A stretch of DNA of 64,000 nucleotides from positions 511,501 to 575,500 of the forward strand of contig NZ_CP080649.1 in NCBI RefSeq assembly GCF_019603315.1, read 5' to 3'. Origin of the DNA: Ruficoccus sp. ZRK36. Lineage in GTDB: Bacteria > Verrucomicrobiota > Verrucomicrobiia > Opitutales > Cerasicoccaceae. Below the pieces are notes generated by a model that had not been told where the DNA came from, searched no databases, and saw only the letters and a program-made list of their open reading frames with translations. Below are positions 1 through 64,000 of the stretch, in pieces (the first letter of the stretch is position 1; each line of letters opens with the position of its first letter). The translations under genes and the position numbers were made by a program.

Positions 1-1616
1 GGCTTGCTGCCGGGGACGTGATCCTTGCTGTCCGGGGTGAAGTACCCGATGCGCTCGAACTGGAAGTGCTGATCCGCCTCGGCGGTAGCCAGCGCGGGCT
101 CGACGTAGGCCGTCACGGTCTGGAGCGAGTCCGGGTTGACGAAGTCCGTAAAGGGCCGGTCCTTGTCCGCCTCGGGCTTTTCCACCGAAAAGAGCCGGTC
201 AAAGAGCCGCACCTCGGTCTTCACCGCATGCTCGGCACTGACCCAGTGGATGACGCCCTTGACCTTGCGGTCCTCGGGGTTGGAGTGAAGGGTTTCCAGG
301 TCCGCCGTGCACAGCACGCGGGTGATGTTGCCCTCGGCGTCCTTTTCGACTGACTCGGCCTTGATGATGTAGCCGTAGCGCAGGCGCACTTCGCCGCCCA
401 GTTTTAAGCGGAAATACTTGCGGTTGGCCTCCTCGCGGAAGTCATCGCGCTCGATCAGCAAGCGCCCCGTAAAGGGTACCTTGCGCGTACCGGCGGCCTC
501 GTCCTCAGGGTTATTGACTGCGTCCACCTCGACCACCTGTCCCTCGGGCCAGTTGGTGATGACGACCTCGATCGGGTCCAGCACGGCCATGCGGCGCTCG
601 GCGGAGCGGTTGAGCTCGTCACGGGCGGCGTACTCCAGCAGCGCGATGTCGCTGGTGGAGTTAAACTTCGTCAGCCCCACCCGGTCGATAAAGGTGCGTA
701 CGGCCTGCGGGGGGATGCCCCGGCGGCGCATCCCCGACAGCGTCGGCATGCGCGGGTCGTCCCAGCCAGAGACGAAGCCCTCCTCGACCAGCGTACGCAG
801 CTTGCGCTTACTCACGACGGTGTAGTTGAGGTTCAGGCGGGCAAACTCGGTCTGTTTGGAGGGGAAAATCTCGAGCTTTTCGATGAACCAGTCGTAGAGC
901 GGGCGGTGATCCTCGAACTCCAGCGAGCACAGCGAGTGCGTGATGCCCTCCAGCGAGTCACTCTGCCCGTGGGTAAAGTCGTAGCTCGGGTAGATACACC
1001 ACTTGTCGCCGGTGCGGTGGTGGTGCATGCGCTTGATGCGGTACATGACCGGGTCGCGCAGGTTCATATTCGGGGCGCCCATGTCGATCTTGGCGCGCAG
1101 GACCATGGCCCCGTCCTCAAACTCACCCGCACGCATGCGAGCGAACTTGTCCAGACTCTCCTCGGCGGGACGGTCACGGTACGGGCTATCCACGCCGGGC
1201 TCGGTCAACGAGCCGCGGTTCTTGCGGATATCGTCGGGGCTCTGCTCGTCCACGTAGGCGAGGCCCTTGCTGATCAGATCGCAGGCCCAGGTGTAGAGCT
1301 GCTCAAAGTAGTCGCTCGCGTAGCACTCCTGGTCCCACTCAAAGCCCAGCCAGCGGATGTCGGTCTTGATCGCGTTGACAAACTCCTGGCTCTCCTTCTC
1401 GGGGTTGGTGTCGTCAAAGCGCAGGTTGCACTTGCCGCCAAACTCCTCGGCGATGCCGAAGTTCAGGCACACGGCCTTGGCGTGGCCGATTTGCAGGTAG
1501 CCGTTGGGCTCCGGGGGGAAGCGCGTATGCACGCGCCCACCGTGCTTGCCCGCCGCGACGTCTTCGGCGATCATCTGGCGGATAAAGTCCTTCGGCTTGT
1601 CTGTCGTCTCGCTCAT
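1..1616 (-). CDS. glnS: Glutaminyl-tRNA synthetase (3' end cut by window)
   Basis: Charges tRNA-Gln with glutamine in the cytoplasm; class I aminoacyl-tRNA synthetase. The protein starts [14 protein letters not shown] and carries the GlnRS form of the HIGH motif, [15 protein letters not shown], near residue 35. The KMSKS-type loop reads VVSKRK (codons near 800-815). The C-terminal anticodon-binding region is present up to [16 protein letters not shown]. About 538 codons are in the window against a usual 550-570, so only the last residues are missing. The ATG at 1616 is the first in frame ahead of the conserved N-terminus. The gene stands alone; a repeat shared with the araC-type gene upstream region lies just before it at 1640. 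Confidence 0.97.
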
Positions 1617-1639
1617 AGGGAATCCTACAAGGAAATCGT

Positions 1640-1668
1640 AACCGGCCCGCTTGTCCAACCCATTTCAC
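1640..1668 (-). repeat. 29-bp repeat, copy 1, upstream of glnS
   Basis: This 29-bp stretch is identical to 3901-3929. Similarity continues for about 20 bp on the higher-coordinate side with mostly purine or pyrimidine transitions. On the minus strand it lies 24 bp ahead of the glnS start; the other copy lies 44 bp ahead of the AraC-type gene start. A promoter or regulator-binding role is inference. Confidence 0.75.
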
Positions 1669-1710
1669 GCCCCGGCGCCAAAACCCGCCCCGCTGGCCCA
1701 CGGGCCGAGG

Positions 1711-2832
1711 CTACTCCCCTGCCCGGCCGAAGACGTTCCTCACCGCCTCCAGATAGCCGTACCCGTGCTCCGTATCGGGCTCCAGACAGGAACCCTCGGT
1801 CCACTCGTTCCAGCAGGACAGATGGAGCAGATCACTGCTTGCCTGCCCCGAGGCCATAAACTCACGGGTCTTCGCCAGCACTTTCTCGAAGCGCTCGGGG
1901 GTGTTTCCGGTCACGACCGTCCCAAAGGGATAGTCGATGTTGTCGAACATGTCGGACTGCACCGTACGCGGGCTACAGTCCCAGCCCTGCAGGACCACCG
2001 GGCTATACGGCACACACAGCGAGGAGCTGCGCGCAACCTGCTCGGCGTAGTTGCGCTCGGCCCATAGATCATAGTCGATAGCCGGAAAAACATCGTTCTT
2101 GTACCCCCAGCTGTACTCCGAGCACATGTCGAAGCCAGCAGCGCGGATCAGAGCGTTGGCAGCCTCGGCACCTCCTTGCGCCATGAGATTGCCCGCGTTG
2201 GCATCAAAGGTCACCTCGCCCAGCCCGGCCTTGGCGACACGATCCCGGAAGTCCCGCAACAGCAGCCGCGCCACCTCGGGGCCGCCCATATCCTTGATCA
2301 TCTGTGCGGGGCGGAACACCGAGAAGTAAAGGCGTCCGTCCACCCGCAGGTAGTTGGGCTGGCTGAAGTAGTGCTCGATGCAGTGATTGGTGCAGGCGAT
2401 GAAAATCGCCGGGGACACCTCGCCGGTCCAGACGATATCGCCCGGCTGGCGGTAGTTACCCGGATGCGAATAGGGGTGGCCGTGGTTGGCCCACATGAAC
2501 GCGAACTTAATGTCCTGACAATTCGCAGCCGGAAGGAAGCCCTCCTGCAGGCAGCGTTCACGGAAGGGGCCGTTGGAGTCGTAGTACCAGTCGAAGATAA
2601 AGGCATCGATACCGTGGTCGGTGGCGGCCTTGATCTTTTTAGCCATCACCGCCGGGTCCGCCTCGTCCTCGTACCCCCACAGTGGCACCCGCGGCTGCTC
2701 ATGCCCGTCAAAGCGCGGAGTCGCATACTGGGCGACCCGCCACTCCGTCCACCCCTTGCCATGGTACTTCTCATTGCGGGGGTCCACATGCCAGTTGGGG
2801 AAATAATAGGTGCAGATTGTCGGTCTTTTCAT
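1711..2832 (-). CDS. GH99-like (WbsX-type) glycoside hydrolase domain protein
   Basis: A 373-residue protein of the glycosyltransferase WbsX / GH99-like family, probably an alpha/beta-barrel glycosidase acting on mannose-type or other glycans. Recognisable features are the N-terminal TYYFPNWHVDP, the GWTEWRVAQ segment, DAFIFDWYYD around residue 85, and the C-terminal CWNEWTEGSCLEPD. The last is the family WNEW-E motif thought to carry acidic active-site residues. No signal peptide is visible, so it is probably cytoplasmic. It lies 140 bp downstream of an AraC-family regulator on the same strand, and a strong inverted repeat (2835-2881) sits immediately before its start. The substrate cannot be told from sequence. 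Confidence 0.85.
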   Translation of the reverse strand: MKRPTICTYYFPNWHVDPRNEKYHGKGWTEWRVAQYATPRFDGHEQPRVPLWGYEDEADPAVMAKKIKAATDHGIDAFIFDWYYDSNGPFRERCLQEGFLPAANCQDIKFAFMWANHGHPYSHPGNYRQPGDIVWTGEVSPAIFIACTNHCIEHYFSQPNYLRVDGRLYFSVFRPAQMIKDMGGPEVARLLLRDFRDRVAKAGLGEVTFDANAGNLMAQGGAEAANALIRAAGFDMCSEYSWGYKNDVFPAIDYDLWAERNYAEQVARSSSLCVPYSPVVLQGWDCSPRTVQSDMFDNIDYPFGTVVTGNTPERFEKVLAKTREFMASGQASSDLLHLSCWNEWTEGSCLEPDTEHGYGYLEAVRNVFGRAGE

Positions 2833-2834
2833 CG

Positions 2835-2881
2835 GGAGGTTTTTCGTGTGGTAAAAAAACCTTTATACACGAAAAGCCTCC
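2835..2881. promoter_or_regulatory. Inverted repeat operator upstream of the GH99-like gene
   Basis: Two 15-bp arms (2835-2849 and 2867-2881) are reverse complements with one mismatch, separated by 17 bp. The core is TTTTCGTGT / ACACGAAAA. It begins 3 bp ahead of the GH99-like start codon and covers a TATAAA-like hexamer on the minus strand (2862-2867). It may be an operator, or an RNA hairpin that masks the translation start. The adjacent AraC-type protein is the obvious candidate binder. Confidence 0.5.
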
Positions 2882-2972
2882 GCAAGACTTGGGCCTGGCA
2901 ACACGCCTCTGCGGTTTTCCCAAAAAGATGACTGGAGTCCAAAAAACAGCCAGATCCCCTCAGATCACGAGC

Positions 2973-3857
2973 TCAAGACACCTGATGATCGCGGCGAAAG
3001 CTGCCGGGATTCACGCCGGTCTCCGCCTTGAAGACGCGATAGAAGTAGCTCAAGTCATTGAAGCCGCTGCTGTAGCAGACATCCGTCACCGGGCGATCCG
3101 ATTGGCTGAGCAAACGCCGGGCGTTCTCCAGGCGTATCCCCAGCAGCGTACGCCCAATGGGCTCCCCCTCCTGCTTACGGTAGAGCGTGCACAGATAGGC
3201 GCGGCTGATGCCGACCTCGGCCGCCATGCTCTCGTAGTCGAGCTCCTCGTCGAAGTGCCGCTCCAGATAATCCCGGACATAAGCCGTCACGATCGAGCGC
3301 CGCTTCTGACCCGACTGCCGGGTGCTCAAGCGCATCAGCAAGATCAGCAGCTCCATCAGGTTCAGCCGCAACATCATGCGTGCACAGGCATCCTGGCGGC
3401 GGCATTCGCGCTCCATCTTGCGAACGAGCGACTGGATATCCCGATTTGCATCCAGCAGATAGAGCGGGTCCTTGCTAGACTTACTCGCACGATCATAGGC
3501 ATTGTAAAAAATAGAAAAGAAGCTGGAGCTGCCCTTGAGCTCGTCCATCCACTCCGCAATGACTTCGTGCTGAAAAGCGATATTCGTGATGTCGATGGAA
3601 GGCGTTTGGAGCTTGAACGTCGTTAAATCCTCGGGGTGGACAAGACTGACAAAGCCGGGCCCAAACGGATACTCGCGCCCGTTGATCACCTTCGTCCCCG
3701 AACCGGCGTGCACATAAAACACCTTCCAGAAATCCCGTTGGTGGAGGCACCCGGTTACTTCGTTAAACTCCTCTTTCAGGTTCAGCCCACGCCAGACCGC
3801 GATGGGAAAGTCAGAGCTGGATAACTCTTTAAACCGATATCGATTGTATTTACTCAT
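2973..3857 (-). CDS. AraC-family transcriptional regulator
   Basis: A 294-residue regulator. The N-terminal half is a cupin-like sensor domain (VFYVHAGSGTKVINGREYPF around residue 50). The C-terminal 100 residues are the two helix-turn-helix motifs of the AraC/XylS family, including ISRAYLCTLYRKQEGEP and the signature VCYSSGFNDLSYFYRVFK. It is transcribed in the same direction as the GH99-like gene and lies 140 bp upstream of it. This arrangement is typical of local carbohydrate-responsive regulators in this group. The inducer is unknown. The ATG at 3857 is the first in frame. Confidence 0.93.
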   Translation of the reverse strand: MSKYNRYRFKELSSSDFPIAVWRGLNLKEEFNEVTGCLHQRDFWKVFYVHAGSGTKVINGREYPFGPGFVSLVHPEDLTTFKLQTPSIDITNIAFQHEVIAEWMDELKGSSSFFSIFYNAYDRASKSSKDPLYLLDANRDIQSLVRKMERECRRQDACARMMLRLNLMELLILLMRLSTRQSGQKRRSIVTAYVRDYLERHFDEELDYESMAAEVGISRAYLCTLYRKQEGEPIGRTLLGIRLENARRLLSQSDRPVTDVCYSSGFNDLSYFYRVFKAETGVNPGSFRRDHQVS

Positions 3858-3900
3858 CTATACCCGGCGGTAAAGAAGACCGTACATCGAGGGAGGCCGA

Positions 3901-3929
3901 AACCGGCCCGCTTGTCCAACCCATTTCAC
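3901..3929 (-). repeat. 29-bp repeat, copy 2, upstream of the AraC-type gene
   Basis: Identical to 1640-1668. It lies in the 162-bp divergent spacer between the AraC-type gene and chaA, 44 bp ahead of the regulator start on the minus strand. A looser match (TTGAAACGGGCTGG against GTGAAATGGGTTGG) precedes the STAS gene at 17379. The motif may therefore be a recurring promoter element rather than a recent duplication. Confidence 0.7.
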
Positions 3930-4019
3930 ACCACAACACTAAAACCCACCCGCAACGGCGTTTGACTCAAGCGCCGATCGGTGCAGGCTGTTTGATAGAA
4001 TCTCCTCTCTACACTGACG

Positions 4020-5195
4020 ATGGCTGACGACTCTCACGCTCACTCTGACACACCACACCGCGTACGCGGCATCTTCCGGGAAGAATTTGCCCTCTGGGTC
4101 GGGATCGCCAGCACTCTGGTGCTGCTGACGGTCGGCTCGCCCTGGCTCAAGCATCTCGACAGCCCTATCCTCTTCACGCTGCTTTTCGCATGGGTCTTCG
4201 GGATCATGCTCTGGCTGGCCTTCGGGGTCGTGCGGCACGCTGACTGCCTCGCCATCAAGCTCGGAGAGCCCTACGGCACGCTGATCCTGACTCTCTCAGT
4301 CATCAGCATCGAGGTCGTCATGATCACAGCGGTCATGCTCACTGGCGGTGAAAACCCCGAGCTGGCGCGCGACACGATGTTTTCCGTGCTCATGATCGTG
4401 CTCAACGGCATGCTTGGCGTCACCCTCCTCGTCGGTGGCTGGAAACACCGTGAGCAGGTTTACAACCTCCAGGGCGCCAATACCTATCTGGCCGTCATCA
4501 TCCCGCTGGCCGGGCTGGGGCTGGTCCTGCCACGCTTGACGGACTCGGAGCCCGGCGGTGTCCCCTCCGTGCTGATGGAAATCTTTCTGGCTGTCGTCTC
4601 GATCGTGCTCTACGCCATTTTTCTCACCATGCAGAGCGGACGGCACCGTAACTACTTCCAGCAGCCCGCCCTCCCCAAGACCGTCGACGGACAGAAAAGC
4701 CATGACGCACCCGGCGGGCACGATGACCACGGCAACCTCGTCATCCGCTCAACCGCCTACCACGTCATCTTTCTCTTTCTGACCATGCTGCCCATCGTGC
4801 TGCTGTCCAAAAAGATGGCGCTACTGGTCGACCACGGGATCAGCGCCCTGCACGCTCCGCAGGCACTGGGTGGCTTCCTCGTCGCCATCCTCGTCCTCTC
4901 CCCCGAGGGCATGGGCGCGATAAAATCCGCGCTGGCCAACCGCCTCCAGCGCACGGTGAATATCGCTCTGGGCTCGGCCCTGGCCACCATCGGCCTGACC
5001 ATCCCGGCCGTACTCATTGTCAGCCTGACCACCCACAAGACCGTCGAGCTCGGTCTGGAGATGCCGGAGATCCTCTTGCTGGCCCTCTCCATAGGCGTAG
5101 CCGTGGTAAATTTCGCAGGTACCCGCACCAACCTCCTGCAGGGCGCCATCCACCTCGTGCTCTTCTTCGCCTACCTGCTGCTCATCTTCGATTAG
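4020..5195 (+). CDS. chaA: ChaA-type calcium/proton antiporter
   Basis: A 391-residue inner-membrane protein with about 11 hydrophobic segments, of the Ca2+/cation antiporter superfamily. It exchanges Ca2+ (and possibly Na+ or K+) for protons. Two inverted homologous repeats are visible. The first contains GEPYGTLILTLSVISIEVV with the essential acidic residue (near residue 90-100). The second contains LALSIGVAVVNFAGTRTN and the ALGSALATIGLTIPAV helix. Between them is a His/Asp-rich hydrophilic loop (KSHDAPGGHDDHG). It is a single gene, divergent from the AraC-type regulator. Its stop codon is followed at once by a chain of hairpins. Confidence 0.9.
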   Translation: MADDSHAHSDTPHRVRGIFREEFALWVGIASTLVLLTVGSPWLKHLDSPILFTLLFAWVFGIMLWLAFGVVRHADCLAIKLGEPYGTLILTLSVISIEVVMITAVMLTGGENPELARDTMFSVLMIVLNGMLGVTLLVGGWKHREQVYNLQGANTYLAVIIPLAGLGLVLPRLTDSEPGGVPSVLMEIFLAVVSIVLYAIFLTMQSGRHRNYFQQPALPKTVDGQKSHDAPGGHDDHGNLVIRSTAYHVIFLFLTMLPIVLLSKKMALLVDHGISALHAPQALGGFLVAILVLSPEGMGAIKSALANRLQRTVNIALGSALATIGLTIPAVLIVSLTTHKTVELGLEMPEILLLALSIGVAVVNFAGTRTNLLQGAIHLVLFFAYLLLIFD

Positions 5196-5280
5196 AAGGG
5201 CATAACCCTTCACCCCCGGTGCTTTGCACCGTGATGGGGCTCTGCCCCATCGGCACTACGTGCCTGCCCCGTCAAGGGCA
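5196..5280. repeat. Five contiguous hairpins in the chaA/FAH 3' spacer
   Basis: Five perfect inverted repeats lie almost end to end: 5196-5210 (AAGGG, loop CATAA), 5218-5230 (GGTGC, loop TTT), 5233-5251 (GATGGGGC, loop TCT), 5252-5264 (GGCAC, loop TAC) and 5265-5280 (TGCCC, loop CGTCAA). They fill the spacer between two convergent genes. Stems differ but the layout is constant. No T-run follows, so this is not a standard Rho-independent terminator. Confidence 0.75.
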
Positions 5281-5342
5281 TGCCATTCACACGTAAAAGG
5301 CAGCGACTCCCAAATCCTGCAGGGGAGGTCTCTCGACCAGTT

Positions 5343-6185
5343 CTACGCCTTATCGACAAAAACCTGGCGGGGCTCGATTCCGGCAGGGACCTCTTCCTCG
5401 ATCACGGGGTTGGTCAGGCGGCCGATGCCGTCGATCTCGACGGTGACCTCGTCACCCGGCACGAGAAAGCGCGCGGGCTCACGGGCAAACCCTACCCCGG
5501 AGGGCGTTCCAGTCAGGATAATCGTCCCCGGCAGCAGCGTCGTGCTGCCACTGACAAAGGCGATCAACTGCGGGATCGAAAAGATCAGGTCCGAGCTGGC
5601 CGAGTCCTGAAGCTTCTCGCCGTTCACAAACGTACGCAAGCCCACCGCCTGCGGGTCGGCGAACTCGTCCAGCGTGCTCAGGCACGGCCCCAGCGGGCAG
5701 AAGGTGTCAAAAGTCTTGCCGCGTACCCACTGGCGTCCGCCACCCTTTTTTTGCCAGTCGCGGGCGCTGACGTCGTTGGCGGCCGTGTAGCCATAGACAT
5801 AGTCCATCGCCTCGGACTCAGGGATGTTCTTGCCCTTCTTGCCGATGACCACAGCCAGCTCACACTCAAAATCCACCTCATCGCTACGCAGCACGCGCGG
5901 GAGAATAATCGGCCCGCCGGGATGCTGGACGGCGGTCGGCGCCTTCATAAAGATCACCGGATGCGGCGGCAGCTTGGCGCCCTGCTCCTCGGCATGAGCG
6001 CGGTAGTTCAGGCCGATGCAGTAGATGGCCGGAGGGCTGACCGGAGCCAGAAAGGCGGTCGGTACGACCTCCTCATCGGTCGGCGTAAAGGCGGGAAACT
6101 CGCCCGCCAGACGCAGGTAGCGCCCCTCAAGCAGTTGCGCCCAGGCGCGTTTGCCCTCGGCGTCCTCGTAGCGGATGATCTTCAT
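5343..6185 (-). CDS. Fumarylacetoacetate hydrolase family protein
   Basis: A 280-residue enzyme of the FAH superfamily, which cleaves or isomerises beta-diketo acids using a divalent metal; close families include acylpyruvase and oxaloacetate decarboxylase. The core starts at YCIGLNYRAHAEEQG (near residue 55). Metal ligands are expected in EVDFECELAVVIG (the E-x-E pair near residue 105) and TAANDVSARDWQ. The C-terminal half has the catalytic-lid sequence LTGTPSGVGFAREP and GDEVTVEIDGIGRL. The physiological substrate cannot be assigned. It lies 24 bp downstream of purS on the same strand and may be co-transcribed with it; no shared pathway is apparent. Confidence 0.9.
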   Translation of the reverse strand: MKIIRYEDAEGKRAWAQLLEGRYLRLAGEFPAFTPTDEEVVPTAFLAPVSPPAIYCIGLNYRAHAEEQGAKLPPHPVIFMKAPTAVQHPGGPIILPRVLRSDEVDFECELAVVIGKKGKNIPESEAMDYVYGYTAANDVSARDWQKKGGGRQWVRGKTFDTFCPLGPCLSTLDEFADPQAVGLRTFVNGEKLQDSASSDLIFSIPQLIAFVSGSTTLLPGTIILTGTPSGVGFAREPARFLVPGDEVTVEIDGIGRLTNPVIEEEVPAGIEPRQVFVDKA

Positions 6186-6209
6186 CGCCAGTTAAAGCAA
6201 ACCGGGGCC

Positions 6210-6452
6210 TCAGGCCTCGAGTTCGTAGCGGAAGTCCTCGATCACGGGGTTGCTCAGCAGGTCGTTGCAGAGCTTGTCCAGCGTGGCGCGGAACTCCGGC
6301 GTATCCTGCCCATCGACCTCAAACTCCACGGTCTTACCGACGCGAACATTGGCGGCGGAGGTGAAGCCCAGGCTATGCATGGCGTGGCCGACAGCGGCCC
6401 CTTGCGGGTCGAGTACGTTCTTCTTAGGTGTGACGAAAACGATGACTTTCAC
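6210..6452 (-). CDS. purS: PurS subunit of phosphoribosylformylglycinamidine synthase
   Basis: A small subunit (80 residues from the GTG at 6452) of the three-part FGAM synthase PurSLQ, which makes FGAM from FGAR, glutamine and ATP in purine synthesis. The sequence KVIVFVTPKKNVLDPQG, followed by HSLGF and VRVGKTVEFEV, matches the PurS family. I chose the GTG at 6452 because it gives the usual 80-84 residue length and the canonical start VKVIVFV. An upstream ATG at 6488 would add 12 residues with no family counterpart. purQ and purL are not in this window. Confidence 0.85.
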   Translation of the reverse strand: MKVIVFVTPKKNVLDPQGAAVGHAMHSLGFTSAANVRVGKTVEFEVDGQDTPEFRATLDKLCNDLLSNPVIEDFRYELEA

Positions 6453-6539
6453 GCCCCACAGCAAGACAGTCCCGGCGGACCCTAGCAAGCTTTTGCAGGC
6501 AGCGGTGAAATTTTTGCCCTCAAACAGGCGGGCAGGCGG

Positions 6540-7571
6540 TCATTTCTGCTTCAACTGGGCCTTAACCGCGCAGGCAATGGCGGGCATCGGCAGCACCTCG
6601 CAGGCGGCCTTGAGGGTGACGGCCGCCTTCGGCATGCCGTAGACCACGCTCGTATCCTCGTCCTGAGCGATGGTGTGCCAGCCCTTGCGGCGCAGGGCGA
6701 GCATACCCTCTGCCCCGTCGCGCCCCATCCCGGTCAGCAGCACACCGATCCCGCCGCCGTGCCAGTAGTCCGCCGCCGAATCGAAAAGCACATCCACCGA
6801 GGGGCGGTTGATGAGGTTCGTCGGCTTGGGGCTATAGGAAAGAAATCCGCCCGGACGCAGGCTCAGGTGCTCATCGCGCCCGGCGATCAGGACCTCTCCC
6901 GGCTTGGGCACCTGGAGGTTACGCGCCAGGCTTACCGGGAGCTCGCTACGGTGGTTGAGCCACTCCGCCAGCCCGGTTGCGAAGTCCGGGTCCACGTGCT
7001 GGACGATAACCACCGGGGCCGGGAAACCCGCCCCGAAGCCCGATAAAAGTGTCGCCAGAGCCTGCGGCCCTCCCGTTGAGGCGCCCACCACAACCATCGG
7101 CGGCTGTCCCTCCGAGCTGCTGCGCTCCGCATCAAACGGCGGCATCGTGTAGCCACTGCCTTTCGAGGGCTGGCTGCGCCCGATGACGTAGCCGACATGC
7201 TCGATTTTATCCAGCAGTACCCGCCCGCCCTCGGGCTCACCCTCGGGTCCAAGCGTGGGGGTGACAGCGGCATCCAGCGCCCCGAGCCCCATGGCCTCAT
7301 AGACCTGCTCGCCATGGGTATCGACCGAGGCCGTCACGATCAAAATCGCACAGGGACACTCCAGCATGATGCGCCGGGTGGCCTCTACGCCGTCCATCAC
7401 CGGCATGACGAGGTCCATCAAGATAAGGTCTGGTGTGTCCTCGTGGCACAGGCGCAGGGCCTCCTCGCCGTCACGGGCCATCCAGGCCACCTCGTGCTGA
7501 CCGGAAGCGGAAACCACGCGCCGCAGGGCCTCGATGGCAAGAGCCATGTCGTTGACGATGGCGATCCTCAC
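6540..7571 (-). CDS. wspF: WspF-like chemotaxis protein-glutamate methylesterase (CheB)
   Basis: A 343-residue CheB that removes methyl groups from chemoreceptor glutamates. An N-terminal receiver domain (residues 1-120) has the phospho-acceptor D53 in LILMDLVMPVMDG. The first acidic-pocket position reads VND instead of the usual VDD, a feature I recall from Pseudomonas WspF. The C-terminal esterase domain (about 155-340) has the catalytic triad S165 (GASTGG), H192 (QHVD) and D285 (GMGRDGAEG). The start is GTG, overlapping the CheA-type gene by 4 bp. It is the last gene of the chemosensory operon; the next gene down is purS, not a WspR cyclase. Confidence 0.92.
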   Translation of the reverse strand: MRIAIVNDMALAIEALRRVVSASGQHEVAWMARDGEEALRLCHEDTPDLILMDLVMPVMDGVEATRRIMLECPCAILIVTASVDTHGEQVYEAMGLGALDAAVTPTLGPEGEPEGGRVLLDKIEHVGYVIGRSQPSKGSGYTMPPFDAERSSSEGQPPMVVVGASTGGPQALATLLSGFGAGFPAPVVIVQHVDPDFATGLAEWLNHRSELPVSLARNLQVPKPGEVLIAGRDEHLSLRPGGFLSYSPKPTNLINRPSVDVLFDSAADYWHGGGIGVLLTGMGRDGAEGMLALRRKGWHTIAQDEDTSVVYGMPKAAVTLKAACEVLPMPAIACAVKAQLKQK

Positions 7572-9979
7572 TCGCGGGCCTCCCCGATCAGGTCGTTAAC
7601 TGCGCCGATAAAAGTTTCGTCCTGAAAGCTGCTCTTGGTCAGGTAATAGTCCGCTCCGGCCTCCAGGCCCTTCAGCCGGTCTTCCTCGCGGTCCTTATAG
7701 GAGACGATGATCACCGGCAGGCGCTGCAGGCGGGCATCCTGCCGGATGCGGGACACCAGCTCGTAGCCGTTCACACGCGGCATATCCACGTCGCTGACCA
7801 CCAGGTCGTAGTCACCTAGGCGCACAGCGTTCCAGCCATCCGCGCCATCCACCGCGACCTCCACGGCATACCCGGCATTTTCCAGCAGCTGACGCTCGGT
7901 CTCCCGCACGGTGATCGAGTCATCCACCACCAGTACACGCTTCGCGGGTGCCTCCTTCTCAGACTCCTGAGTGTAGCGGGCCTGAATGTTCTCTCCTCCG
8001 GCGAGCAGCTTGTCCACCGAGTGAACGAGGTCCTCGACATCTAAAATGAGAATCGGCTCGCCGTCCTCGGAGAGTGCAGCAGCGCTCACACCGGGGACCT
8101 TGCCCAGGCGGCGGTCCAGCGGGCGCACCACCAGATCGGTCTCCCCGGTCAGTTTGTCCACCTCGACCCCGTAGAGGTTGTTGCGGTCATTGACGACCAC
8201 GACGTTGATATGGCGGGCGATCATACTGACCGCCCCGGCCAGCCCCAGCGCGGAGCGCGACGAGACCAGCCCGATGTTTTGCCCCTCCAGCTCGAAGTAC
8301 TGGCGATTTTCCAGCATCTTGAGGTCGCCCAGGTCGAGTAGCAGGGTGCGGTTGATGCGGCTAAGGGGAAAGGCATAGGGCTCGCCGTCGATCTCCACCA
8401 GCAAAGCCCGGATCACCGAACGCGTGATCGGCAGCTGCAGGTGAAAAGTCGTCCCCTTCCCTAACTCGGTGGAGATGCGTACCTGCCCGCCGACCTGCTG
8501 CATGAGGGTCATCACGACATCGAGGCCGACGCCCCGGCCGGAGATCTCCGTCACCTGCGAGGCGGTCGAGAATCCGGGCAGAAAAAGAAATTCCAGCACC
8601 TCGTCATCGTTGAGGTTTTCAGCCATTTCCCCGGTGGCGAGTTGCTTCTCGACGATTTTCTCCCGCAGCCGCGCGATGTCGATCCCGCGCCCGTCATCGC
8701 GCACCTCGACAATCAGCATGCCTGCGCTGTGGCGGGCGATCAGCCGCAACGTGCCTGTCGCGGGCTTATCGGCGGCCTCACGGTCAGCCGGCAGTTCCAT
8801 CCCGTGATCACAGGCGTTACGCAGCAGGTGGTTCAGGGGGGCCTCCAGCCGGTCGAGGATGTCGCGGTCCACCGGCGTATCCTGCCCCTCGATCTTGAAA
8901 TTAATCTTCTTACCGGTGGTCTTGGCCAGGTCGCGGATCAATCGCGGAAAGCCCTGAACGCCGTCCCCGAAAGGCCGCATGCGGCTCTCCAACACCTCCC
9001 GGTAGAGCCGGTCCGAGAGCAGGGTGTTCCGGCGCGAGAAGTTATCGAAGACCTCAATCTGGTGGCGAATGGCGCGCAGGCTTTCGTTGGCGGCTAGGCG
9101 GATCTGCTCCAGCTGGCGGCCCAGCCCACTGATGTTCGAGCTGTCCTCCATCTGCTTGCGCCCCTGCTCGACGCGGGCGTTGAGCTCCGACTGCGTCTCT
9201 TTCAGGCGTAAAAGACTATCCCGAAAATGCTCCAGCTGACGCGTCTCGACAAGGGTCTCGGCAGCCAGCCCCATCAGGCGGTTGAGGTTATCCGCCGACA
9301 CGCGCACGACTTGATCTCCCGCTGCGGCAGGAGCCGGAGCAGCCTTCGTGGCGGGGGCCGCAGGCTTGGCGGCAGATGCTTTGGTCGGCTCAGGCGGGGG
9401 GCCAGCCTCCGCAGGCAAGCCGGATGGTGCGGCTTTAGGGCGCTCGTCTGCGGGCGCCTCATCATCCGCGGCCACGGAGGGCGAAGTCTGTGCAGCCTCA
9501 TCGGGCGCCTCTGTAGGATCGGCTACATCAGCCTCGGCGGGTATCTCCCCCTCACGAAATTCCTCCGGGACGGGACCCCCGGCATGGACCGCGCGCAGGG
9601 CCGCGGTAAGGGACTCGGAGCGGGCCTGGTTTTCTTCCAGCCACGCGGGCATGGCGGCAGCATCGGAACCACCCGAGTCCACCAGAAAGTCTACCGTCTG
9701 CAGCAGCAGGTCAAAGAAGCCCTCGGGGAAATCCAGCTTCCCCTCGCCGACCTTTACAAAGACATCCTCCAGCGCATGGGCGACCGTGGAGACCACGTCC
9801 AGGCCGAGGATGCGCGCCGCGCCCTTCAGCGAGTGAGCCGCCCGCATCAGGTCGTTGATCAGCGTTTTGTCATCCGGCGCATTCTCCAGCGTGAGCAGGC
9901 CATTATTGAGCGCAGCCCCATGGGTCTCTACTTCTTGCTGGTAGAGATCGAGCATGGAAAAGTCGGGTCCGTCACTCAT
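7568..9979 (-). CDS. wspE: WspE-like hybrid CheA histidine kinase with receiver domain
   Basis: An 803-residue cytoplasmic kinase. The N-terminal Hpt domain has phospho-acceptor H49 in RAAHSLKGAAR. An Ala/Pro-rich linker (about 130-225) contains no obvious P2 domain. The dimerisation and HATPase region carries LRNACDHGME, VRDDGRGIDI and GRGVGLDVV. A CheW-like domain precedes a C-terminal receiver (681-803) with predicted D730 in VVSDVDMPRVNG. The Hpt-kinase-CheW-REC order is that of WspE. In Wsp the kinase phosphorylates WspR; here no separate output regulator is encoded nearby, so the fused receiver is the only visible phosphate acceptor besides CheB. It overlaps the CheB gene by 4 bp. Confidence 0.95.
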   Translation of the reverse strand: MSDGPDFSMLDLYQQEVETHGAALNNGLLTLENAPDDKTLINDLMRAAHSLKGAARILGLDVVSTVAHALEDVFVKVGEGKLDFPEGFFDLLLQTVDFLVDSGGSDAAAMPAWLEENQARSESLTAALRAVHAGGPVPEEFREGEIPAEADVADPTEAPDEAAQTSPSVAADDEAPADERPKAAPSGLPAEAGPPPEPTKASAAKPAAPATKAAPAPAAAGDQVVRVSADNLNRLMGLAAETLVETRQLEHFRDSLLRLKETQSELNARVEQGRKQMEDSSNISGLGRQLEQIRLAANESLRAIRHQIEVFDNFSRRNTLLSDRLYREVLESRMRPFGDGVQGFPRLIRDLAKTTGKKINFKIEGQDTPVDRDILDRLEAPLNHLLRNACDHGMELPADREAADKPATGTLRLIARHSAGMLIVEVRDDGRGIDIARLREKIVEKQLATGEMAENLNDDEVLEFLFLPGFSTASQVTEISGRGVGLDVVMTLMQQVGGQVRISTELGKGTTFHLQLPITRSVIRALLVEIDGEPYAFPLSRINRTLLLDLGDLKMLENRQYFELEGQNIGLVSSRSALGLAGAVSMIARHINVVVVNDRNNLYGVEVDKLTGETDLVVRPLDRRLGKVPGVSAAALSEDGEPILILDVEDLVHSVDKLLAGGENIQARYTQESEKEAPAKRVLVVDDSITVRETERQLLENAGYAVEVAVDGADGWNAVRLGDYDLVVSDVDMPRVNGYELVSRIRQDARLQRLPVIIVSYKDREEDRLKGLEAGADYYLTKSSFQDETFIGAVNDLIGEARE

Positions 9980-9985
9980 GGAAGT

Positions 9986-10576
9986 TTAGAAGGTCTTACT
10001 GCCGAGGCTGTGAAAGATGAGTTCGTCGTCGAGCCAGCCGATTTGCTGGCCGCGCAGGTTAAACAGGCCACGGGCATACGTGGCCAGAGACTTGGAAACG
10101 GTGACCGGCACGGCCTGCATCTGTTCCAGCTCGAAGTGCACCACCCCGTACACCTCCTCGACGCGAAAAGCAAAGGCGCCGCCTGCCTGCTCGATCAACA
10201 CCATGCGCGGATACACCCGGCGGCTGAGCGTCGAGGCGCTGTCCTTTCGTTCAGTCAAGCCCAGCAGGGCCCGCAGCGAAACGGCTAGCTGCAGCTCACC
10301 GCGCACATTAGTCACCCCCCGCAGCACCTCGTTCGTCCGACGCGGGATACGGTGAACCGCCCCCTGCGAGCAGACTTCCTTGACCACCGAGCAGCTCAGG
10401 GCCAGCCACTCGTCCCGCAGGCGAAAGACCAGCAGCGGCACCGTCTCGCGCATTTCCTGCTCGGGCGGATTTTTGATGCGCTCAATCCACTCCTCGCGGT
10501 AGCCCTCTGGATAGGGGCGCTCAAGCAGACTCTCGATCTGCTGCACGTTATGATCAGAAAGGGGTTCCTCAGGCAT
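9986..10576 (-). CDS. wspD: WspD-like CheW coupling protein
   Basis: A 196-residue CheW-domain protein linking chemoreceptors to the CheA kinase. It has an N-terminal extension of about 50 residues (SDHNVQQIESLLERPYPEGY, then EEWIERIKNPPE) before the CheW fold, which starts at LLVFRLRDEWLALS. The core contains VHRIPRRTNEVLRGVTNVRG. The long N-terminus distinguishes WspD from the shorter WspB-type protein in the same operon. It overlaps the CheR gene end by 8 bp and lies 6 bp ahead of the kinase gene. Confidence 0.9.
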   Translation of the reverse strand: MPEEPLSDHNVQQIESLLERPYPEGYREEWIERIKNPPEQEMRETVPLLVFRLRDEWLALSCSVVKEVCSQGAVHRIPRRTNEVLRGVTNVRGELQLAVSLRALLGLTERKDSASTLSRRVYPRMVLIEQAGGAFAFRVEEVYGVVHFELEQMQAVPVTVSKSLATYARGLFNLRGQQIGWLDDELIFHSLGSKTF

Positions 10577-11837
10577 GCGCGGCCTCCTCCAGCTTACGGG
10601 CGCGGGCCCTCAGGCGCTGCGCCTCGCGGGGGGCACCCCGGCGTTCGGCCAGAAGCGCCATTTGAATGATCGCCTCCAGGTGATTCGGGTTCAGGTAAAG
10701 CGCCTTGCGGATGCAAGTCTCGGCCTCGGCCAGCCGCGAGGTGGCCATCTCAATCTGCCCCAGTAAAAATAGCGCATCGGCAGTGGGCGGATGCTGCTGA
10801 AGGTGCTCCAGGCATTGCGCACGGGCAAGGGCAAGGTCGCCCAAATCGGCCAGGCGGACCACGTTCGCCAGCGAGGCTTCTGGTGAGTCAGCGGCCGATG
10901 AAGCGGGAGCGGCGGGCGGCTCGATGGCCTTGGCGGCTCGCTTACTCTTTTTTGATGTTGTGCTCTTACGCACAGGAAACCGGGCCGAGGGTAAACGCTT
11001 TGCAGTGGGCGATGGCGGGGCGCTTGGCTCGATCACCGTACGGCGGCGATAGCAAAAAGCCCCGGTCGGTCCCGCCGTCTCAAACTCGCGACTGAGCATC
11101 GGCAGTCCGTCCGCATGCCCGACGAAGAACAATCCGTCATCAGCCAGCAACTGCCGCAGATGCTCCACCACGCCGCGCCGGGCTTCCTCGCAAAAATAGA
11201 TCAACACATTACGGCAGAAGACCACGTCGAAAGCCGGAGCAAAGGCCAGGCTGCCCGGATCGAGCAGATTGCAGCGTTTGAAGGACACGCAGTTACGCAC
11301 GTTATCGCGCACGCGCAGGCCACCGTCGGGCAGGTTCTCAAAATGATGACGCCGCCCCTCCGCATCCGTCCCCCGGAAGGCCATCGGGCGGTATTCGCCG
11401 AGTCGGGCGTTGACGAGGTTACGCTCGCTCACATCCCCGGCGTACACGCGGAAGCTCTTGGGAGGCAGTCCGGCATCGAGCAGTGTCATGGCAATCGAAT
11501 ACGGTTCCGGCCCCGAAGCACAGGGCACACTAAGCACCCGCAGCATCCGCCCCTCGGCCTCGTAGGTCATCCAGACCGACTGCACCCAATTGGCCAGAAA
11601 ATCGAACGGTGCGCGGTCGCGAAAAAACCACGACTCGGGCACAAGCAGCTCATCGGCGAAAGCTTCAAACTCCTCACGCGAACCTGAGAGACGCTCCAGA
11701 TAGGCATCCTCATCGTCCAGATCAAGCTGACGCATACGGTGGTGCACAGCAACCAGACATCCCGGCCCGCTGAGCACGGCATCATCCAGCCCGTAGGTCC
11801 CGCGCAGACGCACTGAAAGCTCCGGCGGCAGCATCAT
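10569..11837 (-). CDS. wspC: WspC-like CheR methyltransferase with TPR tail
   Basis: A 422-residue S-adenosylmethionine-dependent methyltransferase that methylates chemoreceptor glutamates. The CheR N-terminal helical domain and catalytic domain span about residues 1-265. Motifs include ELLVPESWFFRDRAPF, VLSVPCASGPEPYSIAM (SAM binding) and FDVVFCRNVLIYF. A Lys/Ala/Pro-rich linker follows, then tetratricopeptide repeats (about 340-415: PTADALFLLGQIEMA, AEAETCIRKALYLNPNHLEA). TPR-fused CheR is the WspC architecture. I chose the ATG at 11837 because it follows an AGGAGGTG ribosome-binding site and overlaps the CheW stop as ATGA; a longer frame to 11909 lies inside the upstream gene. Confidence 0.93.
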   Translation of the reverse strand: MMLPPELSVRLRGTYGLDDAVLSGPGCLVAVHHRMRQLDLDDEDAYLERLSGSREEFEAFADELLVPESWFFRDRAPFDFLANWVQSVWMTYEAEGRMLRVLSVPCASGPEPYSIAMTLLDAGLPPKSFRVYAGDVSERNLVNARLGEYRPMAFRGTDAEGRRHHFENLPDGGLRVRDNVRNCVSFKRCNLLDPGSLAFAPAFDVVFCRNVLIYFCEEARRGVVEHLRQLLADDGLFFVGHADGLPMLSREFETAGPTGAFCYRRRTVIEPSAPPSPTAKRLPSARFPVRKSTTSKKSKRAAKAIEPPAAPASSAADSPEASLANVVRLADLGDLALARAQCLEHLQQHPPTADALFLLGQIEMATSRLAEAETCIRKALYLNPNHLEAIIQMALLAERRGAPREAQRLRARARKLEEAAHA

Positions 11838-12295
11838 GCATCCACCTCCTGTCGTTCTTTTAATAGCTCGCGTATCTCCGGCGTGACCAGCTCCTCGACC
11901 TCCACGCATTGGATCAACCCGCCTGCAGCATCGCGCACAAGACGCCCCAGGTGCCGGGCACCGGGTGGCACCAGGCCCGGATCGAGCCAGGCCCCATCCT
12001 CAACATTGAGGGTGTCCGTCACCTTCTCAGCCAGCAGCGCCATCAGGCGCTCGCCGCTCTGGCCGGTTTTCACGACCAGATAGCGCGTGCTCAGAAAAAC
12101 ATTTGCCGGGCGGCCCACCGTGAGCGTGCACAGATCAATCACGGGAAGCACCTTGCCGCGGTATTCAAAGAGCCCCTTCACGGCCTCGGGCGTACCGGGC
12201 ACCTCGCGGACCGGCATGGCGGGCACGACCTCCACCACCCGCTCCGAATCCAGTCCGTAGCGTTTGTCGCCGAGGGTGAACAGGATGATCAACAT
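11834..12295 (-). CDS. wspB: WspB-like CheW coupling protein
   Basis: A 153-residue single CheW domain starting MLIILFTLGDKRYGLD. The central part GLFEYRGKVLPVIDLCTLTVG is the typical CheW strand pair that binds receptor and kinase. It lies 8 bp downstream of the first chemoreceptor and overlaps the CheR-TPR start by 4 bp. Two different CheW proteins in one operon are usual for Wsp-type systems, so position and length fit WspB. Confidence 0.9.
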   Translation of the reverse strand: MLIILFTLGDKRYGLDSERVVEVVPAMPVREVPGTPEAVKGLFEYRGKVLPVIDLCTLTVGRPANVFLSTRYLVVKTGQSGERLMALLAEKVTDTLNVEDGAWLDPGLVPPGARHLGRLVRDAAGGLIQCVEVEELVTPEIRELLKERQEVDA

Positions 12296-12303
12296 GGCAA
12301 AGG

Positions 12304-14511
12304 TCAGGAAGCGCCGGGCTTTTTACCCCCGCGCATGGGGAAAGGCATGTTTGTCATCCCGGTGGAGTGCCGCTCGGCCACCTTGAAGCGCGCGACCTCG
12401 CGCCGCAGGTTGTTGACCGCGGTGTGGAGCGCCTGCGTGGCCTTGTCGAACTCGACCAGCGAGTCGGCGCTGCGCTGCGCCCCGTCCTTGAGGTTCGTCA
12501 TCGCGTCGCTGATCTGGGCCGCACCCTGTGTCTGCGACTGCATGCCCTCACGCACTTCGGCGAAGCGGGGCGAAAGCTCCTGCACGCGGCTGATGATGCC
12601 ATCGAGCTGACCGCTCAGCTCGTCAATCTCACCCACCCCGGTGCGCACGCCCTCGGAGAACTTGTCCATCTCCATCACCCCGGCCGAGACGGCGGACTGC
12701 ATCTCTTTAACCATCTGGTCAATATCCACCGTGGCCTTGGCGGTCTGGCTGGCGAGGCGGCGGATTTCACGGGCGACCACGGCGAAGCCGAGCCCGAACT
12801 CGCCCGCCTTCTCGGCCTCGATAGCGGCGTTGAGCGAGAGCAGGTTTGTCTGCTCGGAGACCTTGTTGATCGCGGTGACGATACGGGTGATGTTGCTGGC
12901 CTTGTCGGAGATGGCAGCCAGCTTATCGGAAATCGACTCGGTAGCCTCGTCCAGGTGGCTCATGGCATCGGCCATGGCGGCGAGCTGCTGGCGCCCGGTC
13001 TCGGCCATACCTGCTGTCTCGGATGAGCGGGAGGAGACCCCGTCCATGGTGTTGAGCAGTTCGCGCGAGGTCGCGGTAATCTGGCTGACGGCGGCGGCGA
13101 TCTGCGTGGTGGAGGCCCCAAAGTCCTGAATCGTCGCCTCCTGGCTTTTAGCCGTGCCGGTGATGCGCGTCGCCGTCGAGACGAGCTGGATCGTGGCACC
13201 CTTCACCTGAAGCAGAAGATTATTCAGGCTGCCGACCATGTCCTTGATCGCCTGCAGCAGCTGGCCGGACTCGTCCTTGGTGTCCACTTCCACATCCGCC
13301 GTCAGGTCGCCGTTAGCGACGCGCTGGGCCAGGGAGTTGGCGACACTGATGCGGCGCGAGAACGAGTTGGCGAAGAACCAGATGATTAAAATGATCAGCA
13401 GGATCGTCACCCCGACCATGGCAAAGGCCAGGGTGGCAGCCTCACGCGTCGAGGCCATGACCTCGCTGCGGCTGACGCTCATGATCAGCCGCCAGCCTCC
13501 GGTCGGGATATAGGCACTCGCGATAAAGGAGTGCTCGCCGTGGAGCGGGTCGTCGATCTCGATGACCTCCGTATTCTTACGGGAGAGCGAGAAACGCTGG
13601 AAGAGATCCCGGTAGGTATTACTGATGTCGTCATCCAGGAGGCGTTCGGCCTTGGCGGAGTCAAACTCGAGCTTACCGGTCCCCTCGTTAAAGGTAAAAA
13701 TCCCGCTGACGATCCGGCCCGGTCCGTCCCGATTTTCTTTGACGAACAACTGCTCGATGGGCGCAGTCCGCAAGTCGGTCCCGTAGGTGGTAGCAACGAT
13801 GCGCCCACGGCTGCTGATCAGGAAAAACTCCGCCGAGTCGTAGGGTTTGAGCTTGTTGATAAACTCGTCGAGGAAGTCCAGCCCCCGGTCAATCCCGACG
13901 ATCCCCATAAAGCGCCCGTCAATGATGATCGGCGCGATCTGCTCCACAATGAGGTTGGCCTGGTTATACACGTACGGCTCGGTCACCATGAAGGCCTCCG
14001 CATCGCCGCGGATGTATCTTTCCTTCACTCCGGCATAGTAGAGAGCATTTTCCATGTCCACCAGCGGCTCCAGCGTGTAGGCACTGTTGCTCTGCGGATC
14101 GCGGAACCAGTAGGCGAGGAAACGCCCGCTCTCGCCCAGGTAGGTGTCGCCGTCCTGGAAATTCTGCACGTAGTCGGCGTCCTGGCCGTCGGCATTGGGC
14201 TCGTAGCCACAACCGGCCCCGATAAACTGCGGAAAGGTATCGAGCACATTACGCAACAGGGCAACGGTGTCCTCGCGCTTACCAAAGAGGCCGTTCTGCT
14301 GCGCCAGCGCCAGTGAGCGCACGACGGAGATGGTCTCGCTGTTGCCTTTCTCGATCTCCATGGCGGCCCGTTGTAGCTCCTCGGCGATCAGGCTTTTCTG
14401 GCTCTCCATCATGTCGTCGTGGACGCGGGCCATGTTAAACCCGGCCAGCGCGAGCATGATGACCAGTACCGGCAGCACCATGGTCAGGAGAATTTTCGTG
14501 CGCATCTTCAT
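12304..14511 (-). CDS. Methyl-accepting chemotaxis protein with Cache-type sensor (WspA position)
   Basis: A 735-residue transmembrane chemoreceptor. TM1 is near residues 8-27, followed by a large periplasmic double-Cache-like sensor (about 30-350; [19 protein letters not shown] at its end). TM2 is around 360-380, then a HAMP segment and the cytoplasmic signalling coiled coil. The hairpin tip reads [20 protein letters not shown]. The downstream [17 protein letters not shown] is a sequence I associate with WspA-type receptors. The C-terminus lacks a clear CheR/CheB-tethering pentapeptide. It overlaps the upstream receptor gene by 4 bp. Confidence 0.93.
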
Positions 14512-16757
14512 GCCTTATCCTCCTGGCTGTCGTCCTTGGCGCTGTCATCCATGCGGAACTGGGCGATCCCCTCCTGCATGGCATGGACGGCGCGGTTAAG
14601 TTTATCCGTGGCGTTCTTGAAACCCTCCAGCGAGGCCGTCGTCTGGTGTGCGGCGAGGTTGAGGTTCGCCACAGCCTCGGATATCTGCGAAGCGCCCACG
14701 GCCTGCGAAGACATCCCCTCGCGCACACTGTCAAAGCGTGGCGAGACGGTCTCGACCTGCTCAATGATCGCCTCCATCTGGCTACTGAGCTCAGCGGTAC
14801 TCTCGATCCCGATGCGCACCGCCTCGTTAAATTTGTCCATCTCCATCACCCCGGCGGTGACGGAGGACTGCATCTCTTTCACCATCTGCTCGATGTCCTG
14901 AGTGGCCACAGCCGTCTGGTCGGCCAGGCGGCGAATTTCACGCGCCACCACCGCAAATCCAAGCCCGTACTCACCGGCCTTCTCAGCCTCAATGGCAGCA
15001 TTCAGCGAGAGCAGATTCGTCTGGTCGGCCACCTTGGCGATCGTCGTGACGACGGCGTTAATGTTCTGCGCGCGCTCGGCGATGATCGAAAGCTTTCCAG
15101 TAATCGAGCGGGTGGCGGTCTCAAGCCCCTCGGAGCTCTGCCGCATACCGTCCAGATGGGAGCGACCGGCCCCGGCGGTGGACGTGGTCTCGCGGGCACT
15201 TTCAGAGACTTTGTTCATGGTCCGCGAAAGCTCCTGCGAGGTGCTGGAAATTTCCTTCACTGCGGCGGCAATCTCACTCGAAGACGACCCAAAGTCCTGC
15301 ACGGTGCCCTCCTGTGCGCGAGCGGTCTCGGTCATCTCGGTGACAGCCCCCGTCAGCTGCTGGCTGAGGTTACGAACGCGCCCGATGAGCGAATTCAGGT
15401 TGCGGATCATCTTGAGGATGGCCCGGAAGAGCTGACCGGTCTCGTCCTGCTGATGCACGAGCTTGCGGTTCACACCGCCCTGCTGGCGGCAGCACTCCTC
15501 CATCTTGCCACCGGCTTCGCCCAAGCGCCCTTCGGCTACCAGCTCAGCGATGTTGGTCAGATAAGTAATGGGCCGGGCAATCAATCCGCCCAGCACCGTG
15601 GCCAGCAGGCCGACCAGAATCAACGTCACGACGGCCCCGTATACGGTGTAGCGCAGGATCGTCTGAAAGGCTCGGGAGACCTCCTGGTGCGGCTTGGCAA
15701 ACTCGCCCTCAAAGGCCGTCACCCCGACGACCCAATCCCAGGGCTTGAAGTAGGCGTAGTGGATCTCCTTATGCCGGACGACTCCTGACGCATCCTGCCA
15801 GGCCACATCCATCGTGGCGACCTCTCCGGGCTGCAGCTTGATCGCTTCCTTGCGGATCTCCTCGATGTAGTTGCGGCCGTTCACATCGCGCACGCGGGAA
15901 ATATCCTGCAGGTCGCTAGCGCCGTCGCGGAAAAATTCGTAATGGCCGCGGTTCATTTTGTCCTGACCGGGCATGATCCAGGCATAGCCGCTATCCCCGA
16001 CCTCGACCGAGGCCAGCGAGCGCCGCAGGCTGTCCACGCTCTCGCGCTTCACGCCCACATAGAGCATGCCGATGATATCTTCCCCTTCGGGATCGTAGAT
16101 GGGCTTGTAGGCGGCGAGGTACCAGTTGTTGACCACGTAGGCATTCCCGCGAAAGGTCTCGCCCCGCAGCACCGCCGTGACAACGGCATTAGGCGTACCA
16201 TCGGGGTCCACGGCCGGAATGTAGGTGCCGATGGCCCGGTCGCCTTGCAGCGTGAGCACATTGGTGGCGACCCGCAGCATGTCGCCCTCCTCGTTCATGC
16301 GCTGGAAAATAGTAGCCGTACCGCCAACCATATCGCGCACATCGTCCACCAAGGGTGTCGCAACGCCTGCGTCACTGTTCTTCCCCAGCCACTCCTGGCC
16401 GATGAGGACCTCCGGCAGCTCAAGCTGCACCTCATCGTCGTTAAACTGGTTAATCGCGGTCCACGGCACCTGCTTGGCACCCAGCCGGAGCCCACCCTCT
16501 TCATCCACCGTGTGATCCGCCACGCCAAGGGCAGCATCCACCTGCAGCTGCACCAGATCATTGGCGCTCAGGCACAGGTTGTAAATATCGCGCGTGGTCT
16601 GGTCGAGGTTTTCGGCGACGATGGCATCGAGCTGTGCGTCGATAACCACTGTGCTCTTACGCTGCTGCACATAGATAAGCAGCGCGAGCACGACTGCCGG
16701 CAACAAGGCCGAAAAGAGCGCCAGACCGGTGACTTTGTGCCGCAGCTTAAATTTCAT
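14508..16757 (-). CDS. Methyl-accepting chemotaxis protein with Cache3/Cache2-type sensor
   Basis: A 749-residue chemoreceptor and the first gene of the chemosensory operon. The N-terminal TM is at about residues 10-30. The periplasmic region (about 35-370) resembles the Cache_3-Cache_2 fusion, with [33 protein letters not shown] and [13 protein letters not shown]2 is near 385-410, followed by HAMP and the signalling domain with [20 protein letters not shown] and [17 protein letters not shown]. The signalling halves of the two tandem receptors are closely similar but their sensors differ. The start is the ATG at 16757; the codon at 16760 is a TTG. A promoter-like pair lies at 16771-16799. Confidence 0.93.
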
Positions 16758-16770
16758 CAAGACAGAGACT

Positions 16771-16799
16771 TACTAATCTCGCACCCACCCCTTTGGCAA
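16771..16799 (-). promoter_or_regulatory. Candidate sigma70-type promoter of the chemosensory operon
   Basis: On the minus strand TTGCCA (16794-16799) is followed after 17 bp by TTAGTA (16771-16776), 14 bp ahead of the first receptor ATG. The same -35 hexamer occurs ahead of trpB and cysI in this window. The short distance to the ATG leaves room for only a very short leader. Confidence 0.4.
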
Positions 16800-16846
16800 G
16801 GCGGGAGTTCGCAGCCAAGGACCCCTGAGGCAGCCCCTGGCCAGAC

Positions 16847-16872
16847 AAAAAAAGCGGCGTGTGTGCGCCGCT
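16847..16872 (-). terminator. Rho-independent terminator of the STAS gene
   Basis: On the minus strand a 7-bp stem AGCGGCG / CGCCGCT with loop CACACA is followed by seven T residues. It lies 93 bp beyond the STAS stop and separates that unit from the chemosensory operon. Confidence 0.85.
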
Positions 16873-16964
16873 GAAAAGGATTTGGCCGAAACAGCCAAGA
16901 CATCTCAATCTGGCGCCTGGCCAGCAGACGGCAGAGATGTTTCAAACAACCGCAGGCGGCAGGC

Positions 16965-17300
16965 TCAGGAAAGAGCCTGGAGCGCTTCTTCGCGGGTGGC
17001 GTAAATCGGGAAAATGCTGGTGAATCCGGAGATTTCGAAGACCTGCTTGACGTTCGGGTTGAGCGTCGAAAGGGCGATCGAACCTTCCTGCTTCTTGAAC
17101 TGCTTGGCAGCCGAGAGCAGAACGCGCAGACCGGCACTGCTGATGTAGTCCAGCTCGCGGCAGTCCACCAGTACCTTGGCTTCGCCGGCTTCGACCAGCG
17201 CAGTCAGCTTTTCATCGAGTGAACCGGATGTGCTGACATCGAGACGCCCCTGGAGGCTGAGAATGTTAATGGAGTCCTGTTTTTCCTGGGTAATTTCCAC
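16965..17300 (-). CDS. STAS-domain anti-sigma factor antagonist-like protein
   Basis: A 111-residue single STAS domain of the SpoIIAA/RsbV class, a switch protein controlled by serine phosphorylation. The phosphorylation-loop motif is intact: LVDCRELDYISSAGLRVLL, with the candidate serine near residue 55. It begins with GTG (VEITQEKQDSINIL). It is a monocistronic unit with its own terminator. The region 17358-17379 upstream holds TTGAAACGGGCTGG, which resembles the repeat ahead of glnS and the AraC-type gene. No kinase of the SpoIIAB/RsbW type is in the window. Its position between the chemosensory and polysaccharide operons is suggestive only. Confidence 0.9.
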   Translation of the reverse strand: MEITQEKQDSINILSLQGRLDVSTSGSLDEKLTALVEAGEAKVLVDCRELDYISSAGLRVLLSAAKQFKKQEGSIALSTLNPNVKQVFEISGFTSIFPIYATREEALQALS

Positions 17301-17406
17301 GGTGAGGGAGGTTTGATGGTTTTAGGTCGCCCCGGCGGGGATTGGGCTTGATAAAGACGTTTACCCCAGCCCGTTTCAAGCGTTTTCTGACAGGGCCTGG
17401 CGAGTT

Positions 17407-18813
17407 TTAATACGCCGATGAGGGCGGTTTAATAACCAGACGCACCGTGCGCAGCATGATTTCCAGGTCCATCCACACGGACCACTCGTTAATGTATTCC
17501 AAGTCGTAATGCACCCGCTGGCGCAGCAGCTCCACATCCGTGATCTCGCCCCGGAAGCCCTTACACTGGGCCAATCCCGTCAATCCTGGCTTCACAAAAT
17601 GCCGCTGCGGGTAGATCTTTACGTCCTGGCTGAAAATCCGGTCGTGCTCGGGCAAATGCGGCCTCGGGCCTACGACGCTCATCTCCCCCTTGAGCACATT
17701 GATGAACTGCGGCAGCTCATCCAGACTGGTGCGCCGCATAAACTCCCCGAAACGGAAAACCCGTGGATCGTGCCGGGTGGCCTGCTGCGCCTCATCGCCC
17801 TTGCGCCGCACGTGCATGGTACGGAATTTATAGAGCACAAACTCCCGGCGGTTGTAGCCCCGGCGGATCTGCTTAAAAAAGACCGGCCCCCGCGACTGCA
17901 TACGCTGCTTGATCCAGACCAGCGGGATCATCACCGGCAGGATGAGAAACACCACCGGGATCGCTACCGCGAGGTCCAGCAGGCGCTTGATCATGCGGTT
18001 GAGCGGGCTCTCCAGCGGTTCCTCACGCAGCGTGAAAAACGTGTAGGGCCCGTCCTTCACGCTGATCAAAGGATAGTCGAAGTACTCCGCCCACGGGTTA
18101 AAGATGAGGATCTGGCACCCCTCCTCGTCAGCAGCGTCCAGGATCTCCTTCACCCATTCCTTGGAGTGGCGGGTCTCCAGCAGGATGATCTGGTTAACGC
18201 CTTGCTCGCGGATCGTCTCCCGCAGCCGCGAGACATCCCCCAGCAGCGGAATGTCCACCAACTCGGGCTCTTCATCGGAAAAGTTGAGCAGGCCGACCAC
18301 ACTGAACCCCAGCGCCTGCCGACTATGCAGCCAGCCGGAAATGCGGGCGCAAGAGGCCGTCGTCCCCACCACCAGGCACGAGCGTATGTTCTTCCCCCCC
18401 AGCACATAACGTGAGATCCAGGCGGGCAGAGACATATTCAGCGAGAACAAGACCGCATACGTACAGACCAGATACGTGCTGATAAACACACGTGAGATGG
18501 CTTGGTCCTTCGTGGCAAAAATGATGGTGAACAGAATCAGCACGAGGATGAATATCTGCAGGTTCGTCACCTGAAACACCCGCGCCCGGTCCTGCGCCGA
18601 TATACTCGGCCCCAGCATGGTGTAGAAATTAAAGAAAATCGCCCCCGAAGCCACCAGCCCCATCATATACAGTGGCCAATTGATGAGGTCATAGGCCAGC
18701 CGGCCCGTGACCTCCACCCCAACGGCGGCCAGGGCAAAAAACAGCAGCGGCAGCACCAGCACGATCACACATCCGTGCAAGGCCAATAATCCTCTGAAGC
18801 GGCTATCGAGCAT
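17407..18813 (-). CDS. Undecaprenyl-phosphate sugar phosphotransferase (WcaJ/EpsE-type)
   Basis: A 468-residue initiating glycosyl-1-phosphate transferase. It moves a sugar phosphate from a nucleotide sugar to undecaprenyl phosphate at the inner membrane. The N-terminus has about five TM segments (to residue 140). A Rossmann-like middle domain (LVVGTTASCARISGWL, then VVGLLNFSDEEPE) follows. The C-terminal catalytic domain (about 270-468) has RMIKRLLDLAVAIPVV, GPVFFKQIRRGYNRREF, YKFRTMHV, RTSLDELPQFINVLKGEMS and VGPRPHLPEHD. The C-terminus is typical (PGLTGLAQCKGFRGE). It is divergent from the polysaccharide operon across a 279-bp spacer. The sugar donor cannot be told. Confidence 0.93.
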   Translation of the reverse strand: MLDSRFRGLLALHGCVIVLVLPLLFFALAAVGVEVTGRLAYDLINWPLYMMGLVASGAIFFNFYTMLGPSISAQDRARVFQVTNLQIFILVLILFTIIFATKDQAISRVFISTYLVCTYAVLFSLNMSLPAWISRYVLGGKNIRSCLVVGTTASCARISGWLHSRQALGFSVVGLLNFSDEEPELVDIPLLGDVSRLRETIREQGVNQIILLETRHSKEWVKEILDAADEEGCQILIFNPWAEYFDYPLISVKDGPYTFFTLREEPLESPLNRMIKRLLDLAVAIPVVFLILPVMIPLVWIKQRMQSRGPVFFKQIRRGYNRREFVLYKFRTMHVRRKGDEAQQATRHDPRVFRFGEFMRRTSLDELPQFINVLKGEMSVVGPRPHLPEHDRIFSQDVKIYPQRHFVKPGLTGLAQCKGFRGEITDVELLRQRVHYDLEYINEWSVWMDLEIMLRTVRLVIKPPSSAY

Positions 18814-19092
18814 GATCTATCATTCTCTTATTAACATCGGCTGTTTCAGAACGGTGTTAATATTCATCCAGTGCCGCAAGGTTGACGTGATTTTTTCGGT
18901 GGCCCAGCCCAAATCCGGGGTCCCTGCCCTATACGTCAAACAGCCCTCCCTGCGCTCTGGCAAATCTTTTCCCGTAAAATCCCGCTATAACAAAACTCTT
19001 TTGCCAGCAACGTTTTCAGGATTGCGTCCCCAGGGAATCGGTTTAACTTCATTTTTTATTGAAATAGGCTAATTTCCCCGCGAATCCTGCCG
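18814..19092. promoter_or_regulatory. Divergent spacer with an 8-bp inverted repeat (18829-18862)
   Basis: This 279-bp spacer separates the sugar transferase from the HTH/NusG-paralogue operon and is AT-richer than its flanks. TATTAACA (18829-18836) and TGTTAATA (18855-18862) form a perfect inverted repeat with 18 bp between, close to the sugar transferase start; it could be an operator. A weak + strand promoter candidate is TTTAAC, 17 bp, TAGGCT just before the HTH gene. No RNA gene is visible. Confidence 0.4.
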
Positions 19093-19605
19093 ATGGAGAC
19101 CATGATGGACACCGGACCCTCAGCCACCGACTCACAAGAGGTCGAACAGGAGATTATCACCCTGATGGCCGGTGCCGTCCACACACTTGGCCTGCCCCGC
19201 TCGCTTGGCGAGATTTACGGGCTGCTCTACGCCTCCCCCGCCCCCCTGTGCATGGACGACATCATCCGGCGGCTGGATATCAGCCTCGGCACAGCCAGCC
19301 AGGGCCTCAAACAGCTCCGGAACTTCCGCGCAGTGCGCATCGTCCACCAGCCGGGACAGCGCAGGGACTACTACGAGCCCGAGACCGAGCTGCGTAAGCT
19401 CCTCGCCAATGCCCTGAGCGAGCAGTTCCAACCCCGGCTCGACGCCGGGCAAAAGCGTCTAAGTGAGCTAACCCTGAAGCTGACAAAACTGCCAGAAGAC
19501 ACCCCGGCTCACGAGCATCTGCGCCACCGCGTGGACAAACTGCGCCAATGGCACGAAAATGCTAACCAACTCCTGCCCCTGCTCAGCTCCCTCGTGCACC
19601 TATGA
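19093..19605 (+). CDS. MarR/GbsR-like winged-helix regulator of the polysaccharide operon
   Basis: A 170-residue protein with a winged helix-turn-helix. LGLPRSLGEIYGLLYASPAP is followed by CMDDIIRRLDISLGTASQGL (recognition helix) and a wing containing QPGQRRDYYEP. The C-terminal half is a helical dimerisation segment. This resembles the GbsR/MarR group. It is the first gene of the + strand operon and overlaps the NusG-paralogue by 4 bp (ATGA), so the two are probably made together. Autoregulation through the upstream inverted repeat is possible. ATGs at 19102 and 19105 follow a GGAG and could be the real start. Confidence 0.85.
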   Translation: METMMDTGPSATDSQEVEQEIITLMAGAVHTLGLPRSLGEIYGLLYASPAPLCMDDIIRRLDISLGTASQGLKQLRNFRAVRIVHQPGQRRDYYEPETELRKLLANALSEQFQPRLDAGQKRLSELTLKLTKLPEDTPAHEHLRHRVDKLRQWHENANQLLPLLSSLVHL

Positions 19606-20153
19606 CCTTTTCCGACCAACCAGCCTGGTACTGCCTAAAGACCCAGCCCAAGCGCGAACGCACCGCTGCGATGAGCCTGCGGGCAATCGATGGCGTTGAG
19701 GTGCTCTTCCCGCAGGTCCGCTATCCGCGCCAGGGGACACGCGGTAAATCAACCGCCACAGAGCCGCTTTTTCCCAACTACCTGTTCGTACGGTTTCAAC
19801 CCCTCAGCCACCTGAAGGCTGTCGGCTATGCCCGTGGTGCGGCCTACGTTGTCAGCCGTGGCAGCGAGCTAGTCCCAGTCCCTGACCGGATCGTCGACGA
19901 GCTGGCCAGTCTGGCCCCAGCCTCGATCCTTGAGCTCCCCCTTCAGACACTCCAGGCCGGTGACAACATCCGCATCATTGCTGGTATATTTAGCGGCAGC
20001 TCGGCAGATGTAGTGAAGCTCGTCCCCGGCGTCGAGCGCGTACGCCTGCTGCTGGACATCCTCGGCCGCGGCCAGGAGATTGAACTTTCCCTCGACGAGG
20101 TGGAGCGCCCTTACGGCCATCCCCTTCGTTACGCCTCTTCCCAAGGCTTCTGA
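19602..20153 (+). CDS. NusG-paralogue (RfaH/UpxY/LoaP-type antitermination factor)
   Basis: A 183-residue specialised NusG homologue expected to bind RNA polymerase and suppress pausing or termination in one long operon. The NGN domain covers about residues 8-105 (WYCLKTQPKRERTAAMSLR and EPLFPNYLFVRFQPL). A C-terminal KOW-like domain covers about 118-170 (LQAGDNIRIIAGIFSG). It sits between the HTH gene and the O-antigen ABC transporter, the context of UpxY and RfaH-like factors. The 141-bp leader after it holds an ops/JUMPstart-like sequence with overlapping hairpins. The housekeeping nusG would be elsewhere, near secE/rplK. Confidence 0.92.
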   Translation: MTFSDQPAWYCLKTQPKRERTAAMSLRAIDGVEVLFPQVRYPRQGTRGKSTATEPLFPNYLFVRFQPLSHLKAVGYARGAAYVVSRGSELVPVPDRIVDELASLAPASILELPLQTLQAGDNIRIIAGIFSGSSADVVKLVPGVERVRLLLDILGRGQEIELSLDEVERPYGHPLRYASSQGF

Positions 20154-20180
20154 AAACATCACCCCAAATAACCTTCGCGA

Positions 20181-20240
20181 TTGGCTTTACCAACCGGTAT
20201 CCGGCCAAGGGCGGCAGCGTGGCCGGATTTACCCTTGGCC
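20181..20240 (+). promoter_or_regulatory. ops/JUMPstart-like leader with overlapping hairpins
   Basis: GGCGGCAGCGTG at 20210-20221 matches the E. coli ops core GGCGGTAGCGTG at 11 of 12 positions; the one change is at the T that RfaH reads. It sits in the loop of a stem formed by 20199-20206 and 20221-20228 (ATCCGGCC / GGCCGGAT). A competing 9-bp stem pairs 20203-20211 with 20232-20240 (GGCCAAGGG / CCCTTGGCC). A small hairpin lies at 20181-20193. The two main stems share GGCC and cannot both form. It lies directly after the NusG-paralogue and before wzm. Confidence 0.6.
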
Positions 20241-20294
20241 AGACTCCCTCGCTCAATAGAATGAGAAAGCTGAATCAGAAACGGTTCTTCACCC

Positions 20295-21158
20295 ATGAGT
20301 ACCAAGACTGAAACGACGAAGTCCGTGACCGTCATCCAACCCTCCCAAGGCTGGCTGACCATCAACGGGCGCGAAATCTGGGCTTACCGCGACCTGCTGG
20401 TGTTGCTCGTGCGCCGCGACTTCGTAGCCCGCTATAAGCAGAGCGTACTCGGCCCGATCTGGTTCGTCCTGCAGCCGCTGATCATGACCGCGGTCTTCAC
20501 GGTCATCTTTGGTAAAATCGCGCAGATCCCCTCGGATGGTGTGCCGCACACGCTCTTCTATCTCTGTGGCCTCTTGGGTTGGAACTTTTTCGCCCAGACC
20601 CTTAACGGCACCAGCACCACCTTCACCGCCAACGCCGGGATCTTCCAGAAGATCTACTTCCCCCGGCTGGTCGTGCCGCTCGCCGTCAGCGTCTCATCCG
20701 TGTTCACCTTCATCATCCAGCTATTGCTGTTTATGATCGTGTTTGTCGGGTTCAAGTTTTTCAGCCCGGCGGGTGACACCTTCGGGATGACCTGGCGGGT
20801 AGCGCTGGTGCCTCTGCTCCTGCTGCACTCTGGGGTTCTGGCACTGGGTGTAGGCCTGTGGATGAGTTCGCTCACCGCCAAATACCGCGACCTCAGCCAC
20901 CTGAATAGTTTCATCATCCAAATATGGCTGTACCTGACCATCGTGATCCCGGTTTCCAGTGTACCAGCCAAGTACTTGCCCATCGTCCTCCTCAACCCGA
21001 TGACCCCCGTCATCGAGATGTACAAGCTCGCCTTTCTGGGTAAAGGAACGGTTGAGCCTTCGTACTACCTGTTCTCCCTCGCCGTCTCGATAGCTGTGCT
21101 CTTCAGCGGTATCCTCGTTTTCCAGCGTACGGGCCGCACCTTCGCCGACACCGTTTAG
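20295..21158 (+). CDS. wzm: O-antigen/polysaccharide ABC transporter permease
   Basis: A 287-residue ABC-2 type permease with six TM segments. It carries lipid-linked O-antigen or other polysaccharide across the inner membrane with Wzt. The start of the domain shows the family sequence YRDLLVLLVRRDFVARYKQS followed by VLGPIWFVLQPL. AKYRDLSHLNSF precedes the fifth TM helix, and LLNPMTPVIEMYKLAFLG follows. It is encoded 30 bp upstream of the ATPase and directly after the ops-like leader. Confidence 0.95.
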   Translation: MSTKTETTKSVTVIQPSQGWLTINGREIWAYRDLLVLLVRRDFVARYKQSVLGPIWFVLQPLIMTAVFTVIFGKIAQIPSDGVPHTLFYLCGLLGWNFFAQTLNGTSTTFTANAGIFQKIYFPRLVVPLAVSVSSVFTFIIQLLLFMIVFVGFKFFSPAGDTFGMTWRVALVPLLLLHSGVLALGVGLWMSSLTAKYRDLSHLNSFIIQIWLYLTIVIPVSSVPAKYLPIVLLNPMTPVIEMYKLAFLGKGTVEPSYYLFSLAVSIAVLFSGILVFQRTGRTFADTV

Positions 21159-21187
21159 CCCCACAATCCCTGCTTTTCCGATCAGCG

Positions 21188-22501
21188 ATGCCTTCGCCCA
21201 TCATAGAAATCGAAAACCTCAGTAAGCTCTACCGGCTCGGCACAGTCGGGGCCGGCTCTTTACGCGAATCCCTGGAGCAGTTTTGGACGACCCGTGTTCG
21301 TGGTCGCCCCCTTCAGGACTGGAATAAACGCGCAAAGCTGAAAATCCCGGACGGACGCGCCGGTCCTCGCCCCAATACCATGTGGGCCCTGCGGGAAACT
21401 TCGCTCACCATCAACGAGGGTGAAACTGTCGGGATCATCGGCCGTAATGGCGCGGGGAAGTCCACCCTTCTCAAGCTACTCTCGCGTATCACCGAGCCCA
21501 CAGGCGGGCGCGCCATTATCCGCGGGCGTGTCTCCTCGCTCCTGGAGGTCGGCACGGGCTTCCACCCCGAGCTAACCGGACGCGAAAACATCTTCCTCAA
21601 CGGCACCATCCTTGGCATGAGCCGACGCGAGATCTGGGAGAAGCTCGACGCGATTATTGAATTCTCCGAAATCGGCGCTTTTGTCGACACACCGGTCAAG
21701 CGCTACTCCAGCGGTATGACTGTGCGCCTGGCCTTTGCGGTAGCCGCCCACCTGGAGCCCGATGTGCTCATCGTGGACGAAGTCCTCGCCGTCGGCGACG
21801 CAGCCTACCAGAAGAAGTGCATCGACAAGATGCGTGACGTCGCCGCTCAGGGCCGCACCGTGCTCTTCGTCAGCCACCAGCTTTCCACCCTGGCCAACCT
21901 CTGCGAGCGAGCCATCCTCCTGCATGACGGCCAGCTCCAGGCCGACGGGCCCTCCCGCGAAGTCATTGGCCAGTACCTCAACAGCGGCTCAGAGCGCACC
22001 CACCAGCAGGTCTGGGACTCCGTGGAGACGGCCCCCGGAGACGACACCGCGCGACTGCACAGCGTCACCGTATTCAGCGACGGCCTGCCGACCGAGAACG
22101 TCGAGAGCGACCACGAGATCGTAGTGGAAATTCAATACTGGTGCCTCCGGGACGGCGCACGCATCAACCCCGCCTTTATCCTGCTGGATAAAATCGGGAC
22201 CCCCATTTTCTCATCCCCCAATCTGCCATCCGCGCGTCTTGGCGAAGATGCCTGGGGCTATCAGCCGCACCCTCAGGGGCTCTACCGCGCGCGCATCACC
22301 ATCCCCGCCGATTTCCTTAGCGACGGACTCTATCGGGGCCATGTCGCCCTCCAGACCGATGCCTCTGAGCTCAACGCCTGGCAGGAAAATGTCGTCACGC
22401 TGATGGTGCATGACACCGGCTCCATGCGCGGCGAGTACCACAACTACTGGATGGGCCTCATCCGTACCCGCTTCGCCTGGGAAACCGATAAGATTGAATA
22501 A
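21188..22501 (+). CDS. wzt: O-antigen ABC transporter ATPase with carbohydrate-binding C-terminal domain
   Basis: A 437-residue ATPase partner of Wzm. The nucleotide-binding domain (about 1-265) has Walker A GRNGAGKST, signature YSSGMTVRLAFAVAAHL and Walker B DVLIVDEVLAVGD with the following H-loop FVSHQ. The C-terminal 160 residues form a Wzt-C-like beta-sandwich ending GEYHNYWMGLIRTRFAW. In known Wzt proteins this domain recognises the finished glycan and gates export. Its presence suggests polymer-specific export rather than flippase-type export of single repeat units. Confidence 0.95.
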   Translation: MPSPIIEIENLSKLYRLGTVGAGSLRESLEQFWTTRVRGRPLQDWNKRAKLKIPDGRAGPRPNTMWALRETSLTINEGETVGIIGRNGAGKSTLLKLLSRITEPTGGRAIIRGRVSSLLEVGTGFHPELTGRENIFLNGTILGMSRREIWEKLDAIIEFSEIGAFVDTPVKRYSSGMTVRLAFAVAAHLEPDVLIVDEVLAVGDAAYQKKCIDKMRDVAAQGRTVLFVSHQLSTLANLCERAILLHDGQLQADGPSREVIGQYLNSGSERTHQQVWDSVETAPGDDTARLHSVTVFSDGLPTENVESDHEIVVEIQYWCLRDGARINPAFILLDKIGTPIFSSPNLPSARLGEDAWGYQPHPQGLYRARITIPADFLSDGLYRGHVALQTDASELNAWQENVVTLMVHDTGSMRGEYHNYWMGLIRTRFAWETDKIE

Positions 22502-22507
22502 CCGGCC

Positions 22508-23878
22508 ATGACTGCCCCCGCCTCAAACACACCTGCGATCTTCGCACTGCCTGAGTGGCTTCCCCACCTCGGCGGGCTGGCGACATTTTACGCACAGCTG
22601 GCTCGTTGCCGCAGCGAGCTGGGACTGCCGACCATTATCCTCACCACACAGAAGGGCGCCGAGGACCCCGGCTGGCCGGGTGTCGAGGTCGTCTCGATCC
22701 TTAAAGAAAAAAACGAGCGCTTCGTCCAACTCTGCCAGACGCTCCCCGAACACTGGGAGGTCGCAGCGCTTGCCCTCTCGACGGGCGATGCCATGCGCAA
22801 CTGGTTAAAGGATCACGCCCCGTCCGGAGCCGTTGTTTTCGCCGCTGAGTTCATGGGCTATGCATCCTGCCTGCGCGGGCCCGACCTCCCTCCGCTCGTC
22901 GTCACCGCGCATGGGTCTCTGGGGCAGATTGCCGCGCGCTCACACGGCGGGCCACCCTCGCCCGATCTTCCCCTCCTGCGCCTCCTTGAGTCGGACGCAC
23001 TCCTGCGGGCACACGCAGTCAGTGCCTACAGCCCGGCCAACGCAACAGAGTGGACAAAGGCCCTCGGGCGTGAAGTCCCCTGCGTGGACCCGCCTTACTT
23101 TGTGTCACAGAATTTGGATACGCCAACAGCGAACCGGCCCAAGGAGAGCCTCACCGGTGTCGTTCTCGGCCGACTCCAGGACTGGAAGGGGGCACAGGTC
23201 CTCGCCAAAGCACTGGATAAGCTTCAGAGCGAATGCCCCGTCCGCATCGACTGGTATGGCAGCGACACGCCCACCGCGCCCGGCGGTCAATCCATGGCCA
23301 GCTGGCTCGAAAAGAGCTACCCCGGCATCTGGCAAAAAAGCTTTCACTGGCACGGTCCTCTGCCCCGTGAGGAAGCCATCGCGCGTCAAGCCGAGGCAGA
23401 CTTTGCCCTCATACCTTCGCACTGGGACACCCTGAACTTCACTGTGCTGGAAGCCATGGCTGCCGCGAAGCCCGTGCTGGTCTCCACCGGTGCCGGTGCG
23501 TCTTACCTGATCGAAAACGGCGTCAACGGGCTAGTCTTCCCGGTCGATGACAGCGATGCTCTTGCACGCACGCTCCAGCACCTGATCAAGACACCCGCCC
23601 GCCTTCCAGCGTTGGGGCAAGCGGCACGCGAAACGCTGGCCGAGCGCTTTACGCCAACTGCCTGCACGGCAAACTACACCGCACTGGCCCATCGGGCTAC
23701 GGAGGCTGCGTCATCGACGTTGAGCACCTACACCGCGGACAGTGCAGGCAGCATTCTGCTACCCCTACTCGAAGCAATAACTCACGCCGACACGCTGCCG
23801 CGACACAGTGGCCGCGATCTCCTAAACGCCCTCACCCGCAAGCTCAGCCAACAGCTTGGCATAGACCACCTCTCATGA
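22508..23878 (+). CDS. GT4-family glycosyltransferase
   Basis: A 456-residue GT-B fold glycosyltransferase. The N-terminal acceptor domain has a glycine-rich HLGGLATFYAQLARCRSELG. The C-terminal donor domain (about 200-400) has GVVLGRLQDWKGAQVLAKAL and the GT4 signature LEAMAAAKPVLVSTGAGASY with a preceding SHWDTLNF. A C-terminal extension of about 60 residues past the usual fold is of unknown role. It lies 6 bp after wzt and overlaps the next gene by 4 bp. Confidence 0.9.
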   Translation: MTAPASNTPAIFALPEWLPHLGGLATFYAQLARCRSELGLPTIILTTQKGAEDPGWPGVEVVSILKEKNERFVQLCQTLPEHWEVAALALSTGDAMRNWLKDHAPSGAVVFAAEFMGYASCLRGPDLPPLVVTAHGSLGQIAARSHGGPPSPDLPLLRLLESDALLRAHAVSAYSPANATEWTKALGREVPCVDPPYFVSQNLDTPTANRPKESLTGVVLGRLQDWKGAQVLAKALDKLQSECPVRIDWYGSDTPTAPGGQSMASWLEKSYPGIWQKSFHWHGPLPREEAIARQAEADFALIPSHWDTLNFTVLEAMAAAKPVLVSTGAGASYLIENGVNGLVFPVDDSDALARTLQHLIKTPARLPALGQAARETLAERFTPTACTANYTALAHRATEAASSTLSTYTADSAGSILLPLLEAITHADTLPRHSGRDLLNALTRKLSQQLGIDHLS

Positions 23879-24831
23879 GCTCGCGTCCCCGCATCTCCGT
23901 GCTGATGCCGGTCTACAACGCCGAGCAGTACCTGGCCGAAGCGCTGGGTAGCATCCTTGCCCAGGACGGCGCAGACTTCGAGTGCATCGTTGTCGACGAT
24001 GGCTCCACCGACGGCAGCGCAGGCATACTCGAAGATTTTGCCAGCCACGATGACCGCCTCATCATTATCTCTCGCCCCAATACCGGCATCGTCGGTGCAC
24101 TCAACGATGGCCTTGAGCAATGCAGCGGCTACTACCTCGCCCGCATGGATGCCGATGATGTAGCCTGCCCGCAGCGTCTGGCCCGGCAGGCCGCGTTCCT
24201 GGATACCCACCCTGAGCACGTAGGCGTAGGCTGCTGGGTCGACTACCTGGACCCCGAGGGAGAACACATCTGGACCTGGAAGATGGATGCCGACTCCTCG
24301 CACATCGAGCAGCGACTCCTGGAGGGCGATATCGGAGGCCTCGTCCACCCGGCCATGATGCTCCGCCTGACCGATGTGCAAGCAGTCGGAGGCTATCGCC
24401 CTGAGTGCGAATATGTCGAAGACTATGATCTGTTCCTACGCCTGCTGGACCGGGGAAGTTTTACCGTCATCGAGGAGTGCCTGCTGGGCTATCGCCAACA
24501 CCCAGCCAGTATCAATGCCACCCGCGACCGGGACAACCGCGTCGCCATAAAAAACCGCATTCTGGCCATCACCCGCCAGGAGCGTGGTCTTCCCCCCAAG
24601 ACGCTCTCCGTGACACCCGTCCGCACCGAAGAGACCATCCTGAGATGGGTTAGCCTGGCCCTGCTCGACAACAACTGGCACAGCGCCCGCAAGAATACGC
24701 GTAGGCTGCTGCGAACCGCTCCCTTTACCACCGCCCCCTGGCGCGCCCTTTGGCGGCTGGCCGGTGCCGGCATCGGAAAACTACGGACACGCGTTGGGAA
24801 ATCCCTGCATAACAATGTAGCCGTTTCATGA
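23875..24831 (+). CDS. GT2-family glycosyltransferase
   Basis: A 318-residue protein with an N-terminal GT-A domain: ISVLMPVYNAEQYLAEAL, then FECIVVDDGSTDGSAGI, and the metal-binding DADD motif in ARMDADDVACPQRLARQ. LVHPAMMLRLTDVQAVGGYR is the usual acceptor-side strand, and EDYDLFLRLLDRG supplies the ED base motif. The C-terminal 80 residues are Arg/Leu-rich and amphipathic and may contact the membrane. It overlaps both neighbours by 4 bp. Confidence 0.92.
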   Translation: MSSRPRISVLMPVYNAEQYLAEALGSILAQDGADFECIVVDDGSTDGSAGILEDFASHDDRLIIISRPNTGIVGALNDGLEQCSGYYLARMDADDVACPQRLARQAAFLDTHPEHVGVGCWVDYLDPEGEHIWTWKMDADSSHIEQRLLEGDIGGLVHPAMMLRLTDVQAVGGYRPECEYVEDYDLFLRLLDRGSFTVIEECLLGYRQHPASINATRDRDNRVAIKNRILAITRQERGLPPKTLSVTPVRTEETILRWVSLALLDNNWHSARKNTRRLLRTAPFTTAPWRALWRLAGAGIGKLRTRVGKSLHNNVAVS

Positions 24832-25757
24832 ATACAGCCGTAGCATTCATTATATTCAACCGCCCCGATACGGCCAAGCGCGTATTCGAATCCATCCGCC
24901 AGGCTCGCCCCCCGCGCCTATACGTCATCGCAGACGGCCCTCGCCAGAACAAGCCCGGTGAGGCCGAAGCCGTCTCCGCCACCCGCGCCGTCATCGACAG
25001 TGTCGACTGGCCGTGTGAAGTCACCCGCCTGTATAGCAGCGAAAACCTTGGCTGCAAACAGCGCGTATACACCGGGCTGAACTCGGTCTTTGAGCATGAG
25101 GAGCAGGCCATCATCCTGGAGGACGACTGCCTGCCCGACCCAACCTTTTTCACTTATTGCGAGACCCTACTGGAGAGGTACCGAGACGAGGAGCAGGTGT
25201 TTCATATCGGCGCCAACCAATTTCAGAGACCACGCCTGAAGCGCCCCTATACCTACTACTTCAGTAAATTCCCTCACTGCTGGGGGTGGGCGACATGGAG
25301 ACGAGCCTGGCGCCTGATAGACCTCAACCTATCCACTTGGGATGAAGCCCAACCAACGCTTGCTCACTACATGAAAAGCGACATCGAGCAGGCATTCTGG
25401 GGGCGCATCTTTGGCCGTATTCGCGAGAATCCTGCCGCCAACAGCTCCTGGGCCTATCCGTGGCTCTACACCATGTGGGCTCGTAACTGCGTAGCGATCA
25501 ACAGTACCGTGAATCTCGTCGAGAACCTTGGTTTCGGCCCGGATGCCACCCATACCGTCGAGGGCGCCTGGTGCCTCCACCGCAAGGCACACCCACTGAA
25601 AAAGCTCATTCCTCCCGCCAGCATCACCCTGGACGAAGCAGCGGATGAGCACACCTTTAAATGCAACCACCTGCTGCAAGAAACACGCGGGTGGAAAATC
25701 TGCTGGAGCCGGATGAGAATGTCCCTCGGCGCGCTACGCCGCAAACTACTCCCATGA
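24828..25757 (+). CDS. HlpA-like / GNT-I-like GT-A glycosyltransferase
   Basis: A 309-residue protein starting AVAFIIFNRPDTAKRVFESI. It has YVIADGPRQNKPGE, the strand LYSSENLGCKQRVYTGLN and the metal-binding region IILEDDCLPDPTFFTYC (EDD). HCWGWATWRRAWRLID is characteristic of the group annotated as hemolytic protein HlpA-like or glycosyltransferase family 2. The function is probably sugar transfer to the growing glycan; the hemolysin name is historical. It overlaps the next gene by 4 bp. Confidence 0.8.
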   Translation: MNTAVAFIIFNRPDTAKRVFESIRQARPPRLYVIADGPRQNKPGEAEAVSATRAVIDSVDWPCEVTRLYSSENLGCKQRVYTGLNSVFEHEEQAIILEDDCLPDPTFFTYCETLLERYRDEEQVFHIGANQFQRPRLKRPYTYYFSKFPHCWGWATWRRAWRLIDLNLSTWDEAQPTLAHYMKSDIEQAFWGRIFGRIRENPAANSSWAYPWLYTMWARNCVAINSTVNLVENLGFGPDATHTVEGAWCLHRKAHPLKKLIPPASITLDEAADEHTFKCNHLLQETRGWKICWSRMRMSLGALRRKLLP

Positions 25758-26998
25758 AACGCTTGCTCGCCATTTCGGACCATTTGGATACCGGCGGGGC
25801 TGCGATCGCCTGCGGCCGCATCCTGGAGGCAGTCAGCCAATGTGACCCGACCCTTGAGATCAGCCGCATCGTCCAATACGCGCCCGAGGAACCGCATCCC
25901 CATACCTGGCGCCTCAGCCCGCACCTCACTCTTCAGACCTGGGCTCGTCGCCTCAAGCCTCTTGGCCTCGGAGCACTTCTTGAGCAAGCGACTTCTCGCA
26001 ATCTGCTAGACCGATTTCACCGCCTGCTGGATCAACTTCAACCAGACCTGATCAACATCCATAACATTCACGGGGCCTCCAACTGGGGGTTGGAGTTGAT
26101 AGAGGCTGCGCTTGAGCACGCCCCCGTCGTATGGACCCTCCACGACATGTGGTCTTTCACCGGTGGCTGCGCTTATTCTTTCGAGTGCGAACGCTTTCGC
26201 ACCCATTGCGACAGCTCCTGCACCTGCCCTCCCCAGTCCTGTAAGCCCGAAGACAAGCTGTTAGCCGCAAGCTGGGAGCACCGCCGCCGTCTGTTTCAGC
26301 ATCCGAATCTCTATGCAGTCAGCCCGTCACACTGGCTGGCCCAATGCGCAACGAACGGCAATGGCTGGCCACGCGAGCGCCTTAGCACCATCGCCAACCC
26401 GATCGACCTCGACCAATACAGCCCCAGCCTGCGCGAGCACGGCCGCGAGGACCTAAAGCTGGCCACGGGACAAACATCAGCCCTGATCGTGAGCGAGTAC
26501 CTCCATCAGCCCCGTAAGGGCGGGCACCTGATACATGAGGCGCTGCGAGCCATCACTACGCCACTGACCCTGTTGACGATGGGTAACGCTCCGGCTAAGA
26601 TCGAGAACCCCAACATTCAATGTAAGCATCTCGGCTATATCGCCGACGAGGCAACCAAAGCCCGTATCTTTGCCGCGGTCGACCTACTCATCCACCCGGC
26701 CCCCGTTGACAACCTACCCTGCGTGATCAGCGAAGCCAACGCATGCGGCACGCCTATTGTCGGCTTTCCCATCGGAGGCGTGAAGGAAATGATACGTGAA
26801 GGCGAAACCGGCTGGTTAGCCGATGAGCTCTCGGCACCATCTCTGACCAAGGCCATACGCCGCGCCCTGGATGATATAGCCGCCGGGCGAACGCTCCGCC
26901 AGAGCGCCCGCGCCTATGCCTCCGAAGCCTACAACCCACAACAGCTCGGGCAAGCATACCTAAGCACCTTTCACCAAGTCCTCGAAGCTTCGGCATGA
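25754..26998 (+). CDS. GT4-family glycosyltransferase with Cys-rich insertion
   Basis: A 414-residue GT-B enzyme. The N-terminus MKRLLAISDHLDTGGAA is followed by INIHNIHGASNWGLELIEA and VVWTLHDMWSFTGGCAYSF. A Cys-rich segment (FECERFRTHCDSSCTCPPQS) resembles the GGC-x-CP module of several polysaccharide GT4 enzymes and may bind metal. The donor domain ends with SEANACGTPIVGFPIGGVKE. I chose the ATG at 25754 because it overlaps the previous stop as ATGA; the frame is open further upstream but that part lies in the preceding gene. Confidence 0.9.
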   Translation: MKRLLAISDHLDTGGAAIACGRILEAVSQCDPTLEISRIVQYAPEEPHPHTWRLSPHLTLQTWARRLKPLGLGALLEQATSRNLLDRFHRLLDQLQPDLINIHNIHGASNWGLELIEAALEHAPVVWTLHDMWSFTGGCAYSFECERFRTHCDSSCTCPPQSCKPEDKLLAASWEHRRRLFQHPNLYAVSPSHWLAQCATNGNGWPRERLSTIANPIDLDQYSPSLREHGREDLKLATGQTSALIVSEYLHQPRKGGHLIHEALRAITTPLTLLTMGNAPAKIENPNIQCKHLGYIADEATKARIFAAVDLLIHPAPVDNLPCVISEANACGTPIVGFPIGGVKEMIREGETGWLADELSAPSLTKAIRRALDDIAAGRTLRQSARAYASEAYNPQQLGQAYLSTFHQVLEASA

Positions 26999-27750
26999 GC
27001 AATACCCACACCATACTGGGAATCCCTTTCTATACGGGGTCCCTCGAGGAAATCATCGAGACAGTCGTCCACGACGGTGGTTTACTTGTCGCACCCTCGG
27101 GACCCGGGCTAGCCACGCTGCCCGACGCCCCCGCCTACCAGCAGTCCGTCGAGCACGCTGATGTCGCCCTCACTGACAGCGGCCTGCTCGTCCTGCTGTG
27201 GAATCTCACCCACCGGCCCCGCATTCCAAAGATTTCCGGCTACCTGTTTTTCCGGACGCTTATCCAGCATACAGCGCTGCGCGAGCAGGGCGCGACTTTC
27301 TGGATCATGCCCAGTGAGGAGGAGATGCACATCAATCTAGCATGGCTCAACAACGAGCAGGGAATACCTGTCACCGAAGATGACTGCTACGTGGCCCCGC
27401 ACTATCCCGCCCAGGGTGAACTGCACGACGAGACACTTGTGCAGCTCATCGAGCAGCGGAGACCTCGCTTTGTCTTTAACAACATCGGTGGCGGCATCCA
27501 GGAGCGCCTCGGCTATGGGCTGCGTCAACAGCTTACCTACCGCCCCGCCATTATCTGCACGGGAGCGGCGATCGCCTTTTTCACCGGACAGCAGGCCAAT
27601 ATCCCCGGCTGGGCCGACAAGCTACACCTGGGCTGGCTGGCGCGCATCGCGGCCGACCCTCGCCGCTACCTCCCTCGCTATCTGGCCGCCGTGAAGTTGG
27701 TCCCGCTCTTTTTCCGCTTCGGCAGCCAGAGTCCCCGAACTCGCACCTAA
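26995..27750 (+). CDS. WecG/TagA/CpsF-family (GT26) glycosyltransferase
   Basis: A 251-residue protein of the GT26 family, whose members add the second sugar (often N-acetylmannosamine or its uronic acid) to an undecaprenyl-linked primer. Visible parts are ILGIPFYTGSLEEIIETV, VAPSGPGLATLPDAPAYQQS, ADVALTDSGLLVLLWNL, VFNNIGGGIQERLG and AIICTGAAIAFFTGQQANIP. It ends with an Arg-rich region (ADPRRYLPRYL) typical of the membrane-associated tail. This would act directly after the initiating transferase at 17407-18813. It overlaps the previous gene by 4 bp. Confidence 0.85.
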   Translation: MSNTHTILGIPFYTGSLEEIIETVVHDGGLLVAPSGPGLATLPDAPAYQQSVEHADVALTDSGLLVLLWNLTHRPRIPKISGYLFFRTLIQHTALREQGATFWIMPSEEEMHINLAWLNNEQGIPVTEDDCYVAPHYPAQGELHDETLVQLIEQRRPRFVFNNIGGGIQERLGYGLRQQLTYRPAIICTGAAIAFFTGQQANIPGWADKLHLGWLARIAADPRRYLPRYLAAVKLVPLFFRFGSQSPRTRT

Positions 27751-27769
27751 CCGCTCTCCCTCTCAATCC

Positions 27770-28810
27770 ATGATCTCCGTCGAACGCCATTTACCCGTCA
27801 ACCTGATCGAGAGCGACCGCTCGTTGTTTGAGCCGCATCTGCATACGCAGATCCCTGACCCCGGCTTCAAGCATTACCACGATGTGCGCGCAAACGGGCT
27901 AGGCATTCTGGTCAAAGGCCTCACACTGCTGCCCGAGAGTTTTCCCGACACGCTCGAGTCTAAGGAGTGGAGCTGGGAGTCCAACCGCTACAATCAACCG
28001 CTAACACGGCTGAAGCTGATTCTCCGCAGCCGCCAGCCCGGCCGGACAAAAGCGCTCGAAGAGCCCTGCCTGTGGTTCACCGACACATGGTCGCTGTCCT
28101 ACTTTTTCTGGATCAGCGAATCCCTGTCCCGACTGGAGTTTTCACGCGAGTTGATCGAGAAAGGATACCCTGTCGTCATGCCCGCACATTTCATGGAGGT
28201 TGATTTTGTTCGCACCTCACTGGAGATGTTCGGTGTAGAAAATATCGTCCCCGTCTCCATCGGCCACAACTGCCTCATGCGGGATGTCACCATCCCCACT
28301 CGCACGGCTGGCATTCACCACTTTAACCCCGAGCTCATTCGCCGCGTAGGTGAGCGCTTTCGTTCCGTTGCCCCGCCTCCTCCGGATGGTATCGGAGAAA
28401 AAATACACATCAGCCGTCGCAAAGCCCGCATGCGCAAGTTTGTCAATCAGGACGAGGTCGAGGCCATGTACGATCGCTTTGGCTACACCACGGTCTGCAT
28501 GGAGGACTACAGCTTCCGTGATCAAGTCGGCATGCTTAGCCGTGCGCGTGCGCTGGCATCCATCCATGGCGCAGGACTGGTTAATATCCTGATGATGCCA
28601 CCCGGCGCAGCTGTCTTTGAGATGAAAATGCGCGGCCCCCTCAACAGTAGCTTCTTCAACCTGGCCTCGGCCTGCGGCCATCCCTATTTCTACCAGGCAT
28701 GCGAGCCGGAAAAGCCCGACGTCATCGAGCAACAGAATAATTTCATAGCCGACATCGACCAGCTCGAGCGCAACCTCGAATTAATCGAGAAAAGCCTTTC
28801 TCGACCATGA
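27770..28810 (+). CDS. GT61-family glycosyltransferase (DUF563)
   Basis: A 346-residue protein with the GT61 core: LWFTDTWSLSYFFWISESLS in the middle, a conserved IHISRRKARMRKFVNQDEVE segment around residue 205, and SRARALASIHGAGLVNILMM. The last is the family IHGAGL(T/V)N motif. The C-terminus has FEMKMRGPLNSSFFNLASAC. Members transfer xylose, GlcNAc or other sugars; the donor here is unknown. A 19-bp gap precedes it, and it overlaps the next gene by 4 bp. Confidence 0.85.
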   Translation: MISVERHLPVNLIESDRSLFEPHLHTQIPDPGFKHYHDVRANGLGILVKGLTLLPESFPDTLESKEWSWESNRYNQPLTRLKLILRSRQPGRTKALEEPCLWFTDTWSLSYFFWISESLSRLEFSRELIEKGYPVVMPAHFMEVDFVRTSLEMFGVENIVPVSIGHNCLMRDVTIPTRTAGIHHFNPELIRRVGERFRSVAPPPPDGIGEKIHISRRKARMRKFVNQDEVEAMYDRFGYTTVCMEDYSFRDQVGMLSRARALASIHGAGLVNILMMPPGAAVFEMKMRGPLNSSFFNLASACGHPYFYQACEPEKPDVIEQQNNFIADIDQLERNLELIEKSLSRP

Positions 28811-29598
28811 GCGAAGCACCTCTCATCACCGTCATCACTCCGGTGCTCAACTGCGCGCGGTTCATCACCGCCTGCATGGAGAGCGTCGCTACGCAGGACT
28901 GCACGCTGGTCGAGCATCTCATCGTGGATGGGCTCTCAACAGATGGCACCCCCGAGCTCGTGCGTGACTTCGCAGCTACGCACCCGCATGTCCGCCTCAT
29001 CAGTGAAAAAGACTGCGGCCAATCCGATGCCATGAACCATGGCATCCGCGAGGCCAACACGCCTTACATCGGATTCCTCAATGCCGACGACTACTATGCA
29101 CCCAACACCCTGAACCGCGTTTGCGGGCTGGCCAAAGGCCTCCCCGAGCCCGCCTTTCTCTACGCCAACCTGCACGTCTGGGGAGACGACGACAAAGACC
29201 TCGGCCTACAGAAGCCCGCTCCCTTGAGCCTTTACAATCTCTGCCGCGGCAAGCCCTTCCCCCTCAACCCGGCTTCATACTTTTACCACAAAAGCCTGCA
29301 CGAGGTCGCCGGACCGTACGATATTGACGACCATATGACCATGGACCTCGACTTCATTTTTCGGGCCTGCCAGCACGCTCACATCCACTACTATGACGAA
29401 TGCTGGGGACACTTCAGACTCATTGAGGGCACAAAGACCCAGGGCGAGCTATCCACTGGCGCCACCTTCAAACGCCAGCGCGTATTGGTTAACAAATACA
29501 TCAACGACCTCCCCCTACCCTGCAAGCTCCGGGCAAAGGTCCTGAATGCCATGGAGCCCATCCAGCGAAAAATAGCCCGCCGCCTAAAGAGAATCTAG
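28807..29598 (+). CDS. GT2-family glycosyltransferase
   Basis: A 263-residue GT-A enzyme: LITVITPVLNCARFITACME, LVEHLIVDGLSTDGTPELVR, SEKDCGQSDAMNHGIREANT and the NADD metal motif in YIGFLNADDYYAP. It is close to the PGL/p-HBAD or WcaA-like group of GT2 enzymes recognised by the EKDxGQSDAMNKG signature. The C-terminus is short and basic. It is translationally coupled to the GT61 gene (4-bp overlap). Confidence 0.92.
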   Translation: MSEAPLITVITPVLNCARFITACMESVATQDCTLVEHLIVDGLSTDGTPELVRDFAATHPHVRLISEKDCGQSDAMNHGIREANTPYIGFLNADDYYAPNTLNRVCGLAKGLPEPAFLYANLHVWGDDDKDLGLQKPAPLSLYNLCRGKPFPLNPASYFYHKSLHEVAGPYDIDDHMTMDLDFIFRACQHAHIHYYDECWGHFRLIEGTKTQGELSTGATFKRQRVLVNKYINDLPLPCKLRAKVLNAMEPIQRKIARRLKRI

Positions 29599-29604
29599 CG
29601 CCAC

Positions 29605-30648
29605 ATGGCAGACGTACAAACAGACACCCCCAAGTCCGGCATCAGTGTCGTTATTTGCTGCTACAACAGCAGCGAACGACTGCCTGCCACCTTGCGCCAC
29701 CTGCAGGCGCAGCAGGACGCTGACGGTATCGCATGGGAAGTCATCGTGGTGGACAACGCCTCCACCGATAACACCGCCGCCGTCGCTGAGAGTATCTGGT
29801 CCGAGAAATCCATCACCCCCCTGCGCATAGTACACGAGCCCCAAGCAGGCCTCAGCTACGCACGAGCTCGCGGGGCAGCAGCAGCCAGGTACGACATCAT
29901 AGCGCTGGTTGACGATGACAACTGGACCCCACCGCACTGGCTGACCACCGTAGAGCAAATATTTCGCCAGCACCCGGAGGTCGGCGTCGTGGGTGGCCCC
30001 ACCACCGAGGTCTGCGAGAGCGAGCCGCCTGCCTGGTTTCAGACATTTAAAGGACACTATGCCGTCTACGGCCTGGATTCCCCCGGAGGCATCGTGGAGC
30101 AGTACGTCTGCGGCGCGGGCTTGTGCTTCCGAAAGGCAGCTTGGGAGCAACTGCTCTCAGATGGCTTTGAGGGAGAGCTCACCGACCGCAAGGGCAAGGA
30201 ACTGACATCCGGCGGCGACACAGAAATCTGCGCTGCCCTACGCCTAAGCGGCTGGAAAATCTGGTACGAGCCTGCCCTGCTTATTCAGCATTTCATCCCC
30301 ACCGGTCGGCTGAACTGGGACTACCTCACCCGGCTCAACATTGGCTTCGGGAAGCAGTCCGTCTACCTCGATGCCTACTATGCCCTGCTGCCGAGCTTCA
30401 CCCACGGCACACCCGCACCGCCCTGCTGGATGAGCGAATCACTCAAAGCCGTCCGGGCTCTGATCGGGCTATTCCCACAGATCGCCTTTCGCTCGGAGCA
30501 ATCCCGCGAAGGCAGCGCCAGCTGGCTGATCTGGAAAAACCAGTGTGCCCGCCTGGCAACACTCCTGCGTGAGCGAGGAAGCTACGCGGAGCGCTTCCGG
30601 CGGATCGCCGGGGCCAAGTGGAATCACAGCAAAACCCCGCCCCTGTAG
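29605..30648 (+). CDS. GT2-family glycosyltransferase
   Basis: A 347-residue GT-A enzyme: ISVVICCYNSSERLPATLRH, WEVIVVDNASTDNTAAVAES, EPQAGLSYARARGAAAARYD and the DDDN metal motif in IIALVDDDNWTPPHW. VCGAGLCFRKAAWEQLLSDG and GGDTEICAALRLSGWKIWYE give the usual acceptor-side motifs. The C-terminal 80 residues contain a possible hydrophobic segment (VRALIGLFPQIAF). It is followed by a 128-bp gap, the longest within the operon until wzm, where an internal promoter could lie. Confidence 0.92.
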   Translation: MADVQTDTPKSGISVVICCYNSSERLPATLRHLQAQQDADGIAWEVIVVDNASTDNTAAVAESIWSEKSITPLRIVHEPQAGLSYARARGAAAARYDIIALVDDDNWTPPHWLTTVEQIFRQHPEVGVVGGPTTEVCESEPPAWFQTFKGHYAVYGLDSPGGIVEQYVCGAGLCFRKAAWEQLLSDGFEGELTDRKGKELTSGGDTEICAALRLSGWKIWYEPALLIQHFIPTGRLNWDYLTRLNIGFGKQSVYLDAYYALLPSFTHGTPAPPCWMSESLKAVRALIGLFPQIAFRSEQSREGSASWLIWKNQCARLATLLRERGSYAERFRRIAGAKWNHSKTPPL

Positions 30649-30776
30649 CGCCAGCCCGTCGCCTGTCCGTTTACGCAAAGACAATGCCCACGAAAAAGTT
30701 TCCCTACGCTCTTTCCTTTTAGTTCCGATCAAACTGGTTTAGGAACCCTTTACCGAACCTCAACACACTTACAATC

Positions 30777-31463
30777 ATGCCCAGACCAAGCTGTATGGTA
30801 TTCGCTGCCCGCTACCTGCCCCCGGAGGAGATCCGCGGCAAGGAAGTGATCGAAGTCGGCTCCTGCGACTTCAACGGCTCCATCAAACCCTATGTCATGC
30901 ACTGGGAGCCCAAGTCATACCTGGGCATCGACATGATCGAAGGTCCCTGCGTGGATAAAGTCCTCAACGCCGACCTGCTGGAGCAGGAGTATGGGGCCGA
31001 GTCCTTCGACATCGTCCTCTCTATCGAGATGATGGAGCACACACGCTGGTGGCGCACCTCGCTCACAAACATGAAGCGCATCTGCCGCCGCGGCGGTATC
31101 CTCATCATCACCTCGCCCGCCATCGGCTACCCCTACCACGGCTACCCGACGGATTTCTGGCGCTACGAGATTGAGGACATGAAAAAGATGCTCTCAGACT
31201 TTGAGATACTCGGCATCGAGCGCGATGAGAGCGGCCCGGGCACCTTTGTCGCAGCCCGTAAGCCGATGGACTACCAGGAGTGCGATCTGGACCCGATTGA
31301 GCTATACAGCGTGGTAAACGGGCAACGCACCCGTGAGCTCAGCGAAGAAGATTTCAAGAGCAAGTACTTCAAACGAGTCACCACGAAGGTTCGCATCAAA
31401 GTCGCCGTCGAAAGCACATACCGCTGGCTGGGCCGCACCGTAACCAAACTACTGAGGATCTAG
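30777..31463 (+). CDS. Class I SAM-dependent methyltransferase
   Basis: A 228-residue protein with a Rossmann-type methyltransferase core. Motif I is KEVIEVGSCDFNGSIKP, the acidic loop is YLGIDMIEGPCVDKVLNADL, and motif IV/post-I is ESFDIVLSIEMMEHTRWWRT with GGILIITSPAIGYPYH. Its place in the operon suggests methylation of a sugar or of the glycan end, which in ABC-exported O-antigens can terminate the chain; that role is inference. It lies 4 bp before the next gene. Confidence 0.82.
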   Translation: MPRPSCMVFAARYLPPEEIRGKEVIEVGSCDFNGSIKPYVMHWEPKSYLGIDMIEGPCVDKVLNADLLEQEYGAESFDIVLSIEMMEHTRWWRTSLTNMKRICRRGGILIITSPAIGYPYHGYPTDFWRYEIEDMKKMLSDFEILGIERDESGPGTFVAARKPMDYQECDLDPIELYSVVNGQRTRELSEEDFKSKYFKRVTTKVRIKVAVESTYRWLGRTVTKLLRI

Positions 31464-31467
31464 CACC

Positions 31468-32328
31468 ATGAAGATCGATAAAATCATCACCTTGGGTAAC
31501 GAGCGGGTCAAAATCCCGCTACTGGCCATGATCCGCTCACTGCGGGCGGTCGGCTGCGAGCTGCCCGTGTGGGTCATCCCCTACGACGAGAACACCTTTG
31601 ACCTGCCTGAGGGCTGCCAATGGTGGCGAAATGACGAGCTGTACGACTGGCTCAAACAGCAGGGGGGGCGCCCTGTCATGCGCAAGTATCAGACCTTGCT
31701 CGCGGACAATTACCAGTTCGTCGACTCGGATGTGATCTTCATTCGCGACCCTGCGCCCGTGCTCGCCCCCTACGAGGGCTGGGTGGCCAGCTGTTGCCAC
31801 TGGAGCAACCCTGAGCACACCTACACCGAGCACTCTCTCCCCATCCTGCGCGCCCGCACCACGACCTGGCCGAGTAAGATATTCAACACCGGACAGTTCG
31901 CCTGCGACCGGGCGCTGTACGATCTGGAGTCCTTTAAGGCCACCGCCGCGAACCCCGACTACCGCCGCACGATTATCGACGACCCCTTCCACGAGCAGCC
32001 GGGGATCAACCTGCTCGTCCACCTCTCCGGGGCACCGATCTCCAACCTGACCCTGCCGCCCATTAACATGGAGTCCACCTGGGCGGGCGACTACATCGAC
32101 GCGGACTACGAGCGCTACTGGCAGGACGAAGCCCGCAAGCCCTATATCATCCACTGGGCCGGGGAAAAGATGAACCCCGACAAGCCCATCTCCGGACTGT
32201 TTTTCCAGTACCTCAGCGAAGATGAGAAGAGCAAATTTCTGGCGGACAGTGCCGAAAGCGCTCCCAGTAATGCCAAACGCCTCAAGCGCAAGATCGGCGC
32301 CGCCTGGGACGCATTGAAAGACACATGA
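31468..32328 (+). CDS. Putative GT-A fold (GT8-like) glycosyltransferase
   Basis: A 286-residue protein with no domain I can name firmly. It opens IDKIITLGNERVKIPLLAMI, has a likely nucleotide-sugar DxD in YQFVDSDVIFIRDPAP near residue 95, and a late YIIHWAGEKMNPDKP that resembles the HxxG/HWxG metal-binding end of GT8-type enzymes. Length and context support a glycosyltransferase. It overlaps the next gene by 4 bp. Confidence 0.6.
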   Translation: MKIDKIITLGNERVKIPLLAMIRSLRAVGCELPVWVIPYDENTFDLPEGCQWWRNDELYDWLKQQGGRPVMRKYQTLLADNYQFVDSDVIFIRDPAPVLAPYEGWVASCCHWSNPEHTYTEHSLPILRARTTTWPSKIFNTGQFACDRALYDLESFKATAANPDYRRTIIDDPFHEQPGINLLVHLSGAPISNLTLPPINMESTWAGDYIDADYERYWQDEARKPYIIHWAGEKMNPDKPISGLFFQYLSEDEKSKFLADSAESAPSNAKRLKRKIGAAWDALKDT

Positions 32329-33155
32329 GCGGACCCCGCTTCTCAGTCATTATCCCGACTTGCCGCCGCAATGACCTGCTGGCGAAGTGCCTGCAGGCGC
32401 TTGCTCCCGACGTGCAGACACTTGGCGAGCCGTACGAGGTTATCGTCACGGACGACAGTGGAGATGAAAAAGCACGTCAGCTCATTGAGGAGAAATTTCC
32501 CTGGGCGAAGTGGACACCCGGCCCCTGCCGCGGACCAGCCGCCAACCGCAACCACGGCGCCGCTCTGGCCACCGGCCAGTGGCTCGCCTTTACCGATGAC
32601 GATTGCATCCCGAGCGCCGACTGGCTGGCCGCCTTTGCACAGGCGCTAGCCTCTGGCCGCCAGGTCTACGAAGGCCGCACCACCACCGACCTGCCGCTGA
32701 AAGGCCCACGCTATCAGGCCCCTGCAAATGAGCACGGGGGCTACCTGTGGTCCTGCAACATAATGCTGAGCCGTCAGTTATTTAATGAGCTCGGAGGCTT
32801 CGATGCGCAGTTCCCGTACCCGCACTTGGAGGATGTGGATCTGAGGCTACGCATCGAGCAGGCAAACCAGCCCTGGGACTTCGTGCCCGCAGCCGTCATC
32901 CTGCACCCACAGCGGCCCGCTACCCCCTGGCTCAGGCGGGCTCGCTCCCAGCAGTCAGCCGTGTACATGTGTCAGAAATTCAAGAAGCCCCTGAGCTTCG
33001 CAAACCTCGATCTGGTCTCGTACCTGCGCCGCATCAAGCAAGTCGCATGCGGAGCGGGTCCACTCCTCGACCGCGCGGCCGCAGTCGCAGGGCTTTGCGC
33101 TGAGTACGTCTACATCAAGACGCGCATACCGTATTGGAAAAATAAATACAAATAA
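32325..33155 (+). CDS. GT2-family glycosyltransferase
   Basis: A 276-residue GT-A enzyme: FSVIIPTCRRNDLLAKCLQA, EPYEVIVTDDSGDEKARQLI, GPCRGPAANRNHGAALATGQ and the DDD metal motif in WLAFTDDDCIPSADWL. LWSCNIMLSRQLFNELGGFD and PHLEDVDLRLRIEQA supply the acceptor-side and base motifs. It is coupled to the preceding gene by a 4-bp overlap and lies 2 bp before the next. Confidence 0.92.
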   Translation: MSGPRFSVIIPTCRRNDLLAKCLQALAPDVQTLGEPYEVIVTDDSGDEKARQLIEEKFPWAKWTPGPCRGPAANRNHGAALATGQWLAFTDDDCIPSADWLAAFAQALASGRQVYEGRTTTDLPLKGPRYQAPANEHGGYLWSCNIMLSRQLFNELGGFDAQFPYPHLEDVDLRLRIEQANQPWDFVPAAVILHPQRPATPWLRRARSQQSAVYMCQKFKKPLSFANLDLVSYLRRIKQVACGAGPLLDRAAAVAGLCAEYVYIKTRIPYWKNKYK

Positions 33156-33157
33156 CG

Positions 33158-34279
33158 GTGAAGATCGCATTCTTGTGTAACTGCCTCGAACCCGGCCGTG
33201 ATGGCGTGGGGGACTACACCCGCACTCTCGCCGGAGCCTGCGAGGCAGAAGGTCACACCACCCAGACATTTGCCCTGTGCGATCCGCATGCCACAGAGGG
33301 AGACAATCGGCGGTTCTCCAACGTATTGGAATCTCTCGATCAACAGCAGAGCCTGATCGAGCAGCTTCACGCCTTTTCCCCTGACTGGGTCAGCCTGCAA
33401 TTCGTCCCCTACGGGCTGCATCCGAAGGGATTACCCACGCGGCTACCGGCGTTTCTGCGCGCATGCAGCGGCCCGTGGCGCTGGCAGGTGATGTTTCACG
33501 AGATCTGGATCGGATGCAGCATAGGAGCCCCGCTCAAGGAGCGCCTCGTCGGCATGCTCCAGCGCCAGCTCATCGCCCGAAGCATGCGTGTGATCCATCC
33601 AGTCGTCCATACGCATGCCGAGCCCTACAAGGAGCTCCTGAATCGCCTAGGACTGCGCGCGCGGACGCTTCCGCTCTTTTGCAACCTGCCCATGGAGCCA
33701 GACCCTGGCAGAGACAATATGTATTCATTTATGAATACATGCGGCGTCCCAATAAGCGAGGAGAGTCGAAAAGAGTTCTTCGTTGGCGGGCTTTTCGGAA
33801 CCCTCCACCCCGAGTGGCCGCCACAGCCACTGCTCAACACGCTGCGCGAAACTGCGCTCCGGGAAGGCCGAAAGATCGTCATCATCCATTTTGGCGGGAT
33901 CGGCCCTGGAAAAGCGCTTTGGGAGGCCCTCATGCACCGCAACGATGAGCACCTCACACTGCTGGAGCGCGGACGCATGGAGGCAGCTGAAGCCTCACGA
34001 CTGATGAACGCGCTGGACTTTGGGCTGACATCATCACCGCTGAGCCTCATCCAGAAGAGCAGCAGCGCAGTGACCCTGCTCGCCCACGGGCTACCCGTCA
34101 TCGTCAACCGCGACGAAGTCCACTATCCACGCGTCCCGCGCGAGCTACCCCTGAACGACCCCCAGATCATCCCCTTCCGGGGCAAGCTCCCGATTAACTT
34201 TTTCACACTCCCCAAGGCCACCCCCCACACACGGCTTGGACCGGTCACCCGCACTTTTCTGAACGACCTCGGCGCATGA
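33158..34279 (+). CDS. GT-B fold glycosyltransferase (GT4-like)
   Basis: A 373-residue protein beginning at a GTG (33158): KIAFLCNCLEPGRDGVGDYT, the usual N-terminal strand and glycine-rich loop of GT4 enzymes. The middle region has HEIWIGCSIGAPLKERLVGM. The donor half is divergent (IIHFGGIGPGKALWEALM, then LLAHGLPVIVNRDEVHYP) and lacks a clear E-x7-E motif. Function is probably sugar transfer; the divergence keeps confidence moderate. Confidence 0.75.
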   Translation: MKIAFLCNCLEPGRDGVGDYTRTLAGACEAEGHTTQTFALCDPHATEGDNRRFSNVLESLDQQQSLIEQLHAFSPDWVSLQFVPYGLHPKGLPTRLPAFLRACSGPWRWQVMFHEIWIGCSIGAPLKERLVGMLQRQLIARSMRVIHPVVHTHAEPYKELLNRLGLRARTLPLFCNLPMEPDPGRDNMYSFMNTCGVPISEESRKEFFVGGLFGTLHPEWPPQPLLNTLRETALREGRKIVIIHFGGIGPGKALWEALMHRNDEHLTLLERGRMEAAEASRLMNALDFGLTSSPLSLIQKSSSAVTLLAHGLPVIVNRDEVHYPRVPRELPLNDPQIIPFRGKLPINFFTLPKATPHTRLGPVTRTFLNDLGA

Positions 34280-35526
34280 TCCTGCTCAGCCACCCAACCG
34301 GTAACGAGAACCTCCGCCAGGCGTTGCAAGCCATGCGTGAGGCGGGGCTGCTGGATGCTTTTTACACGACGTTGGGGTTTTCAGAGGAAAACGACCTGAG
34401 GCGCCTGCCCATCCCCAACAAACTCCGACGCCAGCTCCTCAAGCGACGGTTCCCACTTCCAGCGGCACAGCTGCACACCTCCCCCTGGCGCGAACTGGTG
34501 CGCACACTGATGATCAACCGGCCGGAAAACTTCCTCACCCGGCATGAGTGCGGACCGTGCAGCGTAGACGGTGTCTATCGCGCCCTCGACCGCAGGATCG
34601 CCCGGCGGCTACGCAACAACACGGGCTCCATACGCGCCGTTTATGGCTATGAGGACGGTTGCCTGGAGCATTTCCGCGCTGCCCATGAAAAGGGCCTGAC
34701 GACGATCTATGAACTTCCCACCGCCTATGGCCCTTATGCACATACCGTGCTTGATGAGGAGGCACAGCGCCGCCCAGACTGGAAGCCAACCCTGATCTCC
34801 ACCCGCGACTCCATGGAGAAGCTGGAGCGGAAAAGGCAGGAGCTTGAACTGGCTGATGTCGTCGTATGCCCGAGTGCCTTTGTGGAGAATTCGCTCCCCG
34901 CAGAAATACGCGCATCCAAGCACATCCTGCGCATGCCCTATGGCATTGACCCGGTTGAAAACCTCCCCGCCTACTCCGCCCCGACAAGCCGACCGCTAAA
35001 GTTCCTCTACGCCGGGGCATTGAGTCAGCGAAAGGGGCTGGCCGATTTATTTGAGGCCTGGAACCTGGCTCAACTACCCGAGGCAGAGCTTCATGTGATG
35101 GGCTCACAGCTCATGCCCGCGTCCTTCTATAAAGAACGCTGCCCGACTGCGATTTTCCATGCGCCCCGCCCACGCCAGGAAGTTCTGAGCCTGATGGATG
35201 CCTGCGACGTACTGGTCCTGCCCTCCTTGATCGAGGGGCGAGCCCTTGTCCAGCTGGAGGCCATGGGCAGAGGCTTACCGCTACTGATCACCCCCAACAC
35301 CGGCGGAGACGATCTGATAGAACCGGGCCGCACAGGCTTCATCGTACCGACTCGGTCTCCACAAGCGCTGGCGGAGCGCCTGACCTGGTTCAGCGAACAC
35401 CGGGCGGAGCTTCCCCAGATGCGCGAGCACTGCCTGCGAAAGGCTGCCGAGGCATCATGGGGTCACTACCGCGAGCAATTGGCTGGCTCCCTACTCTCAA
35501 TTATGAAAGAAGACCTGCATGGCTAA
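34276..35526 (+). CDS. GT4-family glycosyltransferase
   Basis: A 416-residue GT-B enzyme. The donor domain is clear: LKFLYAGALSQRKGLADLFE around residue 240, VLVLPSLIEGRALVQLEAMG with the E-x7-E type signature, and LLITPNTGGDDLIEPGRTGF. It overlaps the previous gene by 4 bp and the next by 8 bp. Confidence 0.9.
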   Translation: MILLSHPTGNENLRQALQAMREAGLLDAFYTTLGFSEENDLRRLPIPNKLRRQLLKRRFPLPAAQLHTSPWRELVRTLMINRPENFLTRHECGPCSVDGVYRALDRRIARRLRNNTGSIRAVYGYEDGCLEHFRAAHEKGLTTIYELPTAYGPYAHTVLDEEAQRRPDWKPTLISTRDSMEKLERKRQELELADVVVCPSAFVENSLPAEIRASKHILRMPYGIDPVENLPAYSAPTSRPLKFLYAGALSQRKGLADLFEAWNLAQLPEAELHVMGSQLMPASFYKERCPTAIFHAPRPRQEVLSLMDACDVLVLPSLIEGRALVQLEAMGRGLPLLITPNTGGDDLIEPGRTGFIVPTRSPQALAERLTWFSEHRAELPQMREHCLRKAAEASWGHYREQLAGSLLSIMKEDLHG

Positions 35527-36865
35527 ACGGCTGGGAACAAAGGACCTCATCAAGTGGCTGCTATGGCTCTACATCGCCCTGCTGATTGGCGAGGGCGCGC
35601 TGCGTAAGTGGTTTCTGACCCCGCTGGCCGAGCCGCTGCTCATCGTCCGCGACCCGATTGTCGTCTTAATCTACCTGATGGCTTTCCGGGCCAAACTTTT
35701 TCCGATGAATGGCTTTGTCGCGGCGACCGTGTTTATGGCCTTCATGGCGTTCTTGTTCGGCGCTCTCTCTGCCGATTCGAACTTCATAGTCACCCTGTAC
35801 GGGCTACGGATCAACTTCCTGCAGATTCCACTCATATTCGTCATCGGGCAAGCGCTGGACTACAAGGACTGTGTATTCATCGGCAAAATACTGATCCTGC
35901 TAGCGCTGCCGCAGGTCATGATTATGGTGCTGCAGTTCAGCTCCGGTCAGGGAGCATGGATCAACAAACAGGTCGGAGAGGGGGAAGCCATCCGTGGGGC
36001 ACTGGGCCGGTTCCGCCCACCGGGAACCTTCTCCTTTATCACGGGCCCGGCGGCCTACTTCCCACTGGTGCTGGCCTTTGTCATTTCTTTCATGCTGCAC
36101 GAGGGTAAGCGCTACACCTGGCTCTGCGCGATAGGAGGCGCAGCGGTCGCACTCTCCGTCCCCGTATCGATCAGCCGTCTGCTGGCGCTGACCTGCGCGA
36201 TGGTCATGGGCGCAGCAGTCTATGCCTTTTACCGCCTGCCTAATCCTCCTAAATTAATCATGCGGACAATCGCGATCGCGGCCGTGGTGCTCGTATTCGT
36301 ACCCATGCTGCCAGTCTTCGATAACGCAACCGAGGCCTTTACCGCCCGCTGGGAAGACGCAACGGGCGAAGGGACAGAGGGCTTTAAGGAAAACATCGTG
36401 GGCCGCTTTTTCCACGGCTTGATCGGCCTGCCGATGAATGCCTTCTTCAATGCCCCCATCACCGGCTACGGGGTCGGCGTCGGCTCCAACGTGGGGGCCA
36501 AGATGCTGACCGGGTCCGTCACATTTCTGATGGGTGAGAGCGAGTGGGAAAAGATCATGATGGAGCTGGGGCCCATGCTCGGGCTGGGCTATATCATCCT
36601 GCGCTTTGCCCTTGTCATCTTTATTTTTCGCTACGCACTGAGCGCCCTAAAAAGTGGAAATGCCATGCCACTGCTGATCTTCACCTCGACCTTTATGCTC
36701 ATCCTCAACGGGCAATGGGGGCCACCGACGATTCTGGGCTTTGCGATCCTCGGGGGCGGGCTCACCTTGGCCGCGACCAAGACATCCTCCCTCGACCCTG
36801 AAGACGCCCCGAAGCCACGCGAACCCGATGATGAAATCGCCGCTGAATCTGGCTCTCATAGCTAA
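35519..36865 (+). CDS. O-antigen polymerase/ligase-like (Wzy/WaaL-type) membrane protein
   Basis: A 448-residue protein with about ten TM helices. A large loop between about residues 270 and 320 contains FTARWEDATGEGTEG and then FNAPITGYGVGVGSN, like the active-site loop region of the Wzy_C/WaaL family. AIRGALGRFRPPGTFSFITG is another loop segment. The C-terminal 25 residues are hydrophilic. Because the locus also has a Wzm/Wzt exporter and no Wzx flippase, a ligase role in the periplasm is as likely as polymerisation. It overlaps the next gene by 38 bp. Confidence 0.75.
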   Translation: MAKRLGTKDLIKWLLWLYIALLIGEGALRKWFLTPLAEPLLIVRDPIVVLIYLMAFRAKLFPMNGFVAATVFMAFMAFLFGALSADSNFIVTLYGLRINFLQIPLIFVIGQALDYKDCVFIGKILILLALPQVMIMVLQFSSGQGAWINKQVGEGEAIRGALGRFRPPGTFSFITGPAAYFPLVLAFVISFMLHEGKRYTWLCAIGGAAVALSVPVSISRLLALTCAMVMGAAVYAFYRLPNPPKLIMRTIAIAAVVLVFVPMLPVFDNATEAFTARWEDATGEGTEGFKENIVGRFFHGLIGLPMNAFFNAPITGYGVGVGSNVGAKMLTGSVTFLMGESEWEKIMMELGPMLGLGYIILRFALVIFIFRYALSALKSGNAMPLLIFTSTFMLILNGQWGPPTILGFAILGGGLTLAATKTSSLDPEDAPKPREPDDEIAAESGSHS

Positions 36866-37985
36866 CTACCCCCCCGACGGGCAATACAGCATGCAGCGTT
36901 TCGCGGACCTGCTGGAGGGCGGCATGCGCGAGCTTGGCGTCAACGTCACCAGAATCGAGCCCAAGCGCATCCTGGGAGGGAAAGGGGCCTTAAGTAAATG
37001 GCGCGGATACGTGGACAAATTTGTGCTATTTCCCAGGCACGCGCGCCATGAGCTGCAACAGCTAGCCTCCATAGGGGATAAAGTGATCGTGCATATTTGC
37101 GATCACTCCAATGCCCCCTACCTCCAACTATGCGAGGGACTCCCGACCCTGATCACCTGCCACGACGTCATGGCGATCAAGTCAGGACTGGGGCTCGTCC
37201 CACAAAATCCAACGCGCTTGAGCGGCCGCCTACTGCAAAAGTGGATATTTCGGCATCTGAAAGACGCGCCCTTCACAGCCTGCGTTTCGGAAAAGACCCG
37301 TCACGACCTTCAAACACTAAGCGGCCTGCCGGACGAGCGACTTACCGTCATCCCAAACGCACTCCCCTTCCCTTTTTCTCCGGTCCCGACAGACGAGGCG
37401 GAACGCTTAACCCCGGACACAAAAGGCCCCTTCTACCTGCATGTCGGCTCAAATGCCTGGTATAAAAACCGCGTCGGGGCGTTTGCCCTTTATCGAGCCC
37501 TGCTACGCAGCCAGCCTGAGGCCAGGATGGTCTTTGTCGGCCCCCCGGACCCGGCTCTGCGACAAGCCATCGACAAGCACTTCCTGAGGGCGCGGGTCAG
37601 CTTCCTCACTGGGCTGAGTAACGAGCAACTCGCAGCCCTCTACAGCCGGGCCGAGTGCCTGCTCTTTCCCTCCTGGGAGGAAGGCTTTGGATGGCCCATC
37701 GCCGAAGCCCAAGCCTGCGGATGCCCCGTCGCGATCCTGGATCGCCCGCCGATGAGCGAAGTCGGCGGTAGTGCCGCAATCTCCCTGCCAGGCCCTTCAA
37801 CCAATCCGAAAAAAACCGATGAGTGGGCTCAACGCTGTGCCCCCCTCATCCTCGATGCACTCAAACGGCGCGAAGAACTGAAAACTAACGGAATCGAGCA
37901 AGTGCGTAAATACACCCCAACGCGCATGATTCATGCTTATCATGAACTCTACCAGCAACTCACCCAAGCACCGTTGAAACAATGA
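36828..37985 (+). CDS. GT4-family glycosyltransferase
   Basis: A 385-residue GT-B enzyme starting MMKSPLNLALIANYPPDGQY. A short LITCHDVMAIKSGLG lies in the acceptor domain. The donor domain has FYLHVGSNAWYKNRVGAFAL, LLFPSWEEGFGWPIAEAQAC (E-x7-E) and GCPVAILDRPPMSEVGG, as in mannosyltransferase-like GT4 enzymes. I chose the ATG at 36828 (or 36831); the longer frame to 36741 lies deeper in the preceding gene. Confidence 0.9.
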   Translation: MMKSPLNLALIANYPPDGQYSMQRFADLLEGGMRELGVNVTRIEPKRILGGKGALSKWRGYVDKFVLFPRHARHELQQLASIGDKVIVHICDHSNAPYLQLCEGLPTLITCHDVMAIKSGLGLVPQNPTRLSGRLLQKWIFRHLKDAPFTACVSEKTRHDLQTLSGLPDERLTVIPNALPFPFSPVPTDEAERLTPDTKGPFYLHVGSNAWYKNRVGAFALYRALLRSQPEARMVFVGPPDPALRQAIDKHFLRARVSFLTGLSNEQLAALYSRAECLLFPSWEEGFGWPIAEAQACGCPVAILDRPPMSEVGGSAAISLPGPSTNPKKTDEWAQRCAPLILDALKRREELKTNGIEQVRKYTPTRMIHAYHELYQQLTQAPLKQ

Positions 37986-38053
37986 TCCCGCCCTGACACA
38001 CTCACCGCATCGCCTGCCCCCCTAATCGCTACTCTGTCATTTCTACCTGTAAT

Positions 38054-39202
38054 ATGAAAATTTTGCATGTCATCCACACCATGCGGCCTGAGGCCGGAGG
38101 TGTGGTGGAAGCCGTCCGGCTGATTGCCGGAGCACAGCTACTACTTGGACACCAGGCTGAGGTCCTCTGCCTCGATGTAGCAGGAACCAACTACAGACCG
38201 CTCCCCTTTCATCTGCACGAGATCGGACCGGCCAAACGCACCTACGGCTACTGTCCGTATCTAAAGCCCTGGCTGCGCGCCCACCACAGTGAGTACGATA
38301 CGATTATCGTCCACGGTCTCTGGCAATATGTAGGGCTGGCCGTCCATAGCTGCCTGCGTAGCACCCAGACGCCCTACTTCGTTTTCCCCCATGGGATGCT
38401 GGACCCGTGGTTCAACAAAGCCTACCTGCACAAGCGCATCAAAAAGCAGCTATACTGGCGCTGGGGTGAGTATCGTGTCCTGCGCGATGCCCGTGCCGTG
38501 CTGTTTACCTGCGAGGCCGAGCGCGAGCTGGCCCGGACCTCATTCAGCCCCTATCGGGTAACCGCTTCCGTAGTGGGGCTGGGCATCGAAGAGCCGCCCA
38601 CCGACCTGGCCGAGGCTCGTAGCGCCTTTGAGAAGAGCTACCCGGAGATAGGCAAAGACTACCTCCTTTATCTGGGCCGGATCGACCCTAAGAAGGGACT
38701 CGACCTGCTCGTGCTTGCCTATGACGAGCTCGTCAGCAACGGAGCCCGTCCGCCCCAGCTCGTCCTGGCGGGCCCCGGCGACAAGACCGCCTACGCGGAG
38801 CGCCTCAGAAGCCTCAGCGAAGCTCCCAATATACACTTTACGGGAATGCTGACCGGCGACCTGAAATGGGGCGCCCTCGCTAACTCACAGGCCCTCATCC
38901 TGCCGTCCCATCAGGAGAATTTCGGCATCGTCGTCGCGGAGGCACTCGCCGTAAACAAGCCCGCCCTCATCTCCGACAAGGTTAACATCTGGAAGGAAGT
39001 CGTTGAGGACGGAGCTGGCATGGCCGAGCCCGACACGCTGCCCGGTACCGAGCAGCTCCTGTGCAACTGGCTCAGTATGAGCCGTGGCCAAAAGTATGCC
39101 ATGGCCCAGGCGGCCCGGCGTTGCTATGAGCGGCGCTTTTCAATCCCGGAGGTGGCGAAACGCCTGATGGAAACCATTGACCAGCCAGCGATGCCGTACT
39201 AG
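38054..39202 (+). CDS. GT4-family glycosyltransferase
   Basis: A 382-residue GT-B enzyme: MKILHVIHTMRPEAGGVVEA, YFVFPHGMLDPWFNKAYLHK, LLYLGRIDPKKGLDLLVLAY and LILPSHQENFGIVVAEALAV. This is the RfaB/WcaI-like group in which a conserved PHGML-DPW segment follows the N-terminal domain. A 68-bp gap separates it from the preceding gene, so it may end the operon. The DUF2007 gene follows 15 bp later. Confidence 0.92.
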   Translation: MKILHVIHTMRPEAGGVVEAVRLIAGAQLLLGHQAEVLCLDVAGTNYRPLPFHLHEIGPAKRTYGYCPYLKPWLRAHHSEYDTIIVHGLWQYVGLAVHSCLRSTQTPYFVFPHGMLDPWFNKAYLHKRIKKQLYWRWGEYRVLRDARAVLFTCEAERELARTSFSPYRVTASVVGLGIEEPPTDLAEARSAFEKSYPEIGKDYLLYLGRIDPKKGLDLLVLAYDELVSNGARPPQLVLAGPGDKTAYAERLRSLSEAPNIHFTGMLTGDLKWGALANSQALILPSHQENFGIVVAEALAVNKPALISDKVNIWKEVVEDGAGMAEPDTLPGTEQLLCNWLSMSRGQKYAMAQAARRCYERRFSIPEVAKRLMETIDQPAMPY

Positions 39203-39217
39203 TTCTTACGGCAACGC

Positions 39218-39622
39218 ATGAAAGTGGTCGCCACCTACTCAAAGCCAGAAGAGGCTTATCTGACCGCCTCGCTTTTAGAGGCCAGTGGCATCGAGGTTGC
39301 CATCTGGGACGACAACACGGTCGCCCTCTACTGGCTCTACTCCAACGCTATCGGAGGCGTAAAAGTAGCCGTCTGCGAAGAGGATTATGAGCAGGCACGA
39401 GAGATCCTGGACCTGCCGCCTCTCGACCCTGGCATCCTGAAGTGTCCCCACTGCGGCTCCGCCCGCGTACACGTGCGGGAGCTGGGTCTACTTACCGCGA
39501 TCCTGATATTCATAACCGGGCCGCTGCTGCCCATACGCTCACGTAAGGCGGACTGCCTGGACTGCAAGAAATCGTTTGAGCTGAAAGCAGCGGACGGTCA
39601 AATAAAGGGCGACCAGCCCTGA
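39218..39622 (+). CDS. DUF2007-domain protein with zinc-ribbon halves around a TM segment
   Basis: A 134-residue protein. Residues 1-65 form a DUF2007 domain (KVVATYSKPEEAYLTASLLE, then ISDL-like pattern GGVKVAVCEEDYEQAREIL), proposed as a small signal-transducing fold. The second half has CPHC near residue 75 and CLDC near residue 115. A hydrophobic stretch LGLLTAILIFITGPLLPI lies between the two CxxC pairs. If that stretch spans the membrane, the cysteines could not form one ribbon, so it is more likely buried or re-entrant. Function unknown. It lies 15 bp after the last GT4 gene. Confidence 0.75.
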   Translation: MKVVATYSKPEEAYLTASLLEASGIEVAIWDDNTVALYWLYSNAIGGVKVAVCEEDYEQAREILDLPPLDPGILKCPHCGSARVHVRELGLLTAILIFITGPLLPIRSRKADCLDCKKSFELKAADGQIKGDQP

Positions 39623-39640
39623 CAATCAGACCGGCACGAC

Positions 39641-40636
39641 TCAATACGCCCGGACCATGAGCAGGGTGATCAGCTTGAGTTTGTGCTCAGCCCAGCGGGC
39701 CTTGTAGTCGATATCCATCCCGAGATCGTATGTCTCAAGCCCCTCCTCGGCGCAGTGGCGGATCAGCTCCCACTGACAGAGATTACCCGGGGCAAGATCG
39801 CCATGCTCCCGGTGGTAGCTCATCTGCAGCCCTCGAAAGACACCGCCCAAAGCGGCTCCGAATGCATAGCCGATGTCTACACCCTCCCGACGGGCAAAGG
39901 CGACACGCAGTCGCCCGGAGGCACAGCTGCGCGCGATCAGCTCCTCGTAAAAGGCACGAGTGTTGTCCGTCTGGAAAATACTCTCGCCCGCCTGCCATTT
40001 CCAGGAGCTCTGCTCGGTTGCCAGCAATCGCTTAAATAAGGCGGCAGGGTCGGGCGCGTCGCGCACAAGTTCGAAGCTGACATCGTGCTCGTTTGCCAGC
40101 CGTACGGAGCGGCGCAGCCCCGCCCGAAACTTACCACTGCGGCGCGACAGGAAGCCATCGGCCCCACCCTCCAGGCTAGCCTGCAGGCAATCCGTACCCG
40201 GCAGCGCGTGCACGCGCCAGCGGCCACCGTATCCACGTCGCAAATACAGATGCAGATCGCTGTCCCATGGGATGCCACCGAGCAGCGCCATCTGGGGCGG
40301 TGGCGTTTTATCCTCCAGAAAATCCTCCAGCAGATCCACACTCGCCCGTGCATCCGGACCGATCAGCGAGGAGCTAAAGCACCACAGCGCGTCCAGCGGC
40401 TGAAGCGTATCCATGACCTGCATGAGCGGCCCCTCCGCCAGCGCAAGCCAACTGTCTCCCTCACGGCGCACATGCAGCCGACGCTCCCCACATAGGTGAC
40501 GATGGGCTGGCAGCACCCAGTCTGAGCAACTGCAGTAGCGGGCAACAGCCGGCGTCACCGCCACAGCAGCATTGTATTCATCACCCAATACGGGCTCCGA
40601 ACCGGCCGACTCTCCTGCTGAATGCACCGCCTTCAT
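39641..40636 (-). CDS. GNAT acyltransferase (BioF2-like/CelD family)
   Basis: A 331-residue protein with the GNAT fold seen in CelD/BcsL-type and FemAB-like proteins, which acylate sugars or peptides. Recognisable parts are SGKFRAGLRRSVRLANEHDV in the centre, ATEQSSWKWQAGESIFQTDN, FYEELIARSCASGRLRVAFA and a C-terminal LETYDLGMDIDYKARWAEHK. Such genes often sit near exopolysaccharide loci. It is convergent with the DUF2007 gene (18 bp). The start is the ATG at 40636; the codon at 40639 is GTG. Confidence 0.8.
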   Translation of the reverse strand: MKAVHSAGESAGSEPVLGDEYNAAVAVTPAVARYCSCSDWVLPAHRHLCGERRLHVRREGDSWLALAEGPLMQVMDTLQPLDALWCFSSSLIGPDARASVDLLEDFLEDKTPPPQMALLGGIPWDSDLHLYLRRGYGGRWRVHALPGTDCLQASLEGGADGFLSRRSGKFRAGLRRSVRLANEHDVSFELVRDAPDPAALFKRLLATEQSSWKWQAGESIFQTDNTRAFYEELIARSCASGRLRVAFARREGVDIGYAFGAALGGVFRGLQMSYHREHGDLAPGNLCQWELIRHCAEEGLETYDLGMDIDYKARWAEHKLKLITLLMVRAY

Positions 40637-40930
40637 CACTTAATGCTATTCAAGTTCCATGCCAGAGCATCGGCAACCCGAAGTTGCTCCCCTTGCACAC
40701 AGCACAAGAACCAATAGCCGTACATTAAACGAACACAACCATACATTAAAGGACGCCATCTGCACACATATTCCCCAAGCAACAATCGGCAATAAAATAT
40801 TTAATCCATTATCAGTAAGAATCTTACAAAACACAAACACACCCACAGTCCCTTTCTGGCATGGCTCAAGTTATAGAGGATGCGTCCGCATCAAGCGGGC
40901 ATTTATAAATCCTCAACGACTGAAAACATC
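40637..40930. promoter_or_regulatory. AT-rich divergent spacer with a TACATTAAA tandem repeat
   Basis: This 294-bp spacer between the GNAT and pspA-type genes is clearly AT-richer than its neighbours. TACATTAAA occurs at 40721-40729 and 40742-40750, 21 bp apart (two helical turns), which would suit tandem binding by a regulator. I see no hairpin terminator, RNA gene or convincing promoter pair. Confidence 0.35.
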
Positions 40931-41587
40931 ATGAGCACATTCTGGAAACGCTGGAAAATCACGATCGGGAGCGGCTTCGAGTCGCTGATCTCACGTGTGG
41001 AAAACCACGAGGCACTCGTCACCGAGGCCATCCGTGAGGCCCAGGCTGCCTCGGCCAAGGCCAAGGTCAAACTCTCCCACGTCCACCGGGACGGCGAGCG
41101 GCTACGCGCCCGCATCGAAGCCCTCACCACCGACGCCGAAAACTGGGAGCGACGCGCTCAGGCCCAGGCCGACGACAACCGGGAGCGCGCCCTGGAGTGC
41201 CTGCGCCGCCGCAACATCGCCCGCCGCGAGCTTGAGCACCTGAGCACGGAACTCGCACGACATGAGCAGACCGAGCGCTCCCTAAGCACTGACATCGGCA
41301 AGCTTGAAGAGCACATGGCCGGCCTGCGCCGTCGTAAAAACGAGTTGGCGGCCCGCGACTTTCGGGCTCGTGCCCTGAGCGCATCCGCCCCCGAAGAAGG
41401 CACCCTGCTATGCGGCATCGACGACATCTTCGAGCGCTGGGAGCTCAAGCTGGCCGAGACCGAGACATTCTGCGAACCGACTCCGGTAGACACCTTTGCA
41501 GACAGTTTTACCGCTGAGGAGGAAAAGGCCGGGCTGGAGGCCGAGCTGGACGAGCTGACCCGGCCTGACAGCAGCGCCCGCAGCTGA
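40931..41587 (+). CDS. PspA/IM30-family membrane-stress protein
   Basis: A 218-residue, almost wholly helical coiled-coil protein starting MSTFWKRWKITIGSGFESLI. The LISRVENHEALVTEAIREAQ helix and the following long amphipathic helices match the PspA/Vipp1 fold. These ESCRT-III-like proteins coat the inner face of the cytoplasmic membrane under envelope stress. No PspF, PspB or PspC gene is nearby. It is followed 34 bp later by a polytopic membrane protein, a likely partner. I chose the ATG at 40931 because the upstream extension has no family match. Confidence 0.82.
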   Translation: MSTFWKRWKITIGSGFESLISRVENHEALVTEAIREAQAASAKAKVKLSHVHRDGERLRARIEALTTDAENWERRAQAQADDNRERALECLRRRNIARRELEHLSTELARHEQTERSLSTDIGKLEEHMAGLRRRKNELAARDFRARALSASAPEEGTLLCGIDDIFERWELKLAETETFCEPTPVDTFADSFTAEEEKAGLEAELDELTRPDSSARS

Positions 41588-41621
41588 GCCCCTCGCGTCA
41601 CTAACTCTAAATTAACTTCCG

Positions 41622-43088
41622 ATGAACACTTCTGATTCCACCAACAGCCTCCCGCCCAAACACGTTCCCCGTCCGCTGGGCACACCGCCCCCGCTGCCGC
41701 CCGCACCTCCTGCGGCGGCCGGCACGAAAAAAACATACCTGCACAGCGAGCCCGACCAGCCGCTGGCAAGCCATTCCTCCACCGACGATGCTCCTGCCGA
41801 GCGCCGATCATGGACAGAGCTTTACCCGCGTATCCTGCGCTGGACCGGTGCGCTGCTGCTGGCTATTGCGGCCCTGAGCTTTCTGGTCAGCGGATGGGTC
41901 AACGGCTCGCCGCTCCTGCGCACCGGCAGCTTCCTCGGGTTCACGGCGCTTCTCAGCGGGGCGGGTATTTTCTGCACCTACCGCTGGCGTGAGGACAAAG
42001 GAGCCCGCACGTTTCTGGCGCTGGCCACGGCGTTTTTGCCCGCGAACTTCGCCCAGCTGGGTGCGCTCATCTACGCGCAGATGCATGGAAGTATGGCCTA
42101 CCGCGTGGGCCTGAAAAAGGTCTTCACCTTCGAGCCGGTCGGGCTCACGCCCCTGCTGGCTACCATCGGCATCAGCCTGATCGTCCTGATCCCTCTCGCC
42201 TACACGGGCTTTAGCGCGCTGGCCCGCAACGGTGCTAAAAAGATGACCGCACTCTTTCTGGTCGGTAACGCGCTGCTGCTGCTCCCCTGGCGCGATGGCG
42301 ACCTCGTGGCCGGACTGGCCGCGCTGCTGGTGACGGGGCTCATCGTGGCCGACCGTGTGTGGTTCTCACGCGGGGCATCATTAAAAACCTGGGACGGCGT
42401 AGCCATGCGCAGCCTGCTCTTTGCTCCAGTGGGGCTGCTCGTCATCCGCAACCTGTGCATGCACCCGATGAGCGAAGGGCTTATGTGCTTCATCCTCACT
42501 GCTGGCGCACTGCTGCTCTTCAGCGGACTGCCGCGCTGCCTGCCGCTGTCCGGCCTGCGTATCGCGAGCCAGTCTTTCTCCTATCCGCTCATGCTGGGGG
42601 CATGGATCGTCGCTGTGGACGCCTGTCTGCCCCTTCATCATCTGTCCGACACCATCATACTGCCTGTGCTCCTGCTGCCGTGGTGCCTCGGGCTATTTGG
42701 GCTGTCCTTCAAGTCCGAGGGTAAAGGCATCGCTCTGCGTGGCATCGCCTCGATCCTGATGCTCATGACCTGCCTGTTGAACATCTCCGTCCTCGGCGAG
42801 GACGGCTACCTCCCTAGCATTATCGGCCTGCTAACTGCGCTCGCGCTCCTGCTGGTGGCCTTCGTACTGGAAGAGCGCACCGTGCTGCTGGCCGGGGCCG
42901 CGACCCTCATCTTCACAGTCGGATACCACCTGCACCTGGCCTTCAGCTTCGTGCAGCAGAACCTCTGGATCTCCCTCGCCGTGGCCGGGACCAGCATCAT
43001 TCTCGCCTCGTCCTACCTTGAGCGCAATGGCGGCGGCCTGCGGCAGCGTGCCCAGCGCGTGCGCCACCGGCTCAAGAGCTGGCACTGA
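41622..43088 (+). CDS. Polytopic membrane protein of unknown function
   Basis: A 488-residue protein that I cannot assign to a family. The first 75 residues are Pro/Ala-rich and hydrophilic (PLGTPPPLPPAPPAAAG), then a short amphipathic region (WTELYPRILRWTGALLLAIA) leads into about 12 TM helices. The N-terminus resembles the cytoplasmic linkers of DUF2157/DUF2339-type proteins, but the match is weak. It lies 34 bp after the PspA-type gene and is followed by a strong terminator, so the two form a bicistronic unit and may act together in envelope maintenance (inference). Confidence 0.65.
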   Translation: MNTSDSTNSLPPKHVPRPLGTPPPLPPAPPAAAGTKKTYLHSEPDQPLASHSSTDDAPAERRSWTELYPRILRWTGALLLAIAALSFLVSGWVNGSPLLRTGSFLGFTALLSGAGIFCTYRWREDKGARTFLALATAFLPANFAQLGALIYAQMHGSMAYRVGLKKVFTFEPVGLTPLLATIGISLIVLIPLAYTGFSALARNGAKKMTALFLVGNALLLLPWRDGDLVAGLAALLVTGLIVADRVWFSRGASLKTWDGVAMRSLLFAPVGLLVIRNLCMHPMSEGLMCFILTAGALLLFSGLPRCLPLSGLRIASQSFSYPLMLGAWIVAVDACLPLHHLSDTIILPVLLLPWCLGLFGLSFKSEGKGIALRGIASILMLMTCLLNISVLGEDGYLPSIIGLLTALALLLVAFVLEERTVLLAGAATLIFTVGYHLHLAFSFVQQNLWISLAVAGTSIILASSYLERNGGGLRQRAQRVRHRLKSWH

Positions 43089-43114
43089 GGCGGTCATCGG
43101 AAGTCCACATAAAC

Positions 43115-43147
43115 AAACCGGCGGTCCCAAAGGGGCCGCCGGTTTTT
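43115..43147 (+). terminator. Rho-independent terminator of the pspA-type operon
   Basis: A 14-bp stem (43115-43128 / 43132-43145, one G-U pair) with loop AAA is followed by five T residues (43143-43147). It lies 27 bp after the membrane protein stop and 30 bp ahead of the convergent cysI stop. The minus-strand reading lacks a comparable T-run. Confidence 0.9.
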
Positions 43148-43176
43148 CTGTAGAAGAGTGGTCAGGCTCGGTCTGC

Positions 43177-44883
43177 TTAGTTAGCAGCCCACCAGTCAGT
43201 CTTGGAGACCTTGACCGGCTTGACGTAATCCTGACGGATGGTGAAGTCACCGAAGTGCTCGCCCTCTTCACGGTGCTTGGCATAGCTCTCGATGATGGGC
43301 TTGAGGACAGAGACGATCTCGCCCTCCTTCACGTTTTCCTTATAAAGCTTGTTCAGGCGTGAGCCGTCAAAACCAGCCCCGAGGTACAGGTTGTACTTAC
43401 CGGGGGAACGGCCAACCAGACCGATCTCGCCCAGATAGGGGCGGGCACAGCCGTTGGGGCAGCCCGTCATGCGGATGACAATCTCGTCCTGCCCCAGACC
43501 GGCCTCTTCGACGACAGTCTCAAGCTCGCCGATCAGGTCCGGCAGGTAGCGCTCGCTCTCAGCCAGGGCGAGGCCACAGGTGGGCAGCGCGACGCAGGCC
43601 ATAGAGTTCAGGCGGATGCCGGGACGATCGAAGCACTTATCGAGCTTGTACTCGGCCAGGATCTTTTCGATCTGCGGGCGCTTGTCGGCACTGATGGCAC
43701 CGATGACGAGGTTCTGGTTAGCGGTCAGGCGGAAGTCCCCGTCATGGATCTTGGCAATCTCGCGCAGGGCCGTCTTCATCTTCAGCTCACGGTCGTCACG
43801 GACGCGGCCGTTCTGGACAAAGAGGGTGAGGTTAGACGTGCCATTGATACCCTCGACCCAGCCGTAGCGGTCGCCGGTACGCTCAAAGGTGTAGGGGCGC
43901 GCCTCGCCAAGCTTGATCCCGGAGCGGGACTCGACCTCGCCGCGGAACCAGTCCAGCCCGCGATCATCGAGGGTGTACTTGAGGCGGGCATGCTTGCGGT
44001 CGGAGCGATCACCGAAGTCGCGCTGCGTGGTGACGATGGACTCGGCCACCTTGAGCACATCCTCGGGCTTCACAAAGCCGAGCAGCTCACCCAGACGCGG
44101 GTAGGTGGCCTTGTTGTTATGGGTCATGCCCATGCCGCCACCGACGGTGAAGTTAAAGCCGACGAGCTTGCCGTCCTCGATAATCGCGATCAGGCCGAGG
44201 TCATGCGCGAAAAGGTCCACGTCGTTGCTCGGGGGGACAGCGATGACGATCTTGAACTTACGCGGCAGGTAGGTCTTGCCGTAGATGGGCTCCTCGTCGG
44301 GCTCGCTGGAAATGGTCTTTTCCCCGTCGAGCCAGATCTCGTGGTAGGCACTGGTCTTCGGAGTCAGGTGATCGCTAAGCTCTTGGGCGACTTTGAGAAC
44401 CTCGGCGTGTACCTCGGACTGCTCGGGGTTCGGGTTGCACATGACGTTACGGTTAACGTCACCGCAAGCGGCAATGGTGTCCAGGAGCACATCGTTGATC
44501 GCGCGGATGGAGCGCTTGAGGTTGCTCTTGATGATGCCGTGAAACTGGAAAGCCTGACGCGTGGTGAGCTTGAGCGTGTGGTTCGCGTAGTCGTCGCTGA
44601 GCTTGTCCATGGCCAGCCACTGGGTCGGCGTGCAGACGCCGCCGGGGACGCGCACACGGACCATGAACGAGTAGGCGCGCTCGAGCTTTTTGTTGCGGCG
44701 CTCGCTGCGTACATCGCGGTCATCCTGCATGTAGATGCCGTGGAACTTCGTCAGCTGGGTATCCGCCTCGGAAATGGCGCCCGTGGATGTGTCGGCCAGC
44801 CCTTCGAGGATCGTCCCCCGCAGGAAATTACTGTCCTCTTTGAGGCCTTCGTTTTTGGAAAGTTTTTTCTCAGTTGCGCTCAT
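43177..44883 (-). CDS. cysI: Assimilatory sulfite reductase hemoprotein subunit
   Basis: A 568-residue enzyme that reduces sulfite to sulfide with six electrons in cysteine synthesis. It binds sirohaem and a [4Fe-4S] cluster. The cluster ligands are visible as CVALPTC and, about 40 residues later, CPNGC. Substrate- and sirohaem-binding parts include [20 protein letters not shown] and [20 protein letters not shown]. Length and sequence fit the CysI beta subunit; the flavoprotein CysJ is not in the window, so the electron donor (CysJ or ferredoxin) is open. A single gene, divergent from cdd. Confidence 0.96.
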
Positions 44884-44914
44884 CTTGGTGCAATCTTTGG
44901 TTTGTTGGGTAACT

Positions 44915-44943
44915 TACTTATATTCGATCTCTTTTCATGGCAA
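44915..44943 (-). promoter_or_regulatory. Candidate promoter of cysI
   Basis: On the minus strand TTGCCA (44938-44943) is followed by TATAAG (44917-44922, 15-bp spacer) or TAAGTA (44915-44920, 17-bp spacer). It repeats the TTGCCA hexamer found before trpB and the chemosensory operon. It overlaps the first in-frame ATG (44937) of the cdd reading frame, which supports the later cdd start. Confidence 0.4.
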
Positions 44944-45002
44944 GATTATTTCGCGCTTTTCGCGGGGCGTGCGATCCGTTAGAGGCTAAAAGCAGCAAAA
45001 CT

Positions 45003-45812
45003 ATGCCGAAAGAAGAGGGACAGCATCACGATTTTGCGCGTTTGAATCAAGCGAAAGCGTTCGCGCACGTCCCGATATCAGGGTATCAGGTAGGGGCGGT
45101 GCTTATCACCGCACGGGGGCGAGTTTTCCTCGGTGCGAACCTGGAGTTCCCCGGCCAACCGCTGTCCACGGCCGTCCATGCCGAGCAGGCAGCTCTGGCC
45201 GCCGCCCTCATGGCGGGTGAGCAGAGCTTTGCCCGGCTGGATGTCTCCGCCCCACCCTGCGGGCACTGCCGGCAGTTCCTGAGGGAGTTCGACCGGGGCG
45301 GGCTTGGGATCCGCATTCTGGCCGCCGAAACCGCTCCCGCAACCAGCACGTTGGACCATCTTCTCCCGCAAGCCTTTGGGGGAGAGTACTTTTCGTCCGG
45401 GTTAAATGCATCGGAAGCTCGACTCCCCGAACTGCCCGACAAGGAATGGGCGGCGGCCGCACGCGAAGCCCTCGCCCGCTCTCATGCGCCCTACTCCGGT
45501 AACCGTGCCGTCGCCGTCCTGGCCGGGGGAAAGCGGCTTTTTATAACCGGGGCCAGTCTCGAAAACGCGGCCTTTAACCCCAGCTTGGGCCCCATGCAGT
45601 GCGCACTCTCCCAATGGCGGATGGCCGGACACGATTTTAAGCACATCGAAGCCGCCTGGCTCGTACAGAGCGATACCCGTCGCGTTGACTGGGAGCTCCA
45701 GTCCCGTGAATTACTGGCTAGCGTGGGAGTTCCCGGGACTACGCGCCCCGGACCCGCGGCAGCCGAAGGCTGCACTTTCGATGCTGCGCATCGTGTCCTG
45801 CGATTGCGGTAA
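45003..45812 (+). CDS. cdd: Cytidine deaminase, two-domain type
   Basis: A 269-residue enzyme that deaminates (deoxy)cytidine to uridine. The N-terminal domain holds the zinc site: HAEQAAL (His ligand and catalytic Glu) and PCGHCRQFL (two Cys ligands). The second domain (from about residue 125 on) has SHAPYSGNRAVAVL and ASLENAAFNPSLG but no catalytic Glu, as in E. coli Cdd. The ATG at 45003 gives a normal N-terminus; the ATG at 44937 overlaps the cysI promoter candidate. Oddly, the last 17 codons and the stop lie inside a palindromic composite element (45759-46040), giving a C-terminus (AAEGCTFDAAHRVLRLR) that E. coli Cdd lacks. Confidence 0.9.
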   Translation: MPKEEGQHHDFARLNQAKAFAHVPISGYQVGAVLITARGRVFLGANLEFPGQPLSTAVHAEQAALAAALMAGEQSFARLDVSAPPCGHCRQFLREFDRGGLGIRILAAETAPATSTLDHLLPQAFGGEYFSSGLNASEARLPELPDKEWAAAAREALARSHAPYSGNRAVAVLAGGKRLFITGASLENAAFNPSLGPMQCALSQWRMAGHDFKHIEAAWLVQSDTRRVDWELQSRELLASVGVPGTTRPGPAAAEGCTFDAAHRVLRLR

Positions 45813-46040
45813 GGAACTGCGTTCCTTACCGCAATCGCAGGAGCAGAGCATCAAAACCGAAGTGCCTCATTTTGTTTGTGAGTGCGTCAAAAAGAAATCC
45901 GAGTGATCACAGGTCCAAGACACTTTCTTGGTTGCACCCCAGTTTAGATGTTGGTTCCTCGGCGTTTGTTGAAAGCAGAGCAGCTGCTTTCAACAAACGC
46001 CGACGCGATGCGCAGCATCGAAAGTGCAGGCTCTGCCTGC
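45759..46040. repeat. Composite palindromic element with covarying inverted ends
   Basis: The 35-bp ends (45759-45793 and 46006-46040) are inverted copies. 24 bp are identical and the outer part is a hairpin in each copy: GCAGCC-GAA-GGCTGC on the left, GCAGGC-TCT-GCCTGC on the right. The C-G to G-C change in the stem is matched on both sides, so pairing is kept. Both ends also contain CGATGC-TGC-GCATCG. Inside are a perfect 22-bp-stem hairpin (45796-45842, loop TGC), a small hairpin (45915-45931), the palindrome GTGATCAC (45903-45910) and a perfect 20-bp-stem hairpin (45959-46003, loop AGCAG). No target-site duplication or transposase is visible. Confidence 0.8.
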
Positions 46041-46069
46041 TGCGGGGCTTGGGGGCGCAGAGCCCCCAA
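46036..46069 (-). repeat. 34-bp hairpin module, copy 1, after rlmI
   Basis: On the minus strand TTGGGGGC, loop TCTGC, GCCCCCAA is followed by a linker ending GCAGCAGG. This module begins 12 bp after the rlmI stop. The same 34 bp recur at 50520-50553 on the + strand with two differences, both in the linker. In each case the module sits just downstream of a stop codon in the reading direction of that gene. Confidence 0.8.
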
Positions 46070-46081
46070 CACCAGGCTCGT

Positions 46082-47233
46082 TTAACGCAGCTGGAGGATG
46101 GCGCCCTTGAGGTAGTGGCTCTCGGGCATGGTCAGCAATACGGGGTGGTCGGCGGGTTGGCCCGTCTCCTCCAACACCGCAAAATCCCGGCGAGCATCAC
46201 CGGCAGCCTCAGCCAGCACCGACATAAACTGCGCCGGAGCCACATTCTGCGAGCACGAGTAAGTCGCTAATATACCGCCCGGGGAGAGCATCCGCATCGC
46301 ACGGAGGTTCAGCTCCTTATACCCCCGCAAGGCGCCATGCAGCGATTTCTTGCTGCGGGCAAAAGACGGCGGGTCGAGCACGATGAGATCGAAGGTCTCG
46401 TTGCGGTTGGCGGTGAACCAGTCGAACATGTTCATGACGCCGAAGTCCACCGTCAGGCGGTTCTTGCCTGCGTTGAGTTGCGCGGTTTTGACGCACTCCT
46501 CGGAGATATCGACCGCCAGCACCGATGAGGCGCCAGCCTTGGCGCAATGCAGGGCGAATCCGCCCTGATGGCAGAATCCGTCCAGTACGCGACGCCCCTT
46601 GGCCAGCTCAGCCACACGCTGATGCTGCACCCGCTGGTCCAGGTAAAAGCCGGTCTTGTGGCCGCTCTGTAAATCGACAAAGAACTCGATCCCGTCCAGC
46701 TCCAGCCATTCGGCACCGGCACGCTCACCACTGAGGGTGGTGACGGAGTTCTCCAGCCCCTCCAGCTTGCGGCTGGGGGCGTCGTTGCGGAAGACGATTT
46801 CGTCAGGGGCGAGCAGGCTCTGCAGGCAGTTGGATATCAGCGGCAGGGCGTTATCCATACCGGCCGTCAGGGCCTGGACGACCAACACCTTACCGAACTG
46901 GTCCACGACCAGACCGGGTAAGCCATCAGCCTCGGCCCACACCAGCCGTCTCGCCGTATCAGGCGCACGACGGGAGATAGCGACCTCCAGTGCCTTCATC
47001 AGAAACGCCTCGTCAAAGGCATCCTTGTCGCGGCTGTAGCGACGCCAGGCGATCTGGGAGCGACCATTGTAGAGCCCCATCCCCATGAAACGCCCGCGGG
47101 CGTCACGCAGTTCGACGGCCTCGCCGTTATGCTCGGCAGGCAGGAGGCGAGTCAACTCGCCCGCAAAGACCCAGGGGTGCCCGCGAAGGACCCGCGGGGA
47201 CGGACCCGGTTTGAGTTTTAATGTCGCGCTCAT
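46082..47233 (-). CDS. rlmI: RlmI-like 23S rRNA cytosine methyltransferase
   Basis: A 383-residue SAM-dependent methyltransferase. An N-terminal PUA domain (about 1-75: LKPGPSPRVLRGHPWVFAGE) binds RNA. A central EEHEE-like domain follows. The Rossmann methyltransferase domain has DLQSGHKTGFYLDQR, VLDGFCHQGGFALHCAKAGA (SAM site), VLAVDISEECVKTAQLNAGK, and the catalytic-region DLIVLDPPSFARSKK. YSCSQNVAPAQF contains the expected conserved cysteine. E. coli RlmI methylates C1962 of 23S rRNA; the close relative RlmK/L or an orphan relative cannot be excluded. Single gene. Confidence 0.88.
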   Translation of the reverse strand: MSATLKLKPGPSPRVLRGHPWVFAGELTRLLPAEHNGEAVELRDARGRFMGMGLYNGRSQIAWRRYSRDKDAFDEAFLMKALEVAISRRAPDTARRLVWAEADGLPGLVVDQFGKVLVVQALTAGMDNALPLISNCLQSLLAPDEIVFRNDAPSRKLEGLENSVTTLSGERAGAEWLELDGIEFFVDLQSGHKTGFYLDQRVQHQRVAELAKGRRVLDGFCHQGGFALHCAKAGASSVLAVDISEECVKTAQLNAGKNRLTVDFGVMNMFDWFTANRNETFDLIVLDPPSFARSKKSLHGALRGYKELNLRAMRMLSPGGILATYSCSQNVAPAQFMSVLAEAAGDARRDFAVLEETGQPADHPVLLTMPESHYLKGAILQLR

Positions 47234-47363
47234 AATGGTGGGCAGGGCTAAACGGGAAGGTTAAAGGCGATATATCACCCTATGACGAGTTAATTCACCA
47301 GCAGGCGGGAGGGTGGCACCTCTGGGCGACATAGGAGGATACTTGGCGTGAGGAAAAGTGCTC

Positions 47364-48479
47364 CTAGACGACCTTGCGGAAAAGGTAAACAGACAGGCCC
47401 AGCATGAGTACGAGCGGCAGCCAGGCCGAAATCAACAGCGGCAACAGGCTTTGCTCCCCCAGCATGCGGCAGACACTGGAGACCACATAGTAGAGGGCAA
47501 AGAGGCCGACCGACTTGGAGACGCCGACGACCGGATTCGTCCGCACCCCGGCCACGGCAAAGGGGATGGCGATCCCCACCACGACCAGACAACGGAAGGG
47601 GCTGGCCAGAATGTTCATGAGGCGGATCTCGTAAGACTTCATCCGTGGGTTCGTCTCGACCGGGATTTTGTCCAGAATCATCTGCAGCTCAAAGAAAGAC
47701 AAATCCTGCGGCTTCTTGCTCAAGGTCTTCATCAGGACCGGGTCTTCGGTAAACTCAGGGAAGACCTGCTCTTCGAAGGCCTTGGAGAAGTAGACATCCC
47801 CGCTGGCCGGATCGACCTTTTGCACGCGCCCGTCGATAAAGACCCAGTTATTGTCCACATCGTCGAAATAGCCTTCGCGGGCCGTCACGCGGCCTGTTTC
47901 GCGGCCATAGGCATCGTGCTGGTAGACGTTGATCCCGAAGCCCTCGTAGGAGTACTCGCTGAAATTGTTCATGAACCACATGCGCCCCTCGGCCTGATTG
48001 TCGAAGCAAAGCAGCGGCAGATAACCGATGTAGCGCCGGTCCGTGTCCTTCTCCTCCTGGGCGGCGAAGTTGAGGTTGTCCTTGAGGACACGGCTCTGCT
48101 CGACCGACCACGGGACCAGCCGGGCATTCAGGTACAGCAGCAGGGCCGAGAGAATTGCCCCGGCGACCCAGAGGCTGCGGGTGATGCGCCAGAGGTTCAT
48201 CCCGGCTGCACGCATGGCCACGACCTCGCTGTTGCGGTGGAGATTTCCCAGCGAGAAGAGCAGCGAGATCAGCAGCGAGATCGGAATGATCGTAGGCAGG
48301 AAGCTCGGCGTATACAGGCTGAAATACTTGATGACCTCCCAGGTCGTCGCCCCCCAGTCGATGAAGTCCGGCAAGTCGTCGTACAGGCGCTCAAGCAGCA
48401 GCAGCCCCAGTGTGGCCGCCATGGCCAGCACGAAGATCTTCAGCCACTCGGAAAAGACGTATCGGTCTAGCAAGCTCAT
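47364..48479 (-). CDS. LptF/LptG-family lipopolysaccharide export permease
   Basis: A 371-residue YjgP/YjgQ-family protein of the LptBFGC complex, which pulls lipopolysaccharide from the inner membrane to the Lpt bridge. Three TM helices lie near the N-terminus ([57 protein letters not shown]), then a periplasmic beta-jellyroll (about 120-260), then three more TM helices with [20 protein letters not shown]. The motif [18 protein letters not shown] is diagnostic. LptF and LptG cannot be told apart here. The start is the ATG at 48479 ([14 protein letters not shown]); the frame remains open upstream without family similarity. Confidence 0.9.
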
Positions 48480-48574
48480 GGATACACTCGAAACGCACAC
48501 CCTGCCCAGCGAACGGCTCCAAGTCGATTTTTTTCTGGCTCCGTGGCACGGAAGCTGTTGTATGCAAAGCACCC

Positions 48575-50341
48575 ATGGCAAAACCCGGCTCCAATGAAGG
48601 ATGGAACTCGCGGCTCGGCGTCATCCTCGCGGTGGCCGGCAGTGCGGTCGGTCTTGGCAACTTTCTGCGTTTTCCCGGTCAGGCAGCCCAGCACGGTGGC
48701 GGCGCCTTTATGGTGGCCTACGTGATCTCGTTTCTGATCATCGGCCTGCCCATCTGCTGGGCAGAGTGGACGATGGGCCGACGAGGGGGCCAGCTGGGGT
48801 TCAACTCCAGTCCCGGCATCTTTAACGCTATCTGGCACAACCCGGCAGCCAAGTATGTGGGCCTGATCGGCGTGCTCATCCCGGTCATCATCTACATGTA
48901 CTACGTCAATATCGAGGCGTGGTGTCTGGGCTATGCCACCAATTTCCTCGCCGGGAACCTCGACTTCGAGTCGGCCAAGGAGTCCACCGGCTGGTGGGCC
49001 AGCTTCATCGGTGTAAGTAAGGATGGTGCCGCCCTGAAGGAATTTGGCCTACAAGGTGTAGGCCCGTATCTGCTGGCAGCCTTCATCTGTAATTTTGTCC
49101 TTATCTACAGGGGTATCTCGGGAGGGATCGAGCTATTCTGCAAGGTCGCTGTCCCCACCCTCGTCGTCCTCGCCATCATCGTGCTGATCCGGGTCCTGAC
49201 GCTGGGCGCCCCCGTCCCCAGTGAGCCAGCCGAGAACGTAAACAACGGCCTCGGCTTCCTCTGGAACCCGACCAAAACCTTTTTTATCGAGCATGACCCG
49301 GCCACCGGTGAGCAGATCCACAAACGCGAAGTCGTGGACAAGGGGCTCATCGCCGAGTTTAAAGCGCAGGCTGCGGCAGATCCTGCCCGCTACACCGTGG
49401 AGGCAGTCAGCATCTGGGCCCAGCTCGCCCATGCGCAGCTCTGGCTGGCGGCAGCCGGGCAGATATTTTTTTCCCTCTCCGTCGGCTTCGGAGTCATCAT
49501 CACCTACTCCAGCTACATGAGAAAGGACGACGACGTGGTCCTCAGCGGGCTGGCTGCCACCAGCGCGAACGAGTTCTGCGAGGTGGCACTGGGGGGGCTC
49601 ATCACCGTGCCCGCGGCGGTGGCCTTCATCGGGGTAGCCGGGCTGGCCGGGGTCGGGCTGGGGACCTTTGACCTAGGCTTCAAGGTGCTGCCACTGGTTT
49701 TCTCAGAAATGCCGTTCGGTAATCTCTTCGGCTTCCTGTGGTTCTTCCTGCTCTTCCTGGCAGCTATGACCAGCTCGATTTCCATGCTCCAGCCGGGGAT
49801 CGCCTTTATCGAGGAGGCCCTGAAGACCGACCGCAAGCGCTCGACCGCGATTCTGGGCTTCATCACGGCAATTGGCAGCGGCTTTGTGGTCTATTTCAGC
49901 GAAGGCATCAAGGCGCTCGATACGCTCGACTTCTGGGTCGGCACGTTTCTCATCTTCGTGCTGGCCACTATTCAGATCCTCATCTTCGGCTGGGTCATCG
50001 GCGTGCGACGCGGCCGCGAGGAGGCCCATGTGGGCGCTGCCATCCGCATCCCGGGCATTTACGTGCCGATTATGAAAGTGATCTGCCCGCTGTTCCTGAT
50101 CGTGATTTTCGTCCTGTGGGTGCTGACCAGCGTTTTCGGGATCAACCGTGTGTTCGGGATTAATCTGACCGGCGACGGCGAGTCCCACCTCAGCGGCTAC
50201 GTAACGGATCTCTTCGTCGATCCCAACCCGGTGGCCTGGATGAGTGTCGCTCTCGTGGCGATTCTTGCTGGGGCGTTCGCCCTGATCATTTCGACCGTAC
50301 AGCGCTACAAGGATGTCCATAAACAGGAGGCTGACTCATGA
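48575..50341 (+). CDS. Sodium-dependent transporter of the NSS (SNF) family
   Basis: A 588-residue LeuT-fold transporter that couples Na+ entry to uptake of an amino acid or similar solute. The family start is clear: [20 protein letters not shown] followed by [16 protein letters not shown] (TM1 unwound region). About 12 TM helices follow. TM6 to TM8 segments include [20 protein letters not shown] and [20 protein letters not shown]-like [16 protein letters not shown]. An extra hydrophilic loop of about 70 residues lies near residues 225-300. The start is the ATG at 48575. It overlaps the small subunit gene by 4 bp. Confidence 0.93.
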
Positions 50342-50517
50342 CCCCATCTGGCTGGATAGTAATGATTCTCTCGGTCGGCGCGGTGTGCTGCCTGTTCGCC
50401 TGGTGCATGTGGAAAGTCATGAGCACCCCCAATGAGACCGAGCACATGAAGGGCATTCAGGACCACACTCCTGACGAGCAAGAGCACGAGACGCACACCA
50501 AGGAGATCGGAGCCTGA
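50338..50517 (+). CDS. MetS-family small subunit of the NSS transporter
   Basis: A 59-residue protein with one TM helix ([20 protein letters not shown]) and a charged C-terminal tail ([16 protein letters not shown]). It starts at an ATG overlapping the transporter stop as ATGA. Small membrane proteins directly after NSS transporters form the MetS family, first known as the partner of the methionine/alanine transporter MetP. Size, topology and coupling all fit. Confidence 0.85.
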
Positions 50518-50519
50518 CC

Positions 50520-50570
50520 TTGGGGGCTCTGCGCCCCCAAACCCTGCAGCAGGTACAGGACGCTGTCCTG
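50520..50570 (+). repeat. 34-bp hairpin module, copy 2, plus a second hairpin after metS-type gene
   Basis: TTGGGGGC, loop TCTGC, GCCCCCAA occupies 50520-50540, starting 2 bp after the stop codon. A linker ending GCAGCAGG follows to 50553. A second hairpin, CAGGAC-GCT-GTCCTG, lies at 50556-50570. The first 34 bp match the reverse complement of 46036-46069 with two differences. The second hairpin differs in sequence from its counterpart at 46026-46040 but keeps a 6-bp stem and 3-base loop. Confidence 0.8.
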
Positions 50571-50572
50571 CC

Positions 50573-51607
50573 TCACTCCTCGCCGGTGAGCGTCAGCGCG
50601 GGATGAAAGCTCAGCCGCTCGGCGGGCAGGCAGCCCTCAGGATCAACCCAAGCCGCAAAGGCGATCATGGCCGCATTGTCGCCCGTGTGCTTTTTCAGCG
50701 CAGGTAATAGCGGGAGGCGCTCCTTGTCGGCCAGCTCAGCCATCGCTTCACGCAGGGGGCCGTTGTTGGCTACCCCACCGGACAGCCCAAGGCTGGCGTA
50801 GTCCCCCGCCCGCAGCACATGGCGGGTCTTGCGGACCAGTTGGAGCACCACTGCACGCTGGTAGGACGCGCATAAGTCGGCAAAGTCGCGCTCCAATTCG
50901 GCGTCGTCCATCTTTTCCAGCCGGTAGCGCAGCGAGGTCTTCAGGCCCGAAAAGCTGAAACGCCAGTCACTCGCCTCCGGGATACCGGCCGGGAACTCAA
51001 AGCGCCTGGCATCGCCCGCGGCGGCAGCCTTTTCCAAAAGGGGCCCGCCGGGATAGTCCATCCCGAGCAGCTTGGCCCCCTTGTCCAATGCCTCACCGGC
51101 AGCATCATCCACCGTCTGCGCGAGGATCTCGATCTTCAGATCGGAGCCGATACGGAAGAGGAGGGAGTTCCCCCCAGAGGCCAGCAACCCGAGGTGCGGG
51201 AGACAGGCCGCAAGCCGTTCACGGAAAGCCGCCGGGTCCTCCGCATGCAGCGGGATAAAGGGTGAAAACGCGTGCCCGCGCAGGTGGTTCACCCCGACCA
51301 GTGGCACATCAAGCGCGAGAGCGAGAGACTTGGCCAATGAGATACCGATCGCCAGACAACCAGCCAGGCCGGGCCCACACGTAACCGCGATTTGCTCCAC
51401 AGACGCAAAATCCCCGTGCCCCGAAGCCTCCTCCAGCAACCAGCCGAAGTTACCCAAGTGTTCGCGGCTGGCCAGATCCGGCACCACCCCGCCATAGCGA
51501 CGGTGCAGAGCGACCTGACTGTGGACCCACTCGCCCGTCAAACCCGCCACCGGATTAAACAGCGCCAGTGCCGACTCATCACACGAACTTTCCACTCCCA
51601 GCCACAT
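50573..51607 (-). CDS. tsaD: tRNA threonylcarbamoyladenosine transferase subunit TsaD
   Basis: A 344-residue ASKHA-fold protein that, with TsaB and TsaE, transfers threonylcarbamoyl to A37 of ANN-decoding tRNAs. The N-terminus MWLGVESSCDESALALF is typical. The iron ligands H108 and H112 are in NHLRGHAFSPF, and the late HTGDNAAMIAFAA supplies the aspartate ligand. The nucleotide-binding SGGHT motif reads SGGNS here. The start is the ATG at 51607; the longer open frame upstream has no similarity. It is divergent from the MidA-like gene across 219 bp, which I find otherwise featureless. Confidence 0.94.
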   Translation of the reverse strand: MWLGVESSCDESALALFNPVAGLTGEWVHSQVALHRRYGGVVPDLASREHLGNFGWLLEEASGHGDFASVEQIAVTCGPGLAGCLAIGISLAKSLALALDVPLVGVNHLRGHAFSPFIPLHAEDPAAFRERLAACLPHLGLLASGGNSLLFRIGSDLKIEILAQTVDDAAGEALDKGAKLLGMDYPGGPLLEKAAAAGDARRFEFPAGIPEASDWRFSFSGLKTSLRYRLEKMDDAELERDFADLCASYQRAVVLQLVRKTRHVLRAGDYASLGLSGGVANNGPLREAMAELADKERLPLLPALKKHTGDNAAMIAFAAWVDPEGCLPAERLSFHPALTLTGEE

Positions 51608-51826
51608 ATGCAGACACCTAGGGATTTCACGCCAGCAGCCCAGAGACAAGCCAAACCTGCACGCCACCACGGACGGGACTGTAATCCCGCGACTTGTCCG
51701 GAAAAAACCGGCGTATCCCGGCAAAAAGATGGCCTTGGCGGGGCGGGGCATCCAGATTGGCACTACGTAAAGACCTTGGCCGCCCTGCCTGCCGACTGCC
51801 CGATACGACCTGCAAACGAACCCACC

Positions 51827-52807
51827 ATGAGCGCCTCCTTTCAAGACGTCCTCCGCGAAGCCGCCAGCCCAGACGGCCTGCTCTCGTACGCCGACTTTAC
51901 CCGGCTGGCACTCTACCACCCCGAATACGGCTACTACCTGCGCAGCCGGGAGCGCGTCGGGCGTAGCCAGGACACGGACTTTTACACAGCAGCCAGCCTC
52001 GGGGGCGTCTTCGCCCGACTCCTGCGCGAGGCCATTGCGCAACTCCTCCCCGGCCAGAGCTCCGACTACGCGCTGGTGGAGCTCGGAGTAGAGCCGGGAA
52101 AAGGCACCCTCGCGGCACAGGCGGGAGATTTCGCTGCCTACCACGAGATCGGGGCCGGGCAGGACATGCAGATGCCAGAGCGTGCTGTGGTCTTCGCCAA
52201 CGAGCTGCTCGACGCCCAGCCTTTTCATCGGTTTATCTATCAGCACGATACCTGGCAGGAGCGCGGGGTGAAGGTCGATGCCGAAACACTCAGCGATACC
52301 CTCCTGCCCTCTCCCAGTCCCGAGGCACAGCCGTTCCTGAGCGAACTTCCTCCCTCGTCCGAAGGATACCGGCTAGATATCTCACTGGAGGCCGAGACGC
52401 TCCTTGCGCAGATCGGGAAACAGGTCCGCGAGGGGCTGCTTATCTTCTTCGACTATGGTAAAAGCTGGCCTCTGCTGCTGGAGGCCTCACCGGCGGGTAG
52501 TGCCCGGGCCTACTACCGGCATGAGTTGAGCGATGACCTGCTGGCCCGGCCCGGCGAGCAGGATCTCACCTGCCACGTCTGCTGGGACCGCCTGGCTACT
52601 GCCCTCGAAAGCGCTGGCTGGGCCAGGCCCCGACTGGAGAGCCAGGAAGGCTTTTTCGTGCACAACGCCACTGCCGAAATCGAGCGCATTATCACCGCGC
52701 AGGGCAGCGCGTTCGACCCGGATCGCCAAACGCTCAAGGAGCTGATTTACCCCGGCCATATGGGGCGAAAGTTTCAGGTTCTCTTCGCGCAAAGTACGAG
52801 CCACTGA
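51827..52807 (+). CDS. MidA-like SAM-dependent methyltransferase (DUF185/NDUFAF7 family)
   Basis: A 326-residue protein of the family whose mitochondrial member NDUFAF7 methylates an arginine of complex I. Family parts are LSYADFTRLALYHPEYGYYL and then DTDFYTAASLGGVFARLLR. Further on are YALVELGVEPGKGTLAAQAG (SAM loop, with GxE in place of the usual GPG), VVFANELLDAQPFHRF and GLLIFFDYGKSWPLL. The start is the ATG at 51827; the longer frame to 51392 lies over tsaD. It probably stands alone. The bacterial substrate is unknown. Confidence 0.82.
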   Translation: MSASFQDVLREAASPDGLLSYADFTRLALYHPEYGYYLRSRERVGRSQDTDFYTAASLGGVFARLLREAIAQLLPGQSSDYALVELGVEPGKGTLAAQAGDFAAYHEIGAGQDMQMPERAVVFANELLDAQPFHRFIYQHDTWQERGVKVDAETLSDTLLPSPSPEAQPFLSELPPSSEGYRLDISLEAETLLAQIGKQVREGLLIFFDYGKSWPLLLEASPAGSARAYYRHELSDDLLARPGEQDLTCHVCWDRLATALESAGWARPRLESQEGFFVHNATAEIERIITAQGSAFDPDRQTLKELIYPGHMGRKFQVLFAQSTSH

Positions 52808-52810
52808 GTC

Positions 52811-52915
52811 CGCTTGCTGCGAGGTTTATTTCGGCGTTCATCATAAGAGTTCACTAGTGGCTCGCTCTCATCTACAGAAATCCCTGTATTTACGGGTGTT
52901 AGCAAACCTCAGAAG
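52811..52915. other. Spacer after the MidA-like gene with a long imperfect inverted repeat
   Basis: The 206-bp spacer between the MidA-like gene and the prepilin operon has GAGGTTT (52821-52827) and AAACCTC (52904-52910) as a perfect 7-bp inverted repeat. Outer CGCT and AGCG can pair as well. The loop of about 76 bases makes a classical terminator unlikely. No RNA gene is recognised. Confidence 0.3.
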
Positions 52916-52958
52916 CGGTAAATTTAGTTTCAAAATAGGCGCAAAAGCTCATTGCTCA

Positions 52959-52988
52959 TTGCATATGGATTCTTTCTGAGGCTTAATA
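52959..52988 (+). promoter_or_regulatory. Candidate promoter of the prepilin-like operon
   Basis: TTGCAT (52959-52964) is followed after 17 bp by CTTAAT (52982-52987), or after 18 bp by TTAATA. The leader to the ATG at 53014 is short and carries a good ribosome-binding site (AAAGGA, 53001-53006). The surrounding sequence is AT-rich. Confidence 0.4.
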
Positions 52989-53013
52989 TATCGGCCTTAG
53001 AAAGGATATAAGC

Positions 53014-53661
53014 ATGCGTCCAGGCCGGAACTCAACTACCCCCAACCGCTCCCCAGGGTACTCCCTGGTGGAGATTATGATAGGTATGACCATCCTGGCC
53101 ATCGTGGCCGCTGGCACGACTGCCGCCGTATTTACGAGCCGCATGCTCGCCGAGAGCAGCATTTATCAGAATACGTCCTTCACGGTCGCACAAGGCTATG
53201 TCGAGCAGCTCAAAAGCGTCGAGTATGTGCTGATGACGAATGCCCTTGAGAGCTACGAAAGCCACACCAGCACGGTCAGCGGCTGGGGTATACTCGACAA
53301 CGACAGCTACAAGACCAACAGCCTCGCCGAGGATGTCATGCTCGACACCAAGAGCATCGACGCATCGACCACCGGGGTCGCATCGACCACGAATGTCGAA
53401 ACCGACTCCCCGCTGTACATCGGTGCCTGGGTCCAGCGCAACGTCTTGATCGACATCCAAAACCCCGGTGAAGACGACCAGCACGAGCTGCTCATGCCCA
53501 TGCGCTTTAAGGTCATGATGAACAACCTTTCCGACTCATCATCAGATGTCGAAGCCCTTGAGATCACCCTGTCCTACCGCTACCAGATGAAAGTCCGCGG
53601 TGTGTCCAAGTGGTATGACGGCGAGCTGCGCTTCGTCCGGTGTAACGCCCCCACCTTCTAA
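53014..53661 (+). CDS. Prepilin-like protein (PilV/GspI-type)
   Basis: A 215-residue protein with a type III signal sequence. A basic leader is followed by the prepilin peptidase site and hydrophobic helix GYSLVEIMIGMTILAIVAAG, with the Glu at +5 after the Gly. The helix would hold the protein in the inner membrane until it is built into a pseudopilus. The globular part is rich in Ser, Thr and Asp. It is the first gene of a four-gene operon whose second and third products are also pilin-like, in the order seen for minor pilins PilV-PilW-PilX or GspI-J-K. Confidence 0.85.
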   Translation: MRPGRNSTTPNRSPGYSLVEIMIGMTILAIVAAGTTAAVFTSRMLAESSIYQNTSFTVAQGYVEQLKSVEYVLMTNALESYESHTSTVSGWGILDNDSYKTNSLAEDVMLDTKSIDASTTGVASTTNVETDSPLYIGAWVQRNVLIDIQNPGEDDQHELLMPMRFKVMMNNLSDSSSDVEALEITLSYRYQMKVRGVSKWYDGELRFVRCNAPTF

Positions 53662-53672
53662 TCACGATAGCC

Positions 53673-54500
53673 ATGAAACTTTCCCACCGATACGACACCC
53701 CCCGTGCGGCCAGCGGTTTCACCCTGGTCGAGATGATGTATTCGATGGCGATCATCGGTCTGCTCGTCGCCGGTTGGCTCGCCTTCTACCGCGACTCGAC
53801 CATCGTGATGTACGAGAGCGAAAAGAAGTCCATGATCAATAACGACATGAGGGCCATCACCAATGAGATGACCCTGGAGGCTCGCAATGCGAGCCACTTC
53901 GTCATGTACGAGTCGTTCTCACAGGACTTCCGCAACGTCCCCAACAATGTCCTCCAGGGTGAAGATAATTACTACGATAACAGCGAGTGGACATCCAGCT
54001 ACCTGACCTCCGGCGAAGACGACTCGGTGCCCAGCAGCAACCAGGGCTCGGACTTTGACCCCGCCAGCTACTATCGTAAGCGCGACGGCGAATCAGGCGA
54101 CTTTCTGATGCTCATCACCTACGGGGACGACCTCGCCCCATACGACACCTCGGAGGGCACCAAGTACCCCGATGATGTCGACTACAGCAAGCCCATCATC
54201 AAACTCGTGGGCTACTACCGTGTGGTCGAAAATGAAACAGAGCAAACCGGCCCGGTACGTAAGTTTGTCATCTATCCGACCGGCAGTGATCGCTACAAAT
54301 CCCCCGAGACATTGATCCCGCCGTCCACCAGCGCGGGCGACTACCCCGTCGTGATCCAGCTCTCCAAGGGCTTGGCCAACCAGAGACTTTTCTACAACTA
54401 CCGTGACTCAAGCATCATGGTAAATGGACAAATCATGCATGGGACCAGCGCCAAGCGCGTCACCGACACCTATAACTTCACCATATCACCCAGGGGTTAA
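53673..54500 (+). CDS. Prepilin-like protein (PilW/GspJ-type)
   Basis: A 275-residue protein with the prepilin motif GFTLVEMMYSMAIIGLLVAG (Glu +5 present) after a short basic leader. The next helix (MYESEKKSMINNDMRAITNE) and the strand ASHFVMYESFS resemble PilW/GspJ minor pilins. The rest is an Asp/Ser/Tyr-rich globular domain. It lies 11 bp after the PilV-like gene and 2 bp before the large third gene. Confidence 0.85.
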   Translation: MKLSHRYDTPRAASGFTLVEMMYSMAIIGLLVAGWLAFYRDSTIVMYESEKKSMINNDMRAITNEMTLEARNASHFVMYESFSQDFRNVPNNVLQGEDNYYDNSEWTSSYLTSGEDDSVPSSNQGSDFDPASYYRKRDGESGDFLMLITYGDDLAPYDTSEGTKYPDDVDYSKPIIKLVGYYRVVENETEQTGPVRKFVIYPTGSDRYKSPETLIPPSTSAGDYPVVIQLSKGLANQRLFYNYRDSSIMVNGQIMHGTSAKRVTDTYNFTISPRG

Positions 54501-54502
54501 TC

Positions 54503-57121
54503 ATGAAAAACGTACCTCATAGCACCCTCCCCTCCTCGACACGAGCCATGCGCTGGCTGCGCAAGCGTAAGGGCTCGATGCTGATGATCGCCCTGCTCAT
54601 GACGGCAGCCATCAGCATGGTTCTCGGATCGGTTCTTTCATTGGGCATATCCGAAAAGAAAAACAACTCTCGGCACATCCTCCAGCAGGAGGCGAAAAAC
54701 GCCGCCGAGTCCATTGTTGAATATGGCTTCGCCGACCTGATGGAACGCTTTCGCACCAAGAGCGCTGTCGGCCTGGTGCGCGACTCCCTCACGGCCGACC
54801 CCATTACCATCCCGAGCTCTGCCACCACATTCTACAATGGCTCCAACATCGACCTCAGTAAGTGCGAGCTCGTTGTTGGCGAGATCCCGGATGCCGCTAC
54901 CGAAGTTTACATCGACCCGACCGACCCCAGTAACGAATACGACCCGCTCAAAGGCAAGCGCGCCTACGTACGCCGCATCGAAGTGCTCGGCAAAGCCGTG
55001 GCCAGCTCGACGATGAACGGCGGCATGGAGATGAAGGCGTTCGCACGTGAGGTGCTCGAGATTCGCGACTCACCGCTGTTTGCCCACGCGATCTTCTACA
55101 ACATGGACCTCGAGCTTCACCCTGGTGCGCAGATGCGCATTTACGGCCCGGTCCACACCAACAAAGACTTCTGGGTACAGACCAGCTCGGGCCTGAAGTT
55201 CTACGAAACGATCAGCTCCGCCGGGCGCATCCTGCACGGCTACAAGACCAGCAGTATCTACGCTGACGGCAGCCTCAAGAGCAGTAACGACCATACCCAG
55301 ACCGCCTCCGTGGAGATCGTAAACTCGACCGGTAACTTTAAGGATATGTACATCGGCGGCTCCCGAAGCTCCGATGCCGGATGGCTCGACTACCGCGACT
55401 ATGACTGGCGCTCCAAAGCCTCCCAGCGCTGGGATGGCTACGTCCAGGACACCGCCCACGGTGTGCCGGTCCTGAACCCTATCGGGATCGACGACTACGA
55501 GCCCCTCGACCAGTCCATCCTAGAAGGTGCCAAGCTCAGCAGCGACCCGAGCAGTAAGATCAACGTCATCCAGAACCACGCCTACGCGCTCATCGAGCCC
55601 GTGCTGGCCGAGGGCCATCCCAACTACAAGGGCGATGGCATCCGCGAGGAAAAATACGCCTACAAGGCTGGCCTCATCCTGAAACTCGAAAAAGTCAGCG
55701 ATGACGTGCACCCCTACTACGCCGACGGCAAATACTCCAACCTTAGCGCCGGGCAGGCTGAGTTCTCCGTGCGCCGCAATACTTACTTCGTCAAGGCCTA
55801 CAAGTATCAGCGCAATGCCGATGGCGATCCAGTCATCAACAGCTCCACCGGCTATCCGGTGATGATAGAGGTCAAGCTGCCGAAGGGTCTCATCGGCGCA
55901 GCTAATGCTAATATGAACCAGATCGAGGACGGTATGGAAGGCCAGCTCGAAAGATACAAAACCCAGCAGGAAGTCGATGAAGAGGAACAAGAAGCCGAAG
56001 ACGCTGCCAACTATCCTGAGTACGTACAGGTCGGCTGGGGCAGCAATAAGCATTGGGAGCTAAAAGAGCCTTTCGTAAAAACCAATGACTACGTCCCCGA
56101 GGATAGCTATGTGGTAGGTGGCCTCTATGATCACCGCGAGGATAAGGCGCTCGACCTGCTCTCGATCGACATTGAGCGGCTTTGCGAACTGGTTGACAAC
56201 ACCGACCCCTCCTACGACCCGACAGACTGGCAGAGCCACTACGGCCCCGACACAGAGCCCTTGGGCGAGTTTAACCCCGCCACCGACTGGAATGGCATTA
56301 TTTACGTGCAGTTCCCCGTCAACTCCACGGTGACCTCCACCAGTTCGAGTGCAGACGTAAACTTCGACAGCACCGGCAAACGCGTACGCTACGACAACAT
56401 CGTCACCGGCAATGACCAGTTTGTCGCCCTGCAGATCATCGACGGCAGCCGCTTCCCCCGCCCGACCTATCCGGAGGAAAGCGGCCTGACTATCGCCACC
56501 AACGCACCGCTCTACACCGTGGGTAACATGAACGCCAACGGCATCGCCCACACGAACGACGCCAACATGCCGGACAACAGCAACGAGCCCTCCGCCTCAT
56601 TCGCGTGCGACAGCATCACTGTCCTCTCGAACCGCTGGTATCCGAACAGCGCCAACAACCGCAGGTACAGCAACAGCAGCAGCACCTCCAACCGATACGC
56701 GGAGTATACGGAATTCTCTGCAGCCATTCTGACCGGGCTGAAGCCCACCATCCCCAGCGACTCGCCAAACATGCCATCGCGCGGGGCGATCAGTGGTGGT
56801 GCCCACAACTTCCCGCGCTTCCTGGAGTACTGGAACAGCGAGCTGACTATCCGTGGTTCGCTGGTCGCACTGTTTGAAAGTGAAGTCCACCATCTGGCCA
56901 TGCCCGGCAACTCCGGCAACTACTACAACCCGCCGACTCGTGACTGGGGCTTTAACGAAAACTTCCGCAACGGCACGTACCCGCCCGGGACTCCCAACAC
57001 GCGCACCTACCGCCGCGTCTCCCTGCAGGACATCCCTGAAACGTCCAAGGGCACCAGCAGCGACCCCGACTACAAGGAAGGTTTCGTCCAGGCCAAGGCG
57101 CGCATCGCCAACCCGAGCTAA
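54503..57121 (+). CDS. Very large PilX/GspK-like protein
   Basis: An 872-residue protein. After a basic N-terminus (RAMRWLRKRKG) comes a single hydrophobic helix GSMLMIALLMTAAISMVLGS without Glu at +5, as in PilX and GspK minor pilins. A helical HILQQEAKNAAESIVEYGFA follows. The remaining ~800 residues are extracellular in character, rich in Tyr, Asn, Ser and Asp and containing no Cys until late. This is two to four times the length of usual PilX or GspK proteins. It contains YGPVHTNKDFWVQTSSGLKF, seen in other Verrucomicrobiota proteins only as far as I recall. A tip adhesin or secretion role is inference. Confidence 0.7.
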   Translation: MKNVPHSTLPSSTRAMRWLRKRKGSMLMIALLMTAAISMVLGSVLSLGISEKKNNSRHILQQEAKNAAESIVEYGFADLMERFRTKSAVGLVRDSLTADPITIPSSATTFYNGSNIDLSKCELVVGEIPDAATEVYIDPTDPSNEYDPLKGKRAYVRRIEVLGKAVASSTMNGGMEMKAFAREVLEIRDSPLFAHAIFYNMDLELHPGAQMRIYGPVHTNKDFWVQTSSGLKFYETISSAGRILHGYKTSSIYADGSLKSSNDHTQTASVEIVNSTGNFKDMYIGGSRSSDAGWLDYRDYDWRSKASQRWDGYVQDTAHGVPVLNPIGIDDYEPLDQSILEGAKLSSDPSSKINVIQNHAYALIEPVLAEGHPNYKGDGIREEKYAYKAGLILKLEKVSDDVHPYYADGKYSNLSAGQAEFSVRRNTYFVKAYKYQRNADGDPVINSSTGYPVMIEVKLPKGLIGAANANMNQIEDGMEGQLERYKTQQEVDEEEQEAEDAANYPEYVQVGWGSNKHWELKEPFVKTNDYVPEDSYVVGGLYDHREDKALDLLSIDIERLCELVDNTDPSYDPTDWQSHYGPDTEPLGEFNPATDWNGIIYVQFPVNSTVTSTSSSADVNFDSTGKRVRYDNIVTGNDQFVALQIIDGSRFPRPTYPEESGLTIATNAPLYTVGNMNANGIAHTNDANMPDNSNEPSASFACDSITVLSNRWYPNSANNRRYSNSSSTSNRYAEYTEFSAAILTGLKPTIPSDSPNMPSRGAISGGAHNFPRFLEYWNSELTIRGSLVALFESEVHHLAMPGNSGNYYNPPTRDWGFNENFRNGTYPPGTPNTRTYRRVSLQDIPETSKGTSSDPDYKEGFVQAKARIANPS

Positions 57122-57133
57122 ACATAATCAGGC

Positions 57134-57889
57134 ATGCGCTTCATTACCCTACCTGTCCTGCTCTTAGGCCTCGCCACGCTCAGCACATACGCCCAGCCGC
57201 AGACGGCTCCTCCCAGGAGCGGGCCGTACACAGGCCCCGTCTATACGCGACCTGAGTCGAAGCCGGTGCCACTTCAGTTCGAGGTCGTCCCCTTTACCTT
57301 CGACGGCAGGGAGGGCACGCGCTCGGAGCTGAGCTGCGCGCTGTTCAAGGCGACAACGCTGCAACCCAGGCACTGGGTGAAGGCCGACATACCGGACACA
57401 TCCCTCGCCTTTCAAGGCACTTACTACCCGCAGGTAAAGTGGTCGATCTCCATCTGGGCCCCGAAGCGCTACCTGCCGGACCTGAGCGCTGACAGTATGG
57501 CCGCGTGTGTCGCCGGACTGAAAAAGTCCTACCCGGAAAAGGACCAACTCGTGATCAACAACGAGGGCACCAAATACCGCAGTAAGTTGACCCCCGTCAT
57601 CTTTAATCGCATCCCCCGCACCATCGACTACACGGTGAAAGATCCCGAGACCGGCGCCGTCACCCAGCGCTACGATACCTTCATCCTTTTCAAAGGCAGC
57701 CTGGTTGAGTTCTCGATATGGGGCCCGCCGCAGGAGATGAAAAGCATGCTCGGGTGGTTCTCCGTCCTGCTGGAAAACCTCTCCCTGACAACACCCGACA
57801 CGACCTACGACTCGGACACGCGCGCAGACCGCATCACACTCCGGAAGGTCAACCCAGAGGATAAAAACAACGTCCGCGGAGGGGGCTGA
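57134..57889 (+). CDS. Secreted protein of unknown function
   Basis: A 251-residue protein with a Sec signal peptide (RFITLPVLLLGLATLSTYAQ, cleavage probably after TYA). The mature part starts with a Pro/Gly-rich stretch and then a compact domain (PLQFEVVPFTFDGREG, YYPQVKWSISIWAPKRYLPD, YDTFILFKGSLVEFSIWGPP) that I do not recognise. It lies 12 bp after the large PilX-like gene and is probably the last gene of that operon, so it may assist the pilus-like structure from the periplasm. Confidence 0.75.
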   Translation: MRFITLPVLLLGLATLSTYAQPQTAPPRSGPYTGPVYTRPESKPVPLQFEVVPFTFDGREGTRSELSCALFKATTLQPRHWVKADIPDTSLAFQGTYYPQVKWSISIWAPKRYLPDLSADSMAACVAGLKKSYPEKDQLVINNEGTKYRSKLTPVIFNRIPRTIDYTVKDPETGAVTQRYDTFILFKGSLVEFSIWGPPQEMKSMLGWFSVLLENLSLTTPDTTYDSDTRADRITLRKVNPEDKNNVRGGG

Positions 57890-57985
57890 GCGACCCGATC
57901 AGGCAAACACCGATACGTGTATCAATAAACGGATACAATGAGACGACCGAGAGCAGGAGTCGCCCAGGCTGAATTCTGCTGAGGT

Positions 57986-58858
57986 CTACTCGACGTTCTG
58001 AGCCTGCTCGCGGATGCGCTCCAGCTCGTTCTTACAGTCGATGACGATACGGGTGAGCTCAATCTGGTTCGCCTTACTCCCGGAGGTGTTGACCTCGCGG
58101 TGAATCTCCTGGCACAGGAAGTCCATCTTGCGGCCGATAGCGCCCTCCTCCTCAAGCGTGGCCCGGAATTGCTCAATGTGGCTGGAGAGGCGCGTCAACT
58201 CCTCGGAAATGTCCGCGCGGTCGGCAAAGAGGCAAATCTCCTTGAGCACGCGCTCGTCTTCGAGCTCCAACTCGAGCCCGGCCTTCTGCAGGCGGGCAAA
58301 GAGTTGCTCCCGATACGTCGGGACGACCTCCTCGGCCACGGCGCGCATATTCACAACCTGATCTTCGAGGAACGCGAGGCGCTCCAGCAGGTCTTTCTTC
58401 AGTGCCTCGCCTTCGCTCGTACGCATGGCAGCAAACCCCTCCAGCGCCGCGCCCACCGCCTGCATGAGCAGGGGCTTCGCCGCGTCGGCCTCGGGCAGCT
58501 CGGAGCCGGTGTCGAGGCTGTTGATGACGCGTAGCAGCAGGTCGCCATCGGGGGCGATCGTCATGCCGTGATCGTGAGCAAAGGTCTCCAGACGGCGCAC
58601 GGTGGAGAGCACCTTCTCATCGTCCCAGTCCAGACCGCCTCCCTGCGCGCCCTTGCGGACCTGCACATAGACGGAGACCTTACCGCGCAGCGCGCAGCCG
58701 CGCACGGCCTCGGTGATGTCGCGCTCCAGCGACTGCCAGTCGCGCGGCAGGGACACGCCAACCTCGAGCGACTTGCGGTTGACGGAGGACACCTCCACGG
58801 TGATCTCCACATGCTCATTGCGCGCTTCACCGCGCCCGAATCCGGTCATCGACTGCAT
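57986..58858 (-). CDS. yicC: YicC family endoribonuclease-like protein
   Basis: A 290-residue protein. The N-terminal YicC domain opens MQSMTGFGRGEARNEHVEIT and has EVSSVNRKSLEVGVSLPRDW. The C-terminal DUF1732 domain ends RKMDFLCQEIHREVNTSGSK and NQIELTRIVIDCKNELERIR. YicC homologues in E. coli and Bacillus have been reported as hexameric RNases that can affect small RNA turnover. Length and motifs are typical. Single gene; in many bacteria gmk follows, but here the downstream spacer meets the convergent secreted-protein gene. Confidence 0.93.
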   Translation of the reverse strand: MQSMTGFGRGEARNEHVEITVEVSSVNRKSLEVGVSLPRDWQSLERDITEAVRGCALRGKVSVYVQVRKGAQGGGLDWDDEKVLSTVRRLETFAHDHGMTIAPDGDLLLRVINSLDTGSELPEADAAKPLLMQAVGAALEGFAAMRTSEGEALKKDLLERLAFLEDQVVNMRAVAEEVVPTYREQLFARLQKAGLELELEDERVLKEICLFADRADISEELTRLSSHIEQFRATLEEEGAIGRKMDFLCQEIHREVNTSGSKANQIELTRIVIDCKNELERIREQAQNVE

Positions 58859-58978
58859 GAGGGGGAGCGTAGTGGAATTCTTGGCTGAATCAAAAGCGAA
58901 AAGTCACAACCGGTTCTCCCCGTACAGAACCTGCAAATGTCCCTGAGGAAGGCATATCCTCCCCCGAAACATACGGGG

Positions 58979-59398
58979 TCAGAGGTGAGCTTTTATCGCC
59001 TCGGCATGTTCTGCGAGCGAAGAATACGGCGGCTTGGTAAAATACTCCGGCGAGAAAGTTAAACCAAAACCATCGCCCTTAAAGCGCGGAAAGACATGCA
59101 TGTGAAAGTGAAAGACTTCCTGCATCGCAGCCTCGCCATCAGCCAGGAAGAGGTTGATACCCTCGCATTTTAAACCTGAGGCACGTATCGCCAAACTCAC
59201 CTTCTGGGAAACAGTCATGATGTGCTTCGTATCCTCAGCGCTAATGTCCTGAAGTCCCACAGCATGCTGAACAGGGATCACCAGCACGTGACCGGGGTTC
59301 ACAGGCTGAATATCCATGAAGGCTGCGACTCGCTCATCCCGATACACAAAGTGCGCAGGCAGTGAACCTTCGAGTATTTTGCAAAAGATACAGTCCAT
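58979..59398 (-). CDS. HIT family hydrolase
   Basis: A 139-residue histidine-triad protein of the Hint/YcfF type, hydrolysing nucleoside phosphoramidates or related nucleotide conjugates. It starts with the usual MDCIFCKILEGSLPAH and ends with the active-site triad HFHMHVFPR (His 97, 99, 101). NPGHVLVIPVQHAVG is the substrate-binding stretch. I chose the ATG at 59398 because it gives the canonical N-terminus; a GTG at 59407 is the alternative. It lies 12 bp downstream of trpB and is probably co-transcribed. Confidence 0.93.
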   Translation of the reverse strand: MDCIFCKILEGSLPAHFVYRDERVAAFMDIQPVNPGHVLVIPVQHAVGLQDISAEDTKHIMTVSQKVSLAIRASGLKCEGINLFLADGEAAMQEVFHFHMHVFPRFKGDGFGLTFSPEYFTKPPYSSLAEHAEAIKAHL

Positions 59399-59410
59399 GA
59401 CATTCACTGA

Positions 59411-60640
59411 CTAATCCTGCTTCAGGTCCATCAGGCGCATGACTTCCTGCACGTCCTTATCGCCACGACCGGAGAGGTTGACCACGAGCAGCTCGTCCGA
59501 GGCCATCTGCGGCGCACGCTTGAGCGCATAGGCGACGGCGTGCGTGCTCTCCAGCGCTGGGATGATCCCCTCTGTGCGGCTAAGCACCTGGAACGCCTCC
59601 ATGACTTCCTCATCCGTCGCAAAGCCATAGTGGATACGCTCGCGGTCATGATAAAACGCATGCTCGGGCCCGATAGCGGCGTAGTCCAGCCCGGCTGAGA
59701 CCGAATGGGTCAGGTTGATCTGGCCGTCGTCGTTTTGCAGGATGTAGGTCTTGCAGCCTTGCAGGACACCGACGCGGCCACCTTCGAAGCGGGCTGCGTG
59801 CTGGCCTTCCTTGATGCCATAGCCACCGGCTTCGACACCGACGAGGCGCACCTCGAGGTTTTCCAAAAAGTCGTAGAACAAACCGATGCAATTGCTGCCA
59901 CCGCCGACACAGGCGATCAGCTCGTGCGGCAGGCGTCCCTCCGCCTCAAGAATCTGGCGACGAACTTCCTCGCCGATAATTTTATGGAAATCGCGCACCA
60001 TCATCGGGAAGGGATGCGAGCCCAACGCGGAGCCCAGAATGTAGTGGGTATCCCCGACACTGGCCACCCAGTCGCGCATGGCTTCGTTGACGGCATCCTT
60101 CAGCGTCTTCTGTCCGGACTCGACGGCGCGGACCTCCGCACCCATCAGGCGCATACGGAAGACATTCAGCGCCTGGCGGCGCATATCCTCGGCCCCCATG
60201 TAGATGACGCACTCCATCCCGAAGCGCGCGCATACGGCAGCCGTGGCCACTCCGTGCTGCCCGGCACCAGTCTCGGCAATGATGCGCTTCTTCCCCATGC
60301 GGCGAGCCAGCAGGGCCTGGCCGATACAGTTATTGACCTTGTGAGCGCCGGTGTGCAGCCCGTCCTCGCGCTTGAGGTAGATCTTGGCGCCGCCGCAGTG
60401 CTCAGTCAGCCGCTCGGCAAAATACAACTCAGTCGGGCGACCGGCATACTGGCGCAGGAAATACTCCAGATCGACCTGAAACGAGGGGTCGTTTTTCGCC
60501 TCCCGGTAAGCCTCCGTCAGCTCGTAAAGCGCGGTCATGAGGGTCTCGGGCACGTACATGCCGCCGTAGGGGCCAAAGTGGCCGCCGGCGTCCGGCAAGC
60601 TGGTGCGGTCGAGGGTCTCGGGAGTTGTCTGCTGGGCCAT
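59411..60640 (-). CDS. trpB: Tryptophan synthase beta chain
   Basis: A 409-residue PLP enzyme that joins indole with serine to give tryptophan, normally in an alpha2beta2 complex with TrpA. The PLP lysine is K101 in [13 protein letters not shown]. Phosphate-binding [12 protein letters not shown] and the substrate loop [20 protein letters not shown] are intact. This is the TrpB1 type. No trpA, trpF or other trp gene is adjacent; only the HIT gene follows. A good promoter candidate lies just upstream (60671-60699). Confidence 0.97.
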
Positions 60641-60670
60641 GGTAGGAAATTGCTATCGTGAAAAACAGCC

Positions 60671-60699
60671 ATAGTAGGCCGTCCTCCGTGATTTGGCAA
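60671..60699 (-). promoter_or_regulatory. Candidate sigma70-type promoter of trpB
   Basis: On the minus strand TTGCCA (60694-60699), a 17-bp spacer and TACTAT (60671-60676) lie 30 bp ahead of the trpB ATG. This is the best promoter-like pair in the window. I see no leader peptide rich in Trp codons and no attenuator hairpin in the short leader. Confidence 0.55.
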
Positions 60700-60959
60700 G
60701 AAGACAGACCCGCGGTGCGTGACCGCACAGGACACTGAGGGGCTTCGCCCCTACTGCGCTGCCTACCCCATTGAATGTCGTGTGTGGTCACGCACCTAGT
60801 CCAGGCGGACCTTTCGGTAATCGCTGAGACACAAGCATCAAAACTGTGTGTGCCTATTACGGGATTAATCTGAACCGAGAGGTGACTAACCACTGATGGC
60901 ATTTTCTCCTGAAAATGCCAAGGTGATGCGAAGCATTACAGGTCCAGGGCCTGTTCTGG
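60700..60959. repeat. Hairpin-rich spacer between trpB and the SpoIIE-type phosphatase
   Basis: The gene-free region 60641-60959 is 319 bp. Besides the trpB promoter it holds a nested cruciform: outer 16-bp arms 60714-60729 and 60781-60796 (one mismatch), with AGGGGC-TTC-GCCCCT at 60738-60752 inside. Nearer the phosphatase stop are a perfect 10-bp hairpin (60897-60920, loop TCCT), ATGC-GAA-GCAT (60926-60936) and CCAG...CTGG (60944-60959). The last begins right after the phosphatase stop on the minus strand. No reading frame or RNA gene is recognised. Confidence 0.7.
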
Positions 60960-62411
60960 TCAGGTATGCTTGACGGTGATGAGCGTGAGGTCGTCGGCAA
61001 ACTTCGCTTGGCCAGTGTAGCGCTCGACGGTGGAGACGATCCCGGTATTGAGGTCTCGGGAGGAGCGGTTACGGAGCGTGCGCACACACTCGGCCAACCT
61101 CGCCGAGCCAAACTCCGTGCCCTCCTCATCGGCAGCCTCGGTGACGCCATCGGTATAGAAGACGGCGATATCCCCATGCTGGAAGGGCACGGTCTTGTCC
61201 TCGATGACAAAGTCGAAAATCTCCGCCGGGACCATTCCCAGCCCCATGCCCTCAGAGCCGACAAAGGTCAGCTCCGGTTTGATGTCCTCACCGCCATGCA
61301 CGCATAGCAGCGGCAACTCGTGGCCAGCGCGCGCCAGCGTCAGTGTCTGCTGCGTGGTATCAATGATGGCATAAATAATCGTGATAAACATGTCGCGGCG
61401 GATCTCCTCGGACATCTCACGGTTCATCGCCTTGAGGACTTCTGACGGGCTGCGGTAAGACTGCGCGAAGTGCCGCAGATTCGTCTGGCAAATCGTCATG
61501 AGCAGCGAAGCCGGCACCCCCTTACCGGAAACGTCTGCGATCGCCAGCCCCACGCGATCATCATCCAGTCGGATGACATTGTAGAGGTCGCCGCCTATCT
61601 TCTGGGCGGGCCGGTAAAAGGCGTCGATGTCCAGGGCCGAGTTGTCCGGGAACTTCTGGGGCAGGATCATGCCCTGGATGCTGCTGGCCACCGCAATGTC
61701 GAGGTCGAGTTTACTCTTCTCGATCTGCATCTCCATCAGGTCGGAGTTATGGATAGCCATGGCCGCCTGCTCAGCCAGCGACTGGACGAGCGAGAAGTCC
61801 GCTTCATTAAAGGCGATCCCATCGGCCGGGTTGGCCACGGCAAGCACGCCCAGTATCTTGGAGCGGAATGCCAGCGGAGCAACCACCAGTGAGCGCACCT
61901 TTAGCGCGGGGTCGTCGTGCTGAATGACACGCGGATCGTTACGGGCATCCTCGATCAGCACGGCCTTACCGGTGCGGGCAACCGAGCCGATCAGCCCCTC
62001 GCCCATTTCAAAGACCTCGGACTTGAGGATCTGCTCGATGAACTTGGAGCGCGTCGAGAGCTTGTCCCGGGACTTCTCGGGCAACTGGTGCTGCGGCGGG
62101 AACAACCCCTCTACAGCGATGCCCTTGAGGGTGTTTTTACCGGTGCGCTCAAAGATGCAGGCGCTCATGGCACCGGTGCTCAGGATGGAGGCATGCACGA
62201 TGTGCTGAAAGAGCTCCTCGCGCCCGACACCAGCACCGATGGCCTCGACGAGGTTGTGCATGAACTCCACCACGATCTGCTTTTCCTGGTGGACGAGCTG
62301 TTTCTCTTCGTCGATTTGCACATTTTTCCGACGCTGGCGGATATACAGCAGCCAGCCCAGGCAGGCCCCAACAAAGAGGCCCATTGCAAATCCTAAGATC
62401 AACCAGATCAT
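60960..62411 (-). CDS. Membrane-anchored GAF-SpoIIE (PP2C-type) serine phosphatase
   Basis: A 483-residue protein. One N-terminal TM helix (LILGFAMGLFVGACLGWLLY) is followed by a coiled linker, a GAF domain (about 55-225; VLIEDARNDPRVIQHDDPAL), then a SpoIIE/RsbU-type PP2C phosphatase domain (about 235-480). Metal-site motifs are KIGGDLYNVIRL, LAIADVSGKGVPASLLM, FYTDGVTEAADEEG and DDLTLITVK. The second Asp of the usual GGDxxD is Asn here. Such phosphatases dephosphorylate STAS proteins. A STAS gene lies 161 bp upstream on the same strand, a likely substrate, separated by a terminator. Confidence 0.92.
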   Translation of the reverse strand: MIWLILGFAMGLFVGACLGWLLYIRQRRKNVQIDEEKQLVHQEKQIVVEFMHNLVEAIGAGVGREELFQHIVHASILSTGAMSACIFERTGKNTLKGIAVEGLFPPQHQLPEKSRDKLSTRSKFIEQILKSEVFEMGEGLIGSVARTGKAVLIEDARNDPRVIQHDDPALKVRSLVVAPLAFRSKILGVLAVANPADGIAFNEADFSLVQSLAEQAAMAIHNSDLMEMQIEKSKLDLDIAVASSIQGMILPQKFPDNSALDIDAFYRPAQKIGGDLYNVIRLDDDRVGLAIADVSGKGVPASLLMTICQTNLRHFAQSYRSPSEVLKAMNREMSEEIRRDMFITIIYAIIDTTQQTLTLARAGHELPLLCVHGGEDIKPELTFVGSEGMGLGMVPAEIFDFVIEDKTVPFQHGDIAVFYTDGVTEAADEEGTEFGSARLAECVRTLRNRSSRDLNTGIVSTVERYTGQAKFADDLTLITVKHT

Positions 62412-62510
62412 GACTCACTCAAGATGGACGCGAATGCCCCGCGCTGCAATCCCTGGCTTGCATGATTTTCCTACCCATAAAACCGTAACGATCGATACAG
62501 GGACCCTTAC

Positions 62511-62540
62511 AAAAAGAGCCGTCCATGATGGAACGGCTCT
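62511..62540 (-). terminator. Rho-independent terminator of the second STAS gene
   Basis: On the minus strand AGAGCCGT pairs with ACGGCTCT (extendable with a one-base bulge), followed by five T residues ending at 62511. It lies 33 bp after the STAS stop and separates it from the phosphatase gene, which therefore has its own promoter in the remaining ~100 bp. Confidence 0.85.
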
Positions 62541-62572
62541 CGGTCAATAATGTTGGCAAAAAGCACTGCCTT

Positions 62573-63133
62573 TCAATCCTCGTCAGCTTCCTTGTCTTTC
62601 TCCACCTGCAGCCGCAGGTACGCGAGCACGTCCTGAAACTTCTTCAGGTTGCCCTTGTCGGCCTCAACCAGGTGCTCATGCGCGCGCAGCATACTCTCGG
62701 CCGAGGCATGCGCCGGGCCGGGCGCCTTGGTGGCGACAGCTTGCGCACGGTCCACATCGAAGCTCAGGGAGCGCCCCTCGGCATCGACCTCAAGAATGCG
62801 GTGCAGACCGAGATTGCGGACCAGCTCCAGATTTCGCTCACTCAAGCGCACCAGTGTAAGCTTGCCGGGCGGCTTTTGCTTGCGGAAGTCCATCGCGGCC
62901 CCGGCCAGAATGCCGAGGAAGGTACTGTCCATCGCCGTACAACTGGCGAAGTCCACCACCACGTGGGTGCGCCCTTCCGACAGCATATGCTTAAAGAAGT
63001 CGCTGACGGGCGCACAGTTCAGGTAACTGGCCCGCCCCTGTATACGCAACAGGGCCGGGTCGGAATATCCATCTACGAGGAAAACAGGTGTGTCGTTATC
63101 TGCCATAACGCCTAGGTTAAGCAGGGGTTTCAT
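62573..63133 (-). CDS. STAS-domain protein with C-terminal extension
   Basis: A 186-residue protein. Residues about 15-120 form a STAS domain with the loop VVVDFASCTAMDSTFLGILA; the Ser after Asp is the candidate phosphorylation site. Unlike RsbV-type proteins it carries about 55 extra C-terminal residues, mostly charged helix (EHLVEADKGNLKKFQDVLAY, then EKDKEADED). The ATG at 63133 follows AAAGGGG closely; an ATG at 63106 is the alternative. It lies between acnA (18 bp downstream of that gene's stop) and the SpoIIE-type phosphatase. No RsbW-type kinase is in the window. Confidence 0.85.
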   Translation of the reverse strand: MKPLLNLGVMADNDTPVFLVDGYSDPALLRIQGRASYLNCAPVSDFFKHMLSEGRTHVVVDFASCTAMDSTFLGILAGAAMDFRKQKPPGKLTLVRLSERNLELVRNLGLHRILEVDAEGRSLSFDVDRAQAVATKAPGPAHASAESMLRAHEHLVEADKGNLKKFQDVLAYLRLQVEKDKEADED

Positions 63134-63151
63134 AACCCCTTTATATCGGCA

Positions 63152-64000
63152 TTAAAGGAGGTTTCTTAAAACATACGGAAGGATGCCGCCATGGCGGTAG
63201 TACTCGACCTCGATCGCCGTGTCGATGCGCAGCTTGAGGGTCGCCTGCGCGGTAGAGCCATCGGCTTTCTTGATTTCGAGCGTAACGTCCTGGCCGGGCT
63301 TGATGTCGTCATCAATCCCGAGGAGGGAGAAGGTTTCGGTACCGTCGAGGCCGAGAGTGTCGATGCTTTCGCCTTCCTGGAAGCACAGGGGCATGACGCC
63401 CATGCCGATCAGGTTGCTGCGGTGGATGCGCTCAAAGGATTTGGCGACCACGGCGCGAACGCCGAGCAGCGCCGTACCCTTGGCGGCCCAGTCACGGGAG
63501 CTACCCATGCCATAGTCCACACCACCGAAGACGATCAGCGGGGTCTCGCGCTTTTTGTACTCCTGGCAGGCGTCGAAGATCGTGGTGACCTCGCCCTCGG
63601 GCTGGAGCTTGGTGAAGCCGCCTTCCTTGCCGTCGGCCATGCGGTTCTTGATGCGCACGTTGGCGAAGGTACCGCGGGTCATGATGCGGTCGTTACCGCG
63701 GCGCGAGCCGTAGGAATTGAAGTCCTTAGGATCGACACCCTTCTCCACCAGATATTTACCGGCGGGGGTCTCGGGCTTAAAGGAGCCAGCGGGGGAAATG
63801 TGGTCCGTAGTGACGGAGTCACCCAGCAGCGCCAGCGGGCGCATGTCGGTCAGGGCATCGATCGTGCCGGGCTCCGGCGTGAAGCCCTCGAAGAAGGGCG
63901 GCAGCTGGATGTAGGTCGAGTCGCCGTCCCACTTGTACACGTCGCCCTCGGTGATCGGGATTTCGTTCCACTCGGGGTTGGCTTCGTTGATGGTCGAGTA
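63152..64000 (-). CDS. acnA: Aconitate hydratase A (5' part beyond the window)
   Basis: The C-terminal 282 codons of aconitase, which interconverts citrate and isocitrate in the TCA cycle. Most of the catalytic part with the [4Fe-4S] ligands lies outside. The visible swivel domain has [60 protein letters not shown] and [19 protein letters not shown], all typical of AcnA/IRP-type enzymes. The frame continues without a stop to the window edge. The STAS gene follows 18 bp later and may be co-transcribed. Confidence 0.96.

Follow-up and report, generated by a model that had tools for sequence, protein, structure and literature searches.

Between the convergent genes for a cytidine deaminase and a SAM-dependent methyltransferase of Ruficoccus sp. 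ZRK36 lies a composite palindromic element, which raises the question of what keeps its hairpin arms complementary while their sequences change. Paired changes of this kind are normally taken as proof of selection on RNA structure. From comparisons of the window (the whole stretch of 64000 nucleotides that was analysed) with the rest of this genome and with related genomes, we conclude, with a probability of approximately 55%, that the element is one copy of a genus-restricted, non-autonomous BIME/MITE-like repeat, the arms of which are kept identical by arm-to-arm copying of DNA.

Structure of the element and its flanking genes

The preliminary description placed the element at positions 45759–46040, but the unit is larger than this, because its inverted arms (45726–45797 and 46002–46073; 72 nt, 76% complementary) run further out and take in one outer hairpin, H1, on each side, so that the full element reaches from approximately 45733 to 46069. 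It consists of two similar units placed head to head, referred to below as A-units, each of which reads from its end inwards as H1 (G+C-rich), CCCGC, H2 (GCAGSC-NNN-GSCTGC), ACTTTC, H3 (CGATGC-TGC-GCATCG), H4 and a tail. On the forward strand, the left unit comprises H1 (CCGGG-ACTACGCGC-CCCGG, 45733–45751), turned towards the 3′ end of the cytidine deaminase gene lying upstream, H2 (GCAGCC-GAA-GGCTGC, 45759–45773), H3 (45779–45793), which is nearly invariant across the family, the long hairpin H4 (45796–45842) and the conserved tail GCATCAAAAC (45848–45857), for which the family consensus is GCATCAAAACTGGGTCGCCACC. A variable linker (45858–45941), containing a repeated inner module at 45903–45931, joins this unit to the right one, which lies on the reverse strand with H4 at 45959–46003, H3 at 46006–46020, H2 (GCAGGC-AGA-GCCTGC) at 46026–46040 and H1 at 46049–46069, with 12 bp between this H1 and the 3′ end of the methyltransferase gene, which runs towards it.

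Both H4 hairpins are perfect, with stems of 20–22 bp and loops of 3–5 nt, as had been reported earlier: the left one has a 22 bp stem (45796–45817/45821–45842) and a 3 nt loop, and the right one, the sequence of which is unlike that of the left, a 20 bp stem (45959–45978/45984–46003) and a 5 nt loop. The base-pair swap that the preliminary description saw in the outer hairpins is real, the left and right H2 carrying its C-G and G-C versions respectively. The 35 bp ends (45759–45793 and 46006–46040) are indeed inverted copies of one another, although the 24 identical bases quoted for them are the longest unbroken run, the true agreement being 31 of 35. The fold energy lies 15 s.d. below that of dinucleotide shuffles, both as RNA and as DNA. 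The cytidine deaminase frame enters the element on the forward strand, such that its last part (45732–45812), comprising the final residues and the stop codon (45810–45812), is element-derived; the orthologue in a sister species stops shortly past the same point, with other residues.

A repeat family restricted to the genus

A search with the H2 motif, allowing up to three mismatches, found 69 ends at approximately 62 places in the ZRK36 genome (3.76 Mb), where the reversed pattern gave none, and BLAST of the window element against the same genome returned 100 pieces. In the motif search, the three congeners designated G001, G002 and G003 below had between 22 and 64 ends each (the counts being 64, 23 and 22), and 32 other genomes of the order gave one end in total; the element is thus neither unique in its genome nor absent from its relatives. 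A covariance model, one of the checks proposed in the preliminary description, found many copies in the three members of the genus scanned (ZRK36 included) and borderline single matches only, in three of 49 other genomes of the order. The family is therefore restricted to the genus, all four genomes of which carry copies, with only a stray single elsewhere. A lone H1-H2-H3 copy with H4 missing was observed at locus L171 of another genus of the same taxonomic family (genome G005).

The composite, dispersed character suggested by the BIME- or MITE-like layout was borne out by these copies. In the usual full form within the genus, an A-unit is joined by a linker to a B-unit (H1-H2 plus another long hairpin), with inverted ends, so that the A...A arrangement of the window copy is unusual; solo A-units also occur, as do mixtures with further repeat modules. 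H1 stands before nearly all family ends in the ZRK36 genome, which also holds seven close pairs in inverted orientation. The recurring palindromic modules GGGGCAGCGAACGCAGTGAGCGATGGGGC, GGCATTTTCTCCTGAAAATGCC and GTGCGTGACCGCACAGGACA adjoin the element at L014, L022, L035, L053 and other loci of this genome, which suggests that it contains several more repeat families. At three places (ZRK36 position 3486199, L116 and L128), H1-CCCGCG is doubled at the outer end, as though an insertion of one copy into another, or recombination between two copies, had taken place there. In one type of B hairpin (L095, L106 and L117), two C.A mismatches side by side are often retained, and these read as G.T on the other strand; this hairpin is strand-asymmetric, in contrast with the perfect A hairpin.

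The preliminary description recognized no named family, and nor did we: Rfam gave two sub-threshold chance matches only, with none above the gathering score, and a known RNA family was rejected. A plasmid or phage origin was likewise rejected, since searches of both found no DNA resembling the element.

Genomic position and turnover

By the orientation of neighbouring genes, as given by codon-bias gene calls, the adjoining gene reads towards the end at 57 of the 69 ends in the ZRK36 genome, with most stop codons within 30 bp. Between convergent genes we found 49 of the 69 ends, and between divergent genes one; for comparison, the gaps of more than 100 bp in a 484 kb sample were convergent in 19 cases, tandem in 99 and divergent in 41 (19/159, or approximately 12%, convergent). 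The bases preceding H1 are T-rich (42%, compared with 22% at other convergent gene ends).

For 23 sites in the ZRK36 genome, the neighbouring gene was located in the relatives, yielding 56 orthologous gene ends, with flanking DNA identity of approximately 72–94%. Only a handful of these carry any copy, and since orthologous sites are mostly without the element, its turnover is fast. The comparison of occupied with empty sites, also proposed earlier, was informative to this extent, but no clean occupied/empty pair was alignable among the 56 ends, the intergenic DNA of the relatives being too diverged. At one locus the composite has opposite orientations in ZRK36 and G001. Its linker is no closer to that G001 copy (similarity of 0.73) than to the copy of a different locus (0.75), which makes inversion in situ no more likely than separate insertions.

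Relationship to IS630-type and RAYT-associated elements

In sister species, the A-unit is carried by IS630-type MITEs. These are approximately 210 bp long and hold the A-unit as cargo between outer repeats (TAGTGTGCCGTGAGCTAAGTT...), with TA and CTAG ends, and tandem copies share their ends; G002 and G003 both contain them, and G001 has a single one. In G002 there are also IS copies of 1146–1160 bp with such ends and DDE_3 proteins, and no PF13358 match was found in G003 itself, though A-unit MITEs are present there. Two kinds of full-length IS630-family element were seen in G002 (L203:40–1137 and L213:680–1759), with DDE_3 proteins of 365 and 359 amino acids respectively. At approximately nine MITE ends, the TAG of the TIR is the apparent stop codon of the adjoining frame, and this holds on both sides beside the orthologue of the window methyltransferase gene. 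The TIRs of a MITE between two convergent genes at L145 of G002 (1317–1545) apparently supply the TAG stop codons of both genes. At L170:1046–1614, three tandem IS630-type MITEs share end sequences at CTAG; two of these contain an A-unit and the middle one an unrelated interior.

Given this association, all copies might descend from IS630-type MITEs, the transposase having been lost from the ZRK36 genome and the terminal repeats from its copies. TIRs with TA do bracket the A-unit in G002, in G003 and in a single copy of G001, complete IS630 copies bearing TIRs of this type are present, the T-rich stretch before H1 is common to both forms, and the ZRK36 genome itself contains a few apparent IS630-type MITE relics (L081:1796–1816 and L199:1691–1856), one of them beside a family copy. 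We nevertheless regard this descent as unlikely. Most ends in the ZRK36 genome lie 3–30 bp from coding sequence, which leaves no room for a 36 bp TIR at more than 50 sites, and G001 and G002 also possess TIR-less copies, beside which the TIR form has the look of a burst of its own, with more uniform copies. In addition, the stop codons beside the ZRK36 ends are not enriched for TAG, so that insertion at stop codons as for IS630 was rejected. No IS630-type DDE_3 (PF13358) gene was found in this genome. We consider it very unlikely that this is an ordinary REP/REPIN (BIME) family that owed its movement to a RAYT (Y1 HUH) transposase no longer present. Inverted pairs, an extragenic location at 3′ ends near both ORFs and paired variable spacers are all described for REPs and REPINs (PMC3733652, PMC3116915), and a Verrucomicrobia genome rich in GTAG REPs has been reported (PMC3733652). 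However, an alignment of 43 units contained no GTAG/CGTC tag beside the hairpins, the bases there being CCCGC before H2, CTTTC before H3 and (G/A)T before H4, and CTAC was confined to the loop of H1, where some copies have it. The units are also much longer than REPs, and a search for RAYT genes (PF01797), in which controls were detected, found none in ZRK36, G002 or G003 despite the 22–69 copies in each, and four weak matches in G001, none adjoining a copy. A RAYT/Y1 partner in the ZRK36 genome was accordingly rejected.

The ZRK36 form, having neither tag nor gene, is not a RAYT-type REP, and with no duplication and no PF01797 or PF13358 partner found it is not a proven MITE. No target duplication is visible at the window copy, as the preliminary description stated, and across the ZRK36 copies the similarity of left and right flanks is no higher than that of mismatched pairs, the boundaries being uncertain. 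The terminal inverted ends of this form (H1-H2-H3; 72 nt, 76%) are structured repeats and not proven transposase sites. No autonomous version bounded by family ends was found in two inward-facing spans of 4 and 6 kb, which on inspection proved to contain ordinary genes only. For the TIR-less form, with which no RAYT or IS630-type transposase could be matched, it is the distribution of copies that suggests mobility.

Paired changes in the H4 hairpin

The pairing of H4 was assessed in 54 hairpins from ZRK36 and related genomes, obtained by an ungapped extraction, outside which a few degenerate copies fall and which was looser than an earlier one that demanded a paired outer stem. Among their 1131 pairs, 1125 are Watson–Crick, both bases differ from the commonest pair in 265, six are mismatched and none is G.T. 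The unpaired tail beside H4 departs at approximately 12% (well-aligned tails) to 20% (all tails) of its bases. Almost all stems differ from one another (47 distinct out of 49 in the first extraction set). A formal covariation count on 43 sequences gave 219 two-sided cells, compared with 55 in shuffles (0/500) and at most 39 with slid partners, and two-sided variation was present at 18 of the 21 H4 pairs; these counts are of sequences and not of events, and the copies share ancestry. Two-sided changes comprised 78 transversions and 58 transitions, a ratio like that in the unpaired tail (49:37). For ten of 35 distinct stems, the nearest neighbour differs at a single base pair, of which both bases are changed, and neighbouring changes cluster barely more than in the null (0.24 compared with 0.19). 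The H2 swap is likewise found in bulk, with C-G in 24 and G-C in 42 of the 69 ZRK36 copies. Even in the young and more uniform IS630-borne subfamily the stems still differ, and T-A, A.A, T.T and A-T all coexist at one position.

Such covariation is strong, and together with the very stable fold and the location directly after stop codons between convergent genes it is what would be expected if the element were transcribed in the 3′ regions of both genes and selected as RNA, its hairpins ending, protecting or processing the mRNAs as a terminator, 3′-end stabilizer or site of RNase III processing, functions suggested for REP, ERIC and the Neisseria NEMIS elements. Stepwise rescue of an RNA hairpin is expected to run via G.U and to favour transitions. 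The lack of any G.T pair in H4 does not fit this route, and two-sided transversions as frequent as in unpaired sequence argue against it, although this argument is weaker for a transcript of the other strand, on which an A.C mismatch reads as G.U. By inspection, no T-run follows any of the hairpins H1–H4, and the T-rich stretch, which precedes H1, is on the wrong side for an intrinsic terminator; other convergent gaps of the ZRK36 genome are served by ordinary bidirectional terminators. We therefore consider selection on an RNA to be possible but rather unlikely. Selection for a DNA hairpin by some enzyme could give a similar picture to arm-to-arm copying.

According to the reading that we prefer, the element spreads as DNA and persists mainly in the gaps between convergent genes, its ends within approximately 30 bp of stop codons, and the DNA of one H4 arm would serve as the template by which a change is passed to the other, through template switching in an extruded hairpin. 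New stem sequences would then be paired from the outset and would not need stepwise selection on an RNA. From template switching, which is documented, one expects perfect stems and multi-base changes that occur in pairs (PMC8794818), as well as homogenized arms (PMC8604942). The preliminary description argued that structure, and not just sequence, is maintained; structure is indeed kept while sequence changes, but as to the cause, arm-to-arm copying, which we infer for H4, fits at least as well as structural selection, because there are no G.T pairs, the two-sided changes are transversion-rich and one-sided changes are almost lacking. Against copying, long tracts predict runs of neighbouring changes, and such runs are only slightly over the null. 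We think it improbable that a single-stranded hairpin forms at every round of the element's spread or replication and that one H4 arm is then re-synthesized from the other, a route that would allow free diversification with exact complements and movement by neither RAYT nor IS630.

Comparison with known systems

Dozens of sister copies in one genome have stems that are mostly different and nearly perfect, wobble intermediates are lacking, and the mutation spectrum resembles that of unpaired DNA; the family thus provides a natural test of DNA copying as a possible sole source of covariation, and a caution for covariation-based RNA discovery. In addition, one hairpin unit exists within a single genus both as a stand-alone repeat and as the cargo of an IS630 MITE. 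The maintenance of hairpins by template switching, from which perfect stems, paired changes and homogenized arms are predicted (PMC8794818, PMC8604942), has been described in RNA genes and in inverted repeats of yeast coding sequence, but not in an interspersed bacterial repeat family.

Like REPs, BIMEs and REPINs, the present repeats are short, dispersed, extragenic palindromes in inverted pairs beside the 3′ ends of convergent genes, a position in which REPs have been reported (PMC3733652), and they share with REPINs variable paired spacers with compensatory changes (PMC3733652, PMC3116915). They differ in the lack of a GTAG/CGTC tag, in the lack of RAYT in three of the four genomes, and in having a 21 bp perfect stem with a 3 nt loop within a four-hairpin unit of approximately 125 bp plus tail. 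Neisseria NEMIS/Correia, ERIC and YPAL are likewise mobile repeats of small size, and their long stem-loops may have a role in 3′ transcripts (PMC2229807), but the ZRK36 form shows no TIR or TSD, and its arms diversify yet stay perfectly paired. For the sister-species form, with its unit inside MITEs that have IS630-like TIRs and TA sites and with IS630 in the genome, the nearest parallel is the RUP of Streptococcus pneumoniae, a MITE mobilized by IS630-Spn1 (PMC2229807), although in ZRK36 the copies lack TIRs and the genome a transposase, and the unit also exists independently of the MITE. The BOX elements of S. pneumoniae are similarly modular, hairpin-forming and variable in composition, and often provide a gene with both its 3′ end and its stop codon (PMC3049150); their sequence is unrelated, and the present family has no tandem inner modules. 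BOX (PMC3049150) is the nearest parallel for the modular build, and the REPINs (PMC3116915) for the paired variable spacers.
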